A DNA stretch of 64,000 bases from positions 1 to 64,000 of the forward strand of contig NZ_JALVAO010000034.1 in assembly GCF_027011145.1 (NCBI RefSeq), written 5' to 3'. The DNA is from Thermococcus sp. (GTDB taxonomy: Archaea; Methanobacteriota_B; Thermococci; Thermococcales; Thermococcaceae). Below are positions 1 through 64,000 of the stretch, one piece after another. How positions within the stretch are numbered: the first letter of the stretch is position 1; each line of letters opens with the position of its first letter. The notes beneath the pieces were generated by a model. The model worked only from the letters and a program-made list of their open reading frames with translations. It was not told the DNA's origin and ran no database searches. The translations under genes and the position numbers were made by a program.

Positions 1-1
1 C

Positions 2-862
2 GACATCGGCATTCCGGAGGACAAAATACGCTTCCGCCAACAGCTCCCCGAGGAGAGGGCCCACTACTCACGCGACACCTGGGACGCCGAGATACACAGC
101 GAGCGCTTCGGCTGGGTGGAGTGCGTGGGCATAGCCAACCGCGGTGACTACGACTTAAGCAGGCACATGCGCGAGAGCGGGGCTGACTTGACAGTTCTCA
201 TCCACTACGACGAGCCGAAGGTTGTGAAGAAGCTCGAGGTTAGCCTCAATCTCAAACGCGTCGGTCCGAAGCTCAGGAAAGATGCCAAGAGGATAAACGA
301 GCTGATAAAGAGCCTGAGCGAGGAGGAGAAGCGCGAGCTGGTTGAGAAACTTGAGAAGGAAGGAAAGGTCACAATCGAGGGCTACGAGCTTGAGAAGGAC
401 GACTTCATAATCAAGGAAGTCGAGGAGAAGATAACGGGCGAGAAGATAGTGCCCCACGTTTTGGAGCCGAGTTTCGGTATCGACAGGCCCTTCTATCTGC
501 TCCTTGAGAACAGCCTCGTCATCGAGGAGGACAGGACCTACCTGAAACTTAAAAAGGACATGGCGCCGATAGAGGTCGCGGTTTTACCGCTGGTCGCCAA
601 GGAACCGCTCAAGAGCATAGCCTACGACGTCTTCAGAACCCTCCAGAAGGCGGGCTTTATAGCCGTCTACGACGAGAAAGACACGATTGGAAGACGCTAC
701 ATGAGATATGACGAGATAGGAACGCCCTACTGCGTGACGATAGACAACCAGACGCCCGAAGATAACACTGTAACGATTCGTGACCGCGACACGAGGGAGC
801 AGGTGAGGGTTAAGATAGAAGAACTGCCTGAGAAGCTAAGGGAGCTGATTTTTGGGAGCTAG
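2..862 (+). CDS. glyS: Glycine--tRNA ligase, C-terminal part (5' end outside window)
   Basis: The reading frame is open from the first bases of the window, so only the last 286 residues are present. They charge tRNA-Gly with glycine in the cytoplasm. Visible are the class II core end with the motif-3-like GIDRPFYLLLEN (about residue 160 of the fragment) and the anticodon-binding alpha/beta domain, beginning at APIEVAVLPLV and ending near the C-terminus. The sequence fits the single-chain archaeal/eukaryotic GlyRS type. T-rich tracts follow the stop codon. Identity is firm; the true start lies upstream of the window. Confidence 0.95.
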   Translation, partial: DIGIPEDKIRFRQQLPEERAHYSRDTWDAEIHSERFGWVECVGIANRGDYDLSRHMRESGADLTVLIHYDEPKVVKKLEVSLNLKRVGPKLRKDAKRINELIKSLSEEEKRELVEKLEKEGKVTIEGYELEKDDFIIKEVEEKITGEKIVPHVLEPSFGIDRPFYLLLENSLVIEEDRTYLKLKKDMAPIEVAVLPLVAKEPLKSIAYDVFRTLQKAGFIAVYDEKDTIGRRYMRYDEIGTPYCVTIDNQTPEDNTVTIRDRDTREQVRVKIEELPEKLRELIFGS

Positions 863-1027
863 CACTCCCTCTCGATGATTTTTTTCGATTTCTTTTTTCA
901 ACTCATCAAGCTGGGAACTCACGATGACCCATACTACCGAAAGGTCAACACCGAAGTAGTGATGAACGACAACGTTTCTAAGACCGACGATTCTCCTCCA
1001 AGGAACCGAGGGGTATCTCTCCCTCAT
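836..1027 (-). pseudogene. HepT-like (DUF86) toxin, C-terminal half only
   Basis: This 63-residue frame matches the second half of HepT/DUF86 HEPN toxins: RYPSVPWRRI, then RNVVVHHYFGVDL, then the amphipathic C-terminal helix. It keeps the R-X4-H-X-Y motif (RNVVVHHY) that forms the RNase site in HEPN toxins. Family members are usually about 110 residues, so roughly the first 50 are missing; only 27 bases separate it from the antitoxin stop codon and no N-terminal half is found there. It also runs past the glyS stop codon on the opposite strand. Most likely a deletion remnant, though a short ATG-started product is possible. Confidence 0.7.
879..898 (+). terminator. T-rich tract after glyS
   Basis: Three runs of T (up to seven in a row) lie 17 to 36 bases after the glyS stop. 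Archaeal RNA polymerase terminates at such tracts without a hairpin. The same bases also lie inside the HepT remnant on the other strand, so the run is partly coding sequence there. Role inferred. Confidence 0.4.
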
Positions 1028-1054
1028 TCAGGTAAGAACAGGCAGGGATTCCGT

Positions 1055-1354
1055 TTAGACATAGACCAAGTCCTCCTTGATATGTTCCCACAGTTCTTTT
1101 CTGCTCATAACGGCGTTTTTTGTAATAAGATCTACAGGAAGACCGAGAAGCTCCTCCAGATAGTCCCTGAGGTCAATTATCTCCCACCCAATAGGTCCTT
1201 CAAACTCAACGAGTATGTCCACGTCGCTCAGCTCGGTCTCCTCACCTCGGGCGTACGAGCCGAATATAGCTATTGACCTAACCCCGAAGCGTTCTCTGAG
1301 CTCTTCCTTGTGCTTTCTGAGAATGGCATCGATTTCCTTAAGTTTCTTGGTCAT
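1055..1354 (-). CDS. MntA-type minimal nucleotidyltransferase antitoxin
   Basis: A 99-residue minimal nucleotidyltransferase. The motif GSYARGEETELSDVDILVEF (about residues 32-51) is the GSX10DXD signature of the pol-beta fold; the two aspartates bind metal. In the MNT-HEPN toxin-antitoxin family such proteins neutralise the HepT RNase by adding AMP to its active-site tyrosine. The downstream partner here is only a half gene, so the antitoxin may be orphaned. It starts divergently from the DUF402 gene with a TATA-like ttttatac in between. Confidence 0.85.
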   Translation of the reverse strand: MTKKLKEIDAILRKHKEELRERFGVRSIAIFGSYARGEETELSDVDILVEFEGPIGWEIIDLRDYLEELLGLPVDLITKNAVMSRKELWEHIKEDLVYV

Positions 1355-1405
1355 CGTTTCTGGGTAGTTCGTGAAAGTATAAAAGGCTTAGTGTGAACGC
1401 TCTCC

Positions 1406-1912
1406 ATGCCGTCCAAAATCCACCTCATCTACAGGAGGATTCCAAACCGCGTTCTTGAGCGGGACGACGAGGTAATAGATGACTTGGGGGACGTTGTGAT
1501 TGCCAAGTCTCGTTTCGAGGGCATGCTCACTCCTCTCAGGGTGAACGGCGTTGAGGTTATTAAAAACGGCTACACGATGGTCTACTTCGCCTTTGTTGGG
1601 AAGAACTACGACATTCTGAAGGTCTACGATACGGAAGGAAACTTTAAGGGCCTTTACATTGACGTTCTGGCATATACCAAGCGCGAAGGGAACGTAATCG
1701 AGATGCTGGACCTTTTCCTGGACATCTTCGTTTTCCCAGATGGCAAAGCCTTTCTTCTCGACGAGGATGAGCTTGAGATGGCCCTCAATTACGGCCTGAT
1801 TGACAGGAGAACCCTCGAGTTTGCTTACTCAGTCGCTAGGGAGATACTCGAAAGGCTTAAACGAGGGGAGTTCCCACCGGAAATCGTCTGGAGGTATGAA
1901 TGGAGGGAGTGA
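1406..1912 (+). CDS. DUF402 family protein (nucleotide phosphatase/RNA-binding-like)
   Basis: The 168-residue protein resembles the DUF402 family, which includes bacterial nucleoside tri/diphosphatases and the C-terminal part of archaeal FAU-1 RNA-binding proteins. Supporting stretches are YRRIPNRVLERDDEVI near the start, the beta-rich centre with FYID-like GLYIDVLAYT, and LDLFLDIFVFPDGKAFLLDEDE (split in two beta-hairpin halves) carrying conserved acidic residues. The next gene starts 1 base after the stop codon, so the two are surely cotranscribed. Exact substrate unknown. Confidence 0.7.
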   Translation: MPSKIHLIYRRIPNRVLERDDEVIDDLGDVVIAKSRFEGMLTPLRVNGVEVIKNGYTMVYFAFVGKNYDILKVYDTEGNFKGLYIDVLAYTKREGNVIEMLDLFLDIFVFPDGKAFLLDEDELEMALNYGLIDRRTLEFAYSVAREILERLKRGEFPPEIVWRYEWRE

Positions 1913-1913
1913 G

Positions 1914-2198
1914 ATGGAGTTCTTGAGGGAGACAAAAGAGGGAACTATTTTGCTAATCTACGTCCAGCCCAAGGCCAGAAAAAACGAAATCGGGGGAATA
2001 AATGAATGGCGCGGTCGGTTGAGGGTCAAAATCAAAGCCCCGCCAGTTGAGGGAAAGGCCAACAGGGAAGTTGTGAAGTTCTTCTCGAAGCTCCTTGGGA
2101 CGGAGGTCGTGATAGTAAAGGGCGAGACGAGCAGGGAGAAGGATTTGCTGGTGAAGGGAATGAATAAGGAAGAAGTGAAGAAGAGGCTGAAAATATAA
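1914..2198 (+). CDS. DUF167 (YggU) family protein
   Basis: A 94-residue protein with the family hallmarks: VQPKARKNEI near residue 17, then LRVKIKAPPVEGKANREVV, and the conserved helix after it. YggU proteins are small, widespread and of unknown function. ATG at 1914 is chosen because tggaggg lies 8-13 bases upstream and overlaps the end of the DUF402 gene; a longer frame upstream reads through that gene. It converges on gap, whose stop codon begins at the next base. Confidence 0.85.
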   Translation: MEFLRETKEGTILLIYVQPKARKNEIGGINEWRGRLRVKIKAPPVEGKANREVVKFFSKLLGTEVVIVKGETSREKDLLVKGMNKEEVKKRLKI

Positions 2199-3206
2199 TC
2201 ACTTCAAAATCCCTAAACTCTTGTTCGTCTTCCTTATGCTTTCCCACTTCTCTGCCATCTCGAACATCGCTCTTATGGCGTCAATGTTCTCAGGAACGAC
2301 GTCGCTCTCCTGGTGCACCGCTTGAATGTAGAATAGCCTGTTTCCTCTCACACTTATGCTCTCCTTCCAGACCGCTATTTCGTAGAGGTTGTTCCACTCG
2401 CGGTGCAGGTCGCGGGCAAACTCTATAATCTGAGCAGTGCTTTCGAAGCCCTTCTCCTTCTCAAAGAGCAGAACTCTGGTGGTGTTCTCAAAGATATCAA
2501 GGACGTCCTTCTCGGTTATCGGCTTCTTAAGTTCAACCATGATGCTGTGAACGTGCATGAGCGTCGTGGGGACAACAAAAGCGGAAGTCTCAATGTTTAT
2601 CGGGATTACCGTCTGGACATCTGGGCCATGATGAGATGGAACCGTAACGCTCGGCGTTATGGCGTTTATCGGCCCGCGCTTTGTGTCGTTCGGGTCGGCG
2701 GCCCTTCTTATCATCACGGCGTAAACGTAATCTATGTACTCCTGAATCGCGCTGAGTGTCCTGGTTAACCCCGTCGTGTTGCACGAAACAACCCTGACGT
2801 AGTCCTTACCTAGTGCTTTCTCGTAATTGGCCTGAGCCACGAAGGAAACCTCGGCAACGCTCGCCCTCTCACCGCCCTGAAAAACGGCCTTAACGCCTGC
2901 CTTCTCGTAGAGAGGCTTGTTCTTCGCCCCCATTCCGCCGGGAGTTGCATCAATTATCACGTCAACTTTCTCAAGGAGGTCGTTTAGGGTTCCGGCAACC
3001 TCAAAGCCCGCCTTCTCAAACCTCGGAAGGAACTCCTCGCTTGCGGCGTAAACCGGAATTCCCAGCTCTCTAGCGCGGTAAGCCCCAAAATCCGGCCTGG
3101 TTTTGGTTACACCGATGAGCTTCATATCGTCCTGCCTAGTTACGGCGTAAGCGACGCGCTTTCCTATTGTTCCGTAACCGTTGATTCCCACCTTTACCTT
3201 CCCCAT
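2199..3206 (-). CDS. gap: Glyceraldehyde-3-phosphate dehydrogenase, archaeal type
   Basis: A 335-residue archaeal phosphorylating GAPDH that interconverts glyceraldehyde 3-phosphate and 1,3-bisphosphoglycerate. The Rossmann motif [14 protein letters not shown] is at the N-terminus and the catalytic cysteine in VVSCNTTGL near residue 140. In Thermococcales this enzyme mainly serves gluconeogenesis, since glycolysis uses GAPOR (family knowledge). ATG at 3206 is preceded by a GGTGGT ribosome binding site. A TATA element (3234-3245) with an inverted repeat just upstream suggests sugar control (see that entry). Confidence 0.97.
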
Positions 3207-3233
3207 GGTAACCACCGAAAATTTTACATCCAT

Positions 3234-3245
3234 AAAATACTTAAG
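3234..3245 (-). promoter_or_regulatory. TATA element of gap
   Basis: On the minus strand the sequence ttaagtatttta lies about 28-39 bases before the gap ATG. That spacing would put transcription start close to the ribosome binding site. The sugar-regulator-like palindrome sits directly upstream. Confidence 0.6.
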
Positions 3246-3250
3246 CGTTA

Positions 3251-3269
3251 TTTTCACTCGTGGTGAAAA
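3251..3269. promoter_or_regulatory. TGM-like inverted repeat (Tgr/TrmBL1 site) upstream of gap TATA
   Basis: TTTTCAC-N5-GTGAAAA is a perfect inverted repeat with the TCAC-N5-GTGA core and exact spacing of the Thermococcales glycolytic motif (TATCAC-N5-GTGATA) bound by Tgr/TrmBL1. It sits about 5 bases upstream of the gap TATA element. In Thermococcus, boxes upstream of BRE/TATA activate gluconeogenic genes when no sugar is present, which fits the role of gap. It is a core match, not a full consensus. Confidence 0.65.
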
Positions 3270-3358
3270 GGTTCTACGAATCAATCTTTTCATACCCACT
3301 AAAACTCTCTCCCGCTGGTGTTATAAGCCCTTTTTTCAAAGAATTACCGGTGGTGAAA

Positions 3359-4117
3359 ATGTTCGCCGAGATACTGACGATAGGCGACGAACTCCTCACG
3401 GGAAACACAGTTGACAGCAATTCCGCTTTCATAGCGAAGAAGCTCACGGAAAAAGGCTACTGGGTAAGAAGGAAAACAACGGTGGGGGACGACGTTGAGG
3501 AGATTAAAACCGTTATCCAGGAAATCCTGAGCAGAAAACCCGAAGTCCTTGTGATAAGCGGTGGGCTTGGACCAACTCACGACGACGTCACTATGCTTGC
3601 CGTCGCCAAAGCCCTTGGAAGGGAGCTCGTCCTCTGCGTGGAGTGCCTTGAGAGGATTAAGAATTTCTACCGCGAGCTTTACGAAAAAGGCCTCATAGAT
3701 GACCCCCAGCTCAACGAGGCCCGCAAAAAGATGGCCTACCTTCCGGAGGGAGCCCAGCCGCTGGAGAACACCGAAGGGGCCGCTCCCGGAGCTTACATCG
3801 AGCACAGGGGTGTTAAAATATTCGTTCTCCCCGGAATGCCAAGGGAGATGAAGGCAATGCTTGAAAAGGAAGTTCTCCCAAGGCTCGGCGAGAGGAAGTT
3901 CCTCCAGAGGAAACTTTTGGCGGAGATAACCGATGAAAGCAAGCTCGCCCCGATACTCAACGAAACGCTGAAGCGCTTTAAGGTCAGGATTCACTCCTCT
4001 CCGAAGGGCTTCGGGAAGTACATCGGCCTGATAATATTCGGCGAAAGCGAGGAGGAAATAGAGGGGGCGAAAGCCTTCATGGAAAGCCGGGGAATCCGGT
4101 TTGAGGAGGGCTGGTAA
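3359..4117 (+). CDS. CinA-like molybdopterin-binding domain protein
   Basis: A 252-residue protein of the MoCF-binding/CinA N-terminal family: the start MFAEILTIGDELLTGNTVD, the middle SGGLGPTHDDVT (about residue 67) and VLPGMPREMKAML (about 160) match the family in order. Bacterial CinA domains act on ADP-ribose or NMN; the archaeal stand-alone form is of unproven function. ATG at 3359 is chosen because GGTGGTGA lies just before it; a longer frame upstream overlaps the promoter area. Divergent from gap. Confidence 0.85.
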   Translation: MFAEILTIGDELLTGNTVDSNSAFIAKKLTEKGYWVRRKTTVGDDVEEIKTVIQEILSRKPEVLVISGGLGPTHDDVTMLAVAKALGRELVLCVECLERIKNFYRELYEKGLIDDPQLNEARKKMAYLPEGAQPLENTEGAAPGAYIEHRGVKIFVLPGMPREMKAMLEKEVLPRLGERKFLQRKLLAEITDESKLAPILNETLKRFKVRIHSSPKGFGKYIGLIIFGESEEEIEGAKAFMESRGIRFEEGW

Positions 4118-4157
4118 CCTTTAAATTCTTCCTCCCAAGTCAGTCAGGGGTGAGAGG

Positions 4158-5231
4158 GTGCAGATAATTGAGGAGAAGCCCAAGGAGGGCATCGTCAAGG
4201 TAAAGACCGAAACACTGGACGACCTGTGGCACCTCTACCATATTATCGACCCCGGCGATGTCGTCTACGCCAAGACCCTGAGAAAGAAGGCCCAGCGAAC
4301 TGACTCGCTGAGGGCCGAAAAGGTAGAGGTTGTCCCCGTTTACCTCGGGGTTAAAGCCGAGAAGATAAACTTCCACAAGTTCGCAAATCAGGTTCGCGTA
4401 ACCGGGCCGATTGTCTACGCCAGCAGGGACGACGTTCCCCTCGGCAAGTACCACACCATAACAATCGAGGAGGGCACAGTTGTAACAATCCAGAAGCCCC
4501 GCTGGAAGGAACACCACATCGAGAGGCTTAAGGAGGCTGTGGAGGCCTCCAAGAGGGCCAAAGTGATGATAGTTGTCGTTGACGAAGGTGAGGCTGACAT
4601 AGCCCTGGTGAGGGAATACGGCGTCGAGATGGTTGCGAGCATAAGGCGGAACCTCGGGGGGAAGCGCTACAACACCGACAGGGAAAGCGAGGAGAAGAGG
4701 TTCTTCCACGACCTGGCGAAGAAGATGGAAGAGCTCATCGAGAGGGAAAAGATCGAGAAAGCTATTGTCGCAGGCCCCGGCTTCGTTAAGGAGGACTTCT
4801 ACAAGTTCCTCAGTGGGAACTATCCTGATTTGGCGAAGAAAGTCGTTGTGGAGGACACCAGCGTAACCGGAAGAACCGGTATCTACGAGGTCATAAAGCG
4901 CGGAACCGTGGACAGGGTTTACCACGAGAACCGCGTTGCGAAAGAGGTCCAGCTCGTCGAGAAGGTTCTTGAAAACGTTGCAAAAAACAACGGTCTAGCA
5001 ACGTACGGTCTCAGGGAAGTGGAGGAGGCCATCAACTACGGTGCCGTTGAGACCCTTCTGGTTCTCGACGAACTTCTCAAAGGCGACCACAGGGAGAAAA
5101 TCGAGGAACTGATGGACGCGGTCAGGTATTCGAGGGGCGAAGTTGTCGTCGTAAGTTCGGAGCATGAAGGGGGAGAAAAGCTAAAGGCTCTGGGCGGTCT
5201 TGCGGCACTCCTAAGGTTCAGGGTGAAATGA
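4158..5231 (+). CDS. pelA: Pelota (Dom34) mRNA surveillance protein
   Basis: A 357-residue aPelota, the archaeal relative of release factor eRF1 that, with aEF1A and ABCE1, frees stalled ribosomes. Hallmarks: an N-terminal Lsm-like domain with ETLDDLWHLYHIIDPGDVV, the central eRF1 domain starting near residue 130 (AKVMIVVVDEGEADIALV), and the C-terminal domain with YGLREVEEAINYGAVETLLV. It lacks the GGQ motif of true release factors, as expected. GTG start with GGGGTGAGAG before it. Its end overlaps the convergent AIR-synthase-like gene by 14 bases. Confidence 0.95.
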   Translation: MQIIEEKPKEGIVKVKTETLDDLWHLYHIIDPGDVVYAKTLRKKAQRTDSLRAEKVEVVPVYLGVKAEKINFHKFANQVRVTGPIVYASRDDVPLGKYHTITIEEGTVVTIQKPRWKEHHIERLKEAVEASKRAKVMIVVVDEGEADIALVREYGVEMVASIRRNLGGKRYNTDRESEEKRFFHDLAKKMEELIEREKIEKAIVAGPGFVKEDFYKFLSGNYPDLAKKVVVEDTSVTGRTGIYEVIKRGTVDRVYHENRVAKEVQLVEKVLENVAKNNGLATYGLREVEEAINYGAVETLLVLDELLKGDHREKIEELMDAVRYSRGEVVVVSSEHEGGEKLKALGGLAALLRFRVK

Positions 5232-6231
5232 GCCCTTTGCTGTACAGCTCCACATAGGGATCGCCCTTAAACGTTGGAAACACCTTTTCTTCTCCGTTTT
5301 CAACTAAAACCCTCTTTTTATCTGCCGTAAACTTACCGAGCTCAAATGCAGTAATTCCGTTTTTATGTAATTCTGCAATTGATTGATTAGATTTTTCCGG
5401 GGGAGTTATGGCAATCAGCGTTCCCGTTGAGGAGACGCTCCAGGGCTCGAGGCCGTAGAAGTCCAGGACTTTCTCCACAAGGGGGTCAAGCCTCAGCCTC
5501 TCAGGGTAAACCACGAAGCCGAGGCCAGAGTTGTCAGCTATCTCATGGAGGGCTGTTAAGCCACCCTCGGTTGCGTCGTGCATGCCCCTGACAAGGGGTT
5601 TGGCTATCAGGGCATCTGGCAGAACCGTTTCTAGTCTGTAGAGCGAGCGGAGTTTCGATAGTTCCCCCGGAGTTAGGAAACCCTTAAGCTCATCGGCCCG
5701 GAAGTAAGCGGCCGATACCGCGAACTCAAGGGCAACTTTGTCCGTTACTATAATCCTGTCACCGGGCTTCGCCAGCGGTAGTTTGAGCTCTTCCCTTTTG
5801 ACGAGCCCCATAGCGGTGGTTGTCGCAACCGGCTCCCTCACGGAGGGATAAACACCGGTGTGGCCCCCGATTATCGCGCTTCCAAAGCGCCTGCACTCTC
5901 CGTTAAGGTCATTCATTGTTCTCTCCAAAAACTCCCTCACCGTTCCCGGAGGGAGGACAAAATCCACGACGAGCCACCTTGGTTTTGCTCCAAAAACGGC
6001 CACGTCGCTCGAAGCGAAGTGGTATGCGAAGAAGCCGAAGGTCTCGGCCGGAACGCCAAGCGTTGGGTCCGTGGCGACGATTAGATAATGCTTCTCATCG
6101 TATTCGAGAACCGCCGAGTCGAACCCCTCCTTAGGCCCGTAGATTACCTTTCCGTCCTCAACTCCGAGGTTTGGAAAGATTACCTCCCTCAGGAGCTCGT
6201 TCCTCAGCTTCCCGGGGGGTAACTTCTCCAT
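5218..6231 (-). CDS. AIR synthase-related protein (HypE/PurM/SelD superfamily)
   Basis: A 337-residue AIR-synthase-fold protein. Visible are the N-terminal PPGKLRNELLREVIFP, an acidic nucleotide-binding part with VATDPTLGVP and FGAKPRWLVVDFVLPPG, then GGHTGVYPSV and the MHDATEGGLTALHEIA motif typical of HypE-like C-terminal domains. Such enzymes bind ATP and activate an oxygen or acyl group; the substrate here is unknown and the C-terminal PRIC cysteine of true HypE is absent. The PP-loop gene lies only 5 bases upstream on the same strand, suggesting an operon. Confidence 0.8.
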   Translation of the reverse strand: MEKLPPGKLRNELLREVIFPNLGVEDGKVIYGPKEGFDSAVLEYDEKHYLIVATDPTLGVPAETFGFFAYHFASSDVAVFGAKPRWLVVDFVLPPGTVREFLERTMNDLNGECRRFGSAIIGGHTGVYPSVREPVATTTAMGLVKREELKLPLAKPGDRIIVTDKVALEFAVSAAYFRADELKGFLTPGELSKLRSLYRLETVLPDALIAKPLVRGMHDATEGGLTALHEIADNSGLGFVVYPERLRLDPLVEKVLDFYGLEPWSVSSTGTLIAITPPEKSNQSIAELHKNGITAFELGKFTADKKRVLVENGEEKVFPTFKGDPYVELYSKGLISP

Positions 6232-6236
6232 TTATC

Positions 6237-7019
6237 TCACCTGAACCTCTCTATTATCCGACGAACCTCTAAAAGCGTCTCCTCGTCACAATTCCAGCAC
6301 ATTATCTCGAAGCTCGGAACCCTGACGCTCACGCGAACTTTCCTCCTCCTCGCGATTTTGCTCACCTCGTAGTTAACCCTGTAAGCAAGGTCCATGAGTT
6401 CAGGGGTTACTATCTCCTCGCGGTCTATGTACTGGAGCGGACAGCCCTCGCGCCACTGCCTTCGTCGCGCGTGTTCATACATGCGGTAGGGCCTTATTCC
6501 GGCCTCCTCTGCGAGGGCCTCGACGTCCTCGGCGGTGTACTTTATCAGGGGCCTGAAGAAGGGAACCCCTATCCTTGGGATGTCGCAGAGCCTTATGTCA
6601 GTTTTGCACTGGTCGAGCAGAGCTCCGATGATTTTGTCGTTGGCGTTGTCGCCCTTCGCCAGAACGTCGAAGTCGTTGTTGAGGGCGAACCATTTCGCGT
6701 TCCAGAGCATTACCTTCTTACAGTTAATGCACACCGGGCCTTTCCTGCCCGTTGCCTCGCGGAGTAGGCCGTCCGTGACGTCAACGAGGTAGTGTTCAAC
6801 CCCGAGCCGTTTGGTGAACTTCATCGCCCAGTTGAGCGTTTCCCTCCAGCTCCAGCGGTGGAAGAACGTCAGGGCGGAAACGTCGAGGCCGGCCTCCTTG
6901 AGCAGGTAGAGAGCTAGAGAGCTGTCCTTCCCGCCGGAAAAGAGCACAAGGATTTTTTTATTGTCAAGGTTAAACTTCTCGGCGAAACTTTTGAGGTCTT
7001 TAATAGCGCTATCAAGCAT
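6237..7019 (-). CDS. PP-loop ATPase (TtcA/TtuA-like family)
   Basis: A 260-residue ATP pyrophosphatase with the PP-loop LFSGGKDSS at about residues 27-35. Two cysteine pairs, CINC near residue 98 and CWNC near residue 242, and a lone cysteine before PLQY suggest metal or Fe-S binding as in tRNA sulfur-transfer enzymes (TtcA/TtuA) or ExsB-like proteins. Substrate cannot be fixed from sequence. A TATA-like ttttaaatt lies about 15-25 bases before the ATG and there is no Shine-Dalgarno sequence, so the transcript may be leaderless. Cotranscribed with the AIR-synthase-like gene. Confidence 0.75.
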   Translation of the reverse strand: MLDSAIKDLKSFAEKFNLDNKKILVLFSGGKDSSLALYLLKEAGLDVSALTFFHRWSWRETLNWAMKFTKRLGVEHYLVDVTDGLLREATGRKGPVCINCKKVMLWNAKWFALNNDFDVLAKGDNANDKIIGALLDQCKTDIRLCDIPRIGVPFFRPLIKYTAEDVEALAEEAGIRPYRMYEHARRRQWREGCPLQYIDREEIVTPELMDLAYRVNYEVSKIARRRKVRVSVRVPSFEIMCWNCDEETLLEVRRIIERFR

Positions 7020-7041
7020 AAAACGGAAAGAATTTAAAAAT

Positions 7042-7686
7042 TTAAAAAACCTCCGCTGATTGACTGTTCCTTACAAGTGCCCTGTACACCATCGTCAATG
7101 ATATCGATGTGTATGGCTCAAGGAATATGGAAGCTATGAAATATCCCACTATCGGAATCAATGCTAGTGGAACGGCAATAACTATCATAACTATAAGGAG
7201 CACTATGAAGTACGCCAACAAGTCAAAGGCATTTTCCTTAACTAGCTCAATACTACTTTGAATTGCTGAAACAGCGTTCTTTCTCTGTAGGACTATCTCC
7301 TGTATCGTGAAGACTACAAGGAACAGCCATACTAGTCCAGGGATTACGAACAATGCAAGACCTATGAGTGTACCGAGGGCTATTATTATCGAAGCCACAA
7401 GCAAATCTGGAAATACTTCAAGCGTGTAATTTATAGCCTCGGTGTATCTTATGCTCCTTCCCTCAAGCTCTTCATTAGCCATGTAAACTAGCGCACCACT
7501 GACTATTAGTGAAATCACAAAGGCTATCAGTCGTCCTATGAACATGACAATGGACCCCACGTGATAGTTCAATCCCTCAATCAGGGCATTAAATATCGCA
7601 GGAACTACTGGGAGGATTAGGAAGTCTATGTTCCTTGATATAATGTCCAAGGGCTCAACCAACACTTCTCCCAGACTGAATTTCAT
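7042..7686 (-). CDS. Multi-pass membrane protein, function unknown
   Basis: A 214-residue protein with about four to five hydrophobic segments: roughly residues 20-40, 50-70, 98-128 and 158-190. The pattern (paired helices, VIPGLVWLFLVVF, then a charged loop QRKNAVSAIQSSIELVKEN) resembles the DUF975/glycerophosphodiester-phosphodiesterase-membrane-domain type proteins. No catalytic motif. Start ATG at 7686 follows a strong GGAGGTGATACTGA. More AT-rich than its neighbours. Confidence 0.65.
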   Translation of the reverse strand: MKFSLGEVLVEPLDIISRNIDFLILPVVPAIFNALIEGLNYHVGSIVMFIGRLIAFVISLIVSGALVYMANEELEGRSIRYTEAINYTLEVFPDLLVASIIIALGTLIGLALFVIPGLVWLFLVVFTIQEIVLQRKNAVSAIQSSIELVKENAFDLLAYFIVLLIVMIVIAVPLALIPIVGYFIASIFLEPYTSISLTMVYRALVRNSQSAEVF

Positions 7687-7790
7687 TCAGTATCACCTCC
7701 AAGTAACACAATTTTGTTAGCATGTCAATTAAAACTTTTTCTCGAATTACTTCGAACCATCGCATATTTCATTCGAACCTCTGAGTTTTG

Positions 7791-7804
7791 TTAGGCCCAC
7801 CAAA
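7791..7804. promoter_or_regulatory. DtxR-family operator, upstream copy
   Basis: TTAGG-N4-CCAAA, one mismatch from the perfect downstream box TTAGG-N4-CCTAA. It sits immediately before the TATA-like tttatta of feoA. TTAGG-N4-CCTAA is the pattern bound by archaeal MDR1/SirR-type iron repressors (DtxR family). Function inferred from sequence and from the iron-uptake genes that follow. Confidence 0.6.
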
Positions 7805-7805
7805 G

Positions 7806-7815
7806 ATTTATTAAG
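7806..7815 (+). promoter_or_regulatory. TATA-like element of feoA
   Basis: The AT-rich atttattaag lies about 50 bases before the feoA start and between the two iron-repressor-like boxes. Expected transcription start is near 7835, just before the downstream box. Confidence 0.45.
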
Positions 7816-7838
7816 GGCCTCGAGAACGCCATATGGAA

Positions 7839-7852
7839 TTAGGAAAACCTAA
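7839..7852. promoter_or_regulatory. DtxR-family operator, downstream copy
   Basis: TTAGG-AAAA-CCTAA is a perfect inverted repeat placed between the predicted transcription start and the feoA ribosome binding site. A bound repressor would block polymerase recruitment or escape. With the imperfect copy at 7791 it brackets the TATA element. Strong candidate for iron-dependent repression of feoAB. Confidence 0.75.
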
Positions 7853-7863
7853 CGGTGATGAAC

Positions 7864-8091
7864 ATGATTGTGCCTTTAATCTCACTCCGTCCGGGCGAGA
7901 GAGGGATTGTTGTTGACCTGCGAGGTGGCCCAAACTTCAGGAGCAGGCTCTATGCCATGGGCCTAGCACCCGGGGCCATCATCAGGGTCCTTGAGAACTA
8001 TCCCAGGGGCCCGGTCATAGTCGAGGCCGGCGGGACGAGGCTCGCCCTTGGAAAAGGAATGGCAATGAGGGTCTTTGTAAGAAAGCTCTGA
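7864..8091 (+). CDS. feoA: Ferrous iron transport protein FeoA
   Basis: A 75-residue SH3-like FeoA: LRPGERGIVVDLRGG, then RLYAMGLAPGAIIRVLENYPRGPVIVEAGGTRLALGKG in two blocks, ending with the MRVFV strand. FeoA is a small cytosolic partner of the ferrous transporter FeoB, encoded 10 bases downstream. ATG at 7864 is chosen because ggtgat lies just upstream in the same arrangement as before feoB; GTG 7855 and ATG 7858 are alternatives. Confidence 0.92.
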   Translation: MIVPLISLRPGERGIVVDLRGGPNFRSRLYAMGLAPGAIIRVLENYPRGPVIVEAGGTRLALGKGMAMRVFVRKL

Positions 8092-8101
8092 GGTGACGAA
8101 C

Positions 8102-10090
8102 ATGGCAATGAAGGTCGTTGCCCTGGCCGGGAACCCCAACGTCGGCAAAACAACCATATTCAACGCCCTAACGGGGATGAGACAGCACGTGGGCAACTGG
8201 CCGGGCGTTACCGTTGAAAAGAAGGAGGGTGTCTTTGAACACAAAGGCGAGAGGTTTCTGGTCGTTGACTTGCCCGGCACTTACTCTCTCACAGCCCACT
8301 CTGTTGATGAGCTCGTCGCGAGAAATTTTCTCCTCAACGGCAATCCCGACGTTGTTGTCAACGTCGTCGATGCAACCTCACTCCTGAGGAACCTCTACCT
8401 CACGATGGAAATCTTTGAGATGGGGCTCAAGAACGTAATCATAGCCCTCAACAAGCTCGACCTTGCTGAGAAGAAGGGAATACGGATAGACCCGGTAAAG
8501 ATGTCGAAGGCTCTGGGCGTTCCCGTCGTCCCGCTGAGCGCCAAGGAAGGAACCGGTATTGAGGAGCTCAAGGATAAAATCTGGGAGATGGCCAAGGGAA
8601 AGATAAAAACCAACCCTGTCCTTCCCCGCTACGACCCGGAGGTAGAGAGGGAGATAGAGCACATCTCGAAGTGTCTTTCCAACACGAAGCTCGCCTCAAG
8701 GTATCCCCTCCGCTGGCTGGCCATTAAGCTCCTCCAGCGCGACGACGAGGTTATGAAGCTCGTTTTAAGGTACCTCGGCGAGGAGAAGCTGAGGGAGATA
8801 ATGACCCACATCGGCGAGGCTGAGGAACGCTACGGAAGGGCCATGGATCTGATTATAGCCGGCCAGAAGTACGAGTTCATAGACGGCCTGACCCACGAGT
8901 TCATGAGCTACGGCAAACCGCGGGAGACCCTCACAGACCAGCTCGACAGAATCCTCCTCCACCCGGTTTACGGCTTCATCGCAATGGCTTTCGTCTTCTA
9001 CCTCGTCTTCAAGTTCGTCTTCGCCTTTGGAATGCCCCTTCAGGGGATTCTCAACGAGGCCTTCGCTAAATTTGGGGAGTGGATTGCACCGCATATCGCC
9101 AACAAGGCACTCGGAGGGTTAATCGTTGATGGCATCATCGGTGGCGTTGGCTCCGTCCTGAGCTTCTTCCCGCTGGTGTTCTTCCTATTCTTGGCCCTGT
9201 CTTTTCTCGAGGATTTGGGTTACATGGCGAGGGTTGCGGTGCTCATGGAGGGAATCCTCAGGAAGTTCGGCCTGCCCGGGAAGGCGATAATACCCCTAAT
9301 CCTCGGCCTCGGCTGTAACGTTCCGGCGGTAATGGCGACGAGGACTCTCGATGAGGAAAGGGACAGACTGGTCGCGATGTTCGTCAACCCATTCATCCCC
9401 TGTTCCGCGCGTTTAAGCGTTATAAGCTTCCTCGTTGGGACTTTCTTCGGGGGAAACGCGCTCGTTGCCGTCGCCATTTACGTCCTGGCCTTCGCTGTTG
9501 CTCTACTTTCAGCGAAGCTTGTAAGCCGGTTTGTTTCTGGTGAGGAGAGCCCCTTCGTGATTGAGCTTCCGGAGTTCCTTCTACCGAGCTGGAAAAGTCT
9601 GCTCCTCCACTCATGGGAGAGGAGCAAGGAGTTCGTCCAGAAGGCGGGAACTGTTATACTGGCCGGTTCCATAGCAATTTGGTACCTCAGCAACTATCCG
9701 TTCCCCATCGGAACCGGAAAAAGCTACGCCGAGAGGCTCGGCCATCTGGTCGCACCCTATCTGCATCTCATGGGCCTCGACTGGAAGGCGGGTGTGAGCT
9801 TAACCTTCGGAATAATCGCCAAAGAAAACGTTATCTCAACATACAGCATACTCTATGGCGGTTTGAGCGGGGAAGCGCTCAGAAGGGCTATGATGAGTTC
9901 AATGAGTTCACTACAGGGCTTTGTCTTAGCAGTTGTCACGACACTCTACATACCGTGCATATCAACTATAGCAACGATAAGGGCCGAGAGCAACTGGAAG
10001 TGGGCGCTCGCGGTGACTGTCTACATGATAGCCGTTGCATCGGTCCTGGGAATCCTCATCTGGCACCTTGGAAGTGCACTGGGGTTGTGA
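8102..10090 (+). CDS. feoB: Ferrous iron transporter FeoB
   Basis: A 662-residue inner-membrane Fe(II) transporter. The N-terminal G domain shows GNPNVGKTT (residues 10-18), DLPGTYSL, and NKLD; a helical linker follows. From about residue 290 there are multiple membrane helices with the Gate motifs LGLGCNVPAVMATRT (about 400) and IPCISTIATIRAES near 620, each with the conserved cysteine. Start ATG 8102 follows GAGGTGA. Part of the feoA-feoB-feoC-like operon with iron-type operators. Confidence 0.97.
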   Translation: MAMKVVALAGNPNVGKTTIFNALTGMRQHVGNWPGVTVEKKEGVFEHKGERFLVVDLPGTYSLTAHSVDELVARNFLLNGNPDVVVNVVDATSLLRNLYLTMEIFEMGLKNVIIALNKLDLAEKKGIRIDPVKMSKALGVPVVPLSAKEGTGIEELKDKIWEMAKGKIKTNPVLPRYDPEVEREIEHISKCLSNTKLASRYPLRWLAIKLLQRDDEVMKLVLRYLGEEKLREIMTHIGEAEERYGRAMDLIIAGQKYEFIDGLTHEFMSYGKPRETLTDQLDRILLHPVYGFIAMAFVFYLVFKFVFAFGMPLQGILNEAFAKFGEWIAPHIANKALGGLIVDGIIGGVGSVLSFFPLVFFLFLALSFLEDLGYMARVAVLMEGILRKFGLPGKAIIPLILGLGCNVPAVMATRTLDEERDRLVAMFVNPFIPCSARLSVISFLVGTFFGGNALVAVAIYVLAFAVALLSAKLVSRFVSGEESPFVIELPEFLLPSWKSLLLHSWERSKEFVQKAGTVILAGSIAIWYLSNYPFPIGTGKSYAERLGHLVAPYLHLMGLDWKAGVSLTFGIIAKENVISTYSILYGGLSGEALRRAMMSSMSSLQGFVLAVVTTLYIPCISTIATIRAESNWKWALAVTVYMIAVASVLGILIWHLGSALGL

Positions 10091-10092
10091 AG

Positions 10093-10356
10093 ATGGGGAA
10101 GATGGAGGAAGCCCTGAGACTTATCGGAGAGGGCAAACGCTTTCCCGAGGAGATTGCAAGGGAACTCGGGACGACGAAGGAAGAAGTCGAGGGCATCCTA
10201 GAACTCCTGAAGGCCCTCGGATACATAGAGGAAGTCGAGAAGGGGCCGTCCTGCGAAGCCTGCCCCCTGAGGAAAATCTGCCACGGGAAGTGCATCGTTC
10301 CGAAGGTCAAAGTGTTGAAACCGAGGTTCGAGCTGGAGAGAAACGGGCAATCATGA
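10093..10356 (+). CDS. FeoC-like winged-helix protein with cysteine cluster
   Basis: An 87-residue protein starting 2 bases after feoB. The first 55 residues look like a winged helix (EALRLIGEGKRFPEEIARELG, split over two helices, then KEEVEGILELLKALGYIEEVE). The C-terminal part has CEACPLRKICHGKC, four cysteines that could hold an Fe-S cluster as in bacterial FeoC regulators. Inferred role: control or support of FeoB. Starts at GTG 10087, ATG 10093 and ATG 10102 are all in frame; 10093 is a compromise. Confidence 0.7.
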   Translation: MGKMEEALRLIGEGKRFPEEIARELGTTKEEVEGILELLKALGYIEEVEKGPSCEACPLRKICHGKCIVPKVKVLKPRFELERNGQS

Positions 10357-10427
10357 ACGCTTCTTTCATCCCTTTCTTGGACATTGAATAGTCACCGGCG
10401 GTTAAAAGTTTCACCGTGAGTAATATA

Positions 10428-10443
10428 TTTTACAGCCGTAAAA
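10428..10443. promoter_or_regulatory. Inverted repeat upstream of nucleotidyltransferase TATA element
   Basis: TTTTAC-AGCC-GTAAAA is a perfect 6-base inverted repeat immediately before the TATA-like catataag (10444-10451). Its position fits an activator or repressor site for the following sugar nucleotidyltransferase gene. The binding protein is unknown. Confidence 0.4.
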
Positions 10444-10483
10444 CATATAAGAACACCTGTAGTATGCTTAAATGGTGAGTACC

Positions 10484-11725
10484 ATGAAAGCGGTAATTTT
10501 AGCGGGAGGATTTGGAACAAGGTTAAGGCCACTCTCATCGACAAGACCAAAACCAATGATTCCAGTCCTCGGAAAACCCAACCTCCAGTACATCCTAGAG
10601 GCTCTAGAAAAAGTCCCAGAGATAGACGAAGTCATTCTCTCAGTTCACTATATGAGGGGCGAGATAAGGGAGTTCATAGATGAAAAGATGGCGGACTATC
10701 CAAAGGACATCAGGTTCGTCAACGATCCCATGCCCCTTGAGACAGGAGGAGCGCTTAAGAACGTTGAAGAGTACGTTAGCGACGACTTTCTCGTTATCTA
10801 CGGCGATGTCTTCACGAACTTCGACTACAGGGAGCTGATAAAGGCCCACGAAGAGAAAGGAGGATTGATAACGGTAGCTGTAACGAAGGTCTACGACCCG
10901 GAGCGCTTTGGAGTCATCGAGGTCGACGAGAACGGAAAGGTCATTCACTTCGAGGAGAAGCCCAAGAGGCCGAAGAGCAACCTCGTCGACGCTGGAATAT
11001 ACATGGTAAACAAGAAGGTCCTGGAGGAGATTCCAAAGGGTAAAGAAGTTTACTTCGAGCGCGAGATTCTTCCAAGGTTCGTCGAGCGCGGTGAGGTCTT
11101 TGCATACAGAATGCCAAAGGGAACGTACTGGGTTGACCTGGGAACGCCCGAGGACTTCTTCTACGCCCACCAGATAGCACTTGACGAAATGGCCAGGGAG
11201 AACGGCTACTTCCACATAGCCGAGAGTGCCGAGGTTCCTGAAGATGTGGAAATCCAGGGGCCGGTTTACATTGACGAGGGCGTTAAGGTTGGCCATGGAG
11301 TCAAGATAAAGGCATACTCATACATAGGACCAAACACGGTGATAGAGGACAAGGCCTACATCAAGCGCTCAGTCCTCATCGGGAGCGACATAATCAGGGA
11401 GAGGGCCGAGTTAAAGGACACGATACTCGGCGAGGGAGTTGTGGTCGGCAGGGACGTCATCATAAAGGAGAACGCCGTCATAGGCGACTACGCCAAAATC
11501 TACGACGGACTCGTGATATACGGCGCAAAGGTCCTGCCCTGGAAGAAGGTCGAGGAATACGAGGCCTACATCAAGATTAAGCTCGACCCGACGAAGGTCA
11601 GGCCGGGACAGTATCCAGAAAGGTGTCCGCTTGGCCTTCCAGAGTGTATCTACAAGAAGTTCAAGGCAATAGCCGGTGAAAAACCGCCCTGTGACGAGTG
11701 TATCGAGAACCAGTGGCTCTTCTGA
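10484..11725 (+). CDS. Sugar-phosphate nucleotidyltransferase (mannose-1-P guanylyltransferase-like)
   Basis: A 413-residue NDP-sugar pyrophosphorylase. LAGGFGTRLRP (residues 6-16) binds the nucleotide; KPMIPVLGKPNLQYIL, VNDPMPLETGGALK and the DAGIYMV segment complete the catalytic domain. Hexapeptide left-handed helix repeats run from about residue 235 to 350. It makes an NDP-sugar such as GDP-mannose for glycans or solutes. Odd: the last 35 residues hold a C-X6-C ... C-X2-C set that may bind metal. ATG 10484 follows GGTGAG. Confidence 0.85.
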   Translation: MKAVILAGGFGTRLRPLSSTRPKPMIPVLGKPNLQYILEALEKVPEIDEVILSVHYMRGEIREFIDEKMADYPKDIRFVNDPMPLETGGALKNVEEYVSDDFLVIYGDVFTNFDYRELIKAHEEKGGLITVAVTKVYDPERFGVIEVDENGKVIHFEEKPKRPKSNLVDAGIYMVNKKVLEEIPKGKEVYFEREILPRFVERGEVFAYRMPKGTYWVDLGTPEDFFYAHQIALDEMARENGYFHIAESAEVPEDVEIQGPVYIDEGVKVGHGVKIKAYSYIGPNTVIEDKAYIKRSVLIGSDIIRERAELKDTILGEGVVVGRDVIIKENAVIGDYAKIYDGLVIYGAKVLPWKKVEEYEAYIKIKLDPTKVRPGQYPERCPLGLPECIYKKFKAIAGEKPPCDECIENQWLF

Positions 11726-11784
11726 GTCCTTCGCTTCCTTACTTTTTCCTGCCCGTGACCCATAGGAAACACTCGAAGGGAGCT

Positions 11785-12218
11785 GTTTCAATTCTCTTAG
11801 AGTCTTGTTGCAACATATCAACCCCATAAGGATCGTCGAGTCCACCAAGATCTTTCAATTCTTCTAGAGTCTTATTGCAACTTCCTGAAGCTGTTCAAAA
11901 GTCGTTATGCCGGAGTTCACTTTCAATTCTTCTAGAGTCTTATTGCAACAAGCGGCCTCTCTGACGTTCTCGAGGTGCAGAAAGACTTTCAATTCTCTTA
12001 GAGTCTTATTGCAACGAAACGAGGAGGTTCTTGGAATCATTTACGAGAAGAACTTTCAATTCTCTTAGAGTCTTATTGCAACCCCCTCCTAAGCTTTTTT
12101 CCGTCATGGTCTAGGTCATCTTTCAATTCTCTTAGAGTCTTATTGCAACATGCTTGCGTCGGCTTCGCCAACTTCGTGACTGACGAACCTTTCAATTCTC
12201 TTAGAGTCTTATTGCAAC
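11785..12218 (-). CRISPR. CRISPR array, 7 repeats and 6 spacers
   Basis: Seven 30-base repeats at 11785, 11852, 11920, 11986, 12053, 12120 and 12189 are separated by six unique spacers of 36-39 bases. Read on the minus strand the repeat begins GTTGCAATAAGACTC and ends GAATTGAAAG, the usual Thermococcales form. The repeat at 11785 is degenerate (G for A inside, and a changed last base), so it is the old end; the leader is at the high-coordinate side. Repeats 2 and 3 share a two-base variant (positions 12-13). No cas gene lies in the window, so the array depends on Cas proteins encoded elsewhere. Confidence 0.97.
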
Positions 12219-12675
12219 AGGGCGGGATTTTCCTTGATTGGGTCTACAAGCGAATAAAAACCCTCGAATCTTATAAGTCTTTCCACAAAGGTGCCTTAAA
12301 ACTCTCATCAAAAGCCCTGAATTCGAATGTTTTAAGGGGAATAACAACCAACCCAAGCCAGTACAAGCATTTAATTCACCAATGCACAAAACCATACACG
12401 AGACTTCCAGAGGCGTAAGCAGGCTTTGAATGGAGTTTTTCGGCCTTACAACACGTTTTCAAACAAAACATCGCATTTTCATAGGATTCAGCTAAATACA
12501 GGTGTTGTCATTGCCCCACTGGACATCTCGAAAAAATTTCGTTACAAATTATGCCGTAGAATAAAACGGTTTGTGTCACAATAACAAAACATTACTAAAA
12601 ACTTCCAGAGTGATACCAGCCTCCAAAACATCGAGCTGAGAGATTTAAAGTGGAAAAACGCCAAAAGAAAGCTCT
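12219..12675 (-). promoter_or_regulatory. CRISPR leader region
   Basis: This 457-base AT-rich stretch without a credible gene flanks the array on its intact-repeat side and ends at maf. On the minus strand a TATA-like CTTATAAG at 12270-12277 lies about 50 bases before the first repeat, so transcription could begin near 12245 and run into the array. Many short A and T runs are typical of Thermococcales leaders. The exact leader limit toward maf cannot be set. Confidence 0.75.
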
Positions 12676-13233
12676 TCAGCGTGATAATACCCTAAAACCA
12701 AGCTCCCTGAGCTTCCAGATTATTTCAATCGGAAAGCCGACGACGTTGTAGTAGTCCCCCCTAATCCATTCGACCAGGAGGCCACCCAACCCCTGTATTC
12801 CATAGGCACCGGCCTTGTCCATGGGCTCTCTCGTTTCAACGTATGCCCGGATAAGCTCGTCGTCGAGCTCGCGGAACTTAACTTCGGTTGTTACGGCACC
12901 GGTTATCTCCCTTCCCCTATGGACGATACAGTAGCCGGTCGTAACCCTGTGAACCCTACCACTGAGGAGTTTAAGCATCTCATAGGCTTCCAGCTCGTCC
13001 TTTGGCTTTCCGAGAATTTTTCCCTCCACGCTCACAACAGTATCTGCACCAATAACGGTCCCGCCAACGCGCGAGTGAACTTCCAGCGCTTTTTTCCTGG
13101 CGAGCTCAACAGCACACTCCCCGGGTTTTCCTGAGCATCTCTCCTCAACGTTGCTCGGAACGACTTCAAAGTCCCCGATGAAACGCGAGAGTATTTCCCT
13201 CCTCCTGGGCGATGAAGAAGCGAGGACGAGCAT
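12676..13233 (-). CDS. Maf-like nucleotide pyrophosphatase
   Basis: A 185-residue Maf/YhdE/YceF family protein that hydrolyses non-canonical or pyrimidine nucleoside triphosphates to monophosphates. Marks: LASSSPRRREIL at the N-terminus, VIGADTVVSVEGKILGKP near residue 66 with the catalytic aspartate, LSGRVHRVTTGY, and DKAGAYGIQGLGG near 138. ATG 13233 fits the family start and follows ggggggtgc. Transcribed away from the CRISPR leader end; upstream lies a C/D box sRNA on the other strand. Confidence 0.93.
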   Translation of the reverse strand: MLVLASSSPRRREILSRFIGDFEVVPSNVEERCSGKPGECAVELARKKALEVHSRVGGTVIGADTVVSVEGKILGKPKDELEAYEMLKLLSGRVHRVTTGYCIVHRGREITGAVTTEVKFRELDDELIRAYVETREPMDKAGAYGIQGLGGLLVEWIRGDYYNVVGFPIEIIWKLRELGFRVLSR

Positions 13234-13277
13234 TGACGCACCCCCAAACGTTAAAAGGAAAGCGCCCAAGTTGGATG

Positions 13278-13333
13278 GGCGATGACGACAATTTCGCTAG
13301 CTGACGCGTGATGAGTACCCTCGCAACCGAGCC
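13278..13333 (+). ncRNA. C/D box guide RNA candidate (sRNA 1)
   Basis: In order: box C GATGA (13281-13285), a 15-base guide, box D' CTGA (13301-13304), 3 bases, box C' GTGATGA (13308-13314), a 12-base guide, and a box D-like CCGA (13327-13330), closed by a GGC/GCC stem. The layout is that of archaeal sRNAs guiding 2'-O-methylation. The D' guide contains AATTTCGCTA, complementary to the conserved 23S rRNA stretch UAGCGAAAUU; the fifth base before the box pairs with its C. Box D deviates by one base. It abuts the stop codon of the convergent 13333 gene. Confidence 0.7.
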
Positions 13334-13701
13334 TAGGCAAGGCACTCCTCTATTGCCTCCACTATGCACTCGATGTCCCTCTCGAACTCGAGGACCGAAC
13401 AGCGGTTTCCGTCTATCGGTGGGCAGTTTTCTGCAATCCTTCTGAGCTTGACGTGGAGAATTCCCTTCCTTCCGTCCTTTTCGATTGTGTATTTCCTGTA
13501 AAGAACGTCGCAGTCATCTCCCTCCGGCTCCTCGACGGTTACCGTGAAGTTCGCCCTGAGGACTCTGTCAATCCCGTTCACGATTTCCATGGCTATGTCG
13601 TAGCTCCTGTCCTCGATGACGAGGGGCACGCAGATGTGCTCCATGTTGTGCTTGTCGAACTTATAGAAGGTCTCGGGGATTACAACGACGTCGTACTTCA
13701 T
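13333..13701 (-). CDS. Conserved hypothetical protein, cysteine-containing
   Basis: A 122-residue acidic protein with no recognised domain. It starts MKYDVVVIPETFYKFDKHN, has a central beta-rich part (ANFTVTVEEPEGDDCDVLYRK in two strands) and cysteines at HICVP, DDCDV, ENCPP, NRCSV, IECIV and EECLA, unusually many for this organism. ATG 13701 is preceded by GGTGGT. Coding character is supported by the ribosome binding site and by its good fit between neighbours; function unknown. Confidence 0.6.
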   Translation of the reverse strand: MKYDVVVIPETFYKFDKHNMEHICVPLVIEDRSYDIAMEIVNGIDRVLRANFTVTVEEPEGDDCDVLYRKYTIEKDGRKGILHVKLRRIAENCPPIDGNRCSVLEFERDIECIVEAIEECLA

Positions 13702-13746
13702 CGACACCACCGGGAAAAGAAGGGAGGAGGAGTTTAAAAGCCTGTC

Positions 13747-13932
13747 TCAGGGAGATTGAGCCAATCCACCAAGGTTCTTTCGCAGGAAGCTGACAGTTAA
13801 ATACACAAAGGCGCTTACCCAGAGGAAATCGCCGATCAGAACGGCCGATGAATAGCCACTCATCGCCAGCAGGTACGAGGCCAGACCGCCAAGGAACAGA
13901 GACCAGAAGAGCTTGTCCCCCCATAACCTCAT
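13747..13932 (-). CDS. Small membrane protein, two predicted helices
   Basis: A 61-residue hydrophobic protein with two membrane segments, about residues 8-25 and 28-49, and a basic RLWGDK start and RKN after the second helix. ATG 13932 has ggagatggg upstream. It lies between a hypothetical gene and the PIN-KH-ATPase gene, all on the minus strand. No family recognised. Confidence 0.55.
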   Translation of the reverse strand: MRLWGDKLFWSLFLGGLASYLLAMSGYSSAVLIGDFLWVSAFVYLTVSFLRKNLGGLAQSP

Positions 13933-13988
13933 GGTCCCATCTCCGAATCTTTATTATCAAAGAAAGTTGGAAGAAGAGGTTAAAAGGC

Positions 13989-15797
13989 TTATGTAGTCGC
14001 CCAAATGGGGATTCCCGCGTCGATAAGTCTCTTGAGTTCCTTGCCTATGGGCGTGCTCTTGCTCACTTTGACGAGGCCCTTCTTGCTCGGCGTGGCGGTA
14101 AAGACGTACTGCTCGCCACCGTAGAACTTCAGGGGCTTTTTGGCGTAGTCGGGTGAAACCCTCAGGACTATCGTTTTCTTCTTCTCCTCGACCTCCACCG
14201 GGATTTTCTTCTTGGGCTTCTCAGCTTCCCTCTCGGCGAAGCTCTTAACGTCTATGCTTATACCTATCCTCTTTTCCAGTTCGGTAATCCTCTTCCCCTT
14301 CTTGCCGATTATAGCTGGAATGTCGAACTCATCGGCGTATATCACGGCTTTGTGCGGGCTGACTATCTCGACCTCGGTGTAAACGTCGGGCAGGAACTTT
14401 TTGATTTCCTGCTTGAGCCTCTTCTCGGCGAGCCTTAAAGCAGGAGCTTTTTCCTCCCTCTTTACCGGAACGACGCTTATCTCCTCGCCGTAGGTGTAAA
14501 TCTCGTACTCTAGTTCACCCGTCTCGAAGTCCCTCACCTCTATGACGGGTCTCGCAAGGTCTTCCTCCTTCATTCCGCTCGGGACCTTGACGAGGTACTC
14601 AAGCGTCAGAACCTTGGCAACGTTTCCTGCCTTGATGAAAAGGACGGTGTCAACTATCTGCGGTATCATTCCAAGCTCAACCCTGCCGATGAAACGCTGT
14701 ATCGCGTCTATTGGTTTAGTCGCGTGAACAACTCCGACCATTCCAACGCCCGCGAGCCTCAGGTCGGAGTAAATCTTGAAGTCGCTTGTCTTCCTCATCT
14801 CATCGAATATCGTGTAGTCAGGTCTCACAAGGAGGAGTATGTCTCCGGTCAGCTCCATTCTACCGTTTAGAGCGGTGTACTGGGTTATTTCTTCACTAAC
14901 CTGCAAATCCCTCGGCTTTTCCATGGTCTTGACAATCTTGCCCATCGAAGCGTACCACTCCGCCAAGGCCTGCGCGAAGGTCGTCTTCCCCTCACCGGGG
15001 GCGCCGGCTATGAGAATGCCCTGGGCCTTGTCCTTGAGCCTTTCAAGTAGCTTCTCGCTCAGCTCGTAGTCCTCTATGCTCAGCTTTTTAACGGGCCTGA
15101 CCGCTGTAATCTCTATTCTGTCCGCAAAGGGTGGTTTGGCTATGACGATACGGTAGTTCCTCAGCTGAACCACAGTTGCTCCGGGTTCGTCCAGCTCTAT
15201 GAAGCTGTCCGGTTCTCTCTTTGCCCTCTCAACGATGTCATCTGCTATCTCGTGAAGTTCCTCATCGCTCAGCGGTTCATCACGAATGGGAACGAGCTTC
15301 CACGCTCCGGGTTTGCCTTTCTTCGCCAGTGGCCTTACGCCGGCCTTGAGGTGCACGCTCATTGTTGTTTCGTCGAAGAAGTCCTCGAGCCTGTGGCGGA
15401 CTTCCCTTTTGGCGGTCAGGTAGATTACGTCTATGCCCTTCGCTATGGCTATGTCCCTCTGGACCTGATCGCCGGTTATCAGGGTGGCGTTAAGGGTTTT
15501 TGCAGTCTCACGAACCATGTGGTCTATCTCGCCGGCTTTGGCCCTTCTAATTTGCCACAGCTCCGGTCTGTCGCCATGAAACTCGAGGAGTATCTTACCC
15601 TTATCTGCCATGTCGCGGAGCTTCTTGAGTTCCTCAAGGCCTGTATGACCTATCGCCTTGCCTTCGTTGGCCTGGTGCTCTATTTCCGCTACGACGGCCT
15701 CTGGAACGACGACCTTTACCTTCTCGTCGAGTGTTGAGAGGAACTGGGTTAGCCTTCCATCAACTATCACGCTCGTGTCCGGAACAAACACCCTCAT
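13989..15797 (-). CDS. PIN domain - secretion-type ATPase - KH domain protein
   Basis: A 602-residue three-part protein. Residues 1-130 are a PIN nuclease-like domain with acidic residues at D7, E39, D92 and D110. Residues about 230-430 form a VirB11/PilT-like ATPase with the P-loop GAPGEGKTT (265-273) and a Walker B-like TIFDEM. A KH RNA-binding domain follows with IIGKKGKRI (about 497-505). The architecture is conserved in many archaea and suggests RNA processing, not pilus assembly; activity unproven. ATG 15797 gives the natural PIN start; an upstream extension overlaps the divergent MinD gene. Confidence 0.88.
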   Translation of the reverse strand: MRVFVPDTSVIVDGRLTQFLSTLDEKVKVVVPEAVVAEIEHQANEGKAIGHTGLEELKKLRDMADKGKILLEFHGDRPELWQIRRAKAGEIDHMVRETAKTLNATLITGDQVQRDIAIAKGIDVIYLTAKREVRHRLEDFFDETTMSVHLKAGVRPLAKKGKPGAWKLVPIRDEPLSDEELHEIADDIVERAKREPDSFIELDEPGATVVQLRNYRIVIAKPPFADRIEITAVRPVKKLSIEDYELSEKLLERLKDKAQGILIAGAPGEGKTTFAQALAEWYASMGKIVKTMEKPRDLQVSEEITQYTALNGRMELTGDILLLVRPDYTIFDEMRKTSDFKIYSDLRLAGVGMVGVVHATKPIDAIQRFIGRVELGMIPQIVDTVLFIKAGNVAKVLTLEYLVKVPSGMKEEDLARPVIEVRDFETGELEYEIYTYGEEISVVPVKREEKAPALRLAEKRLKQEIKKFLPDVYTEVEIVSPHKAVIYADEFDIPAIIGKKGKRITELEKRIGISIDVKSFAEREAEKPKKKIPVEVEEKKKTIVLRVSPDYAKKPLKFYGGEQYVFTATPSKKGLVKVSKSTPIGKELKRLIDAGIPIWATT

Positions 15798-15865
15798 TTT
15801 CTCACCCAAATGAGCCTCGGCTAAAGGTTCATAAAGGTTTAGGAGAAAACCAGACGGGTGGGATG

Positions 15866-16603
15866 ATGGGCAGACTGATTTCCATCGCCAGCGGAAAGGG
15901 CGGAACCGGGAAAACGACCACCACCGCGAACCTTTCGATAGCCCTCGGCAAGATGGGATACAAGGTTCTGGCAATTGACGCCGACCTGACGATGGCAAAC
16001 CTCAGCCTTGTCATGGGAATAGACGACGCCGAGACTACAATCCACGACGTTCTCGCCGGTTCGGCCGATATAAAGGACGCGATTTACGCTACCAGCTATG
16101 ACAACGTTTATCTGATTCCCGCGGCTGTTGACTGGGAGCACGTTGTTAAGGCCGACCCAAGGAGGCTTCCCGGCACGATAAAACCCCTAAAGCCCCACTT
16201 CGATTTCATAATCATAGACTGCCCCGCGGGCCTTCAGATGGATGCTATGAACGCCATGATGAGCGGTGAGGAGGTAATCCTCGTAACCAACCCCGAAATC
16301 TCGTGCATAACCGACACGATGAAGGTTGGAATAGTTCTTAAGAAAGCCGGCCTGGCAGTTCTCGGCTTCGTCCTCAACCGCTATGGAAGGAGCGACAACG
16401 ACATTCCTCCAGATGTTGCGGAAGAAGTTATGGAAGTTCCACTCCTCGTCGTGGTTCCGGAGGATCCGAAGGTGAGGGAGGCAACACTCGAAGGCGTTCC
16501 GGTGGTTGAATACGCTCCAGATTCGGACGGTGCGAAGGCCTTTATGGAGCTTGCCGAGACTGTGGTAAGAATAGCGGGCTTCAAGGCGAGGGTGATGGGA
16601 TGA
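15866..16603 (+). CDS. MinD/ParA-family ATPase
   Basis: A 245-residue deviant-Walker-A ATPase: SGKGGTGKTTTTANL at residues 8-22, LAIDADLTMANLSLVMG near 38, and FIIIDCPAGLQMDAM near 113. Archaeal MinD homologues of this kind bind membranes through a C-terminal helix and position other structures; the cargo is unknown. Two ATGs (15863, 15866) are adjacent; the second is spaced better from gggtgg. Its last 4 bases overlap the GPN GTPase gene, so the two are coupled. Confidence 0.87.
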   Translation: MGRLISIASGKGGTGKTTTTANLSIALGKMGYKVLAIDADLTMANLSLVMGIDDAETTIHDVLAGSADIKDAIYATSYDNVYLIPAAVDWEHVVKADPRRLPGTIKPLKPHFDFIIIDCPAGLQMDAMNAMMSGEEVILVTNPEISCITDTMKVGIVLKKAGLAVLGFVLNRYGRSDNDIPPDVAEEVMEVPLLVVVPEDPKVREATLEGVPVVEYAPDSDGAKAFMELAETVVRIAGFKARVMG

Positions 16604-17343
16604 TTCTGACATTCATAGGAACGGCTGGAAGCGGAAAAACGACCCTGACAGCGGAGTTCGGAAAATACCTGGAGGAAAACGGCTACGCGGTCTCGTACGT
16701 TAACCTCGATACCGGCGTCAAAAAGCTCCCATATAGACCTGACATTGATGTCCGCGAGGAGATAACGGCGTGGGAACTCATGGAAAAGGGGTTAGGCCCA
16801 AACGGGGCCATAGTGAAGAGCTACGACATCCTCGCGCCGAAGGTGAACGAATACGCGGAGAAGATTAGAGAGCTGGAGAAAAAATGCGACTACGTCCTCA
16901 TAGACACGCCCGGCCAGATGGAGACGTTCCTCTTTCACGAGTTCGGAGTAAAACTTATGGAGGCCTTTCCAGATGCACTCGGCGTTTACCTCTTTTCACC
17001 CGAAATCCTTAGAAAGCCGACCGACTTCTGCTTTGCACTCTTCTTCGGGCTGATGATTGACCTCAGGCTCGGCATAACGACTGTCCCTGCTCTGAGCAAG
17101 GTCGATACGGTGGAAGACACTGGAAAACTGAGGAAGTTCCTTGACGATGTTGAATACCTCACCGCGAGGCTCAAGCTCGAGCCATCAACACAGGGGTTGC
17201 TGGCTTACAGGCTCTGCTCGGCCCTCCCCGAGCTGGCCCCACCGACGAGGGTTCTCTATCTGTCGGCCAAAACGAGAGAGGGCTTCGACGAGCTTGAGAC
17301 GGTGGCCTATGAGCACTACTGCACCTGCGGTGATTTGACCTGA
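16600..17343 (+). CDS. GPN-loop GTPase
   Basis: A 247-residue GTPase of the GPN family (relative of eukaryotic GPN1/XAB1, which help assemble RNA polymerase II). Marks: P-loop GTAGSGKTT (7-15), the GPN triad in GLGPNGA (about residue 66), LIDTPGQMETF near 105, and LSKVD near 166. The tail carries HYCTCGDL, a cysteine pair of unknown use. Start ATGA overlap with the MinD gene. Archaeal members dimerise; their target is not established. Confidence 0.92.
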   Translation: MILTFIGTAGSGKTTLTAEFGKYLEENGYAVSYVNLDTGVKKLPYRPDIDVREEITAWELMEKGLGPNGAIVKSYDILAPKVNEYAEKIRELEKKCDYVLIDTPGQMETFLFHEFGVKLMEAFPDALGVYLFSPEILRKPTDFCFALFFGLMIDLRLGITTVPALSKVDTVEDTGKLRKFLDDVEYLTARLKLEPSTQGLLAYRLCSALPELAPPTRVLYLSAKTREGFDELETVAYEHYCTCGDLT

Positions 17344-17440
17344 ACGGATGTTCAAAGGGCTCATCAGTAACTGCAAACTCCCCCAAGTGGAAAGGGCTAA
17401 GCCTTTTCTTTAACCCTTCAAAATTCCATGGGTGACTCTC

Positions 17441-18883
17441 ATGTGCCTCATCGCCGGAGGAGTTGATGGCGAACTCAGGGAAAAGCTCATAAGGATGGCG
17501 CTGGCCGGGAAACACAGGGGACCGGACAGCTTTGGGGTGTGGACCGACGAAGGGACGCTTAAATCGAGCGACTTCGCACGACTAAGCGAGATTCCGGGAG
17601 GGAAGATAGGGATTCTCCAGTGCAGGCTGGCCATGACCGGTTCGAAGGAATTTACACAGCCCTTTGTGAACGAGCTGGCCCTGGTTCACAACGGTGAAAT
17701 TTACAACCACGGCCAAATCCGGATTTATCTTGAAGGGAAAGGTGTCTCCTTCGAGAGCGACGTTGACAGCGAAGTGGTTCTAAGGCTCATCGAGTTCTTA
17801 AGGGAAAAGGGCATGAGCTTTCCGCAGGCGGTCAAGGAGGCAATGCGCTGGCTTGAAGGAGATTACTCCGTAGCTTTTTCCGACGGTGAGAGGATTTACC
17901 TGTTCAGGGACCCGATTGGAATAAGGCCCCTCTACTTCTCCCCCAGCGGTTTCTTTGCCAGCGAGAAAAAGGTTCTATGGGCAATCGGGGAGGAAGCCAT
18001 TCCCGTCGAACCCGGCGAGCTGGTAGTCCTCGGGAAGGGAGTGAGGAGGACCCGGCTGTTCTCGCTTGCAGGACTCGGTGGGAGGTATCTAAAGGAGAGA
18101 AGCCTTCTCAGGGGACTTGAAAACGTCCTTGATTATTCCGTTTCCCTCAGGGCAGGAGAAAGGACGGGCGTGCTCTTTTCCGGCGGACTGGACAGCACGC
18201 TGGTGGCCTTTCTTGCTTCAAAGCACTCCGATGTGGTTCTCTACACTGCCGGAACCGAAGACAGCCCAGACATAGAATGGGCAAGAAAGGTGTCGGAGCA
18301 CTTCGGCTGGGAGCTGAGGGAAAGGATTTTCACGCTTGATGATGTAGAAGAAGCTCTCAGAAATGTAATTTTTGCAATCGAAGAGCCCAACCCAATGAAC
18401 TTGGCCATTGGAATCCCCCTCTACTTCGCCACCGAACTGGCCGGAAAAGACAACGTTAAAGTTCTTTTAAGCGGACAGGGGGCAGATGAGCTCTTTGGTG
18501 GCTACGCCAAGTACCTCGAAAGGCCCGAACTGATGTGGGAGGACATTCTAAGTATCTCGGAGCGGAACCTTGCCAGGGACGATAAAATAGCCATGCTCAA
18601 CGGTGTTGAGGGGCGCTTTCCGTTCCTGTCGCTCCCGGTTGTAGCCCTTGCCCTTAGAACACCCCCCGAACTCAAGATTTCCGGCAACGAGCGGAAAGTA
18701 ATCCTCCGGAAGCTCGCGCTCAGAGTGGGAATCCCGGAGTGGATAGCGGGGAGGGAAAAGAAAGCAACCCAGTACGGAAGCAGGGCCCAGAGGCTTCTTG
18801 AAAAGCTCGCCAAGAGGGAGGGGCTCTCGCTGAGGGGCTTCACGGAGAAGCTTTTCCACGAGGTCTTTCGGAACGCTTTTTAA
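17441..18883 (+). CDS. asnB: Asparagine synthetase (glutamine-hydrolysing)
   Basis: A 480-residue class B asparagine synthetase. Met1 precedes Cys2, the glutamine amidotransferase nucleophile, so ATG 17441 is the right start although an upstream GTG is in frame. The N-terminal domain shows RGPDSFGVW and LVHNGEIYNH; the synthetase domain has the PP-loop FSGGLDSTLVAF near residue 248 and LSGQGADELFGGY near 344. It converts aspartate, ATP and glutamine to asparagine. The chain is shorter than bacterial AsnB but has both domains. Confidence 0.9.
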   Translation: MCLIAGGVDGELREKLIRMALAGKHRGPDSFGVWTDEGTLKSSDFARLSEIPGGKIGILQCRLAMTGSKEFTQPFVNELALVHNGEIYNHGQIRIYLEGKGVSFESDVDSEVVLRLIEFLREKGMSFPQAVKEAMRWLEGDYSVAFSDGERIYLFRDPIGIRPLYFSPSGFFASEKKVLWAIGEEAIPVEPGELVVLGKGVRRTRLFSLAGLGGRYLKERSLLRGLENVLDYSVSLRAGERTGVLFSGGLDSTLVAFLASKHSDVVLYTAGTEDSPDIEWARKVSEHFGWELRERIFTLDDVEEALRNVIFAIEEPNPMNLAIGIPLYFATELAGKDNVKVLLSGQGADELFGGYAKYLERPELMWEDILSISERNLARDDKIAMLNGVEGRFPFLSLPVVALALRTPPELKISGNERKVILRKLALRVGIPEWIAGREKKATQYGSRAQRLLEKLAKREGLSLRGFTEKLFHEVFRNAF

Positions 18884-18904
18884 CTTAATCTCCAACTTTG
18901 GGCC

Positions 18905-19933
18905 ATGAGAATCCTCATGGTCGGCCACTATCCACCCCACGGCGGGGGAGTCGCGAGGCACCTCGACAACCTAGTGAGGGAACTGAGGAGAAACCACGAG
19001 GTTCACGTCCTCACATACGGGCCCGTTAAGGTCAGGGAGTTTGAGAAAGACCTCGTTCATCAGGTTAAAGTCCCCCCGATTTACGGCCTCAGGGGAACGA
19101 GCTTCGCGTTTCTCGGTGCGAAAAAGATAGCCAAACTCCACAGGAAGTTCAAATTCGACGTAATCCACGCCCACTTCGTCGGGACGACGAGCTACGCCGG
19201 TGTCCTCGCGAAAAGACGGCTGAAGCTCCCTCTCGTCGTTACCGCCCATGGAAGCGATTTGGAGCATACCGCAAAGCTGACCATCGGCAGGTTATACGTG
19301 GGGGAGAGCCTGAAAGAGGCCGACAGGGTAGTGGCGGTCAGCCATCATCTGGCAAAGCTCGCTCTAGCTCTGGGTGCCCCCAAAGTTAGGGTCATTCCCA
19401 ACGGGGTTGAAAAGCTGGAAGAGGTTGAATCGGGGAGGAAGTTTATCACGTTTATCGGGGCGTTGCGGGAATATAAGTCCCCAGAAACCTTCATCGAGCT
19501 TGCAAGATACTTTCCCAACGAAGAATTTCTTGTCGTTGGGGATGGCCCCCTAAGGGAGAAACTTGAAAAGAACGCCCCCCCAAACGTCCGCTTCCTCGGT
19601 TACAGGAAAGATGTTGGGAGAATCCTTTCCCAGAGCAAACTCCTCGTTCTCCCTTCCAGAAGGGAGGGGTTTGGCCTCGTAATCCTGGAGGCTAACTCCT
19701 TAGGAGTTCCGGTCGTTGGGAGAAGAACCGGTGGGATTCCCGAACTGATACGGGAGGGGAAGAACGGGCTTACCTTTGAAACCTTTGATGAGCTCCTCAA
19801 CGGGGTTAGAAAACTCCTTGAGCCAAAAACCAACAGGAAGGCCGGAAGAATCGGGAGGGGCGTGGCAAAGCGCTATTCCTGGAAAGATGTTGCCCGCGAG
19901 ATTGAAGACCTTTACAAGTCTTTACTGGAATAG
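18905..19933 (+). CDS. Glycosyltransferase, GT4 family (GT-B fold)
   Basis: A 342-residue retaining glycosyltransferase. MRILMVGHYPPHGGGVARHL begins the acceptor half; VIHAHFVGTTSYAG and TAHGSDLE follow. The donor half has RVIPNGVEKL, FLVVGDGPLREKL and the E-X7-E motif in SRREGFGLVILEANSLGVPVV with EGFGLVILE. It transfers a sugar from an NDP-sugar to a glycan or lipid, which fits the surface glycans of Thermococcales; donor and acceptor unknown. Start 21 bases after asnB. Confidence 0.88.
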   Translation: MRILMVGHYPPHGGGVARHLDNLVRELRRNHEVHVLTYGPVKVREFEKDLVHQVKVPPIYGLRGTSFAFLGAKKIAKLHRKFKFDVIHAHFVGTTSYAGVLAKRRLKLPLVVTAHGSDLEHTAKLTIGRLYVGESLKEADRVVAVSHHLAKLALALGAPKVRVIPNGVEKLEEVESGRKFITFIGALREYKSPETFIELARYFPNEEFLVVGDGPLREKLEKNAPPNVRFLGYRKDVGRILSQSKLLVLPSRREGFGLVILEANSLGVPVVGRRTGGIPELIREGKNGLTFETFDELLNGVRKLLEPKTNRKAGRIGRGVAKRYSWKDVAREIEDLYKSLLE

Positions 19934-19973
19934 CTTTTTAACCGGCCCTGCAAGGTTTTTTGCGGGTGAGAGC

Positions 19974-20993
19974 ATGACGGTAGTAATAAACATGCGAGAC
20001 GGTCTGGACGAGCGAAAGATTAAAGTTGCCGGAAGGTTCATCCTGGAGGGAAAGCTAGTCGCGTTTCCGACGGAGACGGTTTACGGCCTCGGGGCCGATG
20101 CACTCAACGAAAAAGCCGTGAGGAGGATTTTCGAGGCCAAGGGCAGGCCGGCCGATAACCCGCTCATAGTCCACATAGCCGATTTCAACGACCTGAAAAA
20201 GCTCGCGAGGGAAATCCCAAGGGAGGCGAAGCTTTTGGCCGAGAGGTTCTGGCCGGGGCCTTTAACACTCGTCCTGCCCAAGAGGGAGGAAGTCCCGCTC
20301 GTCACCACGGGTGGACTCGACACGGTTGCTGTTAGAATGCCGGCCCACGAGATAGCACTGGCTTTGATACGGGCGAGCAAACCGGTCGCGGCGCCTTCTG
20401 CCAACATAAGCGGAAAACCGAGCCCCACCTTGGCGGAACACGTCATAGACGATTTCTATGGCAGGATAGAGGCGATAGTGGACGGGGGAGAAACAAGGGT
20501 TGGGGTCGAATCAACGGTCATAGACCTGAGTTCAGAGAGACCGACCCTTTTAAGGCCCGGAGGATTGCCCCTTGAGGAGATTGAAAGGGTCATCGGTCCC
20601 GTCGAGATTCACCCTGCCGTGAAGGGAAAGGCCGTTGACCTGGCGAGGGCTCCGGGAATGAAGTACAAGCACTATTCCCCAAACGCCCAGGTTCTGGTAG
20701 TTGAAGGCCCAAAAGAGAGGGTCAGGGAAAAGATTAAGGAACTCGTTGAGGAGTACCGCTCGAAGGGCTACCGCGTTGGCGTCATGGCCACCGAAAAGCT
20801 CGAGGCCGATGAATTCTTCCATCTCGGAAAGACCGTTGAGGACGTTGCGAAAAACCTCTTTAAGGCCTTACGAGAGCTCGACAGGCGTGGTGTGGACGTT
20901 ATAATAGCCGAGGGAGTAGAAGAGAGGGGCCTTGGCCTTGCAGTCATGAACAGGCTCAGAAAGGCTTCGGGTTACCGAATAATAAGGGCTTAA
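19974..20993 (+). CDS. Threonylcarbamoyl-AMP synthase (Sua5/YrdC)
   Basis: A 339-residue Sua5 protein that makes threonylcarbamoyl-AMP, the first step of the t6A37 modification of ANN-decoding tRNAs. The YrdC domain shows VAFPTETVYGLGADAL near residue 24, KGRPADNPLIVHI, VAAPSANISGKPSPT and GVESTVIDLS; after the linker APGMKYKHYSP the Sua5-specific C-terminal domain follows. ATG 19974 follows gggtgag and gives the normal family start; the longer frame upstream overlaps the glycosyltransferase gene. Confidence 0.95.
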   Translation: MTVVINMRDGLDERKIKVAGRFILEGKLVAFPTETVYGLGADALNEKAVRRIFEAKGRPADNPLIVHIADFNDLKKLAREIPREAKLLAERFWPGPLTLVLPKREEVPLVTTGGLDTVAVRMPAHEIALALIRASKPVAAPSANISGKPSPTLAEHVIDDFYGRIEAIVDGGETRVGVESTVIDLSSERPTLLRPGGLPLEEIERVIGPVEIHPAVKGKAVDLARAPGMKYKHYSPNAQVLVVEGPKERVREKIKELVEEYRSKGYRVGVMATEKLEADEFFHLGKTVEDVAKNLFKALRELDRRGVDVIIAEGVEERGLGLAVMNRLRKASGYRIIRA

Positions 20994-21054
20994 GCAACGC
21001 TTAAATATTGCTTTCGATTAAATCTACCCGATTTGAGTGAGTGGGGTGAGGACT

Positions 21055-22236
21055 TTGATTTCACCTGGTATTGATGCTTCACCTGAAGAGCTTGAAGAGC
21101 TCGGGTTCAAATACATAGACGATGGTAAAGTCAAAGATGGACTCAAGCTAATCCTCAGAGCGGCCAAAGGGTATGAAGAGAAGGGGGATAAAGAGAACGC
21201 CGCAAGACTCTATCACTACTTCGGATACTTTTTAGCAAGAAGGATTGGGATAGAAAAGGGTAGGCCTTCACTTCTCAAAAGTGCCTATCTGTATATTGAC
21301 CTGATTGAAGAGGAAATATCCAAACCCGAGGTTGATATAGATCTCCTCGATGAATACTGCTTTACGGTTCTTGAAATCTTTGCTACGCTCAAGGATACCC
21401 GTCTTTTAAGAAAGTATGCCCTTGAATTTGCGGGAATTTATGAAGATCTTGGAAACTCTTACGAGGAAACTGGGGATATAGGATTGGCAATAAGGGCGTA
21501 TGAATCGGCTTTCAGATATTATACCCTTTCCAGATCCCCGGATGATGCAAAGAGAATTGCAGAGAAGCTCATAACCCTCTACGGACAGGTCGCGGAAAAG
21601 AAGGTTAATGAAGGCGATGCTGGAGGTGCCGCTGATGCATTCTACGAATTGGCAAGGTATACTAGGGTAATATTCGGCTACGATGCTCATTTCATAGAAA
21701 TGATGGACACCGCAGCAAAGAATTATGAAAAGGCCAGCAAGCTTGCTTACTCAGAAGGCGACCTCGATAAAACAACCACATACTTAGTTAAAGCTCAATA
21801 TGCCTATCTGTTGGCAGGAAACAACGGAAGGGCCAAGCTTATAGGGATCAACACCATCAGAATGCTCAATCAAGTAATCAGTACCTATCGAACTGCTGGA
21901 GATGACAAGAACGTTTCCAGGAAACTCTTGGAAGCAGCTGAGGCCCTGATTGGGATAGGAAAGATTGACGAGGCTATGGTTGCCTACAAGAATGCTCTCG
22001 AAATACTTAGTGATTTGGGAGTAAAGACAAGAATAAGACTGGCAGTTGCCAAGGTCTATGCATCGCAGAAAACTTCAACCGAAGTTATGGACGAGATTGA
22101 CATTGCAGAGTTCTACCTTAAAAAGAACAATCTTGAAAAGGCATTTGAGGTCGCTGACAAGATACTGGAAAAGAGGGACGAGCTTGCCGAGATAAGGAGA
22201 AAGATACAGGAGGCAGAGGGCATCACTGAGTTCTGA
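21055..22236 (+). CDS. TPR/SNAP-like helical repeat protein
   Basis: About 393 residues, almost all alpha-helical, with repeated TPR-like units such as KDGLKLILRAAKGYEEKGDK, LAIRAYESAFRYYTLSR and EAMVAYKNALEILSDLG. Such repeats bind partner proteins; the overall look is SNAP-like. A TATA element (cttaaatatt, about 20999) lies upstream. TTG 21055 is preferred because ggggtgagg lies 4 bases before it; GTG 21037 and 21046 are alternatives. The gene is more AT-rich than its neighbours. Partner unknown. Confidence 0.65.
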   Translation: MISPGIDASPEELEELGFKYIDDGKVKDGLKLILRAAKGYEEKGDKENAARLYHYFGYFLARRIGIEKGRPSLLKSAYLYIDLIEEEISKPEVDIDLLDEYCFTVLEIFATLKDTRLLRKYALEFAGIYEDLGNSYEETGDIGLAIRAYESAFRYYTLSRSPDDAKRIAEKLITLYGQVAEKKVNEGDAGGAADAFYELARYTRVIFGYDAHFIEMMDTAAKNYEKASKLAYSEGDLDKTTTYLVKAQYAYLLAGNNGRAKLIGINTIRMLNQVISTYRTAGDDKNVSRKLLEAAEALIGIGKIDEAMVAYKNALEILSDLGVKTRIRLAVAKVYASQKTSTEVMDEIDIAEFYLKKNNLEKAFEVADKILEKRDELAEIRRKIQEAEGITEF

Positions 22237-22645
22237 GTTCCGCCCTTGGAATCGGGACGTGGTATGGAAGGCGCATCTCCTTGGCTATTACAATCAGCAT
22301 CGGAGTGAGCTCGACGGAGAGGAAGTTGACAACCTCAACGAGCAGAACCGAGTCAAGCTTCTTTTCATCTTCCCATGCCGTTAGAATCGCATCAATCTTG
22401 TCCTTCTGAGGAGGCATGTACAGGATTGCTCCCTTCACGGAGGCCCTCGCAATCTGGGGGTTGTACTCGACCTGGAAGTCAAAGAGAACCTCGATACCGT
22501 TTATCTTTCCTGTGGGAGTCCTTATTTCACCGAGGCGGAGCTCCTCTATCTTTGGAGATAACTTGACCTGTATTTCTCCCGGGGGGATGTTGGACGTCAG
22601 TTTCTCCATTTCGACCTTCGTTATGTTGTATCCCAGCACCGGCAT
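22223..22645 (-). CDS. Conserved hypothetical protein
   Basis: A 140-residue protein starting MPVLGYNITKVEMEKLTSN, with a beta-rich centre (IQVKLSPKIEELRLGEIRT, INGIEVLFDFQVEYNPQ) and a helical end LSVELTPMLIVIAKEMRLPY. The layout resembles a single globular domain but no named family was recognised. ATG 22645 follows ggtggtga. Its end overlaps the convergent TPR-like gene by 14 bases, and its promoter faces that of the nucleotidyltransferase at 22727. Confidence 0.65.
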   Translation of the reverse strand: MPVLGYNITKVEMEKLTSNIPPGEIQVKLSPKIEELRLGEIRTPTGKINGIEVLFDFQVEYNPQIARASVKGAILYMPPQKDKIDAILTAWEDEKKLDSVLLVEVVNFLSVELTPMLIVIAKEMRLPYHVPIPRAELRTQ

Positions 22646-22726
22646 TTTCTTCACCACCCGTGAGTTATCGGTTACGTATAAAACGCTATCGGTAGGTCTT
22701 TAAAACTTCCCGCAAAATTCCCACCG

Positions 22727-23431
22727 ATGCCAAGGGAAAAGGTCGTTCGAATCTGGGACGAGCGCGAGGTAATTTACACCCCCAAGAGGTGGCGCTACCT
22801 GTGGGAGAAGCGTGAAAAAGCCCTAAAAATCATGGAGCGCCTGGCCCAGTTTGACCCCCTCCTCTACGGTAGCGTGGCTAGAGGAGACGTCCGAAGGGAC
22901 AGCGACGTGGACATATTCATACCCATTAAGGTTCCGAGCTACCTGATTGAGCTGGCCCTCGAAGGCCTCGTTAGGAGAAGGAAAATAGTCATGGCAACCC
23001 CGTGGCACCTCATCAAAGGCGTAATCGAGATTGATGAGGAAACCACCGTAACCTTTCCCCTCATAGAGCCAACGGATAGAGAGCTCGACTTCTACCGCTG
23101 GGGTGGGGCTATAGACCTCTGGGGTCTCAAAACAAAGGAGCGCGTTCCGGGAGTGAACAAGAAGCTAATCCTCATAGTCCCAACGGAGAAGGGCCACATA
23201 GAGCGGGAAGTCGTCGGTAGGGAGAGCGAGGTCGCGAAAACCCTTGGAGTGAGCGTTGATACCGTCATCGAGCGCGTCCACGTCCTCACGAGGAGGGACG
23301 CGATTGGGAGAACCGGGATTTACCTCAACGAAGAGGTTCCCGACTGGATGACCTTTGAGGAAGCCCTGAAAATCATAGCCGACCGCGACCCCAACGTGAG
23401 GAGAAAGGTTAGGGAGCGGGGAGGGGTTTAG
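22727..23431 (+). CDS. Nucleotidyltransferase-fold protein with helix-turn-helix-like tail
   Basis: A 234-residue protein of the pol-beta nucleotidyltransferase superfamily. LYGSVARGDVRRDSDVDIFI (about residues 46-65) has the GS...DXD signature with both metal-binding aspartates. The part after residue 150 contains EVAKTLGVSVDTVIERVHVL, which reads like a helix-turn-helix. The sequence is longer than the MNT antitoxins and has no HEPN partner beside it; the substrate is unknown. TATA-like gtataaaac lies between it and the divergent gene. Confidence 0.7.
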   Translation: MPREKVVRIWDEREVIYTPKRWRYLWEKREKALKIMERLAQFDPLLYGSVARGDVRRDSDVDIFIPIKVPSYLIELALEGLVRRRKIVMATPWHLIKGVIEIDEETTVTFPLIEPTDRELDFYRWGGAIDLWGLKTKERVPGVNKKLILIVPTEKGHIEREVVGRESEVAKTLGVSVDTVIERVHVLTRRDAIGRTGIYLNEEVPDWMTFEEALKIIADRDPNVRRKVRERGGV

Positions 23432-23475
23432 AAATCGTTAAAATATTTGAGAACGAGAAAGGAATGGTGTGAAAG

Positions 23476-23649
23476 ATGGAGGTCACCAAAATTGAAGTTC
23501 CATCTGAATTTGTGGATGATGTTCAGAAGTATGTGGAAAGACTAAAACGGAAAAAGCGTATCCTTCAGAAAACCTTCGGAATACTCAGGGGAGAAGAGAA
23601 GAGCGCCACCGAGCTGAAGGTGGAGATTTATGAAGAGCTTTATGGTTGA
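23476..23649 (+). CDS. VapB-like antitoxin
   Basis: A 57-residue protein, MEVTKIEVPSEFVDDVQKY at its start, then a basic helix RLKRKKRILQ and an acidic end ELKVEIYEELYG. ATG 23476. It overlaps the PIN toxin gene by 20 bases, the usual antitoxin-toxin coupling. It does not show an AbrB or ribbon-helix-helix consensus clearly; the role is taken mainly from position and size. It should occupy the PIN active site through its C-terminal tail. Confidence 0.75.
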   Translation: MEVTKIEVPSEFVDDVQKYVERLKRKKRILQKTFGILRGEEKSATELKVEIYEELYG

Positions 23650-24112
23650 TTCCAGCGTCATAATAGAGCATCTAAAAGGTAACCCCAAGGCGATGGCAAT
23701 TCTTGAACTCCTTGTGGAGTACGATGCGAGGGGATGCATAAACGATGTGGTGGCCTCAGAAGTCATTTTCGTCTATCTGAAACGCATCACTGGAAGGAGC
23801 TACCTAACACTCAAGAAAGAGAAGGAGCTTGTGAAAAGAGCCGAGAAGATTCCCCTGTATGAACTGCTGGAGGAGTTCAGGTTTCTGGATGTAAACGAGT
23901 TCGTGTTTGAGGAGGCAAAGAGAATAATGGACGAACATGGCCTCCTGCCAAACGACGCCATTATACTCGCTACTGCAAAGTTTTATAGGTGTTCTGCACT
24001 CATAACGCTCGATTCAGATTTCATTGATGCATGCGAGAAGGAGGGCGTCAAACCGATAACCTCTCTTGAGACCCTTAAAAATGAACTAAAAGAAGGAAAA
24101 GAAGGGGAATAA
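23630..24112 (+). CDS. VapC-like PIN-domain toxin
   Basis: A 160-residue PIN RNase. Acidic active-site residues are visible in MVDSSVIIEHLKGN (D7), ASEVIFVYL, LPNDAIILATA and TLDSDFID. VapC toxins cleave tRNA or rRNA when freed from their antitoxin. ATG 23630 lies inside the vapB frame. The downstream gene serS converges, with only 2 bases between the stop codons. Confidence 0.88.
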   Translation: MKSFMVDSSVIIEHLKGNPKAMAILELLVEYDARGCINDVVASEVIFVYLKRITGRSYLTLKKEKELVKRAEKIPLYELLEEFRFLDVNEFVFEEAKRIMDEHGLLPNDAIILATAKFYRCSALITLDSDFIDACEKEGVKPITSLETLKNELKEGKEGE

Positions 24113-24114
24113 AC

Positions 24115-25482
24115 TCAGCTCTGACAGCACTTCTCTTTCATACTTGCTGGTAAAATCTCCTTGAAGCCCGTGTACTTCCAGAGGACCTTCGGGAGCTTTA
24201 CGATGCCTTCCTCCGTCTGGTGGTTCTCGAGGATAGCTACGATGGCCCTCGAGGTGGCTATGGCAGTCGAGTTCAGCGTGTGGACGAAGCGTGGCTTCTC
24301 GTGGGTTTTGTCCCTGAAGCGGATGTTTAAGCGTCTCGCCTGCCAGTCGGTACAGTTGCTCGCTGAAACTACCTCGCGGAACTTACCCTGACCGGCCATC
24401 CACGCCTCGATGTCGTATTTTTTAGCTGCCACATAGCCCAAATCACCGGTGCAGATGTTCACCACGCGGTATGGAATCTCAAGCTCCTGGAATATTTCTT
24501 CGGCGTTGGCTATGATTTTCTCGTGCCAATCCCAGCTCTCCTCTGGGCGAGAATAGACGAACTGCTCGACCTTGTGGAACTGGTGAACGCGGAAGATTCC
24601 CTTCGTGTCCTTTCCAGCTGTGCCGGCTTCCTTCCTGAAGCAGGGGCTAACTCCTACGTAGAGGAGCGGTAAATCCTTTCCGTCAAGGATTTCGTTGGCG
24701 TGCATCCCAGCCAGGGGGTGCTCGGCCGTTGGGATGAGGTAGAGGTCCTCGCCCTCGACTTTGTATATCACGTCCTCGAAGTCCTCAAAGGTAGTGGCAC
24801 CTTCCTCGACGAAGCGCCTGACCATGTAGGGTGGAATAACCGGGGTGAATCCCTTCTCGATGAGCTTGTCCAGTGCGAAGCGGATTAAAGCTAAATCGAG
24901 AATTACCAGTTCATTCAGGAGGTAGTAGAAGCGCGAACCACTCACCTTCGCGGCCCTCTCTAGGTCGGCTCCCCTCAAAAGCTCAAGCATGTCAACGTGA
25001 AGCCTCGGCCTCCAGCTCAAAACCTCGTATTCCATCTTGCCAAGGCTTTGCTCCTTAAAGCTTTCAAGGAACCCTTCCCAGACCTTGGCTTTGCCCCAGA
25101 ACCTTATCGGCACGTTGTCCTCGTCGCTCTCTCCAACCGGAACGCTCTCGTGGGTGATGTTTGGGAGTCTCCAGAGGTAGTAGTCTATCTTCTTCCTCAG
25201 CTCCTCGACTTCCTTTTCGAGCTCCTCAATCTGCTTGACTATCTCGTTGCTCCTCGCGAGCAAATCGTCTATTGGTTCACCAGCCTTCTTGCGCTTGCCT
25301 ATCTGTATAGCAAGCTGGTTGCGCTCCTTTCTGAGCTGGTTTATCTTCTTCAGGTTCTCGCGCCACTTCCTGTCGAGTTCGAGAATTTCGTCAATCCATT
25401 TGACCTTCTCGGTTTCGCCCCTTTTGATGAGGTCCTTCTTCACCAGCTCGGGGTTTTCTCGGATGAGCTTTATGTCGAGCAT
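24115..25482 (-). CDS. serS: Serine--tRNA ligase
   Basis: A 455-residue standard (bacterial/eukaryal type) SerRS. N-terminal MLDIKLIRENPELVKKDL and a long antiparallel coiled coil (about 25-105) that grips the tRNA-Ser long arm; class II motifs 2 and 3 are in GVSPCFRKEAGTAGKDTKG and, near the end, TLNSTAIATSRAIVAILEN. ATG 25482 matches the family start; a 9-residue extension is unlikely. The C-terminus KEKCCQS has a cysteine pair. Confidence 0.97.
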   Translation of the reverse strand: MLDIKLIRENPELVKKDLIKRGETEKVKWIDEILELDRKWRENLKKINQLRKERNQLAIQIGKRKKAGEPIDDLLARSNEIVKQIEELEKEVEELRKKIDYYLWRLPNITHESVPVGESDEDNVPIRFWGKAKVWEGFLESFKEQSLGKMEYEVLSWRPRLHVDMLELLRGADLERAAKVSGSRFYYLLNELVILDLALIRFALDKLIEKGFTPVIPPYMVRRFVEEGATTFEDFEDVIYKVEGEDLYLIPTAEHPLAGMHANEILDGKDLPLLYVGVSPCFRKEAGTAGKDTKGIFRVHQFHKVEQFVYSRPEESWDWHEKIIANAEEIFQELEIPYRVVNICTGDLGYVAAKKYDIEAWMAGQGKFREVVSASNCTDWQARRLNIRFRDKTHEKPRFVHTLNSTAIATSRAIVAILENHQTEEGIVKLPKVLWKYTGFKEILPASMKEKCCQS

Positions 25483-25599
25483 AGCCAACACCTGAGGGAA
25501 GAACGGCACCGCGTTTAAAAAAGGTTTCCTAACCTACACGAGCACCTACACAAAAGCGCTATAAGAAGGCTAACCCAAACCCTTTGAGGGGCCGGCGCG

Positions 25600-26685
25600 A
25601 TGAGAGTGGCTTATTCCTCCCTTCTGAGCAGGTATGAAAGCCTCTACGAGAGGGCCCTTGAGGAAGGCAATGCCGGAAAGGCGCGTTTCTTTGCCCTCCA
25701 GTGCGCCGGCCTTTTGAGAAGATTGGCCTCTGAGGAGTTGCAGTTCTCCCACTACTACCTCAAGCTGGCTGAGGAGTGGGAGAGAAAGGCCGAAAACGTT
25801 GAAATTGATGTTAAAAAGCGCTCCAACGGCCTTGAAAGGCTAATCACGAGCTCAAACGTAACATGGAACGACGTTGGTGGATTGAGAGAAGCGAAGAGGC
25901 TTCTGGCTCAGGCCGTTGGGATGCTCATGGCCAAGGTTCCCGGTGGAATCAAGCCCTGGAGGGGAATCCTGCTCTTCGGTCCGCCGGGAACGGGAAAAAC
26001 CCTCCTAGCAAAGGCCCTGGCAGGGAGCATGAAGGCCACGTTCATCGGGGTGAAGATAAGCGACGTGCTGAGCAAATACTTCGGCGAGTCGAGCAGGATA
26101 GCGTCTTCCATTTACTCTCTGGCCAGAGAAAAGGCTCCGAGCGTTGTTTTTATTGACGAGTTCGACGCGCTGGGAATGAAGCGCTCCTCGATGGAAGACG
26201 CCGGCAGGAGGCTTTTGGGGACGATACTGGCTGAGATGGACGGATTCCACGACTCAAAGGGCGTAATAACGCTGGCCTCAACGAACGCCCCCTGGGACCT
26301 CGATGAGGCAATTCTTTCCCGTTTTCCCCTGAGGATTTACGTCCCCCTGCCCGATGAGGAGAGCGCCAGGGAGATATTTGCAATCCACCTGAGGGGGCTC
26401 CCGCTTAGGATTAGGCTTGAGTCCCTAGCCAAAGTGGCCGTTAAGAGATTCTACTCAGGGAGGGAAATAGCGAACGCCTGCACCTTCGCCTTTCTCCACA
26501 TGCTGGAGGAGATGAACCCGGAACTGAGCGACCCGCTCAAGGTCGGCTCTATAGCAGGGAAAGAACTTACAATTAGACCCCTTGAGGCGAAGGACTTCAG
26601 ATACGCCTTCCAGAAAGTCAAGAGTCCGATAAAGAGGGAAACGCTTAGAAAATACGAGAAGTGGGCGAGGGAATACGGTCTTTAG
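25600..26685 (+). CDS. Single-domain AAA ATPase with helical N-terminal domain
   Basis: A 361-residue AAA protein. Residues 1-70 form a helical hairpin reminiscent of the MIT/three-helix domain of Vps4/katanin-like proteins. The AAA module has [16 protein letters not shown] near residue 126 (Walker A), VVFIDEFDAL near 181 (Walker B) and STNAPWDLDEAILSRF near 227 (sensor 1, arginine region), but only one such domain. It resembles Vps4/CdvC-type enzymes without the ESCRT-III partners nearby. Substrate unknown. Ends overlap the convergent moeA by 4 bases. Confidence 0.75.
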   Translation: MRVAYSSLLSRYESLYERALEEGNAGKARFFALQCAGLLRRLASEELQFSHYYLKLAEEWERKAENVEIDVKKRSNGLERLITSSNVTWNDVGGLREAKRLLAQAVGMLMAKVPGGIKPWRGILLFGPPGTGKTLLAKALAGSMKATFIGVKISDVLSKYFGESSRIASSIYSLAREKAPSVVFIDEFDALGMKRSSMEDAGRRLLGTILAEMDGFHDSKGVITLASTNAPWDLDEAILSRFPLRIYVPLPDEESAREIFAIHLRGLPLRIRLESLAKVAVKRFYSGREIANACTFAFLHMLEEMNPELSDPLKVGSIAGKELTIRPLEAKDFRYAFQKVKSPIKRETLRKYEKWAREYGL

Positions 26686-27884
26686 CCGAAGAATGTAACC
26701 TCAACCTCCTCCCCTGCCTCAAGGATTTCCACGTTCTCCGGAACCTCAATGAAGCCGTCGGCATCGACAAAGCTCGTAACGGCGCCGCTTCCCTTGAGAA
26801 TAGGAATGGCTTTCTCGCCTTCTATCCTGACGGGAAGGAACTGCCTTCTGCCTTTGACAGAGAAGACCTTGTGGACGAGCCTTTTCTTTACCTTCCTGAC
26901 CTCGCTTTCCCGTCCTATGAGCCTCCTGAGGAGCGGTGCGACGAGCAGGGTGAAGTTCGTGAGACAGCTCGTTGGATAGCCGGGCAGGCCGAAGACGGGC
27001 TTTCCGTTTATCAGGCCTATTATCGTCGGCTTTCCGGGCTGAATGGCTATGCCGTGTATCTTAACCTCGCCGAGTTCCTCTATGATGGAGCTCGTCAGGT
27101 CCCTTATACCACCGCTCGCGCCACCGCTGAGGATTATGATGTCACAGCACTCAACTCCCTTCTCTATAAGGGCCTTCAGGCTTTCGCGGTTGTCCCTGGC
27201 TATGCCAAGGAATACTGCCTCACCGCCGAGTTCCCTGACCGCGTCTGCTATCGCCCTTCCGTTGATGTCGTAAATCTGGCCGGGTTTCAGCTCCTCTCCC
27301 GGAAGGACGAGCTCGTTGCCGGTGCTTATCACGGCAACCTTCGGTTTCCTGAAAACCGGCACTTCAGCGATTCCAACGGCCGAGAGGAGCGCTGTTTCCT
27401 TGAAGCCGAGCCTCGTGCCCCTCTTGAGGAGGGGTTTGCCCTTAGGGATGTCGGTTCCAGCTTTCATGACGCCCAGACCCGGATAGGCGGGCTTGTAGAT
27501 TATTACTTCTTCCCCTTCTCTGTCCACGTCCTCGAACTGTATCACGGCATCGGCACCCTTCGGCAGGGGGGCACCTGTGGAGATGTAGACGCTCTCGCCG
27601 GGTTTTAGCTCGAAGTCAGGGAAGTCTCCGGCGTTTACCTCACCGACGACCTTCAGTTTCACCGGCTCGCTCTCACTGGCCATGAAGGTGTCCTCGGCCC
27701 TAATGGCATAGCCGTCAACGGTCGCCCTATCAAAAGGCGGGACGTCTATTGGGGAAACCACGTCCTCCGCCAGAACCCTTCCGAGGGCACTCTCCAGTGG
27801 AACTCTCTCGACTCCCGGCTCAAGCGGGAAGGATTCAATAACCTCGAGGGCTTTCTCGAGTGGAACGACCCTAAGGAACGCCAT
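26682..27884 (-). CDS. moeA: Molybdopterin molybdenumtransferase
   Basis: A 400-residue MoeA that inserts molybdate or tungstate into adenylated pyranopterin; Thermococcales use the tungsten cofactor in ferredoxin oxidoreductases. Marks: VPPFDRATVDGYAIRAED near residue 48, ISTGAPLPKGADAVIQ near 105, STGNELVLPGEELK near 188, SGGASGG near 256 and FGLPGYPTSCLTNF near 302. Standard domain order and length. ATG start at 27884; a TATA-like acgtataaatg lies about 30 bases upstream on the minus strand. Confidence 0.94.
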   Translation of the reverse strand: MAFLRVVPLEKALEVIESFPLEPGVERVPLESALGRVLAEDVVSPIDVPPFDRATVDGYAIRAEDTFMASESEPVKLKVVGEVNAGDFPDFELKPGESVYISTGAPLPKGADAVIQFEDVDREGEEVIIYKPAYPGLGVMKAGTDIPKGKPLLKRGTRLGFKETALLSAVGIAEVPVFRKPKVAVISTGNELVLPGEELKPGQIYDINGRAIADAVRELGGEAVFLGIARDNRESLKALIEKGVECCDIIILSGGASGGIRDLTSSIIEELGEVKIHGIAIQPGKPTIIGLINGKPVFGLPGYPTSCLTNFTLLVAPLLRRLIGRESEVRKVKKRLVHKVFSVKGRRQFLPVRIEGEKAIPILKGSGAVTSFVDADGFIEVPENVEILEAGEEVEVTFFG

Positions 27885-27994
27885 TCTATCACCGGAAGAA
27901 AAGAAAAACGCTGACGTATAAATGGGTTGCGTAAGCGGAAGTGTTTTACTCTACATTCCATCTGAGAAACCCTTAAAAGTTTATCCCAACAAAG

Positions 27995-28014
27995 ATTATC
28001 TTAGGGAGGATAAT
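27995..28014. promoter_or_regulatory. Inverted repeat overlapping start of first DUF234 ATPase gene
   Basis: ATTATC-N8-GATAAT is a perfect inverted repeat whose loop holds the ribosome binding site (gggagg) and whose right arm runs into the ATG at 28013. A TATA-like cttaaaag lies about 20 bases upstream. It could be an operator for autorepression or an mRNA hairpin hiding the start. The following paralogue has a similar GATAAT/ATTATC pair at its own start. Confidence 0.45.
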
Positions 28015-29374
28015 GTTTGTGAACCGAAAAGATGAGCTAGCGCTACTTGAGAAGTTGTATGGCTCGGGAAAGAAGGAGATCCTAATCATCTACGGGCGAA
28101 GGAGGGTGGGGAAGACTGAGCTCGTGAAGAGGTTCATTGGGAATAAACCGGCCATATATTTTCTCGCCGATAGGGACGGCCTGAAGGCCAACGCGAGGAG
28201 GTTCTACCTTGAGACCGCGGAAAAACTCGGCCTGCCTGCGGTGGAGGTGGACGACTTCAGAAAGGCCTTCGAGCTGATAAAACTCAAGGCCCCGGAAAGG
28301 CTCGTTGTGGTAATTGACGAGTTTTCCTACCTCATGCTGTCCGATAAAAACACACCGGCCGTTTTCCAGCACGTCGCTGACGAAATCCTTGACGACAGAT
28401 TTTTCCTTATACTCACTGGTTCCCTCATTGGCCTGATGGAAAGCCTAATGGGCTACAACAACCCCCTCTACGGCAGGAGAACCGCACAACTTAAGCTGAA
28501 GCCCCTTAACTTTTTCCATGTGGCGGAATACTTCAGGAATCGGCCACTGGAGACTGTGGTCAAGATTTACTCCGTAACGGGGGGAGTTCCAATGTACTTC
28601 CGCCTCTTCAGGGGCGAGAACTTCGAGAGAGAGCTCATGGAAACAGTGTTTTCGCCAATTTCAATACTATACGAGGAGCCCGAGTTCATTTTAAGGGAAG
28701 AACTCGGCGATGTTCACCGCTATTACCTGATTCTTGAGGCCCTCGCCAACGGAAGGCACAGGGTCAGCGAGATTGCCAACTTTGCGGGAATCGAGACAAA
28801 GGACATGCCCAAGTATCTGAGAACTCTGATTTCCCTGGAACTCGTGAGGCGGGAGGTGCCCGTAACGGAAAATGAGAGGAGCAAAAAGGCGCGCTATTAC
28901 ATTAACGACAACTTCTTCAACTTCTGGTTCCGCTTCGTGAAGCCCAACAAAGGGAGGATAGAGATTGGCACGTTTGAGATGGACTGGGAGGCTTTCAACA
29001 CCTATGTTGGGAAGGCTTTTGAAGGGATAGCGAGGCAGTTCTTGGTGGAGCTGAACAAAGCCGGAAAGTTACCCTTTGCACTTACAAAGATCGGAAGATG
29101 GTGGCATAAGAGGGAGGAGATTGACCTTGTTGCCTTGAATGAGCGGGAGAAAAAAGCCCTTTTCGTCGAGGTGAAGTGGAAAAGCCTTAGTGAAAGGGAA
29201 GCGAGGGGAATCTTGAAGGATTTGGAGAGGAAGGCTGAGCTTGTCGGACTTGAGGACTGGGAGGAGGACCATGGGCTGATTGCGAAAAAGGTTGAAGGAA
29301 AGGAAAGACTTAGGAAAGAGGGCTTTTTAGTCTGGGATTTGAGGGACTTCGAAGGGTGTGTAAAAAGACTATAA
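28013..29374 (+). CDS. Archaeal ATPase with winged helix and DUF234/PD-(D/E)XK-like end
   Basis: A 453-residue protein. Residues 1-200 are a STAND-like archaeal ATPase: IYGRRRVGKTELVKRF (about 25-40, Walker A), VVVIDEFSYLM near 103 (Walker B) and LTGSLIGLM. A winged helix follows (SEIANFAGIETKDMPKYL). The C-terminal DUF234 domain has EEIDLVALNEREKKALFVEVKWK, an acidic residue and an E-X-K pattern like PD-(D/E)XK nucleases. Members are abundant in Thermococcales, often near mobile genes, function unknown. A paralogue follows directly. Confidence 0.8.
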   Translation: MFVNRKDELALLEKLYGSGKKEILIIYGRRRVGKTELVKRFIGNKPAIYFLADRDGLKANARRFYLETAEKLGLPAVEVDDFRKAFELIKLKAPERLVVVIDEFSYLMLSDKNTPAVFQHVADEILDDRFFLILTGSLIGLMESLMGYNNPLYGRRTAQLKLKPLNFFHVAEYFRNRPLETVVKIYSVTGGVPMYFRLFRGENFERELMETVFSPISILYEEPEFILREELGDVHRYYLILEALANGRHRVSEIANFAGIETKDMPKYLRTLISLELVRREVPVTENERSKKARYYINDNFFNFWFRFVKPNKGRIEIGTFEMDWEAFNTYVGKAFEGIARQFLVELNKAGKLPFALTKIGRWWHKREEIDLVALNEREKKALFVEVKWKSLSEREARGILKDLERKAELVGLEDWEEDHGLIAKKVEGKERLRKEGFLVWDLRDFEGCVKRL

Positions 29375-29417
29375 CTTCAAAAGCCCCCCGCGTAAACCGT
29401 TTCCGAAATCGTTAAAA

Positions 29418-29452
29418 ATGATAATTTCTATTATAATAATGGTGATTATCAT
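29418..29452. promoter_or_regulatory. Inverted repeat around TATA of second DUF234 ATPase gene
   Basis: ATGATAAT (29418-29425) and ATTATCAT (29445-29452) form a perfect 8-base inverted repeat with a 19-base spacer that contains the TATA-like tattataata and ggtg. The right arm ends directly at the ATG. Same half-site (GATAAT/ATTATC) as at the paralogue upstream. Confidence 0.5.
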
Positions 29453-30835
29453 ATGTTCCCATTCATTGACAGGAGAGAGGAACTTAAGGCACTCAGAGAG
29501 CGCTTAACGGGTAAAAGCTTTGAGCTCATAATAGTCTATGGGCGGAGGAGAGTGGGAAAGACCCGTCTCGTTCTCGAAGCCGTTAAAGATTTGCCCCACG
29601 TTTATTACCTTGCAGTCGAAGGCGATAACCTAAGACACTTTCGAGAAACCGCGGAGCGGGTGTTTCCCGAGGTTAGATACTCCAGGGAAGACTGGGAAGG
29701 AACCCTCCACGCTTTGAAGGGAAAGGTTATCGTCATTGACGAGTTCCCGAACCTGATAAAGGAAAACCCCCAAATTCTTTCGCTATTTCAGAGGGTCATT
29801 GACCTCGACTTATTGAATTCTAGCACCAAGCTCGTTCTCCTCGGTTCCTCTGTGAGCATGATGACGGAAAAGGTGCTGAGCTACAAGAGTCCCCTCTACG
29901 GGAGAAGGACGGGCTCAATGAAACTAAGACCAATGGGCTTCTTTTCCCTTAGGGAGTTTTTTCCGAAGGCAGGCTGGAAGGAGCTCGTTGAGGTTTATGG
30001 CATGACCGATGGGATTCCTTTCTACATAACGCAGGTTAAGCTTCCCTTCTGGGAGTGGCTGGAGAAAGAGCTGTCCAGTCCGGTGAGCTTCTTCAGGGAC
30101 GAGGTGGACTTCCTACTCAAGTACGAGTTCAGCGAGGTTAGCACCTACAAGAGAATCCTTGAGGCGATAGCCCTTGGAAAGACAACTCCAAAGGAGATAA
30201 GGGACTTTACCGGTCTGAGGCATTCCGACATCAGCCCCTACCTAAGGAACCTCATCGAGACCGGGCTGATAGTAAGAGAGGTGCCGGTTACAGAAAAGAG
30301 GACCTCAAAGCGGGGACGCTACTACGTGGCCGACAACTTTCTAGCTTTCTGGTTCCGCTTTATCTTCCCGAATCTCTCGCGCATAGAGGAGGGCACATTC
30401 AGCGCCGAGGAGATTAGGGAAACCTACGACCACTACCTGGGTTTTGTTTTTGAAAAGGTGGCGAGACAGTTTTTAATAGAGCTTAACAAAGCCTATAAAC
30501 TCCCCTTCAGGTTCACTAAAATAGGAAGATGGTGGCACAAAAAAGAGGAGATTGATTTGCTCGCTTTGAACGAGGGGGAGAAGAAAGCACTCTTCGTCGA
30601 GGTTAAGTGGAAAAGCCTTAGTGAAAGGGAAGCGAGGGGAATCTTGAAGGACCTGGAGAGGAAAGCTGAATTGGTTGGATTGGAGGAGTGGGAGAAGTTT
30701 TACGGGCTTGTGGCGAGAAGTATTGAGGATAAAGCGCGGTTGAGGGAGGAGGGCTTCTTGGTATGGAACCTTGAGGACTTTGAACTCATAAAAAACAACC
30801 GCTGGGAGAATATAAAGAAACTTCAAGAGCTCTGA
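29453..30835 (+). CDS. Archaeal ATPase with winged helix and DUF234/PD-(D/E)XK-like end (paralogue)
   Basis: A 460-residue paralogue of the preceding gene with the same order: IVYGRRRVGKTRLVLEAV (Walker A), VIVIDEFPNLI (Walker B), winged helix (PKEIRDFTGLRHSDISPYL) and DUF234 end with EEIDLLALNEGEKKALFVEVKWK. The last third is nearly identical to its neighbour, including 47 identical bases (29174-29220 and 30605-30651), while the ATPase parts differ much more. This looks like gene conversion or a recent partial duplication. Function unknown. Confidence 0.8.
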   Translation: MFPFIDRREELKALRERLTGKSFELIIVYGRRRVGKTRLVLEAVKDLPHVYYLAVEGDNLRHFRETAERVFPEVRYSREDWEGTLHALKGKVIVIDEFPNLIKENPQILSLFQRVIDLDLLNSSTKLVLLGSSVSMMTEKVLSYKSPLYGRRTGSMKLRPMGFFSLREFFPKAGWKELVEVYGMTDGIPFYITQVKLPFWEWLEKELSSPVSFFRDEVDFLLKYEFSEVSTYKRILEAIALGKTTPKEIRDFTGLRHSDISPYLRNLIETGLIVREVPVTEKRTSKRGRYYVADNFLAFWFRFIFPNLSRIEEGTFSAEEIRETYDHYLGFVFEKVARQFLIELNKAYKLPFRFTKIGRWWHKKEEIDLLALNEGEKKALFVEVKWKSLSEREARGILKDLERKAELVGLEEWEKFYGLVARSIEDKARLREEGFLVWNLEDFELIKNNRWENIKKLQEL

Positions 30836-30838
30836 GGC

Positions 30839-30979
30839 TCACCACTCGTCCTCATCTTCCCAGTCCTCTTCCTCCCACTCCTCTTCCCAGTCCTCGTCGT
30901 CCCACTCCTCGAGCTCGAACTCCTCATCTAAAAACTCCTCTTCCTCATCGACGACCTTCTTTTTCTTGGGTGGCTCCAT
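30839..30979 (-). CDS. 46-residue acidic, tryptophan-rich protein
   Basis: ATG 30979 follows a strong gaggggagggt and opens a 46-codon frame. The protein begins MEPPKKKKVVDEEEEF and continues with repeats of acidic residues broken by five tryptophans (EEW, DEDW, EEEW, EEDW, DEDEW at the C-terminus). Composition is extreme: four lysines near the start, then almost only D, E and W. Not a shadow of the neighbouring gene, as it lies 3 bases beyond its stop codon on the other strand. Function unknown; an acidic tail may bind basic proteins or mimic nucleic acid. Confidence 0.75.
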   Translation of the reverse strand: MEPPKKKKVVDEEEEFLDEEFELEEWDDEDWEEEWEEEDWEDEDEW

Positions 30980-31102
30980 ACCCTCCCCTCGTCCGGAGTT
31001 TGAACTGAAGGCCTATAAACTTTATTCCAAAAATTTAAAAGGCCAAGTCCTTCGGGCGAGGCCTCGGAAAAGGTTTATATCCCAAGGTGAGAAGTGAAAA
31101 CC

Positions 31103-31858
31103 ATGAGGGTAGCGATTGTAACGAGCAACGCCCGGGTCTACTACACGGCCACGAAGGTGCTGAAGGAGTATAAAATCCCGTTCCTGAGCTTACGCGTCGG
31201 CGAGAGGGTTCCCTACGACGTTGAGGTCGTCCTGACAGGCGAGAAGGATAAGGTTGACTTCCCGGTCAAGGTCGTAGTTCATGACGAAAACTTCATAGAC
31301 GAGCTCCTCGCGAAGCTCGAAGGCAGGGAGAGGTTTAAGAACGTCTTCATAGCGATAGACCCCGGTGCGAGGCCGGGCTTGAGCGTCGTGGCCGACGGGA
31401 GGGTTATAGAGGTTCACAGGCTTAAGAATCCAAGGGACGTTGGAATCATCGTCGATTTGCTTGAGAAGTATCCTAGAGCTAAGATAAAAATCGGGCACGG
31501 CGCGAAGAGGCACAGGACGATGACGCTGAAGGCCCTTGGAGAATTGCTAGGCTACGATTACCCCATCATAGTCGTGAACGAGTTCAGGACAACGCCCAAG
31601 GTCGGGGGAATTGAGAGCTCATCGGTGGTTGACATCGTGGCTTCAATCAACATAGGCCTTAGGGCCGGGCAGGAGACGACCATTGGGGAACTGCTCGACG
31701 TGAGGGAGCCTACCAAGAGGGAAATCGAGGATATAAAGCGGAGGAGCCGGGAACTCAGCGGGAACATAACGATTCCATCCTACCTCGCAAGGGAGGTTGC
31801 CCTCGGAAACCTGACCCTTGAGGAGGCTATTGAAATTCACAGGGGGCGTTCAAGATGA
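31103..31858 (+). CDS. Predicted RNase H/RuvC-fold protein
   Basis: A 251-residue protein. The centre has [21 protein letters not shown] (in two parts; about residues 86-105), the strand-turn-strand with Asp typical of RNase H/RuvC-like nucleases, followed by [16 protein letters not shown] and a later [15 protein letters not shown] with a second acidic site. Nuclease activity is inferred only. ATG 31103 is used; GTG 31094 has better spacing from aaggtgag. It ends in a 4-base overlap with cdc48, so both are translated together. Confidence 0.65.
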
Positions 31859-34365
31859 TATTCGGAGGTAAGGAGGAGAAGGTTGACGAGATAAAGCTTC
31901 GCGTTGCCGAGGCCTTAAAGAGGGACGTCGGCAGGGGAATAGTGAGGTTCGACAGGAAATACCAGAGACAGCTCGGCGTTGAGCCCGGGGACATAGTTGA
32001 ACTCGTTGGAGAAAGGACGACGGCCGCGATAGTTGCAAACCCGCATCCCGACGACAGGGGACTGGACATCATCAGGATGGACGGCTACATAAGGAGGAAC
32101 GCTGGGGTAAGCATAGGAGACTACGTAACGGTTAGAAGAGCGGAAGTTCAGGAGGCCAAGAAGGTAGTCCTTGCACCGGCCCAGAAGGGAGTCTTCATCC
32201 AGATTCCGGGCGATTTGGTCAAGCAGAACCTCCTTGGAAGGCCCGTCGTTAAGGGCGACCTCCTGGTTGCGAGCAACAGGAACGAGACATACTACGGTGG
32301 TTCTCCCTTCGACGACCTTCTCAGGGGTCTCTTCGAGGCGATGCCACTCGGCTTCGGCGAGCTCAAGTTCGTGGTCGTCAACACCGTCCCAAAGGGAATA
32401 GTCCAGATAACCTACAACACCGAGGTTGAGGTTCTGCCTCAGGCCGTTGAAGTCCGCGAGGAGAGCATTCCGGAGGTTACATACGAGGACATAGGCGGTC
32501 TAAGCGATGCAATTCAGAAGATTCGCGAGATGGTTGAACTTCCCCTTAAGCATCCAGAGCTCTTCGAGAGGCTCGGCATCGAGCCACCTAAGGGTGTTCT
32601 CCTCTACGGCCCGCCGGGAACTGGTAAGACTCTCCTCGCTAAGGCCGTGGCAAACGAAGCTAATGCACACTTCATAGCCATCAACGGCCCGGAGATAATG
32701 AGCAAGTACTACGGTGAGAGTGAGGAGAGGCTGAGGGAGATTTTTAAAGAAGCCGAGGAAAACGCGCCGAGTATCATCTTCATAGACGAGATTGATGCAA
32801 TAGCCCCGAAGAGAGAGGAAGTCGTTGGAGAAGTTGAGAAGAGGGTTGTGAGCCAGCTACTCACGTTAATGGACGGTCTGAAGAGCAGGGGTAAAGTGAT
32901 AGTAATCGCGGCAACCAACAGGCCTGATGCCATTGACCCGGCTTTGAGGAGGCCGGGAAGGTTTGACAGGGAAATCGAGGTCGGCGTTCCCGACAAACAG
33001 GGCAGGAAGGAAATACTCCAGATACACACCAGAGGAATGCCCCTTGAACCGGACTACGACAAGGCGACCGTTCTGAGGATTCTCAGGGAGATGAAGTCCA
33101 AGGGCACCTTCGATGCAAAGAAGCTCGACGCTTTGATTGAGCGGGTTGAAAAGGCCAAGGACGAGGAAGAGGTAAAGAAAGCCCTGAAGAGCGAGGGTGA
33201 AATCTATGCAGAGGTAAGGAACCGGCTTATAGACAAGATGCTCGAGGAGATTGCAGATAAGACGCACGGATTCGTTGGTGCTGACCTTGCCGCTCTAGCG
33301 AGAGAAGCCGCTATGGTCGTTCTAAGGAGGCTCATCAATGAGGGCAAGATAAGTCCGGAACAGGAGAAGATACCTCCGGAGGTCCTCCAGGAGCTCCGCG
33401 TGAGAAAGGAGGACTTCTATGAGGCTCTCAAGATGGTCGAGCCTTCAGCGTTGAGAGAAGTCCTCCTCGAGGTTCCAAACGTCCGCTGGGAAGACATAGG
33501 AGGCCTCGAAGATGTTAAACAAGAACTCAGAGAAGCAGTCGAATGGCCACTCAAATACCCGAAGGCTTTCGAGAGGCTCGGCATAGAACCGCCGAGGGGA
33601 ATTCTCCTCTACGGTCCGCCTGGAACGGGTAAGACTTTGCTCGCTAAGGCCGTAGCAAACGAGAGTGAGGCCAACTTTATCGGAATCCGCGGGCCGGAGG
33701 TTCTGAGCAAGTGGGTCGGTGAGAGCGAGAAGAGGATAAGGGAGATATTCCGCAAAGCGAGGCAAGCCGCTCCGACGGTGATATTCATCGACGAGATTGA
33801 CGCCATAGCGCCGGCGAGGGGTGTTGAAGGTAATCGCGTTACGGACAGGCTCATCAACCAGCTCCTCACCGAGATGGACGGTATTGAGAGGAACAGTGGC
33901 GTTGTTGTTATAGGTGCCACCAACAGGCCGGATATCATTGATCCGGCACTGCTGAGGCCAGGACGCTTTGACAGGCTCGTCCTAGTTCCAGCACCGGACG
34001 AGAAGGCCAGACTGGAGATACTCAAAGTCCACACGAGGCGCGTTCCCCTTGCGAAGGATGTCAACCTTGAGGAGCTTGCAAAGAGGACGGAAGGCTATTC
34101 TGGAGCCGACTTGGAGGCCCTTGTCAGGGAGGCGGCACTGATAGCGATGCGCAGGGTTATGAGGGAACTTCCGAGGGAGCTCGTCGAGAGCGAGAGCGAG
34201 GAGTTCCTTGAGAGGCTCAAGGTCTCGAGGAGAGACTTCGAGGAGGCCCTTAAGAAAGTAAAACCAAGCATAACCCCGTACATGATGGAGTACTACAAGA
34301 ACTTCGAGGAGGGCAGGAAGAAGCGCGAAAAAGAGCGCGGAGGTGTTGATTACTACACCTTCTAA
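31855..34365 (+). CDS. Cdc48/VCP-type AAA ATPase (VAT)
   Basis: An 836-residue double-AAA unfoldase that pulls proteins apart for degradation by the proteasome. The N-domain (1-200) has the double-psi barrel start and the [16 protein letters not shown] boundary. D1 and D2 Walker A motifs GPPGTGKT lie near 251 and 587, each with a [10 protein letters not shown] Walker B and an arginine-rich second region of homology. Between D1 and D2 a charged helical insert (about 400-455, [22 protein letters not shown] in two helices) is visible. ATGA overlap with the preceding gene. Confidence 0.96.
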
Positions 34366-34372
34366 GTCCAAG

Positions 34373-34388
34373 ATTTTTTTACTTTTTG
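34373..34388 (+). terminator. T-rich tract after cdc48
   Basis: Two T runs, ttttttacttttt, begin 8 bases after the cdc48 stop codon. Such tracts end transcription in Thermococcales. It separates cdc48 from the AT-rich secreted-protein gene. Confidence 0.5.
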
Positions 34389-34433
34389 TCTCGACCGCTA
34401 AGGATTTAACCACTTCTTCAGAGTTAGGCTAAG

Positions 34434-35840
34434 ATGAATGGACTGAAAAGGATAGTCTCAGCGATTTCAATCACAGTGATAGTTGTATTACTTATTTTTG
34501 GGTTAGCTGTTCCGAGGTTAAACATTAAAGTCCAAGAGCTTGGGGTTGGTGAATGTTCACTGAACAAGTTTTTGGATACGGCAAACGTGACAATAGGATG
34601 GGAAACTACACCTTACATTTTTGGAACTTCAATATACACGCTGAAGAACATAACCATGACGTTTTCAAACAATGTTTCATCAGCAAACTTGAGCGTTTTA
34701 GTTGTAATATACGGGTATAATGTCAACACTGGATCTTATCAAGAGGATGTGTTCCAATACAACGCAAGCAATATCTCGATAAAAGCTGGAGTTCCATACG
34801 TTATCAACAATACCAACACCTCGTACTCCTACTATGGTGGGGGGATAATATCAAAACCAGAGATCAAGAATTTTACAGTAATCGTAACTACTACCCCGTA
34901 TCCATGCAACAATACTCCGATAATGGTTGGTGCCCAGGGGATTGAGATAGCATCCCTAAGCTATTCCCCTCCAAGCTCTGGTGTTCTCAACATAACTATT
35001 CAAGAACAAAGTGGGTCCAACCTCTCATACTATGTCATCAATTTCACTCTTCCCGGAAACTGGTCAAAGTTATATCCTTACATAACATACCCCAACGGAA
35101 CCAGACTCTATTACTGGTATGAATACGTTCCCTCTGCCCAAAAGACATGGTTCTGGACACGTGTTAATCTGTCACCGTATCAAACATTGACACTTCAGCT
35201 TCACTATGGCAATTACACCCAGTACAATTCAACGTACGTTAATATGTCCAATGTTTTTTGGATGTTTAGTGTATCTCCATTCTCCATTTCTTCAGGCAGT
35301 TCTGTCTCGGTAGGGACGACTCTGTTTTCGCAATTTTTAAGTGCTCTCTCCTATTTTGGCTACGATGGTTATACAGTGGATATGAATGCCAATTTAAGTG
35401 CACCTTCTACTTCTGAGTATGGGCCCTATTATCTCTTCTACAACGTCACCGGCTATTTTGGGTTAACGTATCCCACAGGTATAGGAATAATTCTCTACTC
35501 GTCCCCGTTATATCGTGTTGACTGGGTTCTTTCATTTTTTGGTAGCTTGGTCGTATACCGGGTAATATCATACCCAACGTTGCCCGTCGGAACCATAGCC
35601 CAGTATGAACTTACTATAACGTCATCAGGAAATGTAACGCTTACTGCAAATCTAAACGAGGTTGCTAACGATAGACTTTCACAGGCATCGTACCGCAACG
35701 ACTTTGTGATTGGTCAAGGTATAGGCACTAGCTATTACGAATGGATTGGATTTAGACCCTACAAGAGTCCTCCTCCTAATGTGACCATAACTAGCATTCA
35801 AACCGGCGAGTACTCATTCACTGTTTACTTCCGTCCCTGA
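34434..35840 (+). CDS. Secreted/membrane-anchored glycoprotein-like protein with DUF2341-like domain
   Basis: A 468-residue protein with an N-terminal hydrophobic helix (about residues 8-27) acting as signal or anchor. The rest is extracellular in character: rich in Tyr, Ser, Thr and Asn, with many N-X-S/T glycosylation sites. Residues about 220-275 (WYEYVPSAQKTWFWTRVNLSP, then LTLQLHYGNYT) resemble DUF2341, a lectin-like domain of archaeal surface proteins. Base composition is clearly more AT-rich than the neighbours, so transfer or fast evolution is likely. The ribosome binding site is weak. Ligand unknown. Confidence 0.6.
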   Translation: MNGLKRIVSAISITVIVVLLIFGLAVPRLNIKVQELGVGECSLNKFLDTANVTIGWETTPYIFGTSIYTLKNITMTFSNNVSSANLSVLVVIYGYNVNTGSYQEDVFQYNASNISIKAGVPYVINNTNTSYSYYGGGIISKPEIKNFTVIVTTTPYPCNNTPIMVGAQGIEIASLSYSPPSSGVLNITIQEQSGSNLSYYVINFTLPGNWSKLYPYITYPNGTRLYYWYEYVPSAQKTWFWTRVNLSPYQTLTLQLHYGNYTQYNSTYVNMSNVFWMFSVSPFSISSGSSVSVGTTLFSQFLSALSYFGYDGYTVDMNANLSAPSTSEYGPYYLFYNVTGYFGLTYPTGIGIILYSSPLYRVDWVLSFFGSLVVYRVISYPTLPVGTIAQYELTITSSGNVTLTANLNEVANDRLSQASYRNDFVIGQGIGTSYYEWIGFRPYKSPPPNVTITSIQTGEYSFTVYFRP

Positions 35841-36745
35841 TACCACTCCACAGTCTTCTTTAGCCCCTCTTCCAGCGAGAACGCGGGCTCGAAGCCAAGC
35901 TTTTTAATTTCACTTATGTCTGCTACGCTTCTCCTTATATCCCCCGGCCTGGGCTTGTCAAAGACTATAGAGCTCGTCGTTCCGGTTATTTCAATGATCT
36001 TCATGGCAAGTTCCAGAATCGTTGTTTCCCTTCCCGTTGCGACGTTGAAGACCTTCCCGTTGGCACGTTTGCTCTCCGCAACGAGGAGGTTGGCCCTAAC
36101 GACGTCCTTCACGTAGATGAAATCCCTTGTCTGCTTGCCGTCCCCAAAAATCACGAGGGGCTCTCCCGCCAATGCTCTGTTAATGAAGATGCTTATCACT
36201 CCCGCGTACTGGTTGAAGCTCTGCCTCGGGCCGAACACGTTGAAGTAGCGGAGCGAGACAACGGGTAAACCGTAGAGTTCGTGGTAGACCCTCAGGTATT
36301 CCTCTGCGATAGCTTTTGTTACCCCGTAGGGCGAGAGAGGTCTCGGCCTCTCGGTTTCCTTGAGCGGAAGGTTTGGATTATCCCCGTACACGGCGGCAGA
36401 AGAAGCGAATATCAGCTTTCCGTGTCCCTCAAGGAGGGCCTTGAGAACGTTGAGCGTTCCCAAGACGTTTACCTCCTCCGTAAAAACCGGGTCTCGGATG
36501 CTTTCAACGACACTAACCTGGGCCGCCTCGTGAAAGATGTAGTCGGCGTTGCTTATCAGCTCCGCTATCGCGCTGTAGTCCCGGATATCGGCCTTTATCA
36601 GCTTCGCCCCGGGCGGGACGTTTTCCTCCTTTCCAGTGTAGAGGTTGTCTATCACGATAACCTCGTTGTCCTTGACGAGCTCCCAGGCTATATGAGAGCC
36701 TATGAATCCCGCTCCACCGGTAACGACGATAAGCTTGTTCCTCAT
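35825..36745 (-). CDS. NAD-dependent sugar epimerase/dehydratase (GalE-like)
   Basis: A 306-residue extended short-chain dehydrogenase: VTGGAGFIGSHIAWEL (residues 8-23) binds NAD; SSAAVYGDN and the catalytic Y-X3-K in SPYGVTKAIAEEYL near 145 follow, with RYFNVFGPRQ and the C-terminal GDIRRSVAD region. Most like UDP-glucose 4-epimerase, but related epimerases cannot be excluded. It supplies sugar nucleotides for glycans. ATG 36745. Its 3' end overlaps the convergent secreted-protein gene by 16 bases. Confidence 0.87.
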   Translation of the reverse strand: MRNKLIVVTGGAGFIGSHIAWELVKDNEVIVIDNLYTGKEENVPPGAKLIKADIRDYSAIAELISNADYIFHEAAQVSVVESIRDPVFTEEVNVLGTLNVLKALLEGHGKLIFASSAAVYGDNPNLPLKETERPRPLSPYGVTKAIAEEYLRVYHELYGLPVVSLRYFNVFGPRQSFNQYAGVISIFINRALAGEPLVIFGDGKQTRDFIYVKDVVRANLLVAESKRANGKVFNVATGRETTILELAMKIIEITGTTSSIVFDKPRPGDIRRSVADISEIKKLGFEPAFSLEEGLKKTVEWYQGRK

Positions 36746-36795
36746 GGTCAACCCCTGGGGAGTAGTGACACGCCCTTTAAGTCTCTTTCTCCAGA

Positions 36796-37065
36796 TTAAC
36801 TCCTCCTTAATTTCACAGCCCTCATTAGGTCCTCCTTCGTTAGGGATTTTTCGTAAAGACCTGAGTATGCGTTGAGAATGTCTTCTATTATCAAAAACAG
36901 CTTTTCAAGTGTATCTTTGCTTCTGTTCCACGGTATAGCATATCGGAATTCCATTATTTCTGCGAGCTCATCGAGTGTTATCTCAACTAAGATTTTTCCT
37001 TCGGGAAATTCTACTAGGAGCAGTTTCTCCTTTCCAAGAACAACCTTAACATCAGAAGTTATCAT
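36796..37065 (-). CDS. Hypothetical protein, 89 residues
   Basis: A small mostly helical protein after a short beta part: VKVVLGKEKLLLVEFPEGKI, then ITLDELAEIMEFRYAIPWN and a longer amphipathic helix SKDTLEKLFLIIEDILNAY. No family recognised. ATGs at 37065 and 37071 and GTG at 37074 are possible starts; 37065 is used. It sits between the epimerase and purA. Weak support: length, plausible composition and an AT-rich promoter-like stretch upstream. Confidence 0.5.
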   Translation of the reverse strand: MITSDVKVVLGKEKLLLVEFPEGKILVEITLDELAEIMEFRYAIPWNRSKDTLEKLFLIIEDILNAYSGLYEKSLTKEDLMRAVKLRRS

Positions 37066-37219
37066 GGGCATCACAATACGGAGTTCGTCATTGATGTACT
37101 TTAAAGTTGTGCTTCATACGGTTTTAAATTTTTGAACGTTCCTCGAGATTATTCACATGTATATGCCTACTTAGAAACAGTTAAAAACATCTTCTTAACT
37201 TAAACATTGGTAAGGGGAC

Positions 37220-38239
37220 ATGCCGAGCTACATCGTTGTTGGCGGTCAATGGGGAGACGAGGGGAAGGGTGCAATCATAGCCTATCTTGCCCTGAGAGAT
37301 GAACCTGAGGTAATAGCTCGTGGCGGTGTCGGGACGAACGCCGGACACAGCGTTTTTATCAACGGAAAGAGATACGCGGTCAGACAGCTCCCGACGGGTT
37401 TTATGCAGACCAAGGCGAGGCTTCTCGTCGGAGCCGGCGTCCTCGTTGACCCCGAAGTGTTCTTCCACGAGCTCGAACATCTCAGGGACTTCGACGTCGC
37501 TCAAAGAGTTGGTATAGACTATCGCTGTGCGATAATCGAGGAGAAGCACAAACAACTCGATCGCTCCAGCAGTCACCTCCACGATAAAATAGGCACCACC
37601 GGAAGCGGTTGCGGGCCGGCCAACGCGGACAGGGTCATGAGAAGGGCCAAGCTCGCGAGGGACATTAAGGAACTCGAGCCCTATCTTACGGACGTTGCAG
37701 CTGAGGTCAACGACGCTTTGGACGAGGGCAAGCTCGTTCTTATCGAGGGAACGCAGGGCTTTGGACTGAGCCTCTACTACGGGACGTACCCCTACGTTAC
37801 CTCAAAGGACACCACGGCCTCCGCCATAGCAAGCGACGTTGGAATAGGTCCAACGAGGGTTGACGACGTCATAGTCGTCTTCAAGAGTTTCCCGACGCGC
37901 GTTGGAGCCGGACCGTTCCCAACTGAGATGAGTCAGGAAGAGGCTGAAAAGCTCGGACTCGTTGAGTACGGAACCGTGACTGGGAGAAGGAGAAGAGTGG
38001 GCTGGTTCGACTTCGATTTCGCGCGCTACTCTGCTAAGCTAAACGGGGCAACGATGCTGGCTTTGACGATGCTCGACAAATACGACAGAGACGCCTTCGG
38101 CATAACCGATTATGAGGAGTTGCCAAGAAAGGCGAAGGAGTTCGTGGAGGAAATAGAGGAGAGGGTTGGAGTGCCCGTTGCCCTCATAAAGACCGGGCCG
38201 GAGCTGGAGCACATAATAGACAGGAGGGAAAACATCTAA
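37220..38239 (+). CDS. purA: Adenylosuccinate synthase
   Basis: A 339-residue PurA that joins IMP and aspartate with GTP to adenylosuccinate on the way to [13 protein letters not shown] (residues 8-17) is the phosphate-binding loop, [12 protein letters not shown] contains the catalytic histidine, and [14 protein letters not shown] and [14 protein letters not shown] follow. About 90 residues shorter than bacterial PurA, as is normal in Thermococcales. ATG follows a ggtaagggg ribosome binding site. Its end overlaps the convergent lipase gene by 4 bases. Confidence 0.96.
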
Positions 38240-39012
38240 CCAGAGTGCTCCAGCAACCACTCAACAACCGTTCTGTGAAAATCATCTCCCCACTCCGGGT
38301 CCTCGAATATCTCGTGGTAAGCCCCCGGAAACTCCTTCAGCGTCTTGTCCTTGACCTTTAGCCTATCAAAGAGCCTTTTAGCTCCTTCTGGCGGGGTTAT
38401 CACATCGCCTGTCCCCACAAGAAGGAGAACCGGGACTTTTATCCTGTCGGCTTCCAAGTGGGCCAGTTCCATGTTGACGAATATGCTCCTGCCGAGCTTT
38501 GCCGAAATCCTATCGTGGACCAGAGGGTCCTCCACGTACCTCCTCACGGCGTCCCTGTTTCTGGAGAGGAGTTCCGGCCTTATGCCGTTGGACAGCGTTA
38601 TTCCCGGTGCAATCTTCCCGAGGAACTTTGCCAAGGCGACCATAAAGCCCGGCGTTTCGGGGCTCTTCGCGAGGGCAGGTGATGAAGCGACTATGCCCTT
38701 TATCCTATTGCTCCTCGTCTCTGCGTAGCGGATAACTGTTAGACCGCCGAGGCTGTGGCCAAAGATGAAGGGCTCCTCCCCTATTTCCTCGATTATGGAG
38801 TCGATTATCTCCAGTGTTTCCTCAATGCTCGCGTGCCCCCTTTTGCCGGGGCTCTTCCCGTGTCCCGGCCAGTCGAAGGTGTAAACGGCAAAACCAGCCT
38901 CGTTCAGCATTCCTATCAGCTTTCCGTAGCGACCGCTGTGCTCGCCGAGGCCGTGCACCAAAACGACCCAGCCCCTGTCGGGCGTTCCGAATTTGGCCCG
39001 GTAAACATCCAT
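38236..39012 (-). CDS. Alpha/beta hydrolase (monoacylglycerol lipase-like)
   Basis: A 258-residue serine hydrolase. [15 protein letters not shown] (oxyanion region), [15 protein letters not shown], the nucleophile elbow GHSLGGL near residue 94, the acid in GTGDVITP near 205, and the histidine in YHEIFED near 237 make up the triad. The [10 protein letters not shown] signature is typical of monoglyceride lipases. Substrate may be a medium-chain ester. ATG 39012 after gggttgaaa; an in-frame TTG lies two codons upstream. It starts 2 bases after the end of the VapC-like gene. Confidence 0.85.
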
Positions 39013-39014
39013 TT

Positions 39015-39419
39015 TCAACCCTCCAGCCAGAGCCTCTTGAGGGGGAGCCCGTCAAAGTCCTCATTCTCACTCACTATCGCCTGAAGGCCGTTGTTCTGGA
39101 TTACGGCGATGTGGAGGGCATCGGAAGGGCGGAGTTTGTATTTGAGAATGATTTCCCTGGCTGTGAGGTAGTCGAAAACTGTCAGGGGCAACACCTCCAC
39201 ATAGGGCAGAATCTTCTCGTCTATGAACTCTATTGAAGTCCTGTAAGGAACTCTGTACTTCCTCTTTGCAACGTGGATTGTCTCGTCAAGAACCAGCGGG
39301 CTCGTGTAGAGGGAGTGATTTTCCACGAGTTCCGCGTAGAATTCTACAATTTTTCTATCTTCTCCGGGGGTTTTGGTAAGCAGGTAAACGAAGAGATTGG
39401 CGTCAAGGAACAGCTTCAT
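39015..39419 (-). CDS. VapC-like PIN-domain toxin, second locus
   Basis: A 134-residue PIN RNase with D6 in KLFLDANLFVYLL, the glutamate in LVLDETIHVAKRK, the aspartate in RPSDALHIAV near 97, and acidic residues in SENEDFDGLPL near the end. ATG 39419 overlaps the antitoxin gene by 17 bases. The lipase gene follows 2 bases downstream. Target RNA unknown. Confidence 0.88.
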   Translation of the reverse strand: MKLFLDANLFVYLLTKTPGEDRKIVEFYAELVENHSLYTSPLVLDETIHVAKRKYRVPYRTSIEFIDEKILPYVEVLPLTVFDYLTAREIILKYKLRPSDALHIAVIQNNGLQAIVSENEDFDGLPLKRLWLEG

Positions 39420-39690
39420 CCCCAATCCCCCAGACTTCGTCGAATTCATCTTCAAGGCTTACGTTCTTCAGTTCCCCTAGTTTGGCTGGTTTTCCCGTCG
39501 CGTTCTTTCTTTTCCATTCAAGAAGCTCCCTTATGAGGTCCTCTTTGCTTTTCTTCGGCAGTATGATGAGTCCTTTCTCCGTCGGCTCGACGATAACCTC
39601 ACCGCCCTCCTTTATGCCGTACGCTTCTCTAAAGACCTTGGGGATGACTATCTGGCCCTTCGGCCCGACCTTCAGGCGGATACTAACCAC
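39403..39690 (-). CDS. AbrB-type VapB antitoxin
   Basis: A 95-residue antitoxin with an AbrB/SpoVT swapped-hairpin domain: RLKVGPKGQIVIPKVFREAYG (two parts), GGEVIVEPTEKGLIILPK. The acidic C-terminal part (LKNVSLEDEFDEVWGIGD) should wrap around the toxin. GTG 39690 is the likely start because ggtgat lies before it; upstream in-frame residues overlap the promoter region. First gene of the vapBC pair. Confidence 0.85.
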   Translation of the reverse strand: MVSIRLKVGPKGQIVIPKVFREAYGIKEGGEVIVEPTEKGLIILPKKSKEDLIRELLEWKRKNATGKPAKLGELKNVSLEDEFDEVWGIGDEAVP

Positions 39691-39748
39691 TGGTATCACC
39701 AAGTATAACTGGTAGTTCAACCGATAAAAAGGTTATGAAGAAAGGGAA

Positions 39749-40405
39749 TCAGGAAGAAAATGGGCTCTCCTTTATCTCCCTGTTGGTGAACTCGACTATC
39801 TTCCTCACGCTCTCCTCTATTGTCTCAGGCTCTGGCTTCATGAGGACGTAGAAGACGTTGGTCTTTGGTGTCAAAGCCACGTGCTTGACGTTATGTGACT
39901 TCGGAAGGCTTTCCAGAAGGGATTTAAGCTTATCCAGATCCCTTCTCTTCTCGAAGAGGGCTTCGTACTTTTTGCCCGCTATCTCCACTTCCTCCCTTTG
40001 GAGGAGCGGCTCGTTCTCTATCTTGGGCTTAAGCCTGTAGTAGCCCTTCTGGATGAGATGGGCCTCGCGCTTTATCTGGGCAAAGGGCCTTACGACAATG
40101 TAGAGCTTATCGTGCCTGCTTGTCAGGAGAGCAATAGGAAAGTAGAGAAGGCTGTGCCTGGGGAGAAGCGTGAGTGTGTACTCAAATCTCCTCACGTTGT
40201 CCCTGTTTATCTTGTAGTTTGCCCTGAAGCCTATGTAGCCCCCAAGCCAAACGTAGTCCTTGTCCTCTGGTTTCACTATCTCCTCTATCTTTTTCAGATA
40301 GAATTCCATCAGCTGGAGGTTAAGCTTTCTGCCCTTGTAGAACTGTATCGAAGTTAGCGCGGCTATAACCATTATCGCCAGCAACAGACCTGAAGTCAGC
40401 TCCAT
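39749..40405 (-). CDS. Membrane-anchored protein of the Get3-like operon
   Basis: A 218-residue protein with one N-terminal hydrophobic helix (about residues 5-20) and then FYKGRKLNLQLMEFYLKKIEEI, so the bulk should face the cytoplasm as a tail behind a signal-anchor. The remainder is mixed with many Lys/Arg and ends in PFSS. No family recognised. It starts 2 bases after the MIP18-like gene and ends the five-gene operon. Possible role: membrane receptor for the ATPase; this is inference only. Confidence 0.65.
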   Translation of the reverse strand: MELTSGLLLAIMVIAALTSIQFYKGRKLNLQLMEFYLKKIEEIVKPEDKDYVWLGGYIGFRANYKINRDNVRRFEYTLTLLPRHSLLYFPIALLTSRHDKLYIVVRPFAQIKREAHLIQKGYYRLKPKIENEPLLQREEVEIAGKKYEALFEKRRDLDKLKSLLESLPKSHNVKHVALTPKTNVFYVLMKPEPETIEESVRKIVEFTNREIKESPFSS

Positions 40406-40407
40406 TA

Positions 40408-40710
40408 TTAGACCTCCTCCTCAATCGGATAATACCTCTGGAGAGAGGTATCGTCGATTATTTCAAAGTACCCGAGCTTATCCTCTAAAACCTTTGCCAT
40501 GTCCTTGATTATCCTAGCCTGAACCGCCCAGTTGACGGCCATTGCAAAGGGATGGGCCGGGGTATACCTTAGGAACGCAACGTATATTCTCACTGTCCTA
40601 TCTTCCTCGTCTATCTCAACCTTGCTGACAAGCCCTTCACTGACTATGTCCATGTTGGTTATAGGATTTTTCACTTTTTTGAGCAGTTCAAGTATCTCCT
40701 CCTCCCTCAA
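40408..40710 (-). CDS. MIP18/DUF59-like protein
   Basis: A 100-residue protein like the MIP18/PaaD/SufT family that supports Fe-S cluster assembly: EILELLKKVKNPITNMDIVSEGLVSKVEID, read in two blocks, gives the family start, followed by VRIYVAFL and a helix with VNWAVQARIIKDMAKVL. TTG 40710 is the only good start and lies 23 bases inside the ATPase gene, with gggggttt upstream. It lacks the usual cysteine, so a direct cluster role is doubtful. Fourth gene of the operon. Confidence 0.7.
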   Translation of the reverse strand: MREEEILELLKKVKNPITNMDIVSEGLVSKVEIDEEDRTVRIYVAFLRYTPAHPFAMAVNWAVQARIIKDMAKVLEDKLGYFEIIDDTSLQRYYPIEEEV

Positions 40711-41692
40711 GTATCAAACCCCCGATCTTCCTGAGCCACTCGATTCCCCTAGGCTCCTCCGAAAACATTGGTACTTTTATGACCCTAACTCCCGGAAACT
40801 CCTTTTCGATCTCTTTGAGAACTTTGTGCTGGGCCTCAAGCTTTACTTTGATCTCTGGTATTTCCCTCTCTACAGTTATCACCTTGTTGACAACTATGAG
40901 GTTGAAGGGAACCTTGAACTTCTTCAGGCTCTCGTAGGCTCTTTTAGTCTCGTAGAGCGGAAGCATTTCAGGGTTCATAATTGCAACGACGCTCGTTTTG
41001 TCTGGATCTGTGATGACCTTTTCAACGAACTCAATTTCCTCTTTGTAGGCTTTAAGCTCCTTCATAACGGGATCTTCTTCCTCGTCCTTTGGAAGGGTGA
41101 ACTCCTGCCCTTCAAGGACGAACTTCTGATCGCCTTTTATTTTGGCTATCATCCTCCTCCTTTCGAGTATCTTCCGCCTGATTTCCATAAGTTTCTCGGT
41201 CCATATCAAGGAGATCTTCGGCAAGGCCAGAACACGGAGGGTCAAACCGGTTGGGGGAGTATCAAAGACTATAACGTCCCACTCCTTTCCCTTGAGAAGG
41301 ATGTTCCTTATCGCTTCAAGCGTCGCGTACTCCTCGATTCCCGGCGAATAGCTGAGGACTTCGAAATACTTCTCAAGGTTTATAACGGTGAGATAGCGGT
41401 ACATGTTCTTCAGGTTGTCCTCAAGGTGCTTGAGGTAGCTTTTTATAAGCTTCTCCATGTCGAGTTCACTCGCGTAGAGGTTTTCGCCGAGCTGTTTGGG
41501 AATATCGCTGAGCTTCTCCATGAAGACATCGCCAAGGTTGTGGGCGGGATCTAGAGACACTATGAGAGTTTTGTAGCCTCTCTCAGCCAAGGCTGTTGCG
41601 AGGGAGGCACTTGTTGTCGTTTTTCCAACGCCGCCTTTTCCTATGACGAATATCACCCTAAAATCCTTCTTGGGCGTCAAAAACTCGTCCAT
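40688..41692 (-). CDS. Get3/ArsA-family ATPase
   Basis: A 334-residue SIMIBI ATPase. The deviant Walker A GKGGVGKTTTSASLATALA starts near residue 18; SLDPAHNLGDVF is the switch I region and VFDTPPTGLTLRVLALP near 145 is switch II, as in Get3 (DTAPTGHTLR). A helical insert (about 190-230) and the C-terminal RGIEWLRKIGGLI follow. It lacks the CXXC zinc site of fungal Get3 and the arsenite cysteines of ArsA, and is a single half. Get3 targets tail-anchored proteins; here the cargo is unknown. ATG 41692 after GGTGGTG. Confidence 0.85.
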   Translation of the reverse strand: MDEFLTPKKDFRVIFVIGKGGVGKTTTSASLATALAERGYKTLIVSLDPAHNLGDVFMEKLSDIPKQLGENLYASELDMEKLIKSYLKHLEDNLKNMYRYLTVINLEKYFEVLSYSPGIEEYATLEAIRNILLKGKEWDVIVFDTPPTGLTLRVLALPKISLIWTEKLMEIRRKILERRRMIAKIKGDQKFVLEGQEFTLPKDEEEDPVMKELKAYKEEIEFVEKVITDPDKTSVVAIMNPEMLPLYETKRAYESLKKFKVPFNLIVVNKVITVEREIPEIKVKLEAQHKVLKEIEKEFPGVRVIKVPMFSEEPRGIEWLRKIGGLILEGGGDT

Positions 41693-41702
41693 CACCACCA
41701 CC

Positions 41703-41981
41703 TCAGTCTATGTCGAACATTCCGGCTATTTCACCAAAGATGTCGTCCATATCAACAGCCCTCTGCTGCATAACGTACATCTCCCTAACCATGTGGAGCA
41801 TCAGGCGAACGACAAGGGTAGTGGGAGGGCTTGGAATACCGATAAAGGACCCCATGAGAATTAAAGCGAAGACGTTTTCGAGTTCTCTCTCTTCGAACTC
41901 AATATACTCAGTTGATTGGTCCTTGAAGGATTCTCCAAAACCCTTCAGGAAGGCCTTTATACCTTCAATGATTTTTTTCAT
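41703..41981 (-). CDS. Small operon protein B, paralogue of protein A
   Basis: A 92-residue protein, N-terminal KKIIEGIKAFLKGFGESFKD helix, then the conserved core ELENVFALILMGSFIGIPSPP and VRLMLHMVREMYVMQQRA. It is a clear paralogue of the gene just upstream (same core ELEN-FALIL-G--IG-P-PP and VRE-YVMQ). ATG 41981 follows ggggtgtgagag. It lies 10 bases before the Get3-like ATPase start, in the same operon. Function unknown; the hydrophobic helices hint at a membrane or a ligand-binding cap. Confidence 0.75.
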   Translation of the reverse strand: MKKIIEGIKAFLKGFGESFKDQSTEYIEFEERELENVFALILMGSFIGIPSPPTTLVVRLMLHMVREMYVMQQRAVDMDDIFGEIAGMFDID

Positions 41982-41984
41982 CTC

Positions 41985-42272
41985 TCACACCCCGATCCAT
42001 CCCGTTTTAAACGTCACTTCCTTATCGGCCTTTTCCTGCATCACGTAAAGCTCCCTGACAACATATGGAAGCAGTCGAAAGCTTATTTCCGTGGGCGGAT
42101 TTGGAAGGCCGATGTAGTCCCCAAACAGGATGAGCGCGAAAATATTTTCGAGTTCTTCCTCCTCCCATTTGATCCCCTGAAGATAGTACAGCTCAAATCC
42201 CTTATGAAACTCCCAGAGGAATGTCAGCGGGAGTTTTAGCTTTGAAAAAACTTCCTTGAGCAGTTCCCTCAT
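41985..42272 (-). CDS. Small operon protein A, paralogue of protein B
   Basis: A 95-residue protein, first gene of the operon. It starts MRELLKEVFSKLKLPLTFLW and contains the core ELENIFALILFGDYIGLPNPP followed by FRLLPYVVRELYVMQEKA. The pair A/B is separated by 3 bases, so an old tandem duplication is likely and the two may form a heterodimer. No named family recognised; the conserved PP after the hydrophobic helix is striking. Confidence 0.75.
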   Translation of the reverse strand: MRELLKEVFSKLKLPLTFLWEFHKGFELYYLQGIKWEEEELENIFALILFGDYIGLPNPPTEISFRLLPYVVRELYVMQEKADKEVTFKTGWIGV

Positions 42273-42308
42273 ACCATCGCCCCTAAAAAATGATAAATGG
42301 AAAGGAGT

Positions 42309-44042
42309 TCAGGCCTTCGCTGCCTCGTACTCCTCTGCTGGTCTCTTCCATGCGTTCCAGAAGTCGATGACCAGCAGGAAGTTCAGGAGCAGGCCGACGA
42401 GGGTTATGAACCCTACCGCGTATCTGGTACCAACTGCTCCGATTCCTGGGACAACCACCACGAGGAACCAGAGCAGTGCCAGAGTAACTGTAATCCACAG
42501 GAAGAGCGCTGGAATTAGCACCGCCCAGCTCCACTTTCCTGCCTGCTGTACCTTGGTAACCCATAGGGCCGCGGTCATTAAAGCAATGCTCGCCAGCATC
42601 TGGTTCATACCGCTGAAGGATGGCCAGAGGATGAGCCACTGGTTGCCCCATGCAAGCCAGACGCCGAGACCTGCTAAGACTATTGAGGCGAGCCACTTGT
42701 TAACGAGGGTTTTTCCAAGCCCGCTGCTGGTATCGAGGAGCATTCCAACGACTTCCTGCCATGCAAACCTTCCAAGCCTGGTAGCGGTGTCGAGTGTGGT
42801 CAGGGCAAAGGCTGAAACCCACAGGCTTGCGAAGACAGCACCGGTTTTGACCGGTATTCCAAAGGCATCGTTCAGACCGTAGGCGTAGCTCTTGGCGAAG
42901 ATGCCGACCTTGAGACCGTGCTTGACGACCTGTATTGCGTACTGAGCACCCCAGTTGTCAACGGTAACTGGCACGTTGAGGGCCTGGAAGACCTTGAGAC
43001 CATAAACTGCTATCGAAGCTATGACTATCGTTGAGAGGAAGCCCTCGGTAAACATTCCACCGTAGCCGACGAGCAGGCCGTGAAGCTCGTTGTCAAGCTG
43101 TTTGGATGAAGTTCCAGAACCGACGATGGAGTGGAATCCGCTCAGCGAACCACAGGCGATGACGAGCGGTATGGTCGGCCAGAAGGGTGAGGGCTTTCCA
43201 CCGACAACGTTGGCGCTCCATGTGGTGTAAGCTGGAGCGGTAAACGTTCCCTTGCCGCCGATGAGTATAAAGGCCAGACCGCCGAGGATCAGGCCAAACC
43301 ACAGGATGTAGGCGTTGAGGTAATCCCTAGGCTGTAGCAGGATCCAAACTGGAATCGATGCCGCTATGATTATATACACGAACAGGAAGAGCACCCAGCT
43401 GTGGTAGCTTGCGTGGATCGGGTACTTGAAGCCAAGCCACACTGATAGCGCAACAAGGAGCAGGCCGATTATCGTTGCCCCTGCGAAGTGCAGGCTGGTC
43501 TTGTACATGAGGTAGCCGACTATTACTGCCGAGATCAGGAACATTATCGAAGCGGTTGCTGCCTCTGGGGTCTTGTTGAAGATTGTGGCTATAACTGACA
43601 TGAACGCCGCTAGGACGAGGAGCAGTGCAAACAGTATGTAGAACTCAAAGGCAATTCCCGTCCTTCTGCTCATGAGCTTTCCTGCAATCCACTGGATTGA
43701 CTTACCATCATAGCGGACAGATGACATCAGTGCCAGATAGTCGTGAACTGCACCGATGAACACGTTTCCGAACCAGACCCATAACAATCCCGGGAGCCAA
43801 CCCCAAGCCATTGCAACCGCTGGACCCACAATTGGACCCGCGCCAGCTATCGAAGCGAAGTGGTGTCCGTAGAGAACGAGCGGGTGCGCTGGGACGTAGT
43901 CAACTCCATCGTAGAGCCTGTGGGCAGGTGTTGGCCTGTTGGGGTCGGCTTTAATGACCTTATTTTGAAGGGCCTTGCCGTATGTAAAGTACATGCCTAA
44001 ATATATTGCAGCTGCTATCAATATTGTTACAGCGGAGTTCAT
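42309..44042 (-). CDS. cstA: CstA-family peptide/pyruvate transporter
   Basis: A 577-residue polytopic membrane protein (about 14-16 hydrophobic segments) of the carbon starvation CstA family. Family marks: the N-terminal NRPTPAHRLYDGVDYVPAHP, VLYGHHFASIAGAGPIVGPA, the pore segment IACGSLSGFHSIVGSGTSSKQL near residue 345 and DTATRLGRFAWQEV near 425. Bacterial members take up peptides or pyruvate. ATG 44042 with GGAGGTGC upstream. Direct repeats of TTTCGGC lie next to its promoter. Preceded by the biotin carrier enzyme on the same strand. Confidence 0.9.
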   Translation of the reverse strand: MNSAVTILIAAAIYLGMYFTYGKALQNKVIKADPNRPTPAHRLYDGVDYVPAHPLVLYGHHFASIAGAGPIVGPAVAMAWGWLPGLLWVWFGNVFIGAVHDYLALMSSVRYDGKSIQWIAGKLMSRRTGIAFEFYILFALLLVLAAFMSVIATIFNKTPEAATASIMFLISAVIVGYLMYKTSLHFAGATIIGLLLVALSVWLGFKYPIHASYHSWVLFLFVYIIIAASIPVWILLQPRDYLNAYILWFGLILGGLAFILIGGKGTFTAPAYTTWSANVVGGKPSPFWPTIPLVIACGSLSGFHSIVGSGTSSKQLDNELHGLLVGYGGMFTEGFLSTIVIASIAVYGLKVFQALNVPVTVDNWGAQYAIQVVKHGLKVGIFAKSYAYGLNDAFGIPVKTGAVFASLWVSAFALTTLDTATRLGRFAWQEVVGMLLDTSSGLGKTLVNKWLASIVLAGLGVWLAWGNQWLILWPSFSGMNQMLASIALMTAALWVTKVQQAGKWSWAVLIPALFLWITVTLALLWFLVVVVPGIGAVGTRYAVGFITLVGLLLNFLLVIDFWNAWKRPAEEYEAAKA

Positions 44043-44081
44043 TGTTGCACCTCCATTTAAGTTTTGCACTATATTGTACAG

Positions 44082-44099
44082 ATCACATACTTAAATGCC
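44082..44099 (-). promoter_or_regulatory. TATA region of cstA
   Basis: On the minus strand the sequence catttaagtatgtgatc lies about 40-57 bases before the cstA ATG; its ttaag/tatg core is the likely TATA element. Confidence 0.45.
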
Positions 44100-44148
44100 T
44101 TTCGGCAAAAGTCCGGAAATATTTCGGCTTTTCACGGAAAGACCGAAA
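44100..44148. repeat. TTTCGGC direct repeats beside cstA promoter
   Basis: TTTCGGC occurs at 44100-44106 and 44122-44128, 22 bases apart (about two helical turns), and its inverse CCGAAA at 44143-44148. The first copy abuts the cstA TATA region on its upstream side, where archaeal activators bind. Candidate regulator site; protein unknown. Confidence 0.45.
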
Positions 44149-44188
44149 AAAGATAATTTCAGAGGGCTGGCTTTAATACTATTCCTCG

Positions 44189-45970
44189 TCACTCAAGTTC
44201 TATTAATGGGTCGCCTGTGTTTACGGTGTCGCCTTCTTTGACGTAGATTTTCTTTACAACCCCATCCTTGGGAGCTGGAATCTCATTCTCCATCTTCATG
44301 GCCTCAAGAACAACGAGTCCCTGACCGGTTTTAACTTCCTGACCCTCGCTAACAAGAACCTTAAGTATCTTGCCAGGCATTGGGGCAGTGACTGTATTCG
44401 GCGAAGCCTGAACAGGAACAGAACTCGGAGCAGGCGTTGATACAGGAGCACTAACGGGAGCAGACGAAAGAGCACTGAGAGGAACACTCTTTGGTATGGA
44501 AACTGTTCCACCTGCCTGTGGTAGGTATCTAAGTGCGCCCAAATCAACACCCTCGATACCGACCTCAAACTCAACGCCGTTGACGTAGATTTTAACCCTC
44601 TGAGCCTTCTTAGGCGGTTCCACCCTAACCTTTCCCTCGGCCCTGGCCCTGAAGAACTCAAGCGCAACTTCCGGAAAGAGGCAGTAGGTTAATACGTCCT
44701 CCTCCTTGTGGAGGTAACCGAGTTCTTCAAGCTTTTTCCTGCACTCCTCAAGGGCAGGCTTGAGCAGGCTCCCCGGCCTCTCTTTAATCGGCTCCTCGTC
44801 TCCGAGGACGAGCTTTTTGAGTTCGGGGTTTATCTCCGCCGGTGGCCTTCCGTAGAGCCCTTTGATGTAGTCCTTTACCTGCTTCGTTATCTGCTTGTAT
44901 CTCCCGAATAAGACGTTGAAAACGGCCTGGGTTCCAACTATCTGGCTCGTCGGTGTGACGAGCGGAGGCCATCCCAAATCGGCCCTAACATGGGGAATCT
45001 CTTCCAGAACCTCATCGAGTTTGTCGAGCGCGTTCATCTCCTTGAGCTGGGCTATGAGGTTCGAGAACATTCCACCGGGAACCTGATACTTAAGAACGTA
45101 GGGGTTCACCATGAGAGTTTCCTTGTGAAGCAACCCCCAGTACTTTTCCTCTAGGAGTTTCTTCAAATATCGAGAAACCCTGTGGATTAAATCCCTGTCC
45201 AGATGGCTTCCTACCGCTTCTGGAAGGGCATGCCATATCGTTTGTATCCCCGGCTGTGCGGTTCCAAAGGCCAGTGGGCTTATGGCGGTATCAATGAAAT
45301 CCGCACCCGCTTCGACGGCCTTAAGATACGTTGCCACTGCCATTCCAGTGGTTGAGTGGGTGTGAACGTTGACTGGAACGCCGTAGGTTTCCTTAATCTC
45401 ACTGACGAGCTCGTAGGCCTTCCAGGGAGTTAAGAGACCCGCCATGTCCTTTATTGTGATTACGTCAACGTCCAAAGTTAGAAGCTCCTCAACCTTTTTC
45501 ATGTAGTATTCAAGAGTAAACACCTTCCCGGTTGTGTAGGCTATTGCCCCCTGAACCTCCGCTCCAACCTCCTTGGCCTTCCTTATTGCAACTTCCATGT
45601 TTCTGACGTCATTGAGGGCGTCGAAAACCCGGAAGATATCGATTCCATTTTTATGCGCCAGCTCGACGAACTTCTCCACGACATCGTCGGGATAGTGCCT
45701 GTAGCCGACAACGTTCTGCCCCCTAAGGAGCATCTGGAGTTTAGTCTTCCTTATGTGCTCCCTGAGAAGCCTGAGCCTCTCCCACGGGTCCTCCTTAAGA
45801 TAGCGTATGCATACGTCGAAGGTCGCTCCTCCCCAGACCTCCATTGAGTAGAAGCCTATTTTGTCCATGGTTTCGGCTATCTTCAGCATGTCCTCCGTCT
45901 GGAGGCGCGTTGCGATGAGCGACTGGTGAGCGTCGCGAAATGTAGTGTCTATAATCTCTACCCTGTTCAT
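44189..45970 (-). CDS. Oxaloacetate decarboxylase alpha / pyruvate carboxylase B-like subunit with biotin domain
   Basis: A 593-residue biotin enzyme. Residues 1-290 are a TIM-barrel carboxyltransferase (IIDTTFRDAHQSL, GGATFDVCIRYL, KDMAGLLTPWKAYEL, VHTHSTTGMAVATYL); a second conserved domain runs to about 460. After a Pro/Ala/Ser linker comes the biotinyl domain with the biotinylated lysine in EAMKMENEIP. It moves CO2 between oxaloacetate and biotin. No biotin carboxylase or membrane beta subunit lies in the window, so the true partner is unknown. The biotin ligase gene lies 1 kb away. Confidence 0.88.
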   Translation of the reverse strand: MNRVEIIDTTFRDAHQSLIATRLQTEDMLKIAETMDKIGFYSMEVWGGATFDVCIRYLKEDPWERLRLLREHIRKTKLQMLLRGQNVVGYRHYPDDVVEKFVELAHKNGIDIFRVFDALNDVRNMEVAIRKAKEVGAEVQGAIAYTTGKVFTLEYYMKKVEELLTLDVDVITIKDMAGLLTPWKAYELVSEIKETYGVPVNVHTHSTTGMAVATYLKAVEAGADFIDTAISPLAFGTAQPGIQTIWHALPEAVGSHLDRDLIHRVSRYLKKLLEEKYWGLLHKETLMVNPYVLKYQVPGGMFSNLIAQLKEMNALDKLDEVLEEIPHVRADLGWPPLVTPTSQIVGTQAVFNVLFGRYKQITKQVKDYIKGLYGRPPAEINPELKKLVLGDEEPIKERPGSLLKPALEECRKKLEELGYLHKEEDVLTYCLFPEVALEFFRARAEGKVRVEPPKKAQRVKIYVNGVEFEVGIEGVDLGALRYLPQAGGTVSIPKSVPLSALSSAPVSAPVSTPAPSSVPVQASPNTVTAPMPGKILKVLVSEGQEVKTGQGLVVLEAMKMENEIPAPKDGVVKKIYVKEGDTVNTGDPLIELE

Positions 45971-46055
45971 TACCCATCACCTTTAATGCACACAATAGTA
46001 CAGAACCTTAAAAACTTTACGACGGAAGAAGAATATTAAATAGACAATTGACGAA

Positions 46056-46901
46056 CTACAGAAGGCCCTCAGCTTTCGCTGCCTCCTCCGGGTCCTCGTT
46101 CCTATGAATGACGCGAAGGAGGGCCTTTATGAAGGGCTCAGGGTTCTCGCGCTGGAATATGTTCCTTCCAACGACGGCCCCCGCGCCACCGGCTTCAATG
46201 ACTTCCCAAACAACTTTCAGGAAATCCACAGGGTTGTCTTTTTTTGCACCTCCACTGAGCAGAACGGGGACTCCCGCCGCTGCATCAACGACCTTTGCAA
46301 AGGTCTCCCTCGAGCCGGTCCAGTAGGTCTTTATCATGTCCGCTCCGCTCTCGGCCGCGGCCCTCGCGCCGTACATGACGACGCGGTAGTCCTCTTTTTT
46401 GCCGTACTTCTCTGTGATGTACGGACCACGCGGATAGGCAAACTGCACAACAGGGAACCCTAGGTCGTGGGCGTAGCTCGCTATCTCCGCGAACTGACGC
46501 ATCATAACATCCTCAGCTGGACTGCCCCAGTAGACGGTGGCCGCTATGGCATCGGCCCCGAGTTTTACCGCATCCTCGACGAAGGCCAGCTGGCTCTGAA
46601 GGAGTTGCTCCTCCTTCGGGCGGAGGTTGGTCTTGCTCGTGAGCTTTATCATCAGGCCAACGTTCGGCTTGACCTCGTCGCCGGCAATCCTCGCGATTCC
46701 GGGGAGCATCATGACACCGTCTATCCCCGCTCTGATGACCTTCCTGATGATAACCCTGGGATTCACATGCTCCCAGACAGGCTCAAAATCCGTTGGTCCA
46801 TGCTCAAAGCCATGGTCCATCGCGAAAATCAGCGCCCTTCCATCCCTGCGGAAGAACCTCCTAAGCCTTCTTCTTATCCCAACGCTCTGGTAGGCGTCCA
46901 T
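46056..46901 (-). CDS. Fructose-bisphosphate aldolase class I, archaeal DhnA type
   Basis: A 281-residue archaeal FBP aldolase that splits and forms fructose 1,6-bisphosphate. [14 protein letters not shown] near residue 28, the lysine region [14 protein letters not shown] (Schiff-base Lys near 191) and [11 protein letters not shown] near 216 are the family marks. Glycolysis and gluconeogenesis share it. ATG 46901 directly follows a sugar-regulator-like box with a TATA-like ttttatg region upstream, so the transcript leader is very short. Confidence 0.93.
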
Positions 46902-46904
46902 TTA

Positions 46905-46921
46905 CATCACCCAGAGTGATA
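46905..46921. promoter_or_regulatory. TGM-like box (Tgr/TrmBL1) at fructose-bisphosphate aldolase start
   Basis: Read on the minus strand, TATCAC-TCTGG-GTGATG matches TATCAC-N5-GTGATA at 11 of 12 defined positions. It lies between the TATA region (about 46924-46936) and the ATG at 46901, that is downstream of TATA. In Thermococcus that position is tied to repression by Tgr when sugar is scarce, opposite to the upstream position seen at gap. Functional effect is inferred. Confidence 0.75.
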
Positions 46922-47026
46922 TATCTTTTTATGTGGATTTAAGGTTTTCCCCGCATGTTACTACCACTTAGAGTTTTCCGCAATCGTTTAAACGCCTTTC
47001 GTCAAACAATGAAGTGGTGTTCAAAT

Positions 47027-47743
47027 ATGCATTGGAAGGTAATCCGGTTTACTGAGGTGAGCTCCACCAACGATTACGCAAGGGAGATAGCGAAGGAAGT
47101 GCCCGAGGGAACGGTTGTGGTGGCAAAAAGGCAGACCTCAGGAAGGGGAAGAAAGGGTCGGAAGTGGGCTTCTCCCGAAGGTGGTCTGTGGATGACGGCT
47201 ATATTAAAACCCAGATCAAGCCCAGAGCATATTACAAAGCTTGTTTTTGTAGGGGCGCTTGCCGTAGTTGACACCCTTGCCCGATACGGAATTCCTGCGG
47301 AGATTAAGTGGCCCAACGACGTCCTTGTTGGTGGAAAGAAAATAGCTGGAATTCTCACCGAGTGCAAGCTTAATTCATTTGCTCTCTTAGGGATAGGTCT
47401 AAACGTCAACAACGAAATTCCGGAGGAACTCAAAGAGCAAGCAATCTCAATGGCCGAACTCGTTGGAAAGGTCAGTATTGAAGAAGTCCTCCAAGCACTC
47501 CTTAGATCCATTTCATACTGGTACAGCCTATTTAAGAACGGTATGCACGAAAAAATTCTCCAAGCCGTTCGTCTCAAAAGTTCAGTTATTGGGAGGAATG
47601 TTGTGATTATAGAGGACGGTGAAGTCGTGCTTGAGGGGAAAGCTATTGGAATAGATGAATCTGGATCCCTCCTAATTGATAGAAGTGGTCATATTGAGAG
47701 AGTAGTATACGGCGATGTTTCACTTCGTTTTGCAGATCAGTGA
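47027..47743 (+). CDS. birA: Biotin--protein ligase
   Basis: A 238-residue biotin ligase without an N-terminal DNA-binding domain, so an enzyme and not a repressor. VSSTNDYAREIA and the biotin loop SGRGRKGRKW (about 45-54) are followed by IKWPNDVLVGGKKIAGIL near 97 and GIGLNVNN near 125; a small SH3-like domain ends the chain. It attaches biotin to carriers such as the biotin enzyme 1 kb upstream. ATG 47027 with ggtgttc upstream; a longer frame is less likely. Confidence 0.93.
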   Translation: MHWKVIRFTEVSSTNDYAREIAKEVPEGTVVVAKRQTSGRGRKGRKWASPEGGLWMTAILKPRSSPEHITKLVFVGALAVVDTLARYGIPAEIKWPNDVLVGGKKIAGILTECKLNSFALLGIGLNVNNEIPEELKEQAISMAELVGKVSIEEVLQALLRSISYWYSLFKNGMHEKILQAVRLKSSVIGRNVVIIEDGEVVLEGKAIGIDESGSLLIDRSGHIERVVYGDVSLRFADQ

Positions 47744-47866
47744 ATTTCTTGCCATGTTTTATCATTTTGTCAAATATTCTGCGAAAAAGTTAAAATTCTT
47801 AAATCGTTATTATTGATCTTGCCAATTATTGTTTGGTATCTTGCTCTAATTGCAGGAGGTGCAGGT

Positions 47867-49150
47867 ATGGGGCTGCTGAGAAAGTACCTTGAATATCCCG
47901 TCCTTTGGAAGATACTCTATGGTTTAATTTTTGGTGCGATCTTCGGGTTGATAGCAGGACACTTCGGCTGGACGGGTTTCGTGGAAACCTACATCAAGCC
48001 CTTTGGAGACCTCTTCGTCAGACTGCTGAAGATGCTCGTGATGCCGATTGTTCTGGCATCTCTCGTCGTCGGTGCGGCGAGTATAAGTCCTGCTCGTCTC
48101 GGTCGCGTCGGTGTTAAGATAATATTCTACTACCTTGCCACTTCTGCGATGGCAGTTTTCTTCGGCCTCATAGTCGGCAGGCTCTTCAACGTTGGTTCCG
48201 GTGTCAACCTCGGCTCTGGAACGGGTAAGGCAATCGAAGCCAAGAGCCCCTCGCTGGTTCAAACGCTCCTCAACGTTGTGCCAACCAACCCCTTCGCATC
48301 GCTGACAAACGGAGCGGTTCTGCAGGTCATATTCTTCGCCATAATCCTGGGTATTGCAATCACCTACCTCATGAACAGGGAAGAGGAGAGGGTCAGGAAG
48401 TCGGCCGAGACACTGCTCAGGTTCTTTGACGGTCTCGCCGAGGCGATGTACCTAATCGTCGGCGGTGTCATGCAGTACGCTCCCATAGGCGTGTTTGCGC
48501 TTATAGCCTACGTCATGGCCAAGGAAGGCCTTAAAGTCGTCGGACCTCTGGCAAAAGTCGTCGGCGCGGTTTACCTCGGCCTGTTCCTGCAGATTGTCAT
48601 AACGTACTTTATACTCCTGAAAATCTTTGGCATTGACCCCATCAAGTTCATCAGAAAGGCAAAGGATGCCATGCTTACCGCCTTCGTTACGAGGAGCTCA
48701 AGCGGAACCCTGCCCGTTACGATGCGCGTGGCTGAGGAGATGGGCGTTGACAAGGGTATATACTCCTTTACCCTGCCACTCGGCGCGACGATAAACATGG
48801 ACGGAACGGCACTCTATCAGGGTGTTACAGTCCTCTTCGTTGCAAACGCAATCGGCCACCCACTCACGCTGAGCCAGCAACTTGTGGTTGTTCTTACTGC
48901 AGTCCTTGCTTCAATCGGAACTGCCGGCGTTCCCGGGGCTGGAGCCATAATGCTCGCAATGGTTCTTCAAAGCGTTGGCCTTGACCTAACCCCCGGAAGT
49001 CCAGTGGCTTTAGCCTATGCGATGATACTTGGAATTGACGCGATACTCGACATGGGCAGAACCATGGTCAACGTTACCGGCGACCTTACCGGAACTACGA
49101 TTGTTGCAAAGACCGAGGGTGAGCTAGACCTCTCCAAGTGGGCCGACTGA
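47867..49150 (+). CDS. Sodium/aspartate symporter (Glt family)
   Basis: A 427-residue DAACS transporter closely resembling the structurally studied Thermococcus/Pyrococcus aspartate transporters. Hairpin HP1 has [17 protein letters not shown] near residue 279, TM7 the NMDGTALYQ sodium site, HP2 [15 protein letters not shown], and TM8 [16 protein letters not shown] with substrate-binding Asp and Arg. It brings in aspartate with three sodium ions. ATG 47867 is chosen after ggaggtg; an earlier ATG-like extension adds a hydrophobic stretch not typical of the family. Confidence 0.95.
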
Positions 49151-49170
49151 CTTTTTCTTCCCTCTCTTTT
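49151..49170 (+). terminator. T/C-rich tract after the symporter gene
   Basis: ctttttcttccctctctttt directly follows the stop codon; T-runs in a pyrimidine tract are typical archaeal terminators. Confidence 0.45.
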
Positions 49171-49231
49171 GGGCAAACTTAATATACCCTCATCAATCCT
49201 TAACCTTCAAGGCATGTGGAGGTAAAGTTTC

Positions 49232-50638
49232 ATGAGGAAGTTTGGATTTATGGTGATAGCTCTCCTGTTCTTTGGAGTCCTTTCGGGAGGAGTACTGGCC
49301 TCTGACGACTACAAAGAAGTACAAAAGAACGAGTACTGGGTTTCATGGAACGGAAGTGCTAACGTTACTCTCATTACTACCGTTTACAGTCCAGAAAGCC
49401 TCCTCAACAAGACCAGGGAGAGCATAGCTCAGATGGGACTTGAAAACGCTACTAAAGCCTTTGTGACTCAGATGGCTCAGAGGTTATCTCAAGAGGGTTA
49501 TTATCTAAAAAATGCAACTGGAGAAATAATAGGATATAACTCAACAGGGCCCCTAACAACGATAATTAGAGGGGAGATACCGAACTTTGCGAAGTATTAC
49601 TCCTACGGAGACGTCTGGGAAATCACCCTTGATATTCTTCGAGTTGCGGATTTGGCACAGATTGATCCTACCAAAATGAACGGGAGCATGACATTGGAAA
49701 ACTACTTTATTGTTCACCTTCCCAAAGGGGCAAAAATAACGGAAATTCCTAACAACTATTCGGCACAGTCAAACGGGAGTTACATAAAAATCCAGGTCAG
49801 TACAAACGGCACCACAGTTTACGTTCATTCAATAATACACTTTGCAAAGGGCGTGACTTACTCCGATATTCAGGCAATTTACGGCCAGCCACGGGCTTTT
49901 GTAATACAATATAAGGGAAAAGCAGGAGTTGAGAACTACACAACCTGGGAGATGAGGATACACAACAACATAACAGTTCAAGAGAACCAGACGGTTTTTG
50001 ACAGCGTTGAGGAATATATCAAGCCTGAATCCTACATCAACTATCTTAAGTTCCAGATAACTTATCAAGGAGTTCAGCAGGCTGAGCAGAGCCTGTATCA
50101 AAAATACGCTCAAAGCTTTCAGGTTCAGGGTGTTGGAGTTAAAAGTGGATCTGTCAAGATACTTAATTTGAACTCAACGGGTCCGCTTATTGTAAAATAC
50201 CACTTCATCCTCACGAACTTTACTCACAGGATAAACGGAACATACGTTTATGCCTATGACCCTAAGCTTGAACTCGGAAACATGCAATTCCTGAATAGGC
50301 TTGACGCAGCAATAAATGAGACAAAAATTACAAAGTTTATCCTTCCAGAGGGTGCAAAGTTCACGGAGCTCCCGAATGATATAAACATTGAACTCAATGG
50401 GAGTTTCGTCAAAATGACTGTGAAAAAAGTTAATGACAGAGAAGTTATAGTCACGAGCAACGTATACCTACGCTATGGAACTCCTGTAAATGCCTACCAA
50501 ACCCTAATGGCCAAAGTGCCGAATAGAGTCGAATTCAAATACACCCTAAGTGAAAAAGAATCCTCCAACGGAATCTGCGGTCCGGCCCTTCTGGTTGGGC
50601 TTGCACTACTGCCCCTCCTCTACAGGAGGAGGCGCTGA
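49232..50638 (+). CDS. CGP-CTERM surface protein
   Basis: A 468-residue exported protein. Signal peptide about residues 1-23 (FGFMVIALLFFGVLSGGVLAS). The main part has many N-X-S/T glycosylation sites and repeated IPNN/LPNDI-type motifs (EIPNNYSAQSNGSYIKIQV and ELPNDINIELNGSFVKMTV), suggesting two homologous halves. The end is ICGPALLVGLALLPLLYRRRR in two parts: Cys-Gly-Pro, a hydrophobic helix and an arginine tail, the CGP-CTERM sorting signal of Thermococcales. It should be processed and lipid-anchored to the outer face. Ligand unknown. Confidence 0.85.
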   Translation: MRKFGFMVIALLFFGVLSGGVLASDDYKEVQKNEYWVSWNGSANVTLITTVYSPESLLNKTRESIAQMGLENATKAFVTQMAQRLSQEGYYLKNATGEIIGYNSTGPLTTIIRGEIPNFAKYYSYGDVWEITLDILRVADLAQIDPTKMNGSMTLENYFIVHLPKGAKITEIPNNYSAQSNGSYIKIQVSTNGTTVYVHSIIHFAKGVTYSDIQAIYGQPRAFVIQYKGKAGVENYTTWEMRIHNNITVQENQTVFDSVEEYIKPESYINYLKFQITYQGVQQAEQSLYQKYAQSFQVQGVGVKSGSVKILNLNSTGPLIVKYHFILTNFTHRINGTYVYAYDPKLELGNMQFLNRLDAAINETKITKFILPEGAKFTELPNDINIELNGSFVKMTVKKVNDREVIVTSNVYLRYGTPVNAYQTLMAKVPNRVEFKYTLSEKESSNGICGPALLVGLALLPLLYRRRR

Positions 50639-50715
50639 CCTCTTTTCTTCCCTTTACGAAAAAGCTTAAAAACGCATCCCCAAAGCATCAACAGGCATTG
50701 TAAGGGGGTGTGACC

Positions 50716-50871
50716 ATGTCAAGGTACAAGCCACTTGCCAAGAAGCTCAGGCTCGCGAAGGCTTACAAACAGAACAGACGCATTCCGGTCTGGGTTATAG
50801 TCAAGACGAACAGAAAAGTTCTCACCCACCCGAAGAGGAGACACTGGAGGAGGACCAAGCTCAAGGAGTGA
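50716..50871 (+). CDS. rpl39e: Large subunit ribosomal protein L39e
   Basis: A 51-residue highly basic protein: [46 protein letters not shown] in sequence. It lies in the exit tunnel of the archaeal ribosome. ATG 50716, shortly after taagggggtg. First gene of the L39e-L31e-aIF6-LX operon; the next gene starts 10 bases later. Confidence 0.97.
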
Positions 50872-50881
50872 GGTGGTCTAA

Positions 50882-51151
50882 ATGATTAAGCCCGGTGAGG
50901 AAGTCATATTCGTCGTTCCCATCAGGAAGATAAAGAAGCGCGTTCCGCGCTGGAAGAGAGCACCAAGAGCGGCCCGCTTCGTCCGCGAGTGGATAGCGAG
51001 GCACGCCAAGGCCGAGGAGGTCAAGCTCGACCCCGCCGTTAACGAGAAGCTCTGGGAGCGCGGAGCGGAGAAGCCACCCAACAAGCTCCGCGTTAAGGTC
51101 GTCGTGGAGGAAGTTGACGGCAAGAGGGTCGCGAAGGTTTCCCTCGCCTGA
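50882..51151 (+). CDS. rpl31e: Large subunit ribosomal protein L31e
   Basis: An 89-residue L31e: [22 protein letters not shown] near the start, then [20 protein letters not shown] and the [17 protein letters not shown] end. It sits at the tunnel exit, a docking site for protein-targeting factors. aggtggtcta precedes the ATG. Operon member. Confidence 0.97.
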
Positions 51152-51178
51152 TTTTAACCACTTTTTAGAGGTGACGAG

Positions 51179-51865
51179 ATGCACATCGAGAGGCTCGATT
51201 TTGAGAACTCCCCCTACCTTGGAGTTTACGGTTTCGCCACTGACAGGGTAGCCATCGTTAGGGAGGGCCTTGGCGAGAAGAAGCTGGATGTCCTCAGGGA
51301 TGTTTTGAAGGTTCCGCTCATCGAGACGAGCATCATGAAGTCGCGCATAGTGGGTATATTCACAGCAGGGAACTCCAACGCGCTAATCGTTCCATGGTAC
51401 ATCTGGGATGCCGAGCTCGACACCATAAACGCCCGGCTCAAGGAAGAAGGAATCGACATGGAAGTTGTCCCCTTTAAGAGCAGGCTCACCGCCTTTGGAA
51501 ACCTCATTCTGGCCAATGACAAGGGTGCACTGGTCAGCAAGGAGTTTACAAGGGAGGAAGCAAGGAAAATAGAGGACATTCTCGGCGTTCCCGTCGAGAG
51601 GGGAGTCATAGCAGATTACACCGCCGTTGGGAGTGTCGGTGTTGTTACGAACAGGGGTGGCCTTGTCCATCCTGAGGCAACCGACGAGGAACTCGAGTGG
51701 CTTAGCGACCTATTCAAGGTTGAGGTCTACGTCGGAACAGCCAACATGGGAGTTCCCTTTGTCGGCTCGTGTATGATAGCCAACTCCCATGGCGTCGTTG
51801 TGGGACACCTCACGACCGGTCCCGAAATTGTGAAGATTGAAGAGGCCTTGGGCTTCCTCGGATAA
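51179..51865 (+). CDS. Translation initiation factor aIF6
   Basis: A 228-residue aIF6 with the five-fold repeats of the family: ENSPYLGVYGFATDRVAIV, MKSRIVGIFTAGNSNALIV, TAFGNLILANDKGALVSKEF, SVGVVTNRGGLVHPEATDEE and VGSCMIANSHGVVVGHLTTG. It binds the 50S subunit and prevents joining with 30S. ATG 51179 follows aggtgac. Its place between L31e and LX is conserved in archaea. Confidence 0.97.
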   Translation: MHIERLDFENSPYLGVYGFATDRVAIVREGLGEKKLDVLRDVLKVPLIETSIMKSRIVGIFTAGNSNALIVPWYIWDAELDTINARLKEEGIDMEVVPFKSRLTAFGNLILANDKGALVSKEFTREEARKIEDILGVPVERGVIADYTAVGSVGVVTNRGGLVHPEATDEELEWLSDLFKVEVYVGTANMGVPFVGSCMIANSHGVVVGHLTTGPEIVKIEEALGFLG

Positions 51866-51911
51866 AGCTTAAAAGGGTCTTTTCAAAGCTCAGCCGGAGG
51901 GAGGGATGAAA

Positions 51912-52145
51912 ATGGAGGTCAAGGTTTACCGCGTAAAGGGAATCTTCCAGAGGGGTAAGCTCAAGCAGCCCTTCACCAAGGAGTACAGGGCTCTAAAGCC
52001 GGAGCACGTGGAGGAGCTCGTTTACTCCGAGATTGGGAGCAAGCACCGCGTTCCAAGAACCAAGATATGGATTGAGAGCATCGAGGAAATAAGCCCGGAA
52101 GAGGCTGAAAATCCCGTGGTTAGAAGGCTCAGCCTTGAGCTCTGA
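51912..52145 (+). CDS. Ribosomal protein LX (L18a/L20a family)
   Basis: A 77-residue LX/L18Ae homologue: [25 protein letters not shown] near the start (in two strands), then [29 protein letters not shown], with basic surface. Archaeal LX sits on the large subunit. ATG 51912 gives the usual MEVKV start; ATG 51906 is two codons upstream, also after ggaggg. Its end overlaps the convergent PP-loop gene. Confidence 0.93.
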
Positions 52146-52743
52146 TTTCTTTTCTCCACCATAGAACCCTCGACTGGTAGTGTCTCTTTGGGAATATCTC
52201 CAGGGGGTCTATTCCCCTCTTCCTGATGAGGTGCCGTAGCTCGACCTCGTAGTCCGCTTTTTCGAGCTCCTCGCTCTCCCGGATTTCGACGACGAAAAGC
52301 CTCTCGGTCAGCTCGCGTATCGTCTTGTAGCCGAGGCCGAGGAGGGGTCTTATGTAAGCTACGCTAAAGCGGTCCTCCAAGGACCTCGCCTTGGGCAAAT
52401 CCAGATATGGAACCCTGTCGTCTCTCCTAGTGCCGTCGCTTATCCTCTCGACTTCCGGCATTGAGGCGAGTGTTTCCAGAGCCCTCTCGTGGATGAACTG
52501 GATGGCGTTGTTGGGGTGGCCGTCCTTTATAGCTATCTCACAGGCATTCTCAAGGATTTCTTCGGGAAGGTAGACGACCCTGTGCCTGAAGCCCAGCCTC
52601 TCGGCCGTTTCCCTCGCGTACTTCCAGTTATCGAGGATGCCAAAGCTCACCGTTACGAGTTCCACATCGTAGCCAAGTCTATCTAAAATCCACGCACCCA
52701 AACTGGAGTCCTTTCCGCCGGAGTAAAGGTGGTAAACCCTCAT
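52129..52743 (-). CDS. PP-loop ATPase of the asparagine synthase/tRNA thiolation type
   Basis: A 204-residue ATP pyrophosphatase: [14 protein letters not shown] (PP-loop, residues 7-20), the glycine-rich and acidic [16 protein letters not shown], then [23 protein letters not shown] near 102. Ends in [12 protein letters not shown]. Unlike the one at 6237 it has no cysteine pairs. Its neighbourhood with ribosomal genes suggests RNA modification, but the substrate is unknown. Confidence 0.75.
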
Positions 52744-52858
52744 GGCGACCCCTCAGTATGCTCTACCGGGGGTTTATTAAGGTGGCCCAAGGCAATGATA
52801 GTCTTAAAAGGCCAACCTTTTTAAGGTCATCTCCAGCGAGAGGTTAGTGGTGAGAGAG

Positions 52859-53269
52859 ATGGAAAAACGCTTACCCGGTAAGGTGAGGAGAGCCCTGCGC
52901 GCGAGATACTACGACATAGAACCGCGAGCGTGGATAGGTAAACGCGGTCTTGAAGCGAGCGTAATCGAGGAAATCAACACCCAGCTTGAAAAGGACGGCG
53001 TGCTCAAGGTGGAGATCAGGAAGGGTGCGCTCATCTCGACTGGAATGGACAGGAAGGCCATAGCTGAGAGGGTTGCTGAATTAACCGACAGCGAGCTCAT
53101 CGATGTCAGGGGCAAAAGGTTTATATTGTTCAAACCGAGGGAAGGCTGGGAAAGGTATTTAAGGCGCCTTGAAAGAAAGGGAAGAGCCAAGAGGCGGGAG
53201 GAACCCGTCCGTAAAGTCAGGCTCGATATCGCTAACTTCAGGAAGAAGTTTAAGAAGGGGAGGGATTGA
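52859..53269 (+). CDS. YhbY/CRM-domain RNA-binding protein
   Basis: A 136-residue CRM domain protein: ARYYDIEPRAWIGKRGLEASVIEEIN, read across helix 1, followed by the GXXG-like basic part and RGKRFILFKPREG near 95. Bacterial YhbY binds pre-50S particles. ATG 52859 follows GGTGAG; GTG codons at 52847 and 52850 are alternatives. Next gene S19e starts 3 bases later, so both are in one operon. Confidence 0.88.
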   Translation: MEKRLPGKVRRALRARYYDIEPRAWIGKRGLEASVIEEINTQLEKDGVLKVEIRKGALISTGMDRKAIAERVAELTDSELIDVRGKRFILFKPREGWERYLRRLERKGRAKRREEPVRKVRLDIANFRKKFKKGRD

Positions 53270-53272
53270 AGG

Positions 53273-53725
53273 ATGGCGACTGTCTATGACGTTCCCGGTG
53301 ACCTGCTCGTTGAGAGGGTCGCTGAAAAGCTCAAGGAGATTGAGGAGATAAAGCCCCCGGAGTGGGCCAAGTTCGTCAAGACCGGAAGGCACAAGGAAAG
53401 ACTCCCTGAGCAGGACGACTGGTGGTACTACCGCGTTGCAAGCATACTCAGGAAGGTCTACATAGACGGCCCCGTCGGAATCGAGAGGCTTCGCACCTGG
53501 TACGGTGGCAGGAAGAACCGCGGACACGCCCCCGAGCACTTCTACAAGGCCGGAGGAAGCATCATCAGGAAGGCACTCCAGCAGCTTGAACAGGCCGGTT
53601 TCGTCCAGAAGGTTCCGGGAGAGGGAAGGGTTATAACTCCCAAGGGCCAGAGCTTCCTCGACAAGATAGCCACCGAGCTCAAGAAGGAGCTTGAGGAACA
53701 GATTCCGGAGCTCAAGAAATACTGA
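53273..53725 (+). CDS. rps19e: Small subunit ribosomal protein S19e
   Basis: A 150-residue S19e: [51 protein letters not shown], split over two helices, and [25 protein letters not shown] with the conserved GR..RG. Involved in small-subunit maturation. Follows YhbY by 3 bases; PDCD5 starts 72 bases later. Confidence 0.97.
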
Positions 53726-53797
53726 GCTCCCTTTTCTCATACTCTACCCAATACCTTTTTAACTTCCACTTCTGAGCCTGAATCAGGAGGTGAGAAA

Positions 53798-54136
53798 ATG
53801 GCGGAGGACATAGAGGAGATTAGAAAGCGCAAGCTCATGGAGCTCCAGAAGAAGTACCTTGAACAGCAGAAGGCCCAAGAAGAAGCTATAAAGCAGGAGA
53901 TGGAACTCCAGGCCCAGATTGATGCGATAATGAGGAAAATCCTAACTCCGGAAGCGAGGGAGAGACTCGGAAGGGTGAAGCTTGTGAAACCCGAACTCGC
54001 GAGACAGGTTGAACTCGTCCTCGTTCAGCTCTATCAGGCCGGCCAGATTAGGGAGCCAATAGACGACGCCAAGCTGAAGAGAATTCTGGCTCAAATAGAT
54101 GCGAGGACCAGAAGGGAGTTCAGGATTAAGTGGTAG
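53798..54136 (+). CDS. PDCD5-like DNA-binding protein
   Basis: A 112-residue member of the PDCD5 family: RKRKLMELQKKYLEQQKAQEE, then LTPEARERLGRVKLVKPELARQVE and the IDDAKLKRILAQI helix. A core three-helix bundle with an N-terminal helix; archaeal members bind DNA or chaperonin, exact role open. ATG 53798 with aggaggtgag. A small gene starts 14 bases after it. Confidence 0.93.
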   Translation: MAEDIEEIRKRKLMELQKKYLEQQKAQEEAIKQEMELQAQIDAIMRKILTPEARERLGRVKLVKPELARQVELVLVQLYQAGQIREPIDDAKLKRILAQIDARTRREFRIKW

Positions 54137-54150
54137 CGGACGGTGAATTG

Positions 54151-54444
54151 ATGGACGCCAGGGAAATAGTGAGAATCCTCGACGAAAAGGGAGAGGTCAG
54201 TCTCGACACTTGGAGGCTCGTATCCGTTAGAAAAAACGACGACGGAACCGCGGACATCCTGTACAGGAACAGACACGTTGGGAGTGACGAAAACCCCGTT
54301 TTCCTCTGGATTTATGCAAACATCGTTGAAGAGGACTGGGATGTTCGGGTTTTGGAGAGGATAACCTTTCAGAAGGAAGACCTGCTCTGGCTGTTGAAGT
54401 TCGTGTTTCCAAAAGTTAAGGTTTATAAGGGGCTCGCCAAATAG
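54151..54444 (+). CDS. Hypothetical protein between PDCD5 and TFB
   Basis: A 97-residue protein: MDAREIVRILDEKGEVSLD (helix), TWRLVSVRKNDDGTADILYRN (strands) and a C-terminal VEEDWDVRVLERITFQKEDLLWLL. No family recognised. ATG 54151 follows cggtgaatt; an earlier GTG overlaps the PDCD5 end. The TFB gene starts 22 bases later, so they share a transcript. Confidence 0.65.
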   Translation: MDAREIVRILDEKGEVSLDTWRLVSVRKNDDGTADILYRNRHVGSDENPVFLWIYANIVEEDWDVRVLERITFQKEDLLWLLKFVFPKVKVYKGLAK

Positions 54445-54466
54445 CCCGCCGGCCGGGGGTGTTTGA

Positions 54467-55366
54467 GTGAGCGGGAAGAGAGTATGTCCCGTGTGCGGCT
54501 CAACTGAATTCATTTACGACCCCAGCAGGGGTGAAATAGTCTGTAAGGTTTGCGGTTATGTAATCGAGGAGAACGTGGTCGACGAGGGGCCGGAGTGGAG
54601 GGCCTTCGACCCCAGCCAGAGGGAGAAGAGGGCCCGCGTTGGGGCTCCTGAAAGCATACTGCTTCACGACAAGGGTCTTTCAACGGACATAGGAATAGAC
54701 CGCTCCCTCACTGGTTTAATGAGGGAGAAGATGTACAGGCTTAGAAAGTGGCAGTCTCGCTTGAGGGTCAGCGACGCCGCCGAGAGGAACCTTGCCTTTG
54801 CCCTGAGCGAGCTCGACAGGATAGCGAGCCAGCTGAAACTTCCAAGGCACGTTGAAGAGGAAGCGGCAAGGCTCTATAGAGAGGCGGTGAGAAAGGGCCT
54901 CATAAGGGGTCGCTCGATTGAAGCCGTTATAGCGGCCTGTGTCTACGCCGCGTGCAGGCTTTTGAAGGTTCCGAGAACCCTCGATGAGATTGCCGACATT
55001 TCCCGTGTTGACAAGAAGGAAATCGGCAGGAGTTTCCGCTTCATAGCCAGACACCTGAACCTGACTCCAAAGAAGCTCTTCGTGAAGCCTACCGATTATG
55101 TCAACAAGTTCGCAGACGAGCTCGGCCTGAGCGAAAAAGTGAGGAGAAGGGCAATAGAGATACTTGAGGAGGCCTACAAGCGGGGTCTCACGAGCGGAAA
55201 GAGTCCCGCCGGTCTCGTAGCCGCGGCGCTCTACATAGCTGGTCTCCTAGAGGGGGAGAAAAGAACCCAGAGGGAAGTTGCAGAGGTTGCCCGCGTCACT
55301 GAGGTCACCGTAAGAAACAGATATAAAGAACTCGTGGAAAAGCTCAACCTCAAGATACCGCTTTAG
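54467..55366 (+). CDS. tfb: Transcription initiation factor TFB (TFIIB homologue)
   Basis: A 299-residue TFB that joins TBP and RNA polymerase. The zinc ribbon has C7, C10, C26 and C29; the B-reader/linker [20 protein letters not shown] follows. Two cyclin folds contain [19 protein letters not shown] and [19 protein letters not shown]; the C-terminal HTH ([17 protein letters not shown]) contacts BRE. Closest to TFB1 of Thermococcales. GTG start after gggggtg. Its end overlaps the convergent FEN1 gene by 4 bases. Confidence 0.97.
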
Positions 55367-56382
55367 CGGAACCAGCTCTCCAGGGTTCTCTGCTTTCCGG
55401 CTTTTACGGCCTTTTTCAGTCTTTCAAGGCCATTCTTCACCCTTTCCTCGCTGAAGTCGTGTTCATCGCAGAGGAACTTAAGGATTCCCTCCTCATCGGG
55501 CTCGCGCCATTTCAGAGAGTACTCGTCAGTCACAGGAGGATTCAGGAAGAACTCCTTTATCGCGTAGAGGTCAACGTCACTCTCCTTCTGGTATTTTTTG
55601 AGCGGGTTTTTGGAGCGTTTAACTATCGTTAAAGCCTTCTTCGGGCCGATACCCTTAATTCCTCCCGGGTTGTAGTCGGTTCCAACGAGAATAGCTAGTT
55701 CAATTAACTTCTCCCTGTCTATGCCGAGCTCTTTGAGGACCTCATCGAGAACTATTAACTCGGGCTTGACCTCGACGTATACGTTCTTCCCCGGAAGTTT
55801 TCTCCTTCCCGTTATGGTCAGATTCCTGACGAGCCTCGGCGTTCCAAAAAGCAGGGAATCGTAGTCCTGACTCGCTGAGGCATAGACGTCCCCTTTCTGC
55901 GCCATATACGCAGCTTGAGCTTCCCCTTCACTCGGGGCTTGCACAACCGGGACGCCCATGAGCTGGAGAAGTTTCTTGGCGTCCTCTATGAGGGTCTGGT
56001 TGAGCCTCGTTGCCCTCATGGCGTACTTCTTGGCCTCCTCTATGTCGCCCCTCTCGAGGGCCTCGTGCCACTTTTCCTCGGCCTCTTCCCTCGCCTCGCG
56101 CCTCTTTTCGAGCTCCCTTTTCTTGAAGGCCGGCGGTTCGCCGTCGAAGACGTAAGCTGGCTTTATACCTGCCTCCATCAGGTTAATCGTTCTGTAGAAG
56201 AATCCGCTCAGGTGAGAGGTTATCCTTCCCTTTGAATCCATTAGAGGTGTCCCGTCTCGCTGTCTTATCGTTGACAGGAACTGGTACATGGCGTTGAAAG
56301 CGTCAATGGCGACCTTTTTTCCGTAGAGGCTCTCCAGTTCTATCTCCTTTCTCGGAATGAGCTCGCCTATTTGAACACCCAT
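55363..56382 (-). CDS. fen: Flap endonuclease FEN1
   Basis: A 339-residue FEN1 that trims 5' flaps in Okazaki fragment maturation. The N and I regions have [37 protein letters not shown] (two blocks), [14 protein letters not shown] and [10 protein letters not shown] with metal-binding acidic residues. The C-terminal QRTLESWFR is a PCNA-binding PIP-box. ATG 56382. Confidence 0.97.
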
Positions 56383-56424
56383 TTACACCACCAGAGAAAG
56401 TAGGAAAAAGGGTTTTTAGGATTT

Positions 56425-56481
56425 GCCTCCGCCTACCGGGTTGCTCATCACTACTCAGAGAGGGGAAGGGTCTTCATCGGC
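56425..56481 (-). ncRNA. C/D box guide RNA candidate (sRNA 2)
   Basis: On the minus strand: GCC stem, box C GATGA (56478-56474), 15 bases, box D' CTGA (56458-56455), 3 bases, box C' GTGATGA (56451-56445), 13 bases, box D-like CGGA (56431-56428) and a GGC stem closing the ends. Same geometry as the candidate at 13278. The psiE stop TGA lies inside box C. The nonstandard box D lowers confidence. The D' guide AGACCCTTCCCCTCT has no target I could identify. Confidence 0.55.
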
Positions 56482-56929
56482 GATATAGGCCCTTCTCGAT
56501 AAGGAACTCTTCGTGCTTCGTTCTCCTCTGCCTCTCCTGCACATAAATCCAGCCCATGACAAAGATAAGAGTTGCCATTCCAATCAGCGTCTGCCAGCCG
56601 AGCTGGTTGTAGTCAAGTGTTATTATAATCTTTCGCACCATCGCCAGAACGCCGAGCTCAACGACGTTCCTCATGCTGACGTGGTGCTCCTTGACGTACA
56701 TCGTCAGGAGTTCGAATATCTCAAGAAAGATTATGACGAGGACTATCTGGTGAAGAACGTTTTCAATATCAAACGAGTGCATAGTTTCCGTAATTAGATT
56801 GGCCATTAGGTAAACCACGTATCCCATAGTTATCGTGGCAAGGCCTATAACAACTATATCAAACAGAACGCTAAGCCACTTGAGAAGAAGTGTCTCAATG
56901 ATTCTCACATCATGATGTTTCGTACCCAT
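56474..56929 (-). CDS. PsiE family membrane protein
   Basis: A 151-residue membrane protein with about four helices (about 17-43, 60-78, 90-105 and 112-132), resembling phosphate-starvation-inducible PsiE. The loops hold YVKEHHVSMRNVVELGVLAMVRK, here in two parts, typical of the family. Function unknown in archaea. ATG 56929 follows ggggtgtgaga; GTG 56935 is an alternative. Its stop codon overlaps the predicted sRNA box C. Confidence 0.75.
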   Translation of the reverse strand: MGTKHHDVRIIETLLLKWLSVLFDIVVIGLATITMGYVVYLMANLITETMHSFDIENVLHQIVLVIIFLEIFELLTMYVKEHHVSMRNVVELGVLAMVRKIIITLDYNQLGWQTLIGMATLIFVMGWIYVQERQRRTKHEEFLIEKGLYRR

Positions 56930-57152
56930 TCTCACACCCCAAAGAAAGTTTAGTAGGAATCTAAAAACTTTTCGGAAAACCTAAGGGTTCTTTGAAAGCC
57001 TAAGATTTCTTTATCGAAGATTTTGAAAGTTGGACCACCACCTCTGGTTATTTTAACGTCTGTCGAGGGCAATATCGGCAGAAAGGGAGGGGAAAGGTTT
57101 TAACTGCCTTTTACAGATGTAAAAAATGTAAATGTCATTCGAGGTGATAAAA

Positions 57153-58544
57153 ATGGTTGACCCAAACATCGAAGCTCTTTTCAGGCCGAAGAGCATCGCA
57201 GTTATAGGTGCCTCCGAGAAGCCGGGCAAGATAGGCTACGCTATTATGAAGAACCTTGTGGAGTATGGCTACGAAGGCAAAATCTACCCCGTTAACATTA
57301 AGGGCGTGGAGATTAAGATTGGTAATCGTGTTTTCAAGTCCTATAAGAGTATCCTCGACGTTCCTGACGAGGTTGATATGGCAGTGATAGTTGTTCCAGC
57401 AAAGTTTGTCCCGCAGGTTGTCGAGGAATGCGGTCAGAAGGGAGTTAAGGTCCTGCCGATTATCAGTTCCGGCTTCGGCGAGCTCGGTCCAGAGGGCAAG
57501 AAGGTAGAGCAGCAGCTAGTCGAGACTGCCAGAAAATACGGCATGAGAATTCTCGGTCCAAACATTTTTGGTGTTGTGTACACCCCCGAGAAACTCAACG
57601 CCACCTTCGGACCAACTGACGTTCTGCCCGGGCCTCTTGCATTAATCAGCCAGAGCGGTGCCCTAGGAATAGCCCTCATGGGCTGGACCATCCTAGAGAA
57701 AGTCGGCCTCTCAGCCGTTGTCAGCATAGGAAACAAAAGCGACATAGACGATGCTGATCTGCTCGAGTTCTTCAAAGAGGACGAGAACACTAAGGCAATC
57801 CTCATCTACATGGAGGGTGTCAAGGACGGAAGGCGCTTCATGGAAACGGCCAAGGAGGTCAGCAAGGTCAAGCCGATAGTGGTCATCAAGGCCGGAAGGA
57901 GCGAGCGCGGTGCGAAGGCGGCCGCTTCCCACACAGGTTCCCTCGCCGGAAGCGACAAGATTTATGACGCGGCGTTCAAGCAGGCGGGAATAATAAGGGC
58001 CTACACCATCGGCGAGGCCTTCGACTACGCGAGAACTCTCAGCAACCTTCCCGAGCCCGCTGGAGAGAACCTTGTCATAATAACCAACGGCGGTGGAATA
58101 GGCGTCATGGCCACCGATGCCGCTGAGGAGAGCGGTCTGCACCTCTACGACAACCTAGATGAGCTCAAGGTCTTCGCAAAGCACATGCCTCCATTCGGTT
58201 CATACAAGAATCCTGTTGACCTGACGGGTATGGCTGGAGCAGAGAGCTATGAAGGGGCAATCAAAGACGCTCTGGCTCATCCTGAGATGCACAGCATAGC
58301 TGTCCTCTACTGCCAGACTGCAGTTCTTGACCCAAGGGATTTAGCGAACATTATTATCAGGGAATACAACGCGAGCGGAAGAAAGAAGCCTCTTGTTGTT
58401 GCAATCGTCGGTGGAATTGAAGCAAAGCATGCAATCGACATGCTCAACGAAGAGGGCATTCCTGCCTATCCAGAACCAGACAGGGCAATAAAGGCTTTGG
58501 CAGCTCTCTACCGCTGGAGCAGGTGGAAGGCTCAGAAAGAGTGA
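57153..58544 (+). CDS. acdA: Acetyl-CoA synthetase (ADP-forming), alpha subunit
   Basis: A 463-residue alpha subunit of the NDP-forming acyl-CoA synthetase that makes ATP from acyl-CoA, ADP and phosphate in Thermococcales fermentation. CoA-binding domain FRPKSIAVIGASEKPGKIGY at the N-terminus; ISQSGALGIALMGW and the phosphohistidine site AASHTGSLAGSD near residue 257 follow. The beta subunit is not in the window. ATG 57153 follows gaggtga; an upstream ATG at 57132 is less likely. Confidence 0.95.
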   Translation: MVDPNIEALFRPKSIAVIGASEKPGKIGYAIMKNLVEYGYEGKIYPVNIKGVEIKIGNRVFKSYKSILDVPDEVDMAVIVVPAKFVPQVVEECGQKGVKVLPIISSGFGELGPEGKKVEQQLVETARKYGMRILGPNIFGVVYTPEKLNATFGPTDVLPGPLALISQSGALGIALMGWTILEKVGLSAVVSIGNKSDIDDADLLEFFKEDENTKAILIYMEGVKDGRRFMETAKEVSKVKPIVVIKAGRSERGAKAAASHTGSLAGSDKIYDAAFKQAGIIRAYTIGEAFDYARTLSNLPEPAGENLVIITNGGGIGVMATDAAEESGLHLYDNLDELKVFAKHMPPFGSYKNPVDLTGMAGAESYEGAIKDALAHPEMHSIAVLYCQTAVLDPRDLANIIIREYNASGRKKPLVVAIVGGIEAKHAIDMLNEEGIPAYPEPDRAIKALAALYRWSRWKAQKE

Positions 58545-58561
58545 TTTTTTTTCTTTTTCTC
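58545..58561 (+). terminator. T-rich tract after acdA
   Basis: A long pyrimidine run, ttttttttctttttctc, follows the stop codon of acdA immediately. Typical archaeal terminator. Confidence 0.6.
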
Positions 58562-58615
58562 AATCTGTTCAAAAAGTTTTAATAATTCTAAGTGGTCATA
58601 ACACCGGTGTGTTCT

Positions 58616-59044
58616 ATGGAGTGGAAGAGAACAATTGAGGCCAACAAGAGAGAAGCTAGGCAAGTGAAACTGGCGTTTCTGGGAGTTTCTGTGGTAATTC
58701 TCCTCTACGGACTGATTGTTACGGGAGTGAAAATCCAGGACTTCACCGGCTTTTGGGAAAATATCCCACTTCTGTTTTTCTATCTTTACACCCCCTATCT
58801 TTTTCTGGGTATCGGTGTTGCCATTGGAGGATTCCTCGTCGAGAACTGGCTCAACCTAAAGAGCATAAAGTGGCATGTCGTTTTTATTCTGTCACTTCCT
58901 TTTTTGTACTCTGCCGTTCGTTTTCCAATTGAGATTGTCCTCTTCGGTTTTCCAACATACGAGGAGTTCATGTGCTGTTCATTGCTCACTATCGTGTTCC
59001 TCATTTGGTATGCTTTTCTCTTAACATACAATGGGAAGAGATGA
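58616..59044 (+). CDS. Membrane protein, four predicted helices
   Basis: A 142-residue hydrophobic protein with helices about 19-38, 50-75, 84-104 and 116-137; a basic start MEWKRTIEANKREARQ keeps the N-terminus in the cytoplasm. No family recognised. ATG 58616 follows ccggtgtgttct. It lies between acdA and two related secreted-protein genes. Confidence 0.55.
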   Translation: MEWKRTIEANKREARQVKLAFLGVSVVILLYGLIVTGVKIQDFTGFWENIPLLFFYLYTPYLFLGIGVAIGGFLVENWLNLKSIKWHVVFILSLPFLYSAVRFPIEIVLFGFPTYEEFMCCSLLTIVFLIWYAFLLTYNGKR

Positions 59045-59128
59045 GTAGTTCATTATTTCAAGATCATGCAAAATTTACGTAATGCTTTTATAAAAAGGCC
59101 CCCTACTAGTTAATCCGGGGTGAGGCTG

Positions 59129-60007
59129 TTGAGAGAAAGCTCAATTTTTCTATTTTTCTTAATCTTGGTTGGTGCTTATCTAAATTCACCCCATGTTCAA
59201 GCCACGCCAGTAACTTTACCCATTTCTCCTTACGTGGACCTTCATTCGAAGATTATAAAGAACGGCGGGAGCATAGATGGAGTTCTTCTCGCCGTGGAAG
59301 TAAACTCAAACCTTTCAAAGCTGACACTAGTGAGCCCAAATGGTTCCATAACCCTCCTAAAGAAGATTGGTACAGCCTACGTTCCACCCCAAAGGATCTC
59401 AGTTAAGAAGGTTGTAATATCAGAGCTCCCCAATAACGCAACTTTCCGGGTATTCTACTCCGGTTTCTCTGCCAGATACGTCCCTCCCCTGAACTTCTCC
59501 AATGGAAGGTTCGTTCTCTCTTCGTCTCTCTCCATAAACGTTTCCAGTAGTGGATTCTACCTCAATGTTACCTATCCGCGCGGTTCGCTAGCGGTTATCG
59601 GCAGGAACGGCATGAATTTCATCTTTAAGGACTCATACATAATCGCAGGAAACAGAACATTCAACGGATCTCCCATCAAAGCAGTGCTGGCGTACTGTGT
59701 CGATTGTGAAGCGAAGAATCACGTGAAATTGACAGGTTACAACATAGATACAAAACTCAACGTTGGTAAATATGAGAGCTATCTTGGCAGTATGGAGTGG
59801 ATTTCAAAGCAGATTGTTCTCAAAAAAGGGTTCTCATTTGAAAACCTCACCCTCTATAACAACTGCACTGAGCTAATGGAACATAACTACTTCAACTGTA
59901 TAACCAGTTCCGGAAAGGATTACAGGAAGGGAATTCCATTTCTCCTTGAAATTGGGGTAGCGGTGCTTCTTTTATTGGTCATCTTAATATGGGGGAAGAA
60001 ACCATGA
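59129..60007 (+). CDS. Exported, membrane-anchored protein (paralogue pair, first)
   Basis: About 292 residues: an N-terminal hydrophobic helix (about 5-20), an extracellular domain rich in N-X-S/T, and a C-terminal anchor helix (IPFLLEIGVAVLLLLVILIWG) with KKP tail. Shared with the next gene: FYVPP/YVPP, NVTYPRGSLAVIGRNG versus NVSDPRGTVYGDDGK and the KGFSFENL/KGFSFKEL motif. TTG 59129 is preferred because gggtgagg lies just before it; GTG 59120 is the alternative. Function unknown. Confidence 0.65.
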   Translation: MRESSIFLFFLILVGAYLNSPHVQATPVTLPISPYVDLHSKIIKNGGSIDGVLLAVEVNSNLSKLTLVSPNGSITLLKKIGTAYVPPQRISVKKVVISELPNNATFRVFYSGFSARYVPPLNFSNGRFVLSSSLSINVSSSGFYLNVTYPRGSLAVIGRNGMNFIFKDSYIIAGNRTFNGSPIKAVLAYCVDCEAKNHVKLTGYNIDTKLNVGKYESYLGSMEWISKQIVLKKGFSFENLTLYNNCTELMEHNYFNCITSSGKDYRKGIPFLLEIGVAVLLLLVILIWGKKP

Positions 60008-60888
60008 AAAAACTCATCTCGCTTGCTATCCTCCTAATCTTGCTCGGCTCGTTGCTCATCGCTTTGGCGTTTCATTCGGGCAAGGAATGTGCGTCCCAAT
60101 ACACGGAGGTGAAGCTGAGCTTTGCCCGCGCGCTGGAGGTTCAGAACGGCGGTGAGGTTGAGGCGTACGTCTTGGCCGTGGATGCACCAACCAACGCGGG
60201 CAATATACTTGTCGTTAACGACCCGGACGGGACTTCCTACGTCTTCGCAAGGAGGAACGGGCTGTTCTACCCTCCAAAACCAGTCTCCTTCAAAAACCTC
60301 TACGTTGAGAACCTCTCGTGGAGGACGAACATCACAGTCTACGCGGTTTCGGGTGACTACGCTGGCTTTTTGAACGTGAGTGGTGGGAGGTTCATCATTG
60401 GTTCTCCAGTAGAGAACTTCGGGGGAATCGCATTCATCTGCAATCGCCCTTTCGTTTTCAACGTGAGCGACCCAAGGGGCACGGTGTACGGGGACGATGG
60501 AAAGGTTCTTCTCGTTTTGAAAAACGACTCTTTCAAAATTCTCAACGAGACGTACCGTGGCACTCCACTTCTCCTCGAGGCGGGATGCAACCAGGAACAG
60601 GATAGGGTCGGCTACACGTTGCTCTACAGAAATCCGTTCGGCGGGTACATCTCCTACTCCGGTGTCCTAGATGAATCCATCCTAGTCCTCGGCAAGGGCT
60701 TCAGCTTCAAAGAACTGGAGGCACGTCAGAGGGTTATCCCCCTCTGTCCAAGATCTCCCGGAAAAACCGATGTTCTCAGCAGAGAAAGCCCCCTCTGGGA
60801 CGTCCTTATGATAGTTCTAGGGTTGCTCCTCATAGGCGTCGCAGTGAGAAGGCCATATAAACCGGGGAAGCGTGGTTTAAAGCGGTGA
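60004..60888 (+). CDS. Exported, membrane-anchored protein (paralogue pair, second)
   Basis: A 294-residue paralogue of the gene before it, coupled by an ATGA overlap (60004-60007). N-terminal helix about residues 3-23, an extracellular domain with NVSDPRGTVYGDDGK and LGKGFSFKELEARQ, several N-X-S/T sites, and a C-terminal membrane helix (about 265-282, VLMIVLGLLLIGVAV) ending in a basic RRPYKPGKRGLKR tail. Signal plus tail topology repeats that of its partner. The two may form one complex. No family recognised. Confidence 0.65.
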   Translation: MKKLISLAILLILLGSLLIALAFHSGKECASQYTEVKLSFARALEVQNGGEVEAYVLAVDAPTNAGNILVVNDPDGTSYVFARRNGLFYPPKPVSFKNLYVENLSWRTNITVYAVSGDYAGFLNVSGGRFIIGSPVENFGGIAFICNRPFVFNVSDPRGTVYGDDGKVLLVLKNDSFKILNETYRGTPLLLEAGCNQEQDRVGYTLLYRNPFGGYISYSGVLDESILVLGKGFSFKELEARQRVIPLCPRSPGKTDVLSRESPLWDVLMIVLGLLLIGVAVRRPYKPGKRGLKR

Positions 60889-60892
60889 TACC

Positions 60893-61600
60893 ATGCGTGT
60901 AGCTCTCATAAGTGACATACACTCCAACTGGGAGGCCCTTCAGGCGGTCTGGAGAGAAGTCAGAAATGCGGACGTAATACTGTGTATGGGCGACTTGGTT
61001 GGTTACGGCGCTTCCCCAAACGAGGTTGTTGAGTTCGTGAAGAGACAGATGGAGAAAAGAACTTTCCTCTGCGTTCGCGGAAACCACGACAACGCGATAG
61101 CCTTTGGCGCGGACTGGGGCTTCAACCCCTACGCGAGGGAAGCGGTGAGATGGCACCAGCGGGTTATGAAAGTTGAAAACCTTGAGTTCCTTAGGAGACT
61201 TCCGGTAAGGCAACTTTTCACCGACGACACCGGCCGGAGCTACCTCTTAATCCACGGCTCGCCAAGGGCACCTCTGGATGAATACCTCTTTCCCTGGTTG
61301 CCGGAGAGCGAGTTCAGGGCAGTTTTAAGCTATGTGAAACAGGACGACCTCCTCGTTGGCCACACCCATGTTCCAATGCTCAAGATTATCGGAGGAAGGA
61401 GGATAATAAACCCGGGAAGCGTTGGCCAGCCAAGGGACGGCGACTGGAGGGCAAGTTATGCGGTGATAGACACGGAGGAAGAACCACCAGACAACGTTGA
61501 GTTCCACCGCGTAGAATACGACGTTGAAGAAAGCGCAAGGAAGATAATAGAGGCGGGACTGCCGAGGTTCTTGGCGGACAGGCTCTTCGAGGGTCTTTAG
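60893..61600 (+). CDS. Metallophosphoesterase (YfcE-like)
   Basis: A 235-residue calcineurin-type phosphoesterase with all five motifs: SDIHSNWEAL (8-17), CMGDLVGYGASPNE, RGNHDNAIAF, LIHGSPRAP and VGHTHVPM near 158 and NPGSVGQPRDGD near 175. Such enzymes hydrolyse cyclic nucleotide or other phosphodiesters with two metals; substrate not known. ATG 60893 after gcggtgata. The convergent PRC-barrel gene shares 4 bases at the end. Confidence 0.9.
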   Translation: MRVALISDIHSNWEALQAVWREVRNADVILCMGDLVGYGASPNEVVEFVKRQMEKRTFLCVRGNHDNAIAFGADWGFNPYAREAVRWHQRVMKVENLEFLRRLPVRQLFTDDTGRSYLLIHGSPRAPLDEYLFPWLPESEFRAVLSYVKQDDLLVGHTHVPMLKIIGGRRIINPGSVGQPRDGDWRASYAVIDTEEEPPDNVEFHRVEYDVEESARKIIEAGLPRFLADRLFEGL

Positions 61601-61932
61601 TTCTTCTTCTTAAGGCCCCCTTCAAGGGTTCCCCTTGACCTCGTGGGGGCGGGCTTTGGAAGGCGCTTGAGCTTGGAGCGAATGGCTAGCTTGTTGGTGT
61701 CTATAATTATGACTTCCCCAATGCTCTTCACGGCACTTACGGGAATCAGAAGGAGCCCCTCGTGGTCCGTAACGAATTCACTCGTGTCAAGGTCTTCATC
61801 TGGTTCAGCGACTATCACGAGGATTTCACCCGTTTCCTCGTCAAAGCTTAAGTCGTAAACCCACCCAAGTCTTATTCCCGTGTCAGTTATGAGCTCAACA
61901 TCTCTAAGCTTAGATGCCATTATTCTGACCAT
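61597..61932 (-). CDS. PRC-barrel domain protein
   Basis: A 111-residue PRC-barrel protein: LRDVELITDTGIRLGWVYDLSFDEETGEILVI in two strands of the barrel, LLIPVSAVKSIGEVIIID and a basic tail RSKLKRLPKPAPTRSRG. PRC-barrels are found in the RimM and photosynthetic H subunit families, where they bind RNA or proteins; the role here is unknown. ATG 61932 follows gaggtggcga. Confidence 0.85.
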   Translation of the reverse strand: MVRIMASKLRDVELITDTGIRLGWVYDLSFDEETGEILVIVAEPDEDLDTSEFVTDHEGLLLIPVSAVKSIGEVIIIDTNKLAIRSKLKRLPKPAPTRSRGTLEGGLKKKN

Positions 61933-62013
61933 CTTCGCCACCTCTGGGTATAATCCTGTAACCCCTTGGAGATTAACGTATAAAACCTTTTTCCAACAAT
62001 AAAAACGGAAACA

Positions 62014-62427
62014 TCATGCCTTTTTGGCCTGTAGTTCTTGGGCCTTCTTTGCAAGTTCGCCCAGCTGGGCTTCAAGCTTTTTAAGGGCCTCCTGGGTCTT
62101 CATTATAGCTTCATCGTACTCCTTTATCCGTGCCTCGAGGTATTCAATTGCACTCTCAAGGTTCTTCTCAACAGCATAGCCTGCTCCGACGCTCACTATA
62201 GCGTTCTCTTTGTCGGTTATCTTGCCCTTAAGGAACGAACCAGCCCCAATCGGAACGAGGATTTCAACCTCGTCCTCAGTTTTTTTAAGTTCCTCAAGAG
62301 TCTCCTTGACAGCCTTGAACTCGTCCCTACCGAGGGTGAGCAACTCGAGGTTCTGGGCCAACAGCTGGGCCTGTGCCTGCAGAAGCTGATACTCGTAAGC
62401 GAGTTTCTCTATTTCCTTTTCCACCAT
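62014..62427 (-). CDS. pfdA: Prefoldin alpha subunit
   Basis: A 137-residue prefoldin alpha with two long coiled-coil helices (about 5-50 and 92-130) and beta hairpins between ([38 protein letters not shown]). Two alpha and four beta subunits form a jellyfish-shaped chaperone that hands proteins to the thermosome. ATG 62427 follows GGTGGTAACC. Confidence 0.96.
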
Positions 62428-62487
62428 GGTTACCACCGAAAAAACTATGGAAAGAGGCTTTTAAGATTTGGGTTAAAGGGCCAAAAG

Positions 62488-63378
62488 TCACCCAATGATT
62501 TCCTCCGCTATTCTCTCGGCGATTTCCTTCAGGGCTTTGCTTGCAGGGCTCTCGGGGAATGCCTCAACAACCGGCTTGAGCATGGACATGCTCTTTGGAA
62601 TGGCCCTGTCGTAGGGGACCTCACCTATTATCGGTATCCCCTCGCTTTCGGCCCACTCCTTTAATGCAGTAAAGCCGGGGTTGAGATCGGCCTTGTTTAT
62701 TATCAGGTAAGCCGGCTGTCTGAAGTGCTGGACGACCTTGTAGGCGCGCTGGACGTCGCTGAGGGAAGCGGGCGTCGGTTCGGCAATCAGTATGGTCAAG
62801 TCGGCCCCCCCTATGCTCGCTATAACCTGACAGCCGATTCCCGCGGCACTGTCAACAATCATGTGCTCTAAGTTGAGCTCCTCCATGATTTTCTTGGCCC
62901 ACTCCTTCTCCTCCGTAACGAGCTTACCGCTCTCCGGCCTTCCAACGTCGAGCTGGGCAGAGATTATGGGGAAGCCGTACTTGGTGGTTGCCTTCCTTAT
63001 GACACCCGAGCGGGCCTGTTCGAGGGTTATCGTTCCCGGAACCGGACAGACGAGACCGCAGACGTTACAACCCTCGCAGGTGAGCTCGTTGACGACGTAG
63101 TTGCCGGATTCATCGATGTAAATGCTCTCGTAGGGACAGCGCTCCATACAGATTCCACAGCGGACGCAGGTCTCGGTGTTTATTCTGGCAACCTTTGCAC
63201 CTATGTGCTCCCTCTCCTCCTCCCACTCCTCTACGCCAAGGAGCAGACCTAGGTTAGGTGCCTCAGCGTCGGCATCAACCGCGATAAGCCTGTATCTGTC
63301 CTTCAGGAAGTAGAGGAGGGAAGCCGTTATCGTGCTCTTTCCAACGCCACCCTTACCGCTCGCTATCGCTATCTGCAT
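62488..63378 (-). CDS. MinD-like ATPase with inserted ferredoxin domain
   Basis: A 296-residue MinD/Mrp-superfamily ATPase: ASGKGGVGKSTITASLL (about 6-22), VDADAEAPNLGLLL near 38, and a ferredoxin insert with two four-cysteine clusters, CVRCGICMERCPYESI and CEGCNVCGLVCPVPGTI (about residues 70-115). Switch II is MIVDSAAGIGCQVIAS. Such proteins are thought to act in Fe-S cluster or electron transfer assembly. ATGA-type overlap with the gene upstream, so the two are coupled. Confidence 0.88.
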   Translation of the reverse strand: MQIAIASGKGGVGKSTITASLLYFLKDRYRLIAVDADAEAPNLGLLLGVEEWEEEREHIGAKVARINTETCVRCGICMERCPYESIYIDESGNYVVNELTCEGCNVCGLVCPVPGTITLEQARSGVIRKATTKYGFPIISAQLDVGRPESGKLVTEEKEWAKKIMEELNLEHMIVDSAAGIGCQVIASIGGADLTILIAEPTPASLSDVQRAYKVVQHFRQPAYLIINKADLNPGFTALKEWAESEGIPIIGEVPYDRAIPKSMSMLKPVVEAFPESPASKALKEIAERIAEEIIG

Positions 63379-64000
63379 CACTCACCACCCCCGAGAAAGC
63401 CGGCAACCTTCTCGGCCATTTCGCGGAAGATTTTCGCCTCGGGAACGTCTTCAAGGACGATGGGCCTTCCGGAAACATAGCTCCTGACGATGTTCTCGCT
63501 GTAGGGTATCTCGGCTATGACCTCGGCCCCGTATTTTTCCGCGAGCTCCCTGACCCTTCCAGTATCGCCCAAGTCGGCCCTGTTGATGACCACCCATGTC
63601 TTCAGACCCATCAGCTTCCCGAGCTTGAGAATGAGCTCCGTGTCGTGGATTCCGAGCGGGGTCGGTTCCGTAACCGCTATCAAAAGCTCCGAGCCCTCAA
63701 TGGCCTTTGAAACGGTGTTACCGGTTCCAGCGGCGGTGTCAACCATGAGGAGCTCGTAGTCTAGGCCTCTCGCGCGTCTCTTGGTTTCAACGACGAGGGG
63801 CATCGAGCGTTCCTCCCCTTCCCTTAGCTTTCCGGTAACGAGGGTGAAGCCATAGGGAGTTTCGGTCACGTATGTGTGGCCTATAACACGAAAAGCCTCT
63901 TGAATCGCCCCCGGAACAGGGCAGACTATCTCACAGGCCCGACAGCCGGAACAGAGGTTGGGCATCAAGAACGGCGTCCCGTCTTTCAGCGTTATTATCG
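63378..64000 (-). CDS. MinD-like ATPase with ferredoxin domain, N-terminal part beyond window
   Basis: The last 207 residues of a second MinD/ferredoxin ATPase; the frame runs off the window edge. Visible are CSGCRACEIVCPVPGAI (second Fe-S cluster), LLMVDTAAGTGNTVSKAIEG (switch II), VVINRADLGDTGRV and the C-terminal helix. The arrangement parallels the gene downstream, so this is a tandem pair, as is common for this family. Edge-limited: the P-loop and first cysteine cluster are not seen. Confidence 0.85.
   Translation of the reverse strand, partial: IITLKDGTPFLMPNLCSGCRACEIVCPVPGAIQEAFRVIGHTYVTETPYGFTLVTGKLREGEERSMPLVVETKRRARGLDYELLMVDTAAGTGNTVSKAIEGSELLIAVTEPTPLGIHDTELILKLGKLMGLKTWVVINRADLGDTGRVRELAEKYGAEVIAEIPYSENIVRSYVSGRPIVLEDVPEAKIFREMAEKVAGFLGGGE

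Follow-up and report, generated by a model that had tools for sequence, protein, structure and literature searches.

A conserved small-protein gene of Thermococcus encoding an acidic, tryptophan-rich product and belonging to a Thermococcales-wide family

Results

Features of the locus

The window analysed here, a 64,000-nucleotide stretch of a Thermococcus sp. contig (NZ_JALVAO010000034.1), carries on its minus strand a short open reading frame (ORF) with an ATG start, which would encode the protein MEPPKKKKVVDEEEEFLDEEFELEEWDDEDWEEEWEEEDWEDEDEW. This ORF was assigned to family A of a family with members of three kinds (A, B and C), and the features of the locus are as follows.

30839..30979, minus strand: small-protein gene, family A member, 46 aa, with a lysine head, an acidic tryptophan-rich body and a C-terminal tryptophan (sequence, relatives and pN/pS)
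30956..30979, minus strand: codons 1-8, the M-E-P-P-K-K-K-K head, kept in families A and B (alignments)
30842..30949, minus strand: codons 11-46, the acidic body, in which 27 of 36 residues are D or E and which holds all five tryptophans (sequence)
30981..30988, minus strand: Shine-Dalgarno-like GGGGAGGG (sequence)
31014..31019, minus strand: TATA box TTTATA, with GGAATAAAG before it, BRE-like by eye (sequence; TTTATA is common in family A)
31106..31858, plus strand: divergent neighbour, 250 aa, a synteny anchor only and outside the system (library searches, order-wide matches)

The protein, of 6.0 kDa, has 8 D and 20 E (28 acidic residues) against 4 K, a net charge of -24 and a computed pI of 4.05; its acidic body offers no site for trypsin. 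Lysines occupy positions 5-8 and tryptophans positions 26, 31, 35, 40 and 46, the last of them closing a C-terminal DEDEW, exactly as the initial annotation had described (46 residues, a lysine cluster, five tryptophans, the ending DEDEW). Its view of the composition as extreme was also borne out: among the 563 window ORFs of at least 30 aa, the protein ranked first by D+E fraction (0.61; next, 0.30) and second by tryptophan fraction (0.109; top, 0.125). The ribosome binding site claimed there is present, as AGGGGAGGGT lies directly 5' of the ATG, but the word "strong" was slightly generous, since just 2 nt separate the GGAGG core from the ATG (7 nt if the upstream GAGG serves). The TTTATA begins 40 nt upstream of the ATG; of the 55 family A loci, 33 have the same element at -39/-40 and 22 do not.

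Downstream, 3 bp separate the gene from the end of a convergent ATPase_2/DUF234 gene (29453-30835, plus strand; Pfam); upstream, it diverges from the gene at 31106-31858. The latter overlaps the start of cdc48 (ATGA), and its protein had no Pfam or NCBIfam match and one weak PHROGs match (E 0.004).

Selection at the codon level

For 108 equal-length family A gene pairs, which are not independent of one another, pS was 0.58, pN was 0.12 and pN/pS was 0.20, while the same pairs gave pN/pS of 2.6 in the +1 frame, 1.36 in the +2 frame and 2.2 in antisense. Purifying selection thus acts at the codon level and in the ORF's own frame only. Taken with the conserved frame in relatives and with the TTTATA at -39/-40, this marks the ORF as more than chance. 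A low-complexity ORF born by chance could have the codon composition seen here (GAA, GAG, GAC and TGG), but the protein is preserved while its codons drift, the promoter is conserved among family A loci, the family is spread through the order, and no Rfam family was found over 30500-31500 at E up to 0.1; we regard such an origin as exceedingly improbable. The initial annotation had named the lack of a conserved frame in relatives and of a translation signal as what would speak against it; the frame proved to be conserved and the Shine-Dalgarno-like site is there. We conclude that 30839-30979 is a real gene for a small protein and represents, in this genome, a Thermococcales-wide family, and we infer that it is translated.

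Distribution in the Thermococcales

A direct protein search, which low complexity blunts, matched only 26 of 94 Thermococcales genomes. For this reason the divergent neighbour, matched in 91 of the 94, was used as an anchor and the ORFs upstream of it were read. In a census compiled by hand from the search outputs, an acidic lysine-headed ORF stood upstream of the anchor gene in 60 of 94 genomes (61 with G081), and at least one member of family A, B or C was found in 88 of 94 (89 with G088). Members were present in all 74 genomes with completeness of 90% or more and contamination of 5% or less; the five genomes without a member were 73-86% complete. The homologue search in Thermococcales proposed by the initial annotation recovered a conserved frame in relatives. 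Family A is represented by 55 loci in 54 genomes, two of the loci being in G013. Family B was found in 25 genomes (26 matches at E 6e-8 or better), with a further one in G041, and at least 12 genomes held both A and B; a profile search did not find family B in the window's own genome.

Genome G067 was counted through a divergent ORF (MPPKRR...) alone and lies outside the 74 good genomes, and G042 has an ORF resembling it, but family B is present there too. These two ORFs at the family A locus (L109 and L111) have the MPPKRR head, few tryptophans and no C-terminal tryptophan, possibly by drift or replacement of the tryptophan pattern.

At the level of the phylum, the family A profile matched 51 of 115 genomes, all within the taxonomic family of the window. 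No member was seen outside the Thermococcales, an absence that is weakly tested because the phylum search adds only 21 genomes to the order search and the profile, being of limited reach, misses the members of genera g3 (which we take to be Pyrococcus) and g6.

Conserved features and the tryptophan motif

Members share a head of the PPKKK or QPKKK type, about 60% D+E and a tryptophan every 4-6 residues. Over the 55 family A loci the length was 44-63 aa, D+E was 0.55-0.67 and each protein had 4-8 tryptophans, most commonly spaced by 5, 6 and 4 residues; the final residue was W in 54 loci and C once. An alignment of 28 sequences of family A type showed M1, P4 and W40 to be invariant and P3, K5, K6 and W35 to be kept in at least 90%. 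D and E interchange and length drifts in family A, but charge density, tryptophan spacing and the C-terminal tryptophan persist. The lysines, which the initial annotation had likened to a linker, are by these alignments a conserved head: M-x-P-P-K-K is among the most constant parts and forms the N-terminus, not a joint. Family B follows the pattern MY(Y)PPKKKV.PKV-EEEEEEF[DE]PL..VEEAYE-acidic-W. An alignment of 13 B-locus members shows D or E as the last residue in most, H or Y in two and W in the two from g4/g5. Family C, from g3, comprises acidic tryptophan-rich ORFs that begin MQP[KR][KR]K... and end in a C-terminal W.

The codon pattern for [DE]W[DE]3W occurred at 108 places in 69 of the 94 genomes, and about 104 of the 108 (counted by hand, most by coordinates) lay in family members, so that the signature is nearly private to the family; the reversed control occurred at one place in the 94 genomes. 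The four places outside the family (in G009, G019, G025 and G055) were set aside as chance or, in G025, as belonging to a longer frame, by appearance a TetR-type regulator. No larger protein carrying the motif as a partner-revealing tail was seen in the 94 genomes. Weak matches of the family profiles in long frames, in the sample read, fell in long proteins through lysine or acidic patches and were rejected; three g3 loci and one g1 locus among them lay, by inspection, in a ScpA-like protein.

An AlphaFold2 model of the window protein, run with nine relatives, had a mean pLDDT of 62 and a pTM of 0.24, with one long helix of low confidence at 5-37. The model thus gives no confident fold for the protein on its own, and proves neither disorder nor a helix.

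Gene contexts

Members occurred in four gene contexts, with moeA/cdc48, with an MFS transporter gene, with a PiT transporter gene and with the gene for Nip7. Family A is divergent from the operon with cdc48, and moeA lies downstream on the same strand in 41 of its 55 loci; at the other 14 there was none in the available stretch, often about 1.2 kb. Family B stands upstream of an MFS transporter gene in the ten loci with the flank read, and five family A loci of g5 are followed by a gene for a PiT phosphate transporter, one more locus being cut by a contig end (a Pfam check was made on one locus in each case). The Nip7 gene was matched in 8 of 9 g3 genomes, and all eight carry a family C ORF whose end overlaps the Nip7 start; the identity of Nip7 was taken from PDB 2p38 ("Protein involved in ribosomal biogenesis", E 5e-94). 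Among 81 non-g3 genomes matched, the 22 loci read had no acidic ORF upstream of nip7. At the g3 loci (L215-L222) the DEW-stop of family C lies over MSGE of Nip7, an overlap that suggests translational coupling in that genus only.

With a same-strand gene so often downstream (moeA, MFS, PiT or nip7, the last with overlapping ends), we considered that the product might be a leader or regulatory peptide, with that gene under the control of its translation. The next gene is convergent in the window (29453-30835, plus strand), 14 family A loci show no moeA in the stretch available, and the protein retains its sequence beside downstream genes that are unrelated to one another. A constant co-directional gene was not found, the downstream gene differing in families B and C and in family A of g5, and we consider a leader peptide very unlikely. 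The cdc48 linkage is likewise lost in g5 and g3, and comparison of the four contexts pointed to no partner through constant neighbours. The initial annotation had held that no neighbour explains the protein, and this agrees with neighbours that differ between genera while the protein stays. Since the context changes and the protein persists, a member probably acts in trans.

Two tandem ATPase_2/DUF234 genes (28013-30835, plus strand) stand between moeA and the small gene in the window, and in many relatives moeA adjoins the small gene. At L029, in the sister genome G050, all that remains in the interval is sequence resembling the ATPase gene's end, which suggests insertion or loss.

Relation to known proteins

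The window protein had no match in NCBIfam or PHROGs, and its best Pfam match (E 0.22, 12.2 bits) was below the cut-off of 24.8. Family B had no Pfam match in any of 13 members and no PHROGs match for the one member searched, and one family C member likewise had no PHROGs match. No convincing PDB relative was found for the window protein (E up to 10) or for the family A profile (E up to 1), whose only match, centrin (E 0.08), was judged to be chance.

DSS1/Sem1, a eukaryotic 26S proteasome subunit and BRCA2 partner, has the same layout as the family, being small (70 aa) and acidic with F and then spaced W. An assembly factor of this type would be an acidic W/F peptide stabilising a larger machine, for instance the Cdc48/proteasome system or an OB-fold protein such as RPA, and the divergence of family A from the cdc48 operon is in keeping with it. 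In comparisons with DSS1 (the sequence used was identical to that in the PDB), the window protein beat 300 of 300 full shuffles (Z 4.1; seven other members, 0.04 to 3.9) and 198 of 200 shuffles with the first ten residues kept (Z 2.8). With the head kept, the 55 family A loci had a median Z of 1.4 (-0.7 to 4.7), against 0.02 (-1.6 to 2.0) in the reversed-DSS1 control, but three B members reached only 0.6 to 1.3 and two C members 0.15 and -0.9. By these scores, the likeness of family A to DSS1 may go slightly beyond what composition alone would give, and that of B and C does not appear to. DSS1 was not matched by the family A profile or by the window protein, though the PDB holds 12 distinct DSS1 sequences. 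It is without the PPKKKK head and the C-terminal W of the family, and the segment that follows its acidic region (NQLRAELEKHGYKM in human) has no counterpart in family A, which ends acidic + W (once C). The resemblance is thus mostly compositional and we do not call the family a DSS1; with the cdc48 linkage lost in two genera as well, a DSS1/Sem1-like assembly factor appears unlikely.

Other likenesses were drawn with known systems. Eukaryotic acidic histone chaperone segments have aromatic caps, and the family, set beside them by composition only, resembles them in having aromatic anchors along an acidic stretch, by which a basic histone surface could be covered; unlike them, it is a free-standing protein of 46 aa here. 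The acidic C-terminal tip of bacterial SSB is an acidic run with a terminal aromatic residue bearing a free carboxylate, as at the ends of families A and C, but the family is a separate protein and not the tail of an OB-fold protein, and family B lacks an aromatic W at its end. TIP, a PCNA-binding protein of 64 aa reported only from Thermococcales, for which PMC4929162 describes a putative partial PH-like domain and proposes a PIP motif, is similar by description only: a very small Thermococcales protein, which in the case of TIP binds a larger partner.

Discussion

In this study, a small acidic protein was found in every good Thermococcales genome searched, in an order that is among the best-studied hyperthermophiles, yet no name or family model was found for it. 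Small proteins of acidic-aromatic type have been described in eukaryotes; a free-standing family of such proteins throughout an archaeal order appears to be new. No description of it was found in open-access PMC literature on this and neighbouring topics. According to PMC2718504, proteomics of T. gammatolerans may have overlooked small proteins, and PMC4247193 lists abundant "hypothetical" transcripts by TK gene numbers.

From composition, the initial annotation had suggested a binding tail or a nucleic acid mimic, a fair inference for a polyanion with regularly spaced tryptophans. Our own tentative proposal, which we hold at somewhat less than even odds, is that the product is a largely disordered polyanion whose aromatic stickers bind, in trans, basic nucleic-acid-binding proteins. 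Evenly spaced tryptophans and a short lysine head would complete such a molecule, with carboxylates replacing phosphates and tryptophans replacing stacking bases on the positively charged surfaces of its targets, and in families A and C the free C-terminal W would cap the tail. Clients might thereby be kept soluble, exchangeable or off nucleic acid, in a manner comparable to eukaryotic acidic histone or ribosomal-protein chaperones. Charge density and tryptophan spacing, with the C-terminal W in A and C, are kept despite D/E interchange and length drift, as would be expected of a polyanion with stickers. Family B, which does not end in W, counts against this explanation, as does the failure of constant neighbours, or of a larger protein bearing the motif, to point to a partner, and the low-confidence helix at 5-37 leaves disorder unproven. 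Caution on mimicry also comes from DSS1, which is reported as intrinsically disordered and is held to be an allosteric effector, not a DNA mimic, on BRCA2 (PMC8881015).

Candidate clients would be histones, Alba, RPA, ribosomal proteins and partners of Nip7, for which the overlap with nip7 in g3 and, in the window, the divergent cdc48 operon are no more than hints. Histones, Alba and RPA are not confined to the Thermococcales, which speaks against them as clients of a family seen only there. A more specific reading, a Thermococcales-specific acidic-aromatic chromatin chaperone, minimal and free-standing, that would cap histones (or Alba) and allow the passage of polymerases, is decidedly unlikely. 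If this is true, archaea would have in it a first histone-chaperone-like protein, with an origin independent of the eukaryotic ones. Thermococcales have histones (PMC7325993), and no homologs of histone chaperones or remodelers had been identified in archaea according to PMC7990501, so that a chaperone reading would matter. A nucleic-acid mimic or chaperone of this kind would show how archaea with histones and no known histone chaperones or remodelers (PMC7990501) handle basic nucleic-acid-binding proteins.

The extreme charge and aromatic spacing would also suit a buffer for cations, metals or polyamines, or a condensate-forming polyampholyte (lysine head, acidic tryptophan body), without a single protein client, and the copies next to transporter genes (PiT in g5, MFS for family B) are consistent with such a role. 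These transporter contexts are not common to family C and to most family A loci, and the strict tryptophan spacing and C-terminal W imply that more than charge is under selection; a buffer or condensate former is accordingly improbable to us.

Minor variation was observed at individual loci. In G015 the family A locus (L163, 1150-1400) holds an in-frame relative, REPPRKKKREDEFEEELEEEVWELEDEDWDWEEEEGW, without an ATG at the expected place, which may reflect a rare start or decay; the family B copy of this genome is intact. The leader of the window gene is without a GC-rich hairpin. A short hairpin of this kind was present directly 5' of the Shine-Dalgarno sequence in 40 of the 99 distinct leaders (6.6% after mononucleotide shuffling), among them all 19 labelled B by the script (L165-L189) and those of g4, g5 and g6 members such as L090, L099, L104 and L113. 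It took forms such as GCCCC-loop-GGGGC and CCCCTC-loop-GAGGGG, with changes on both arms.
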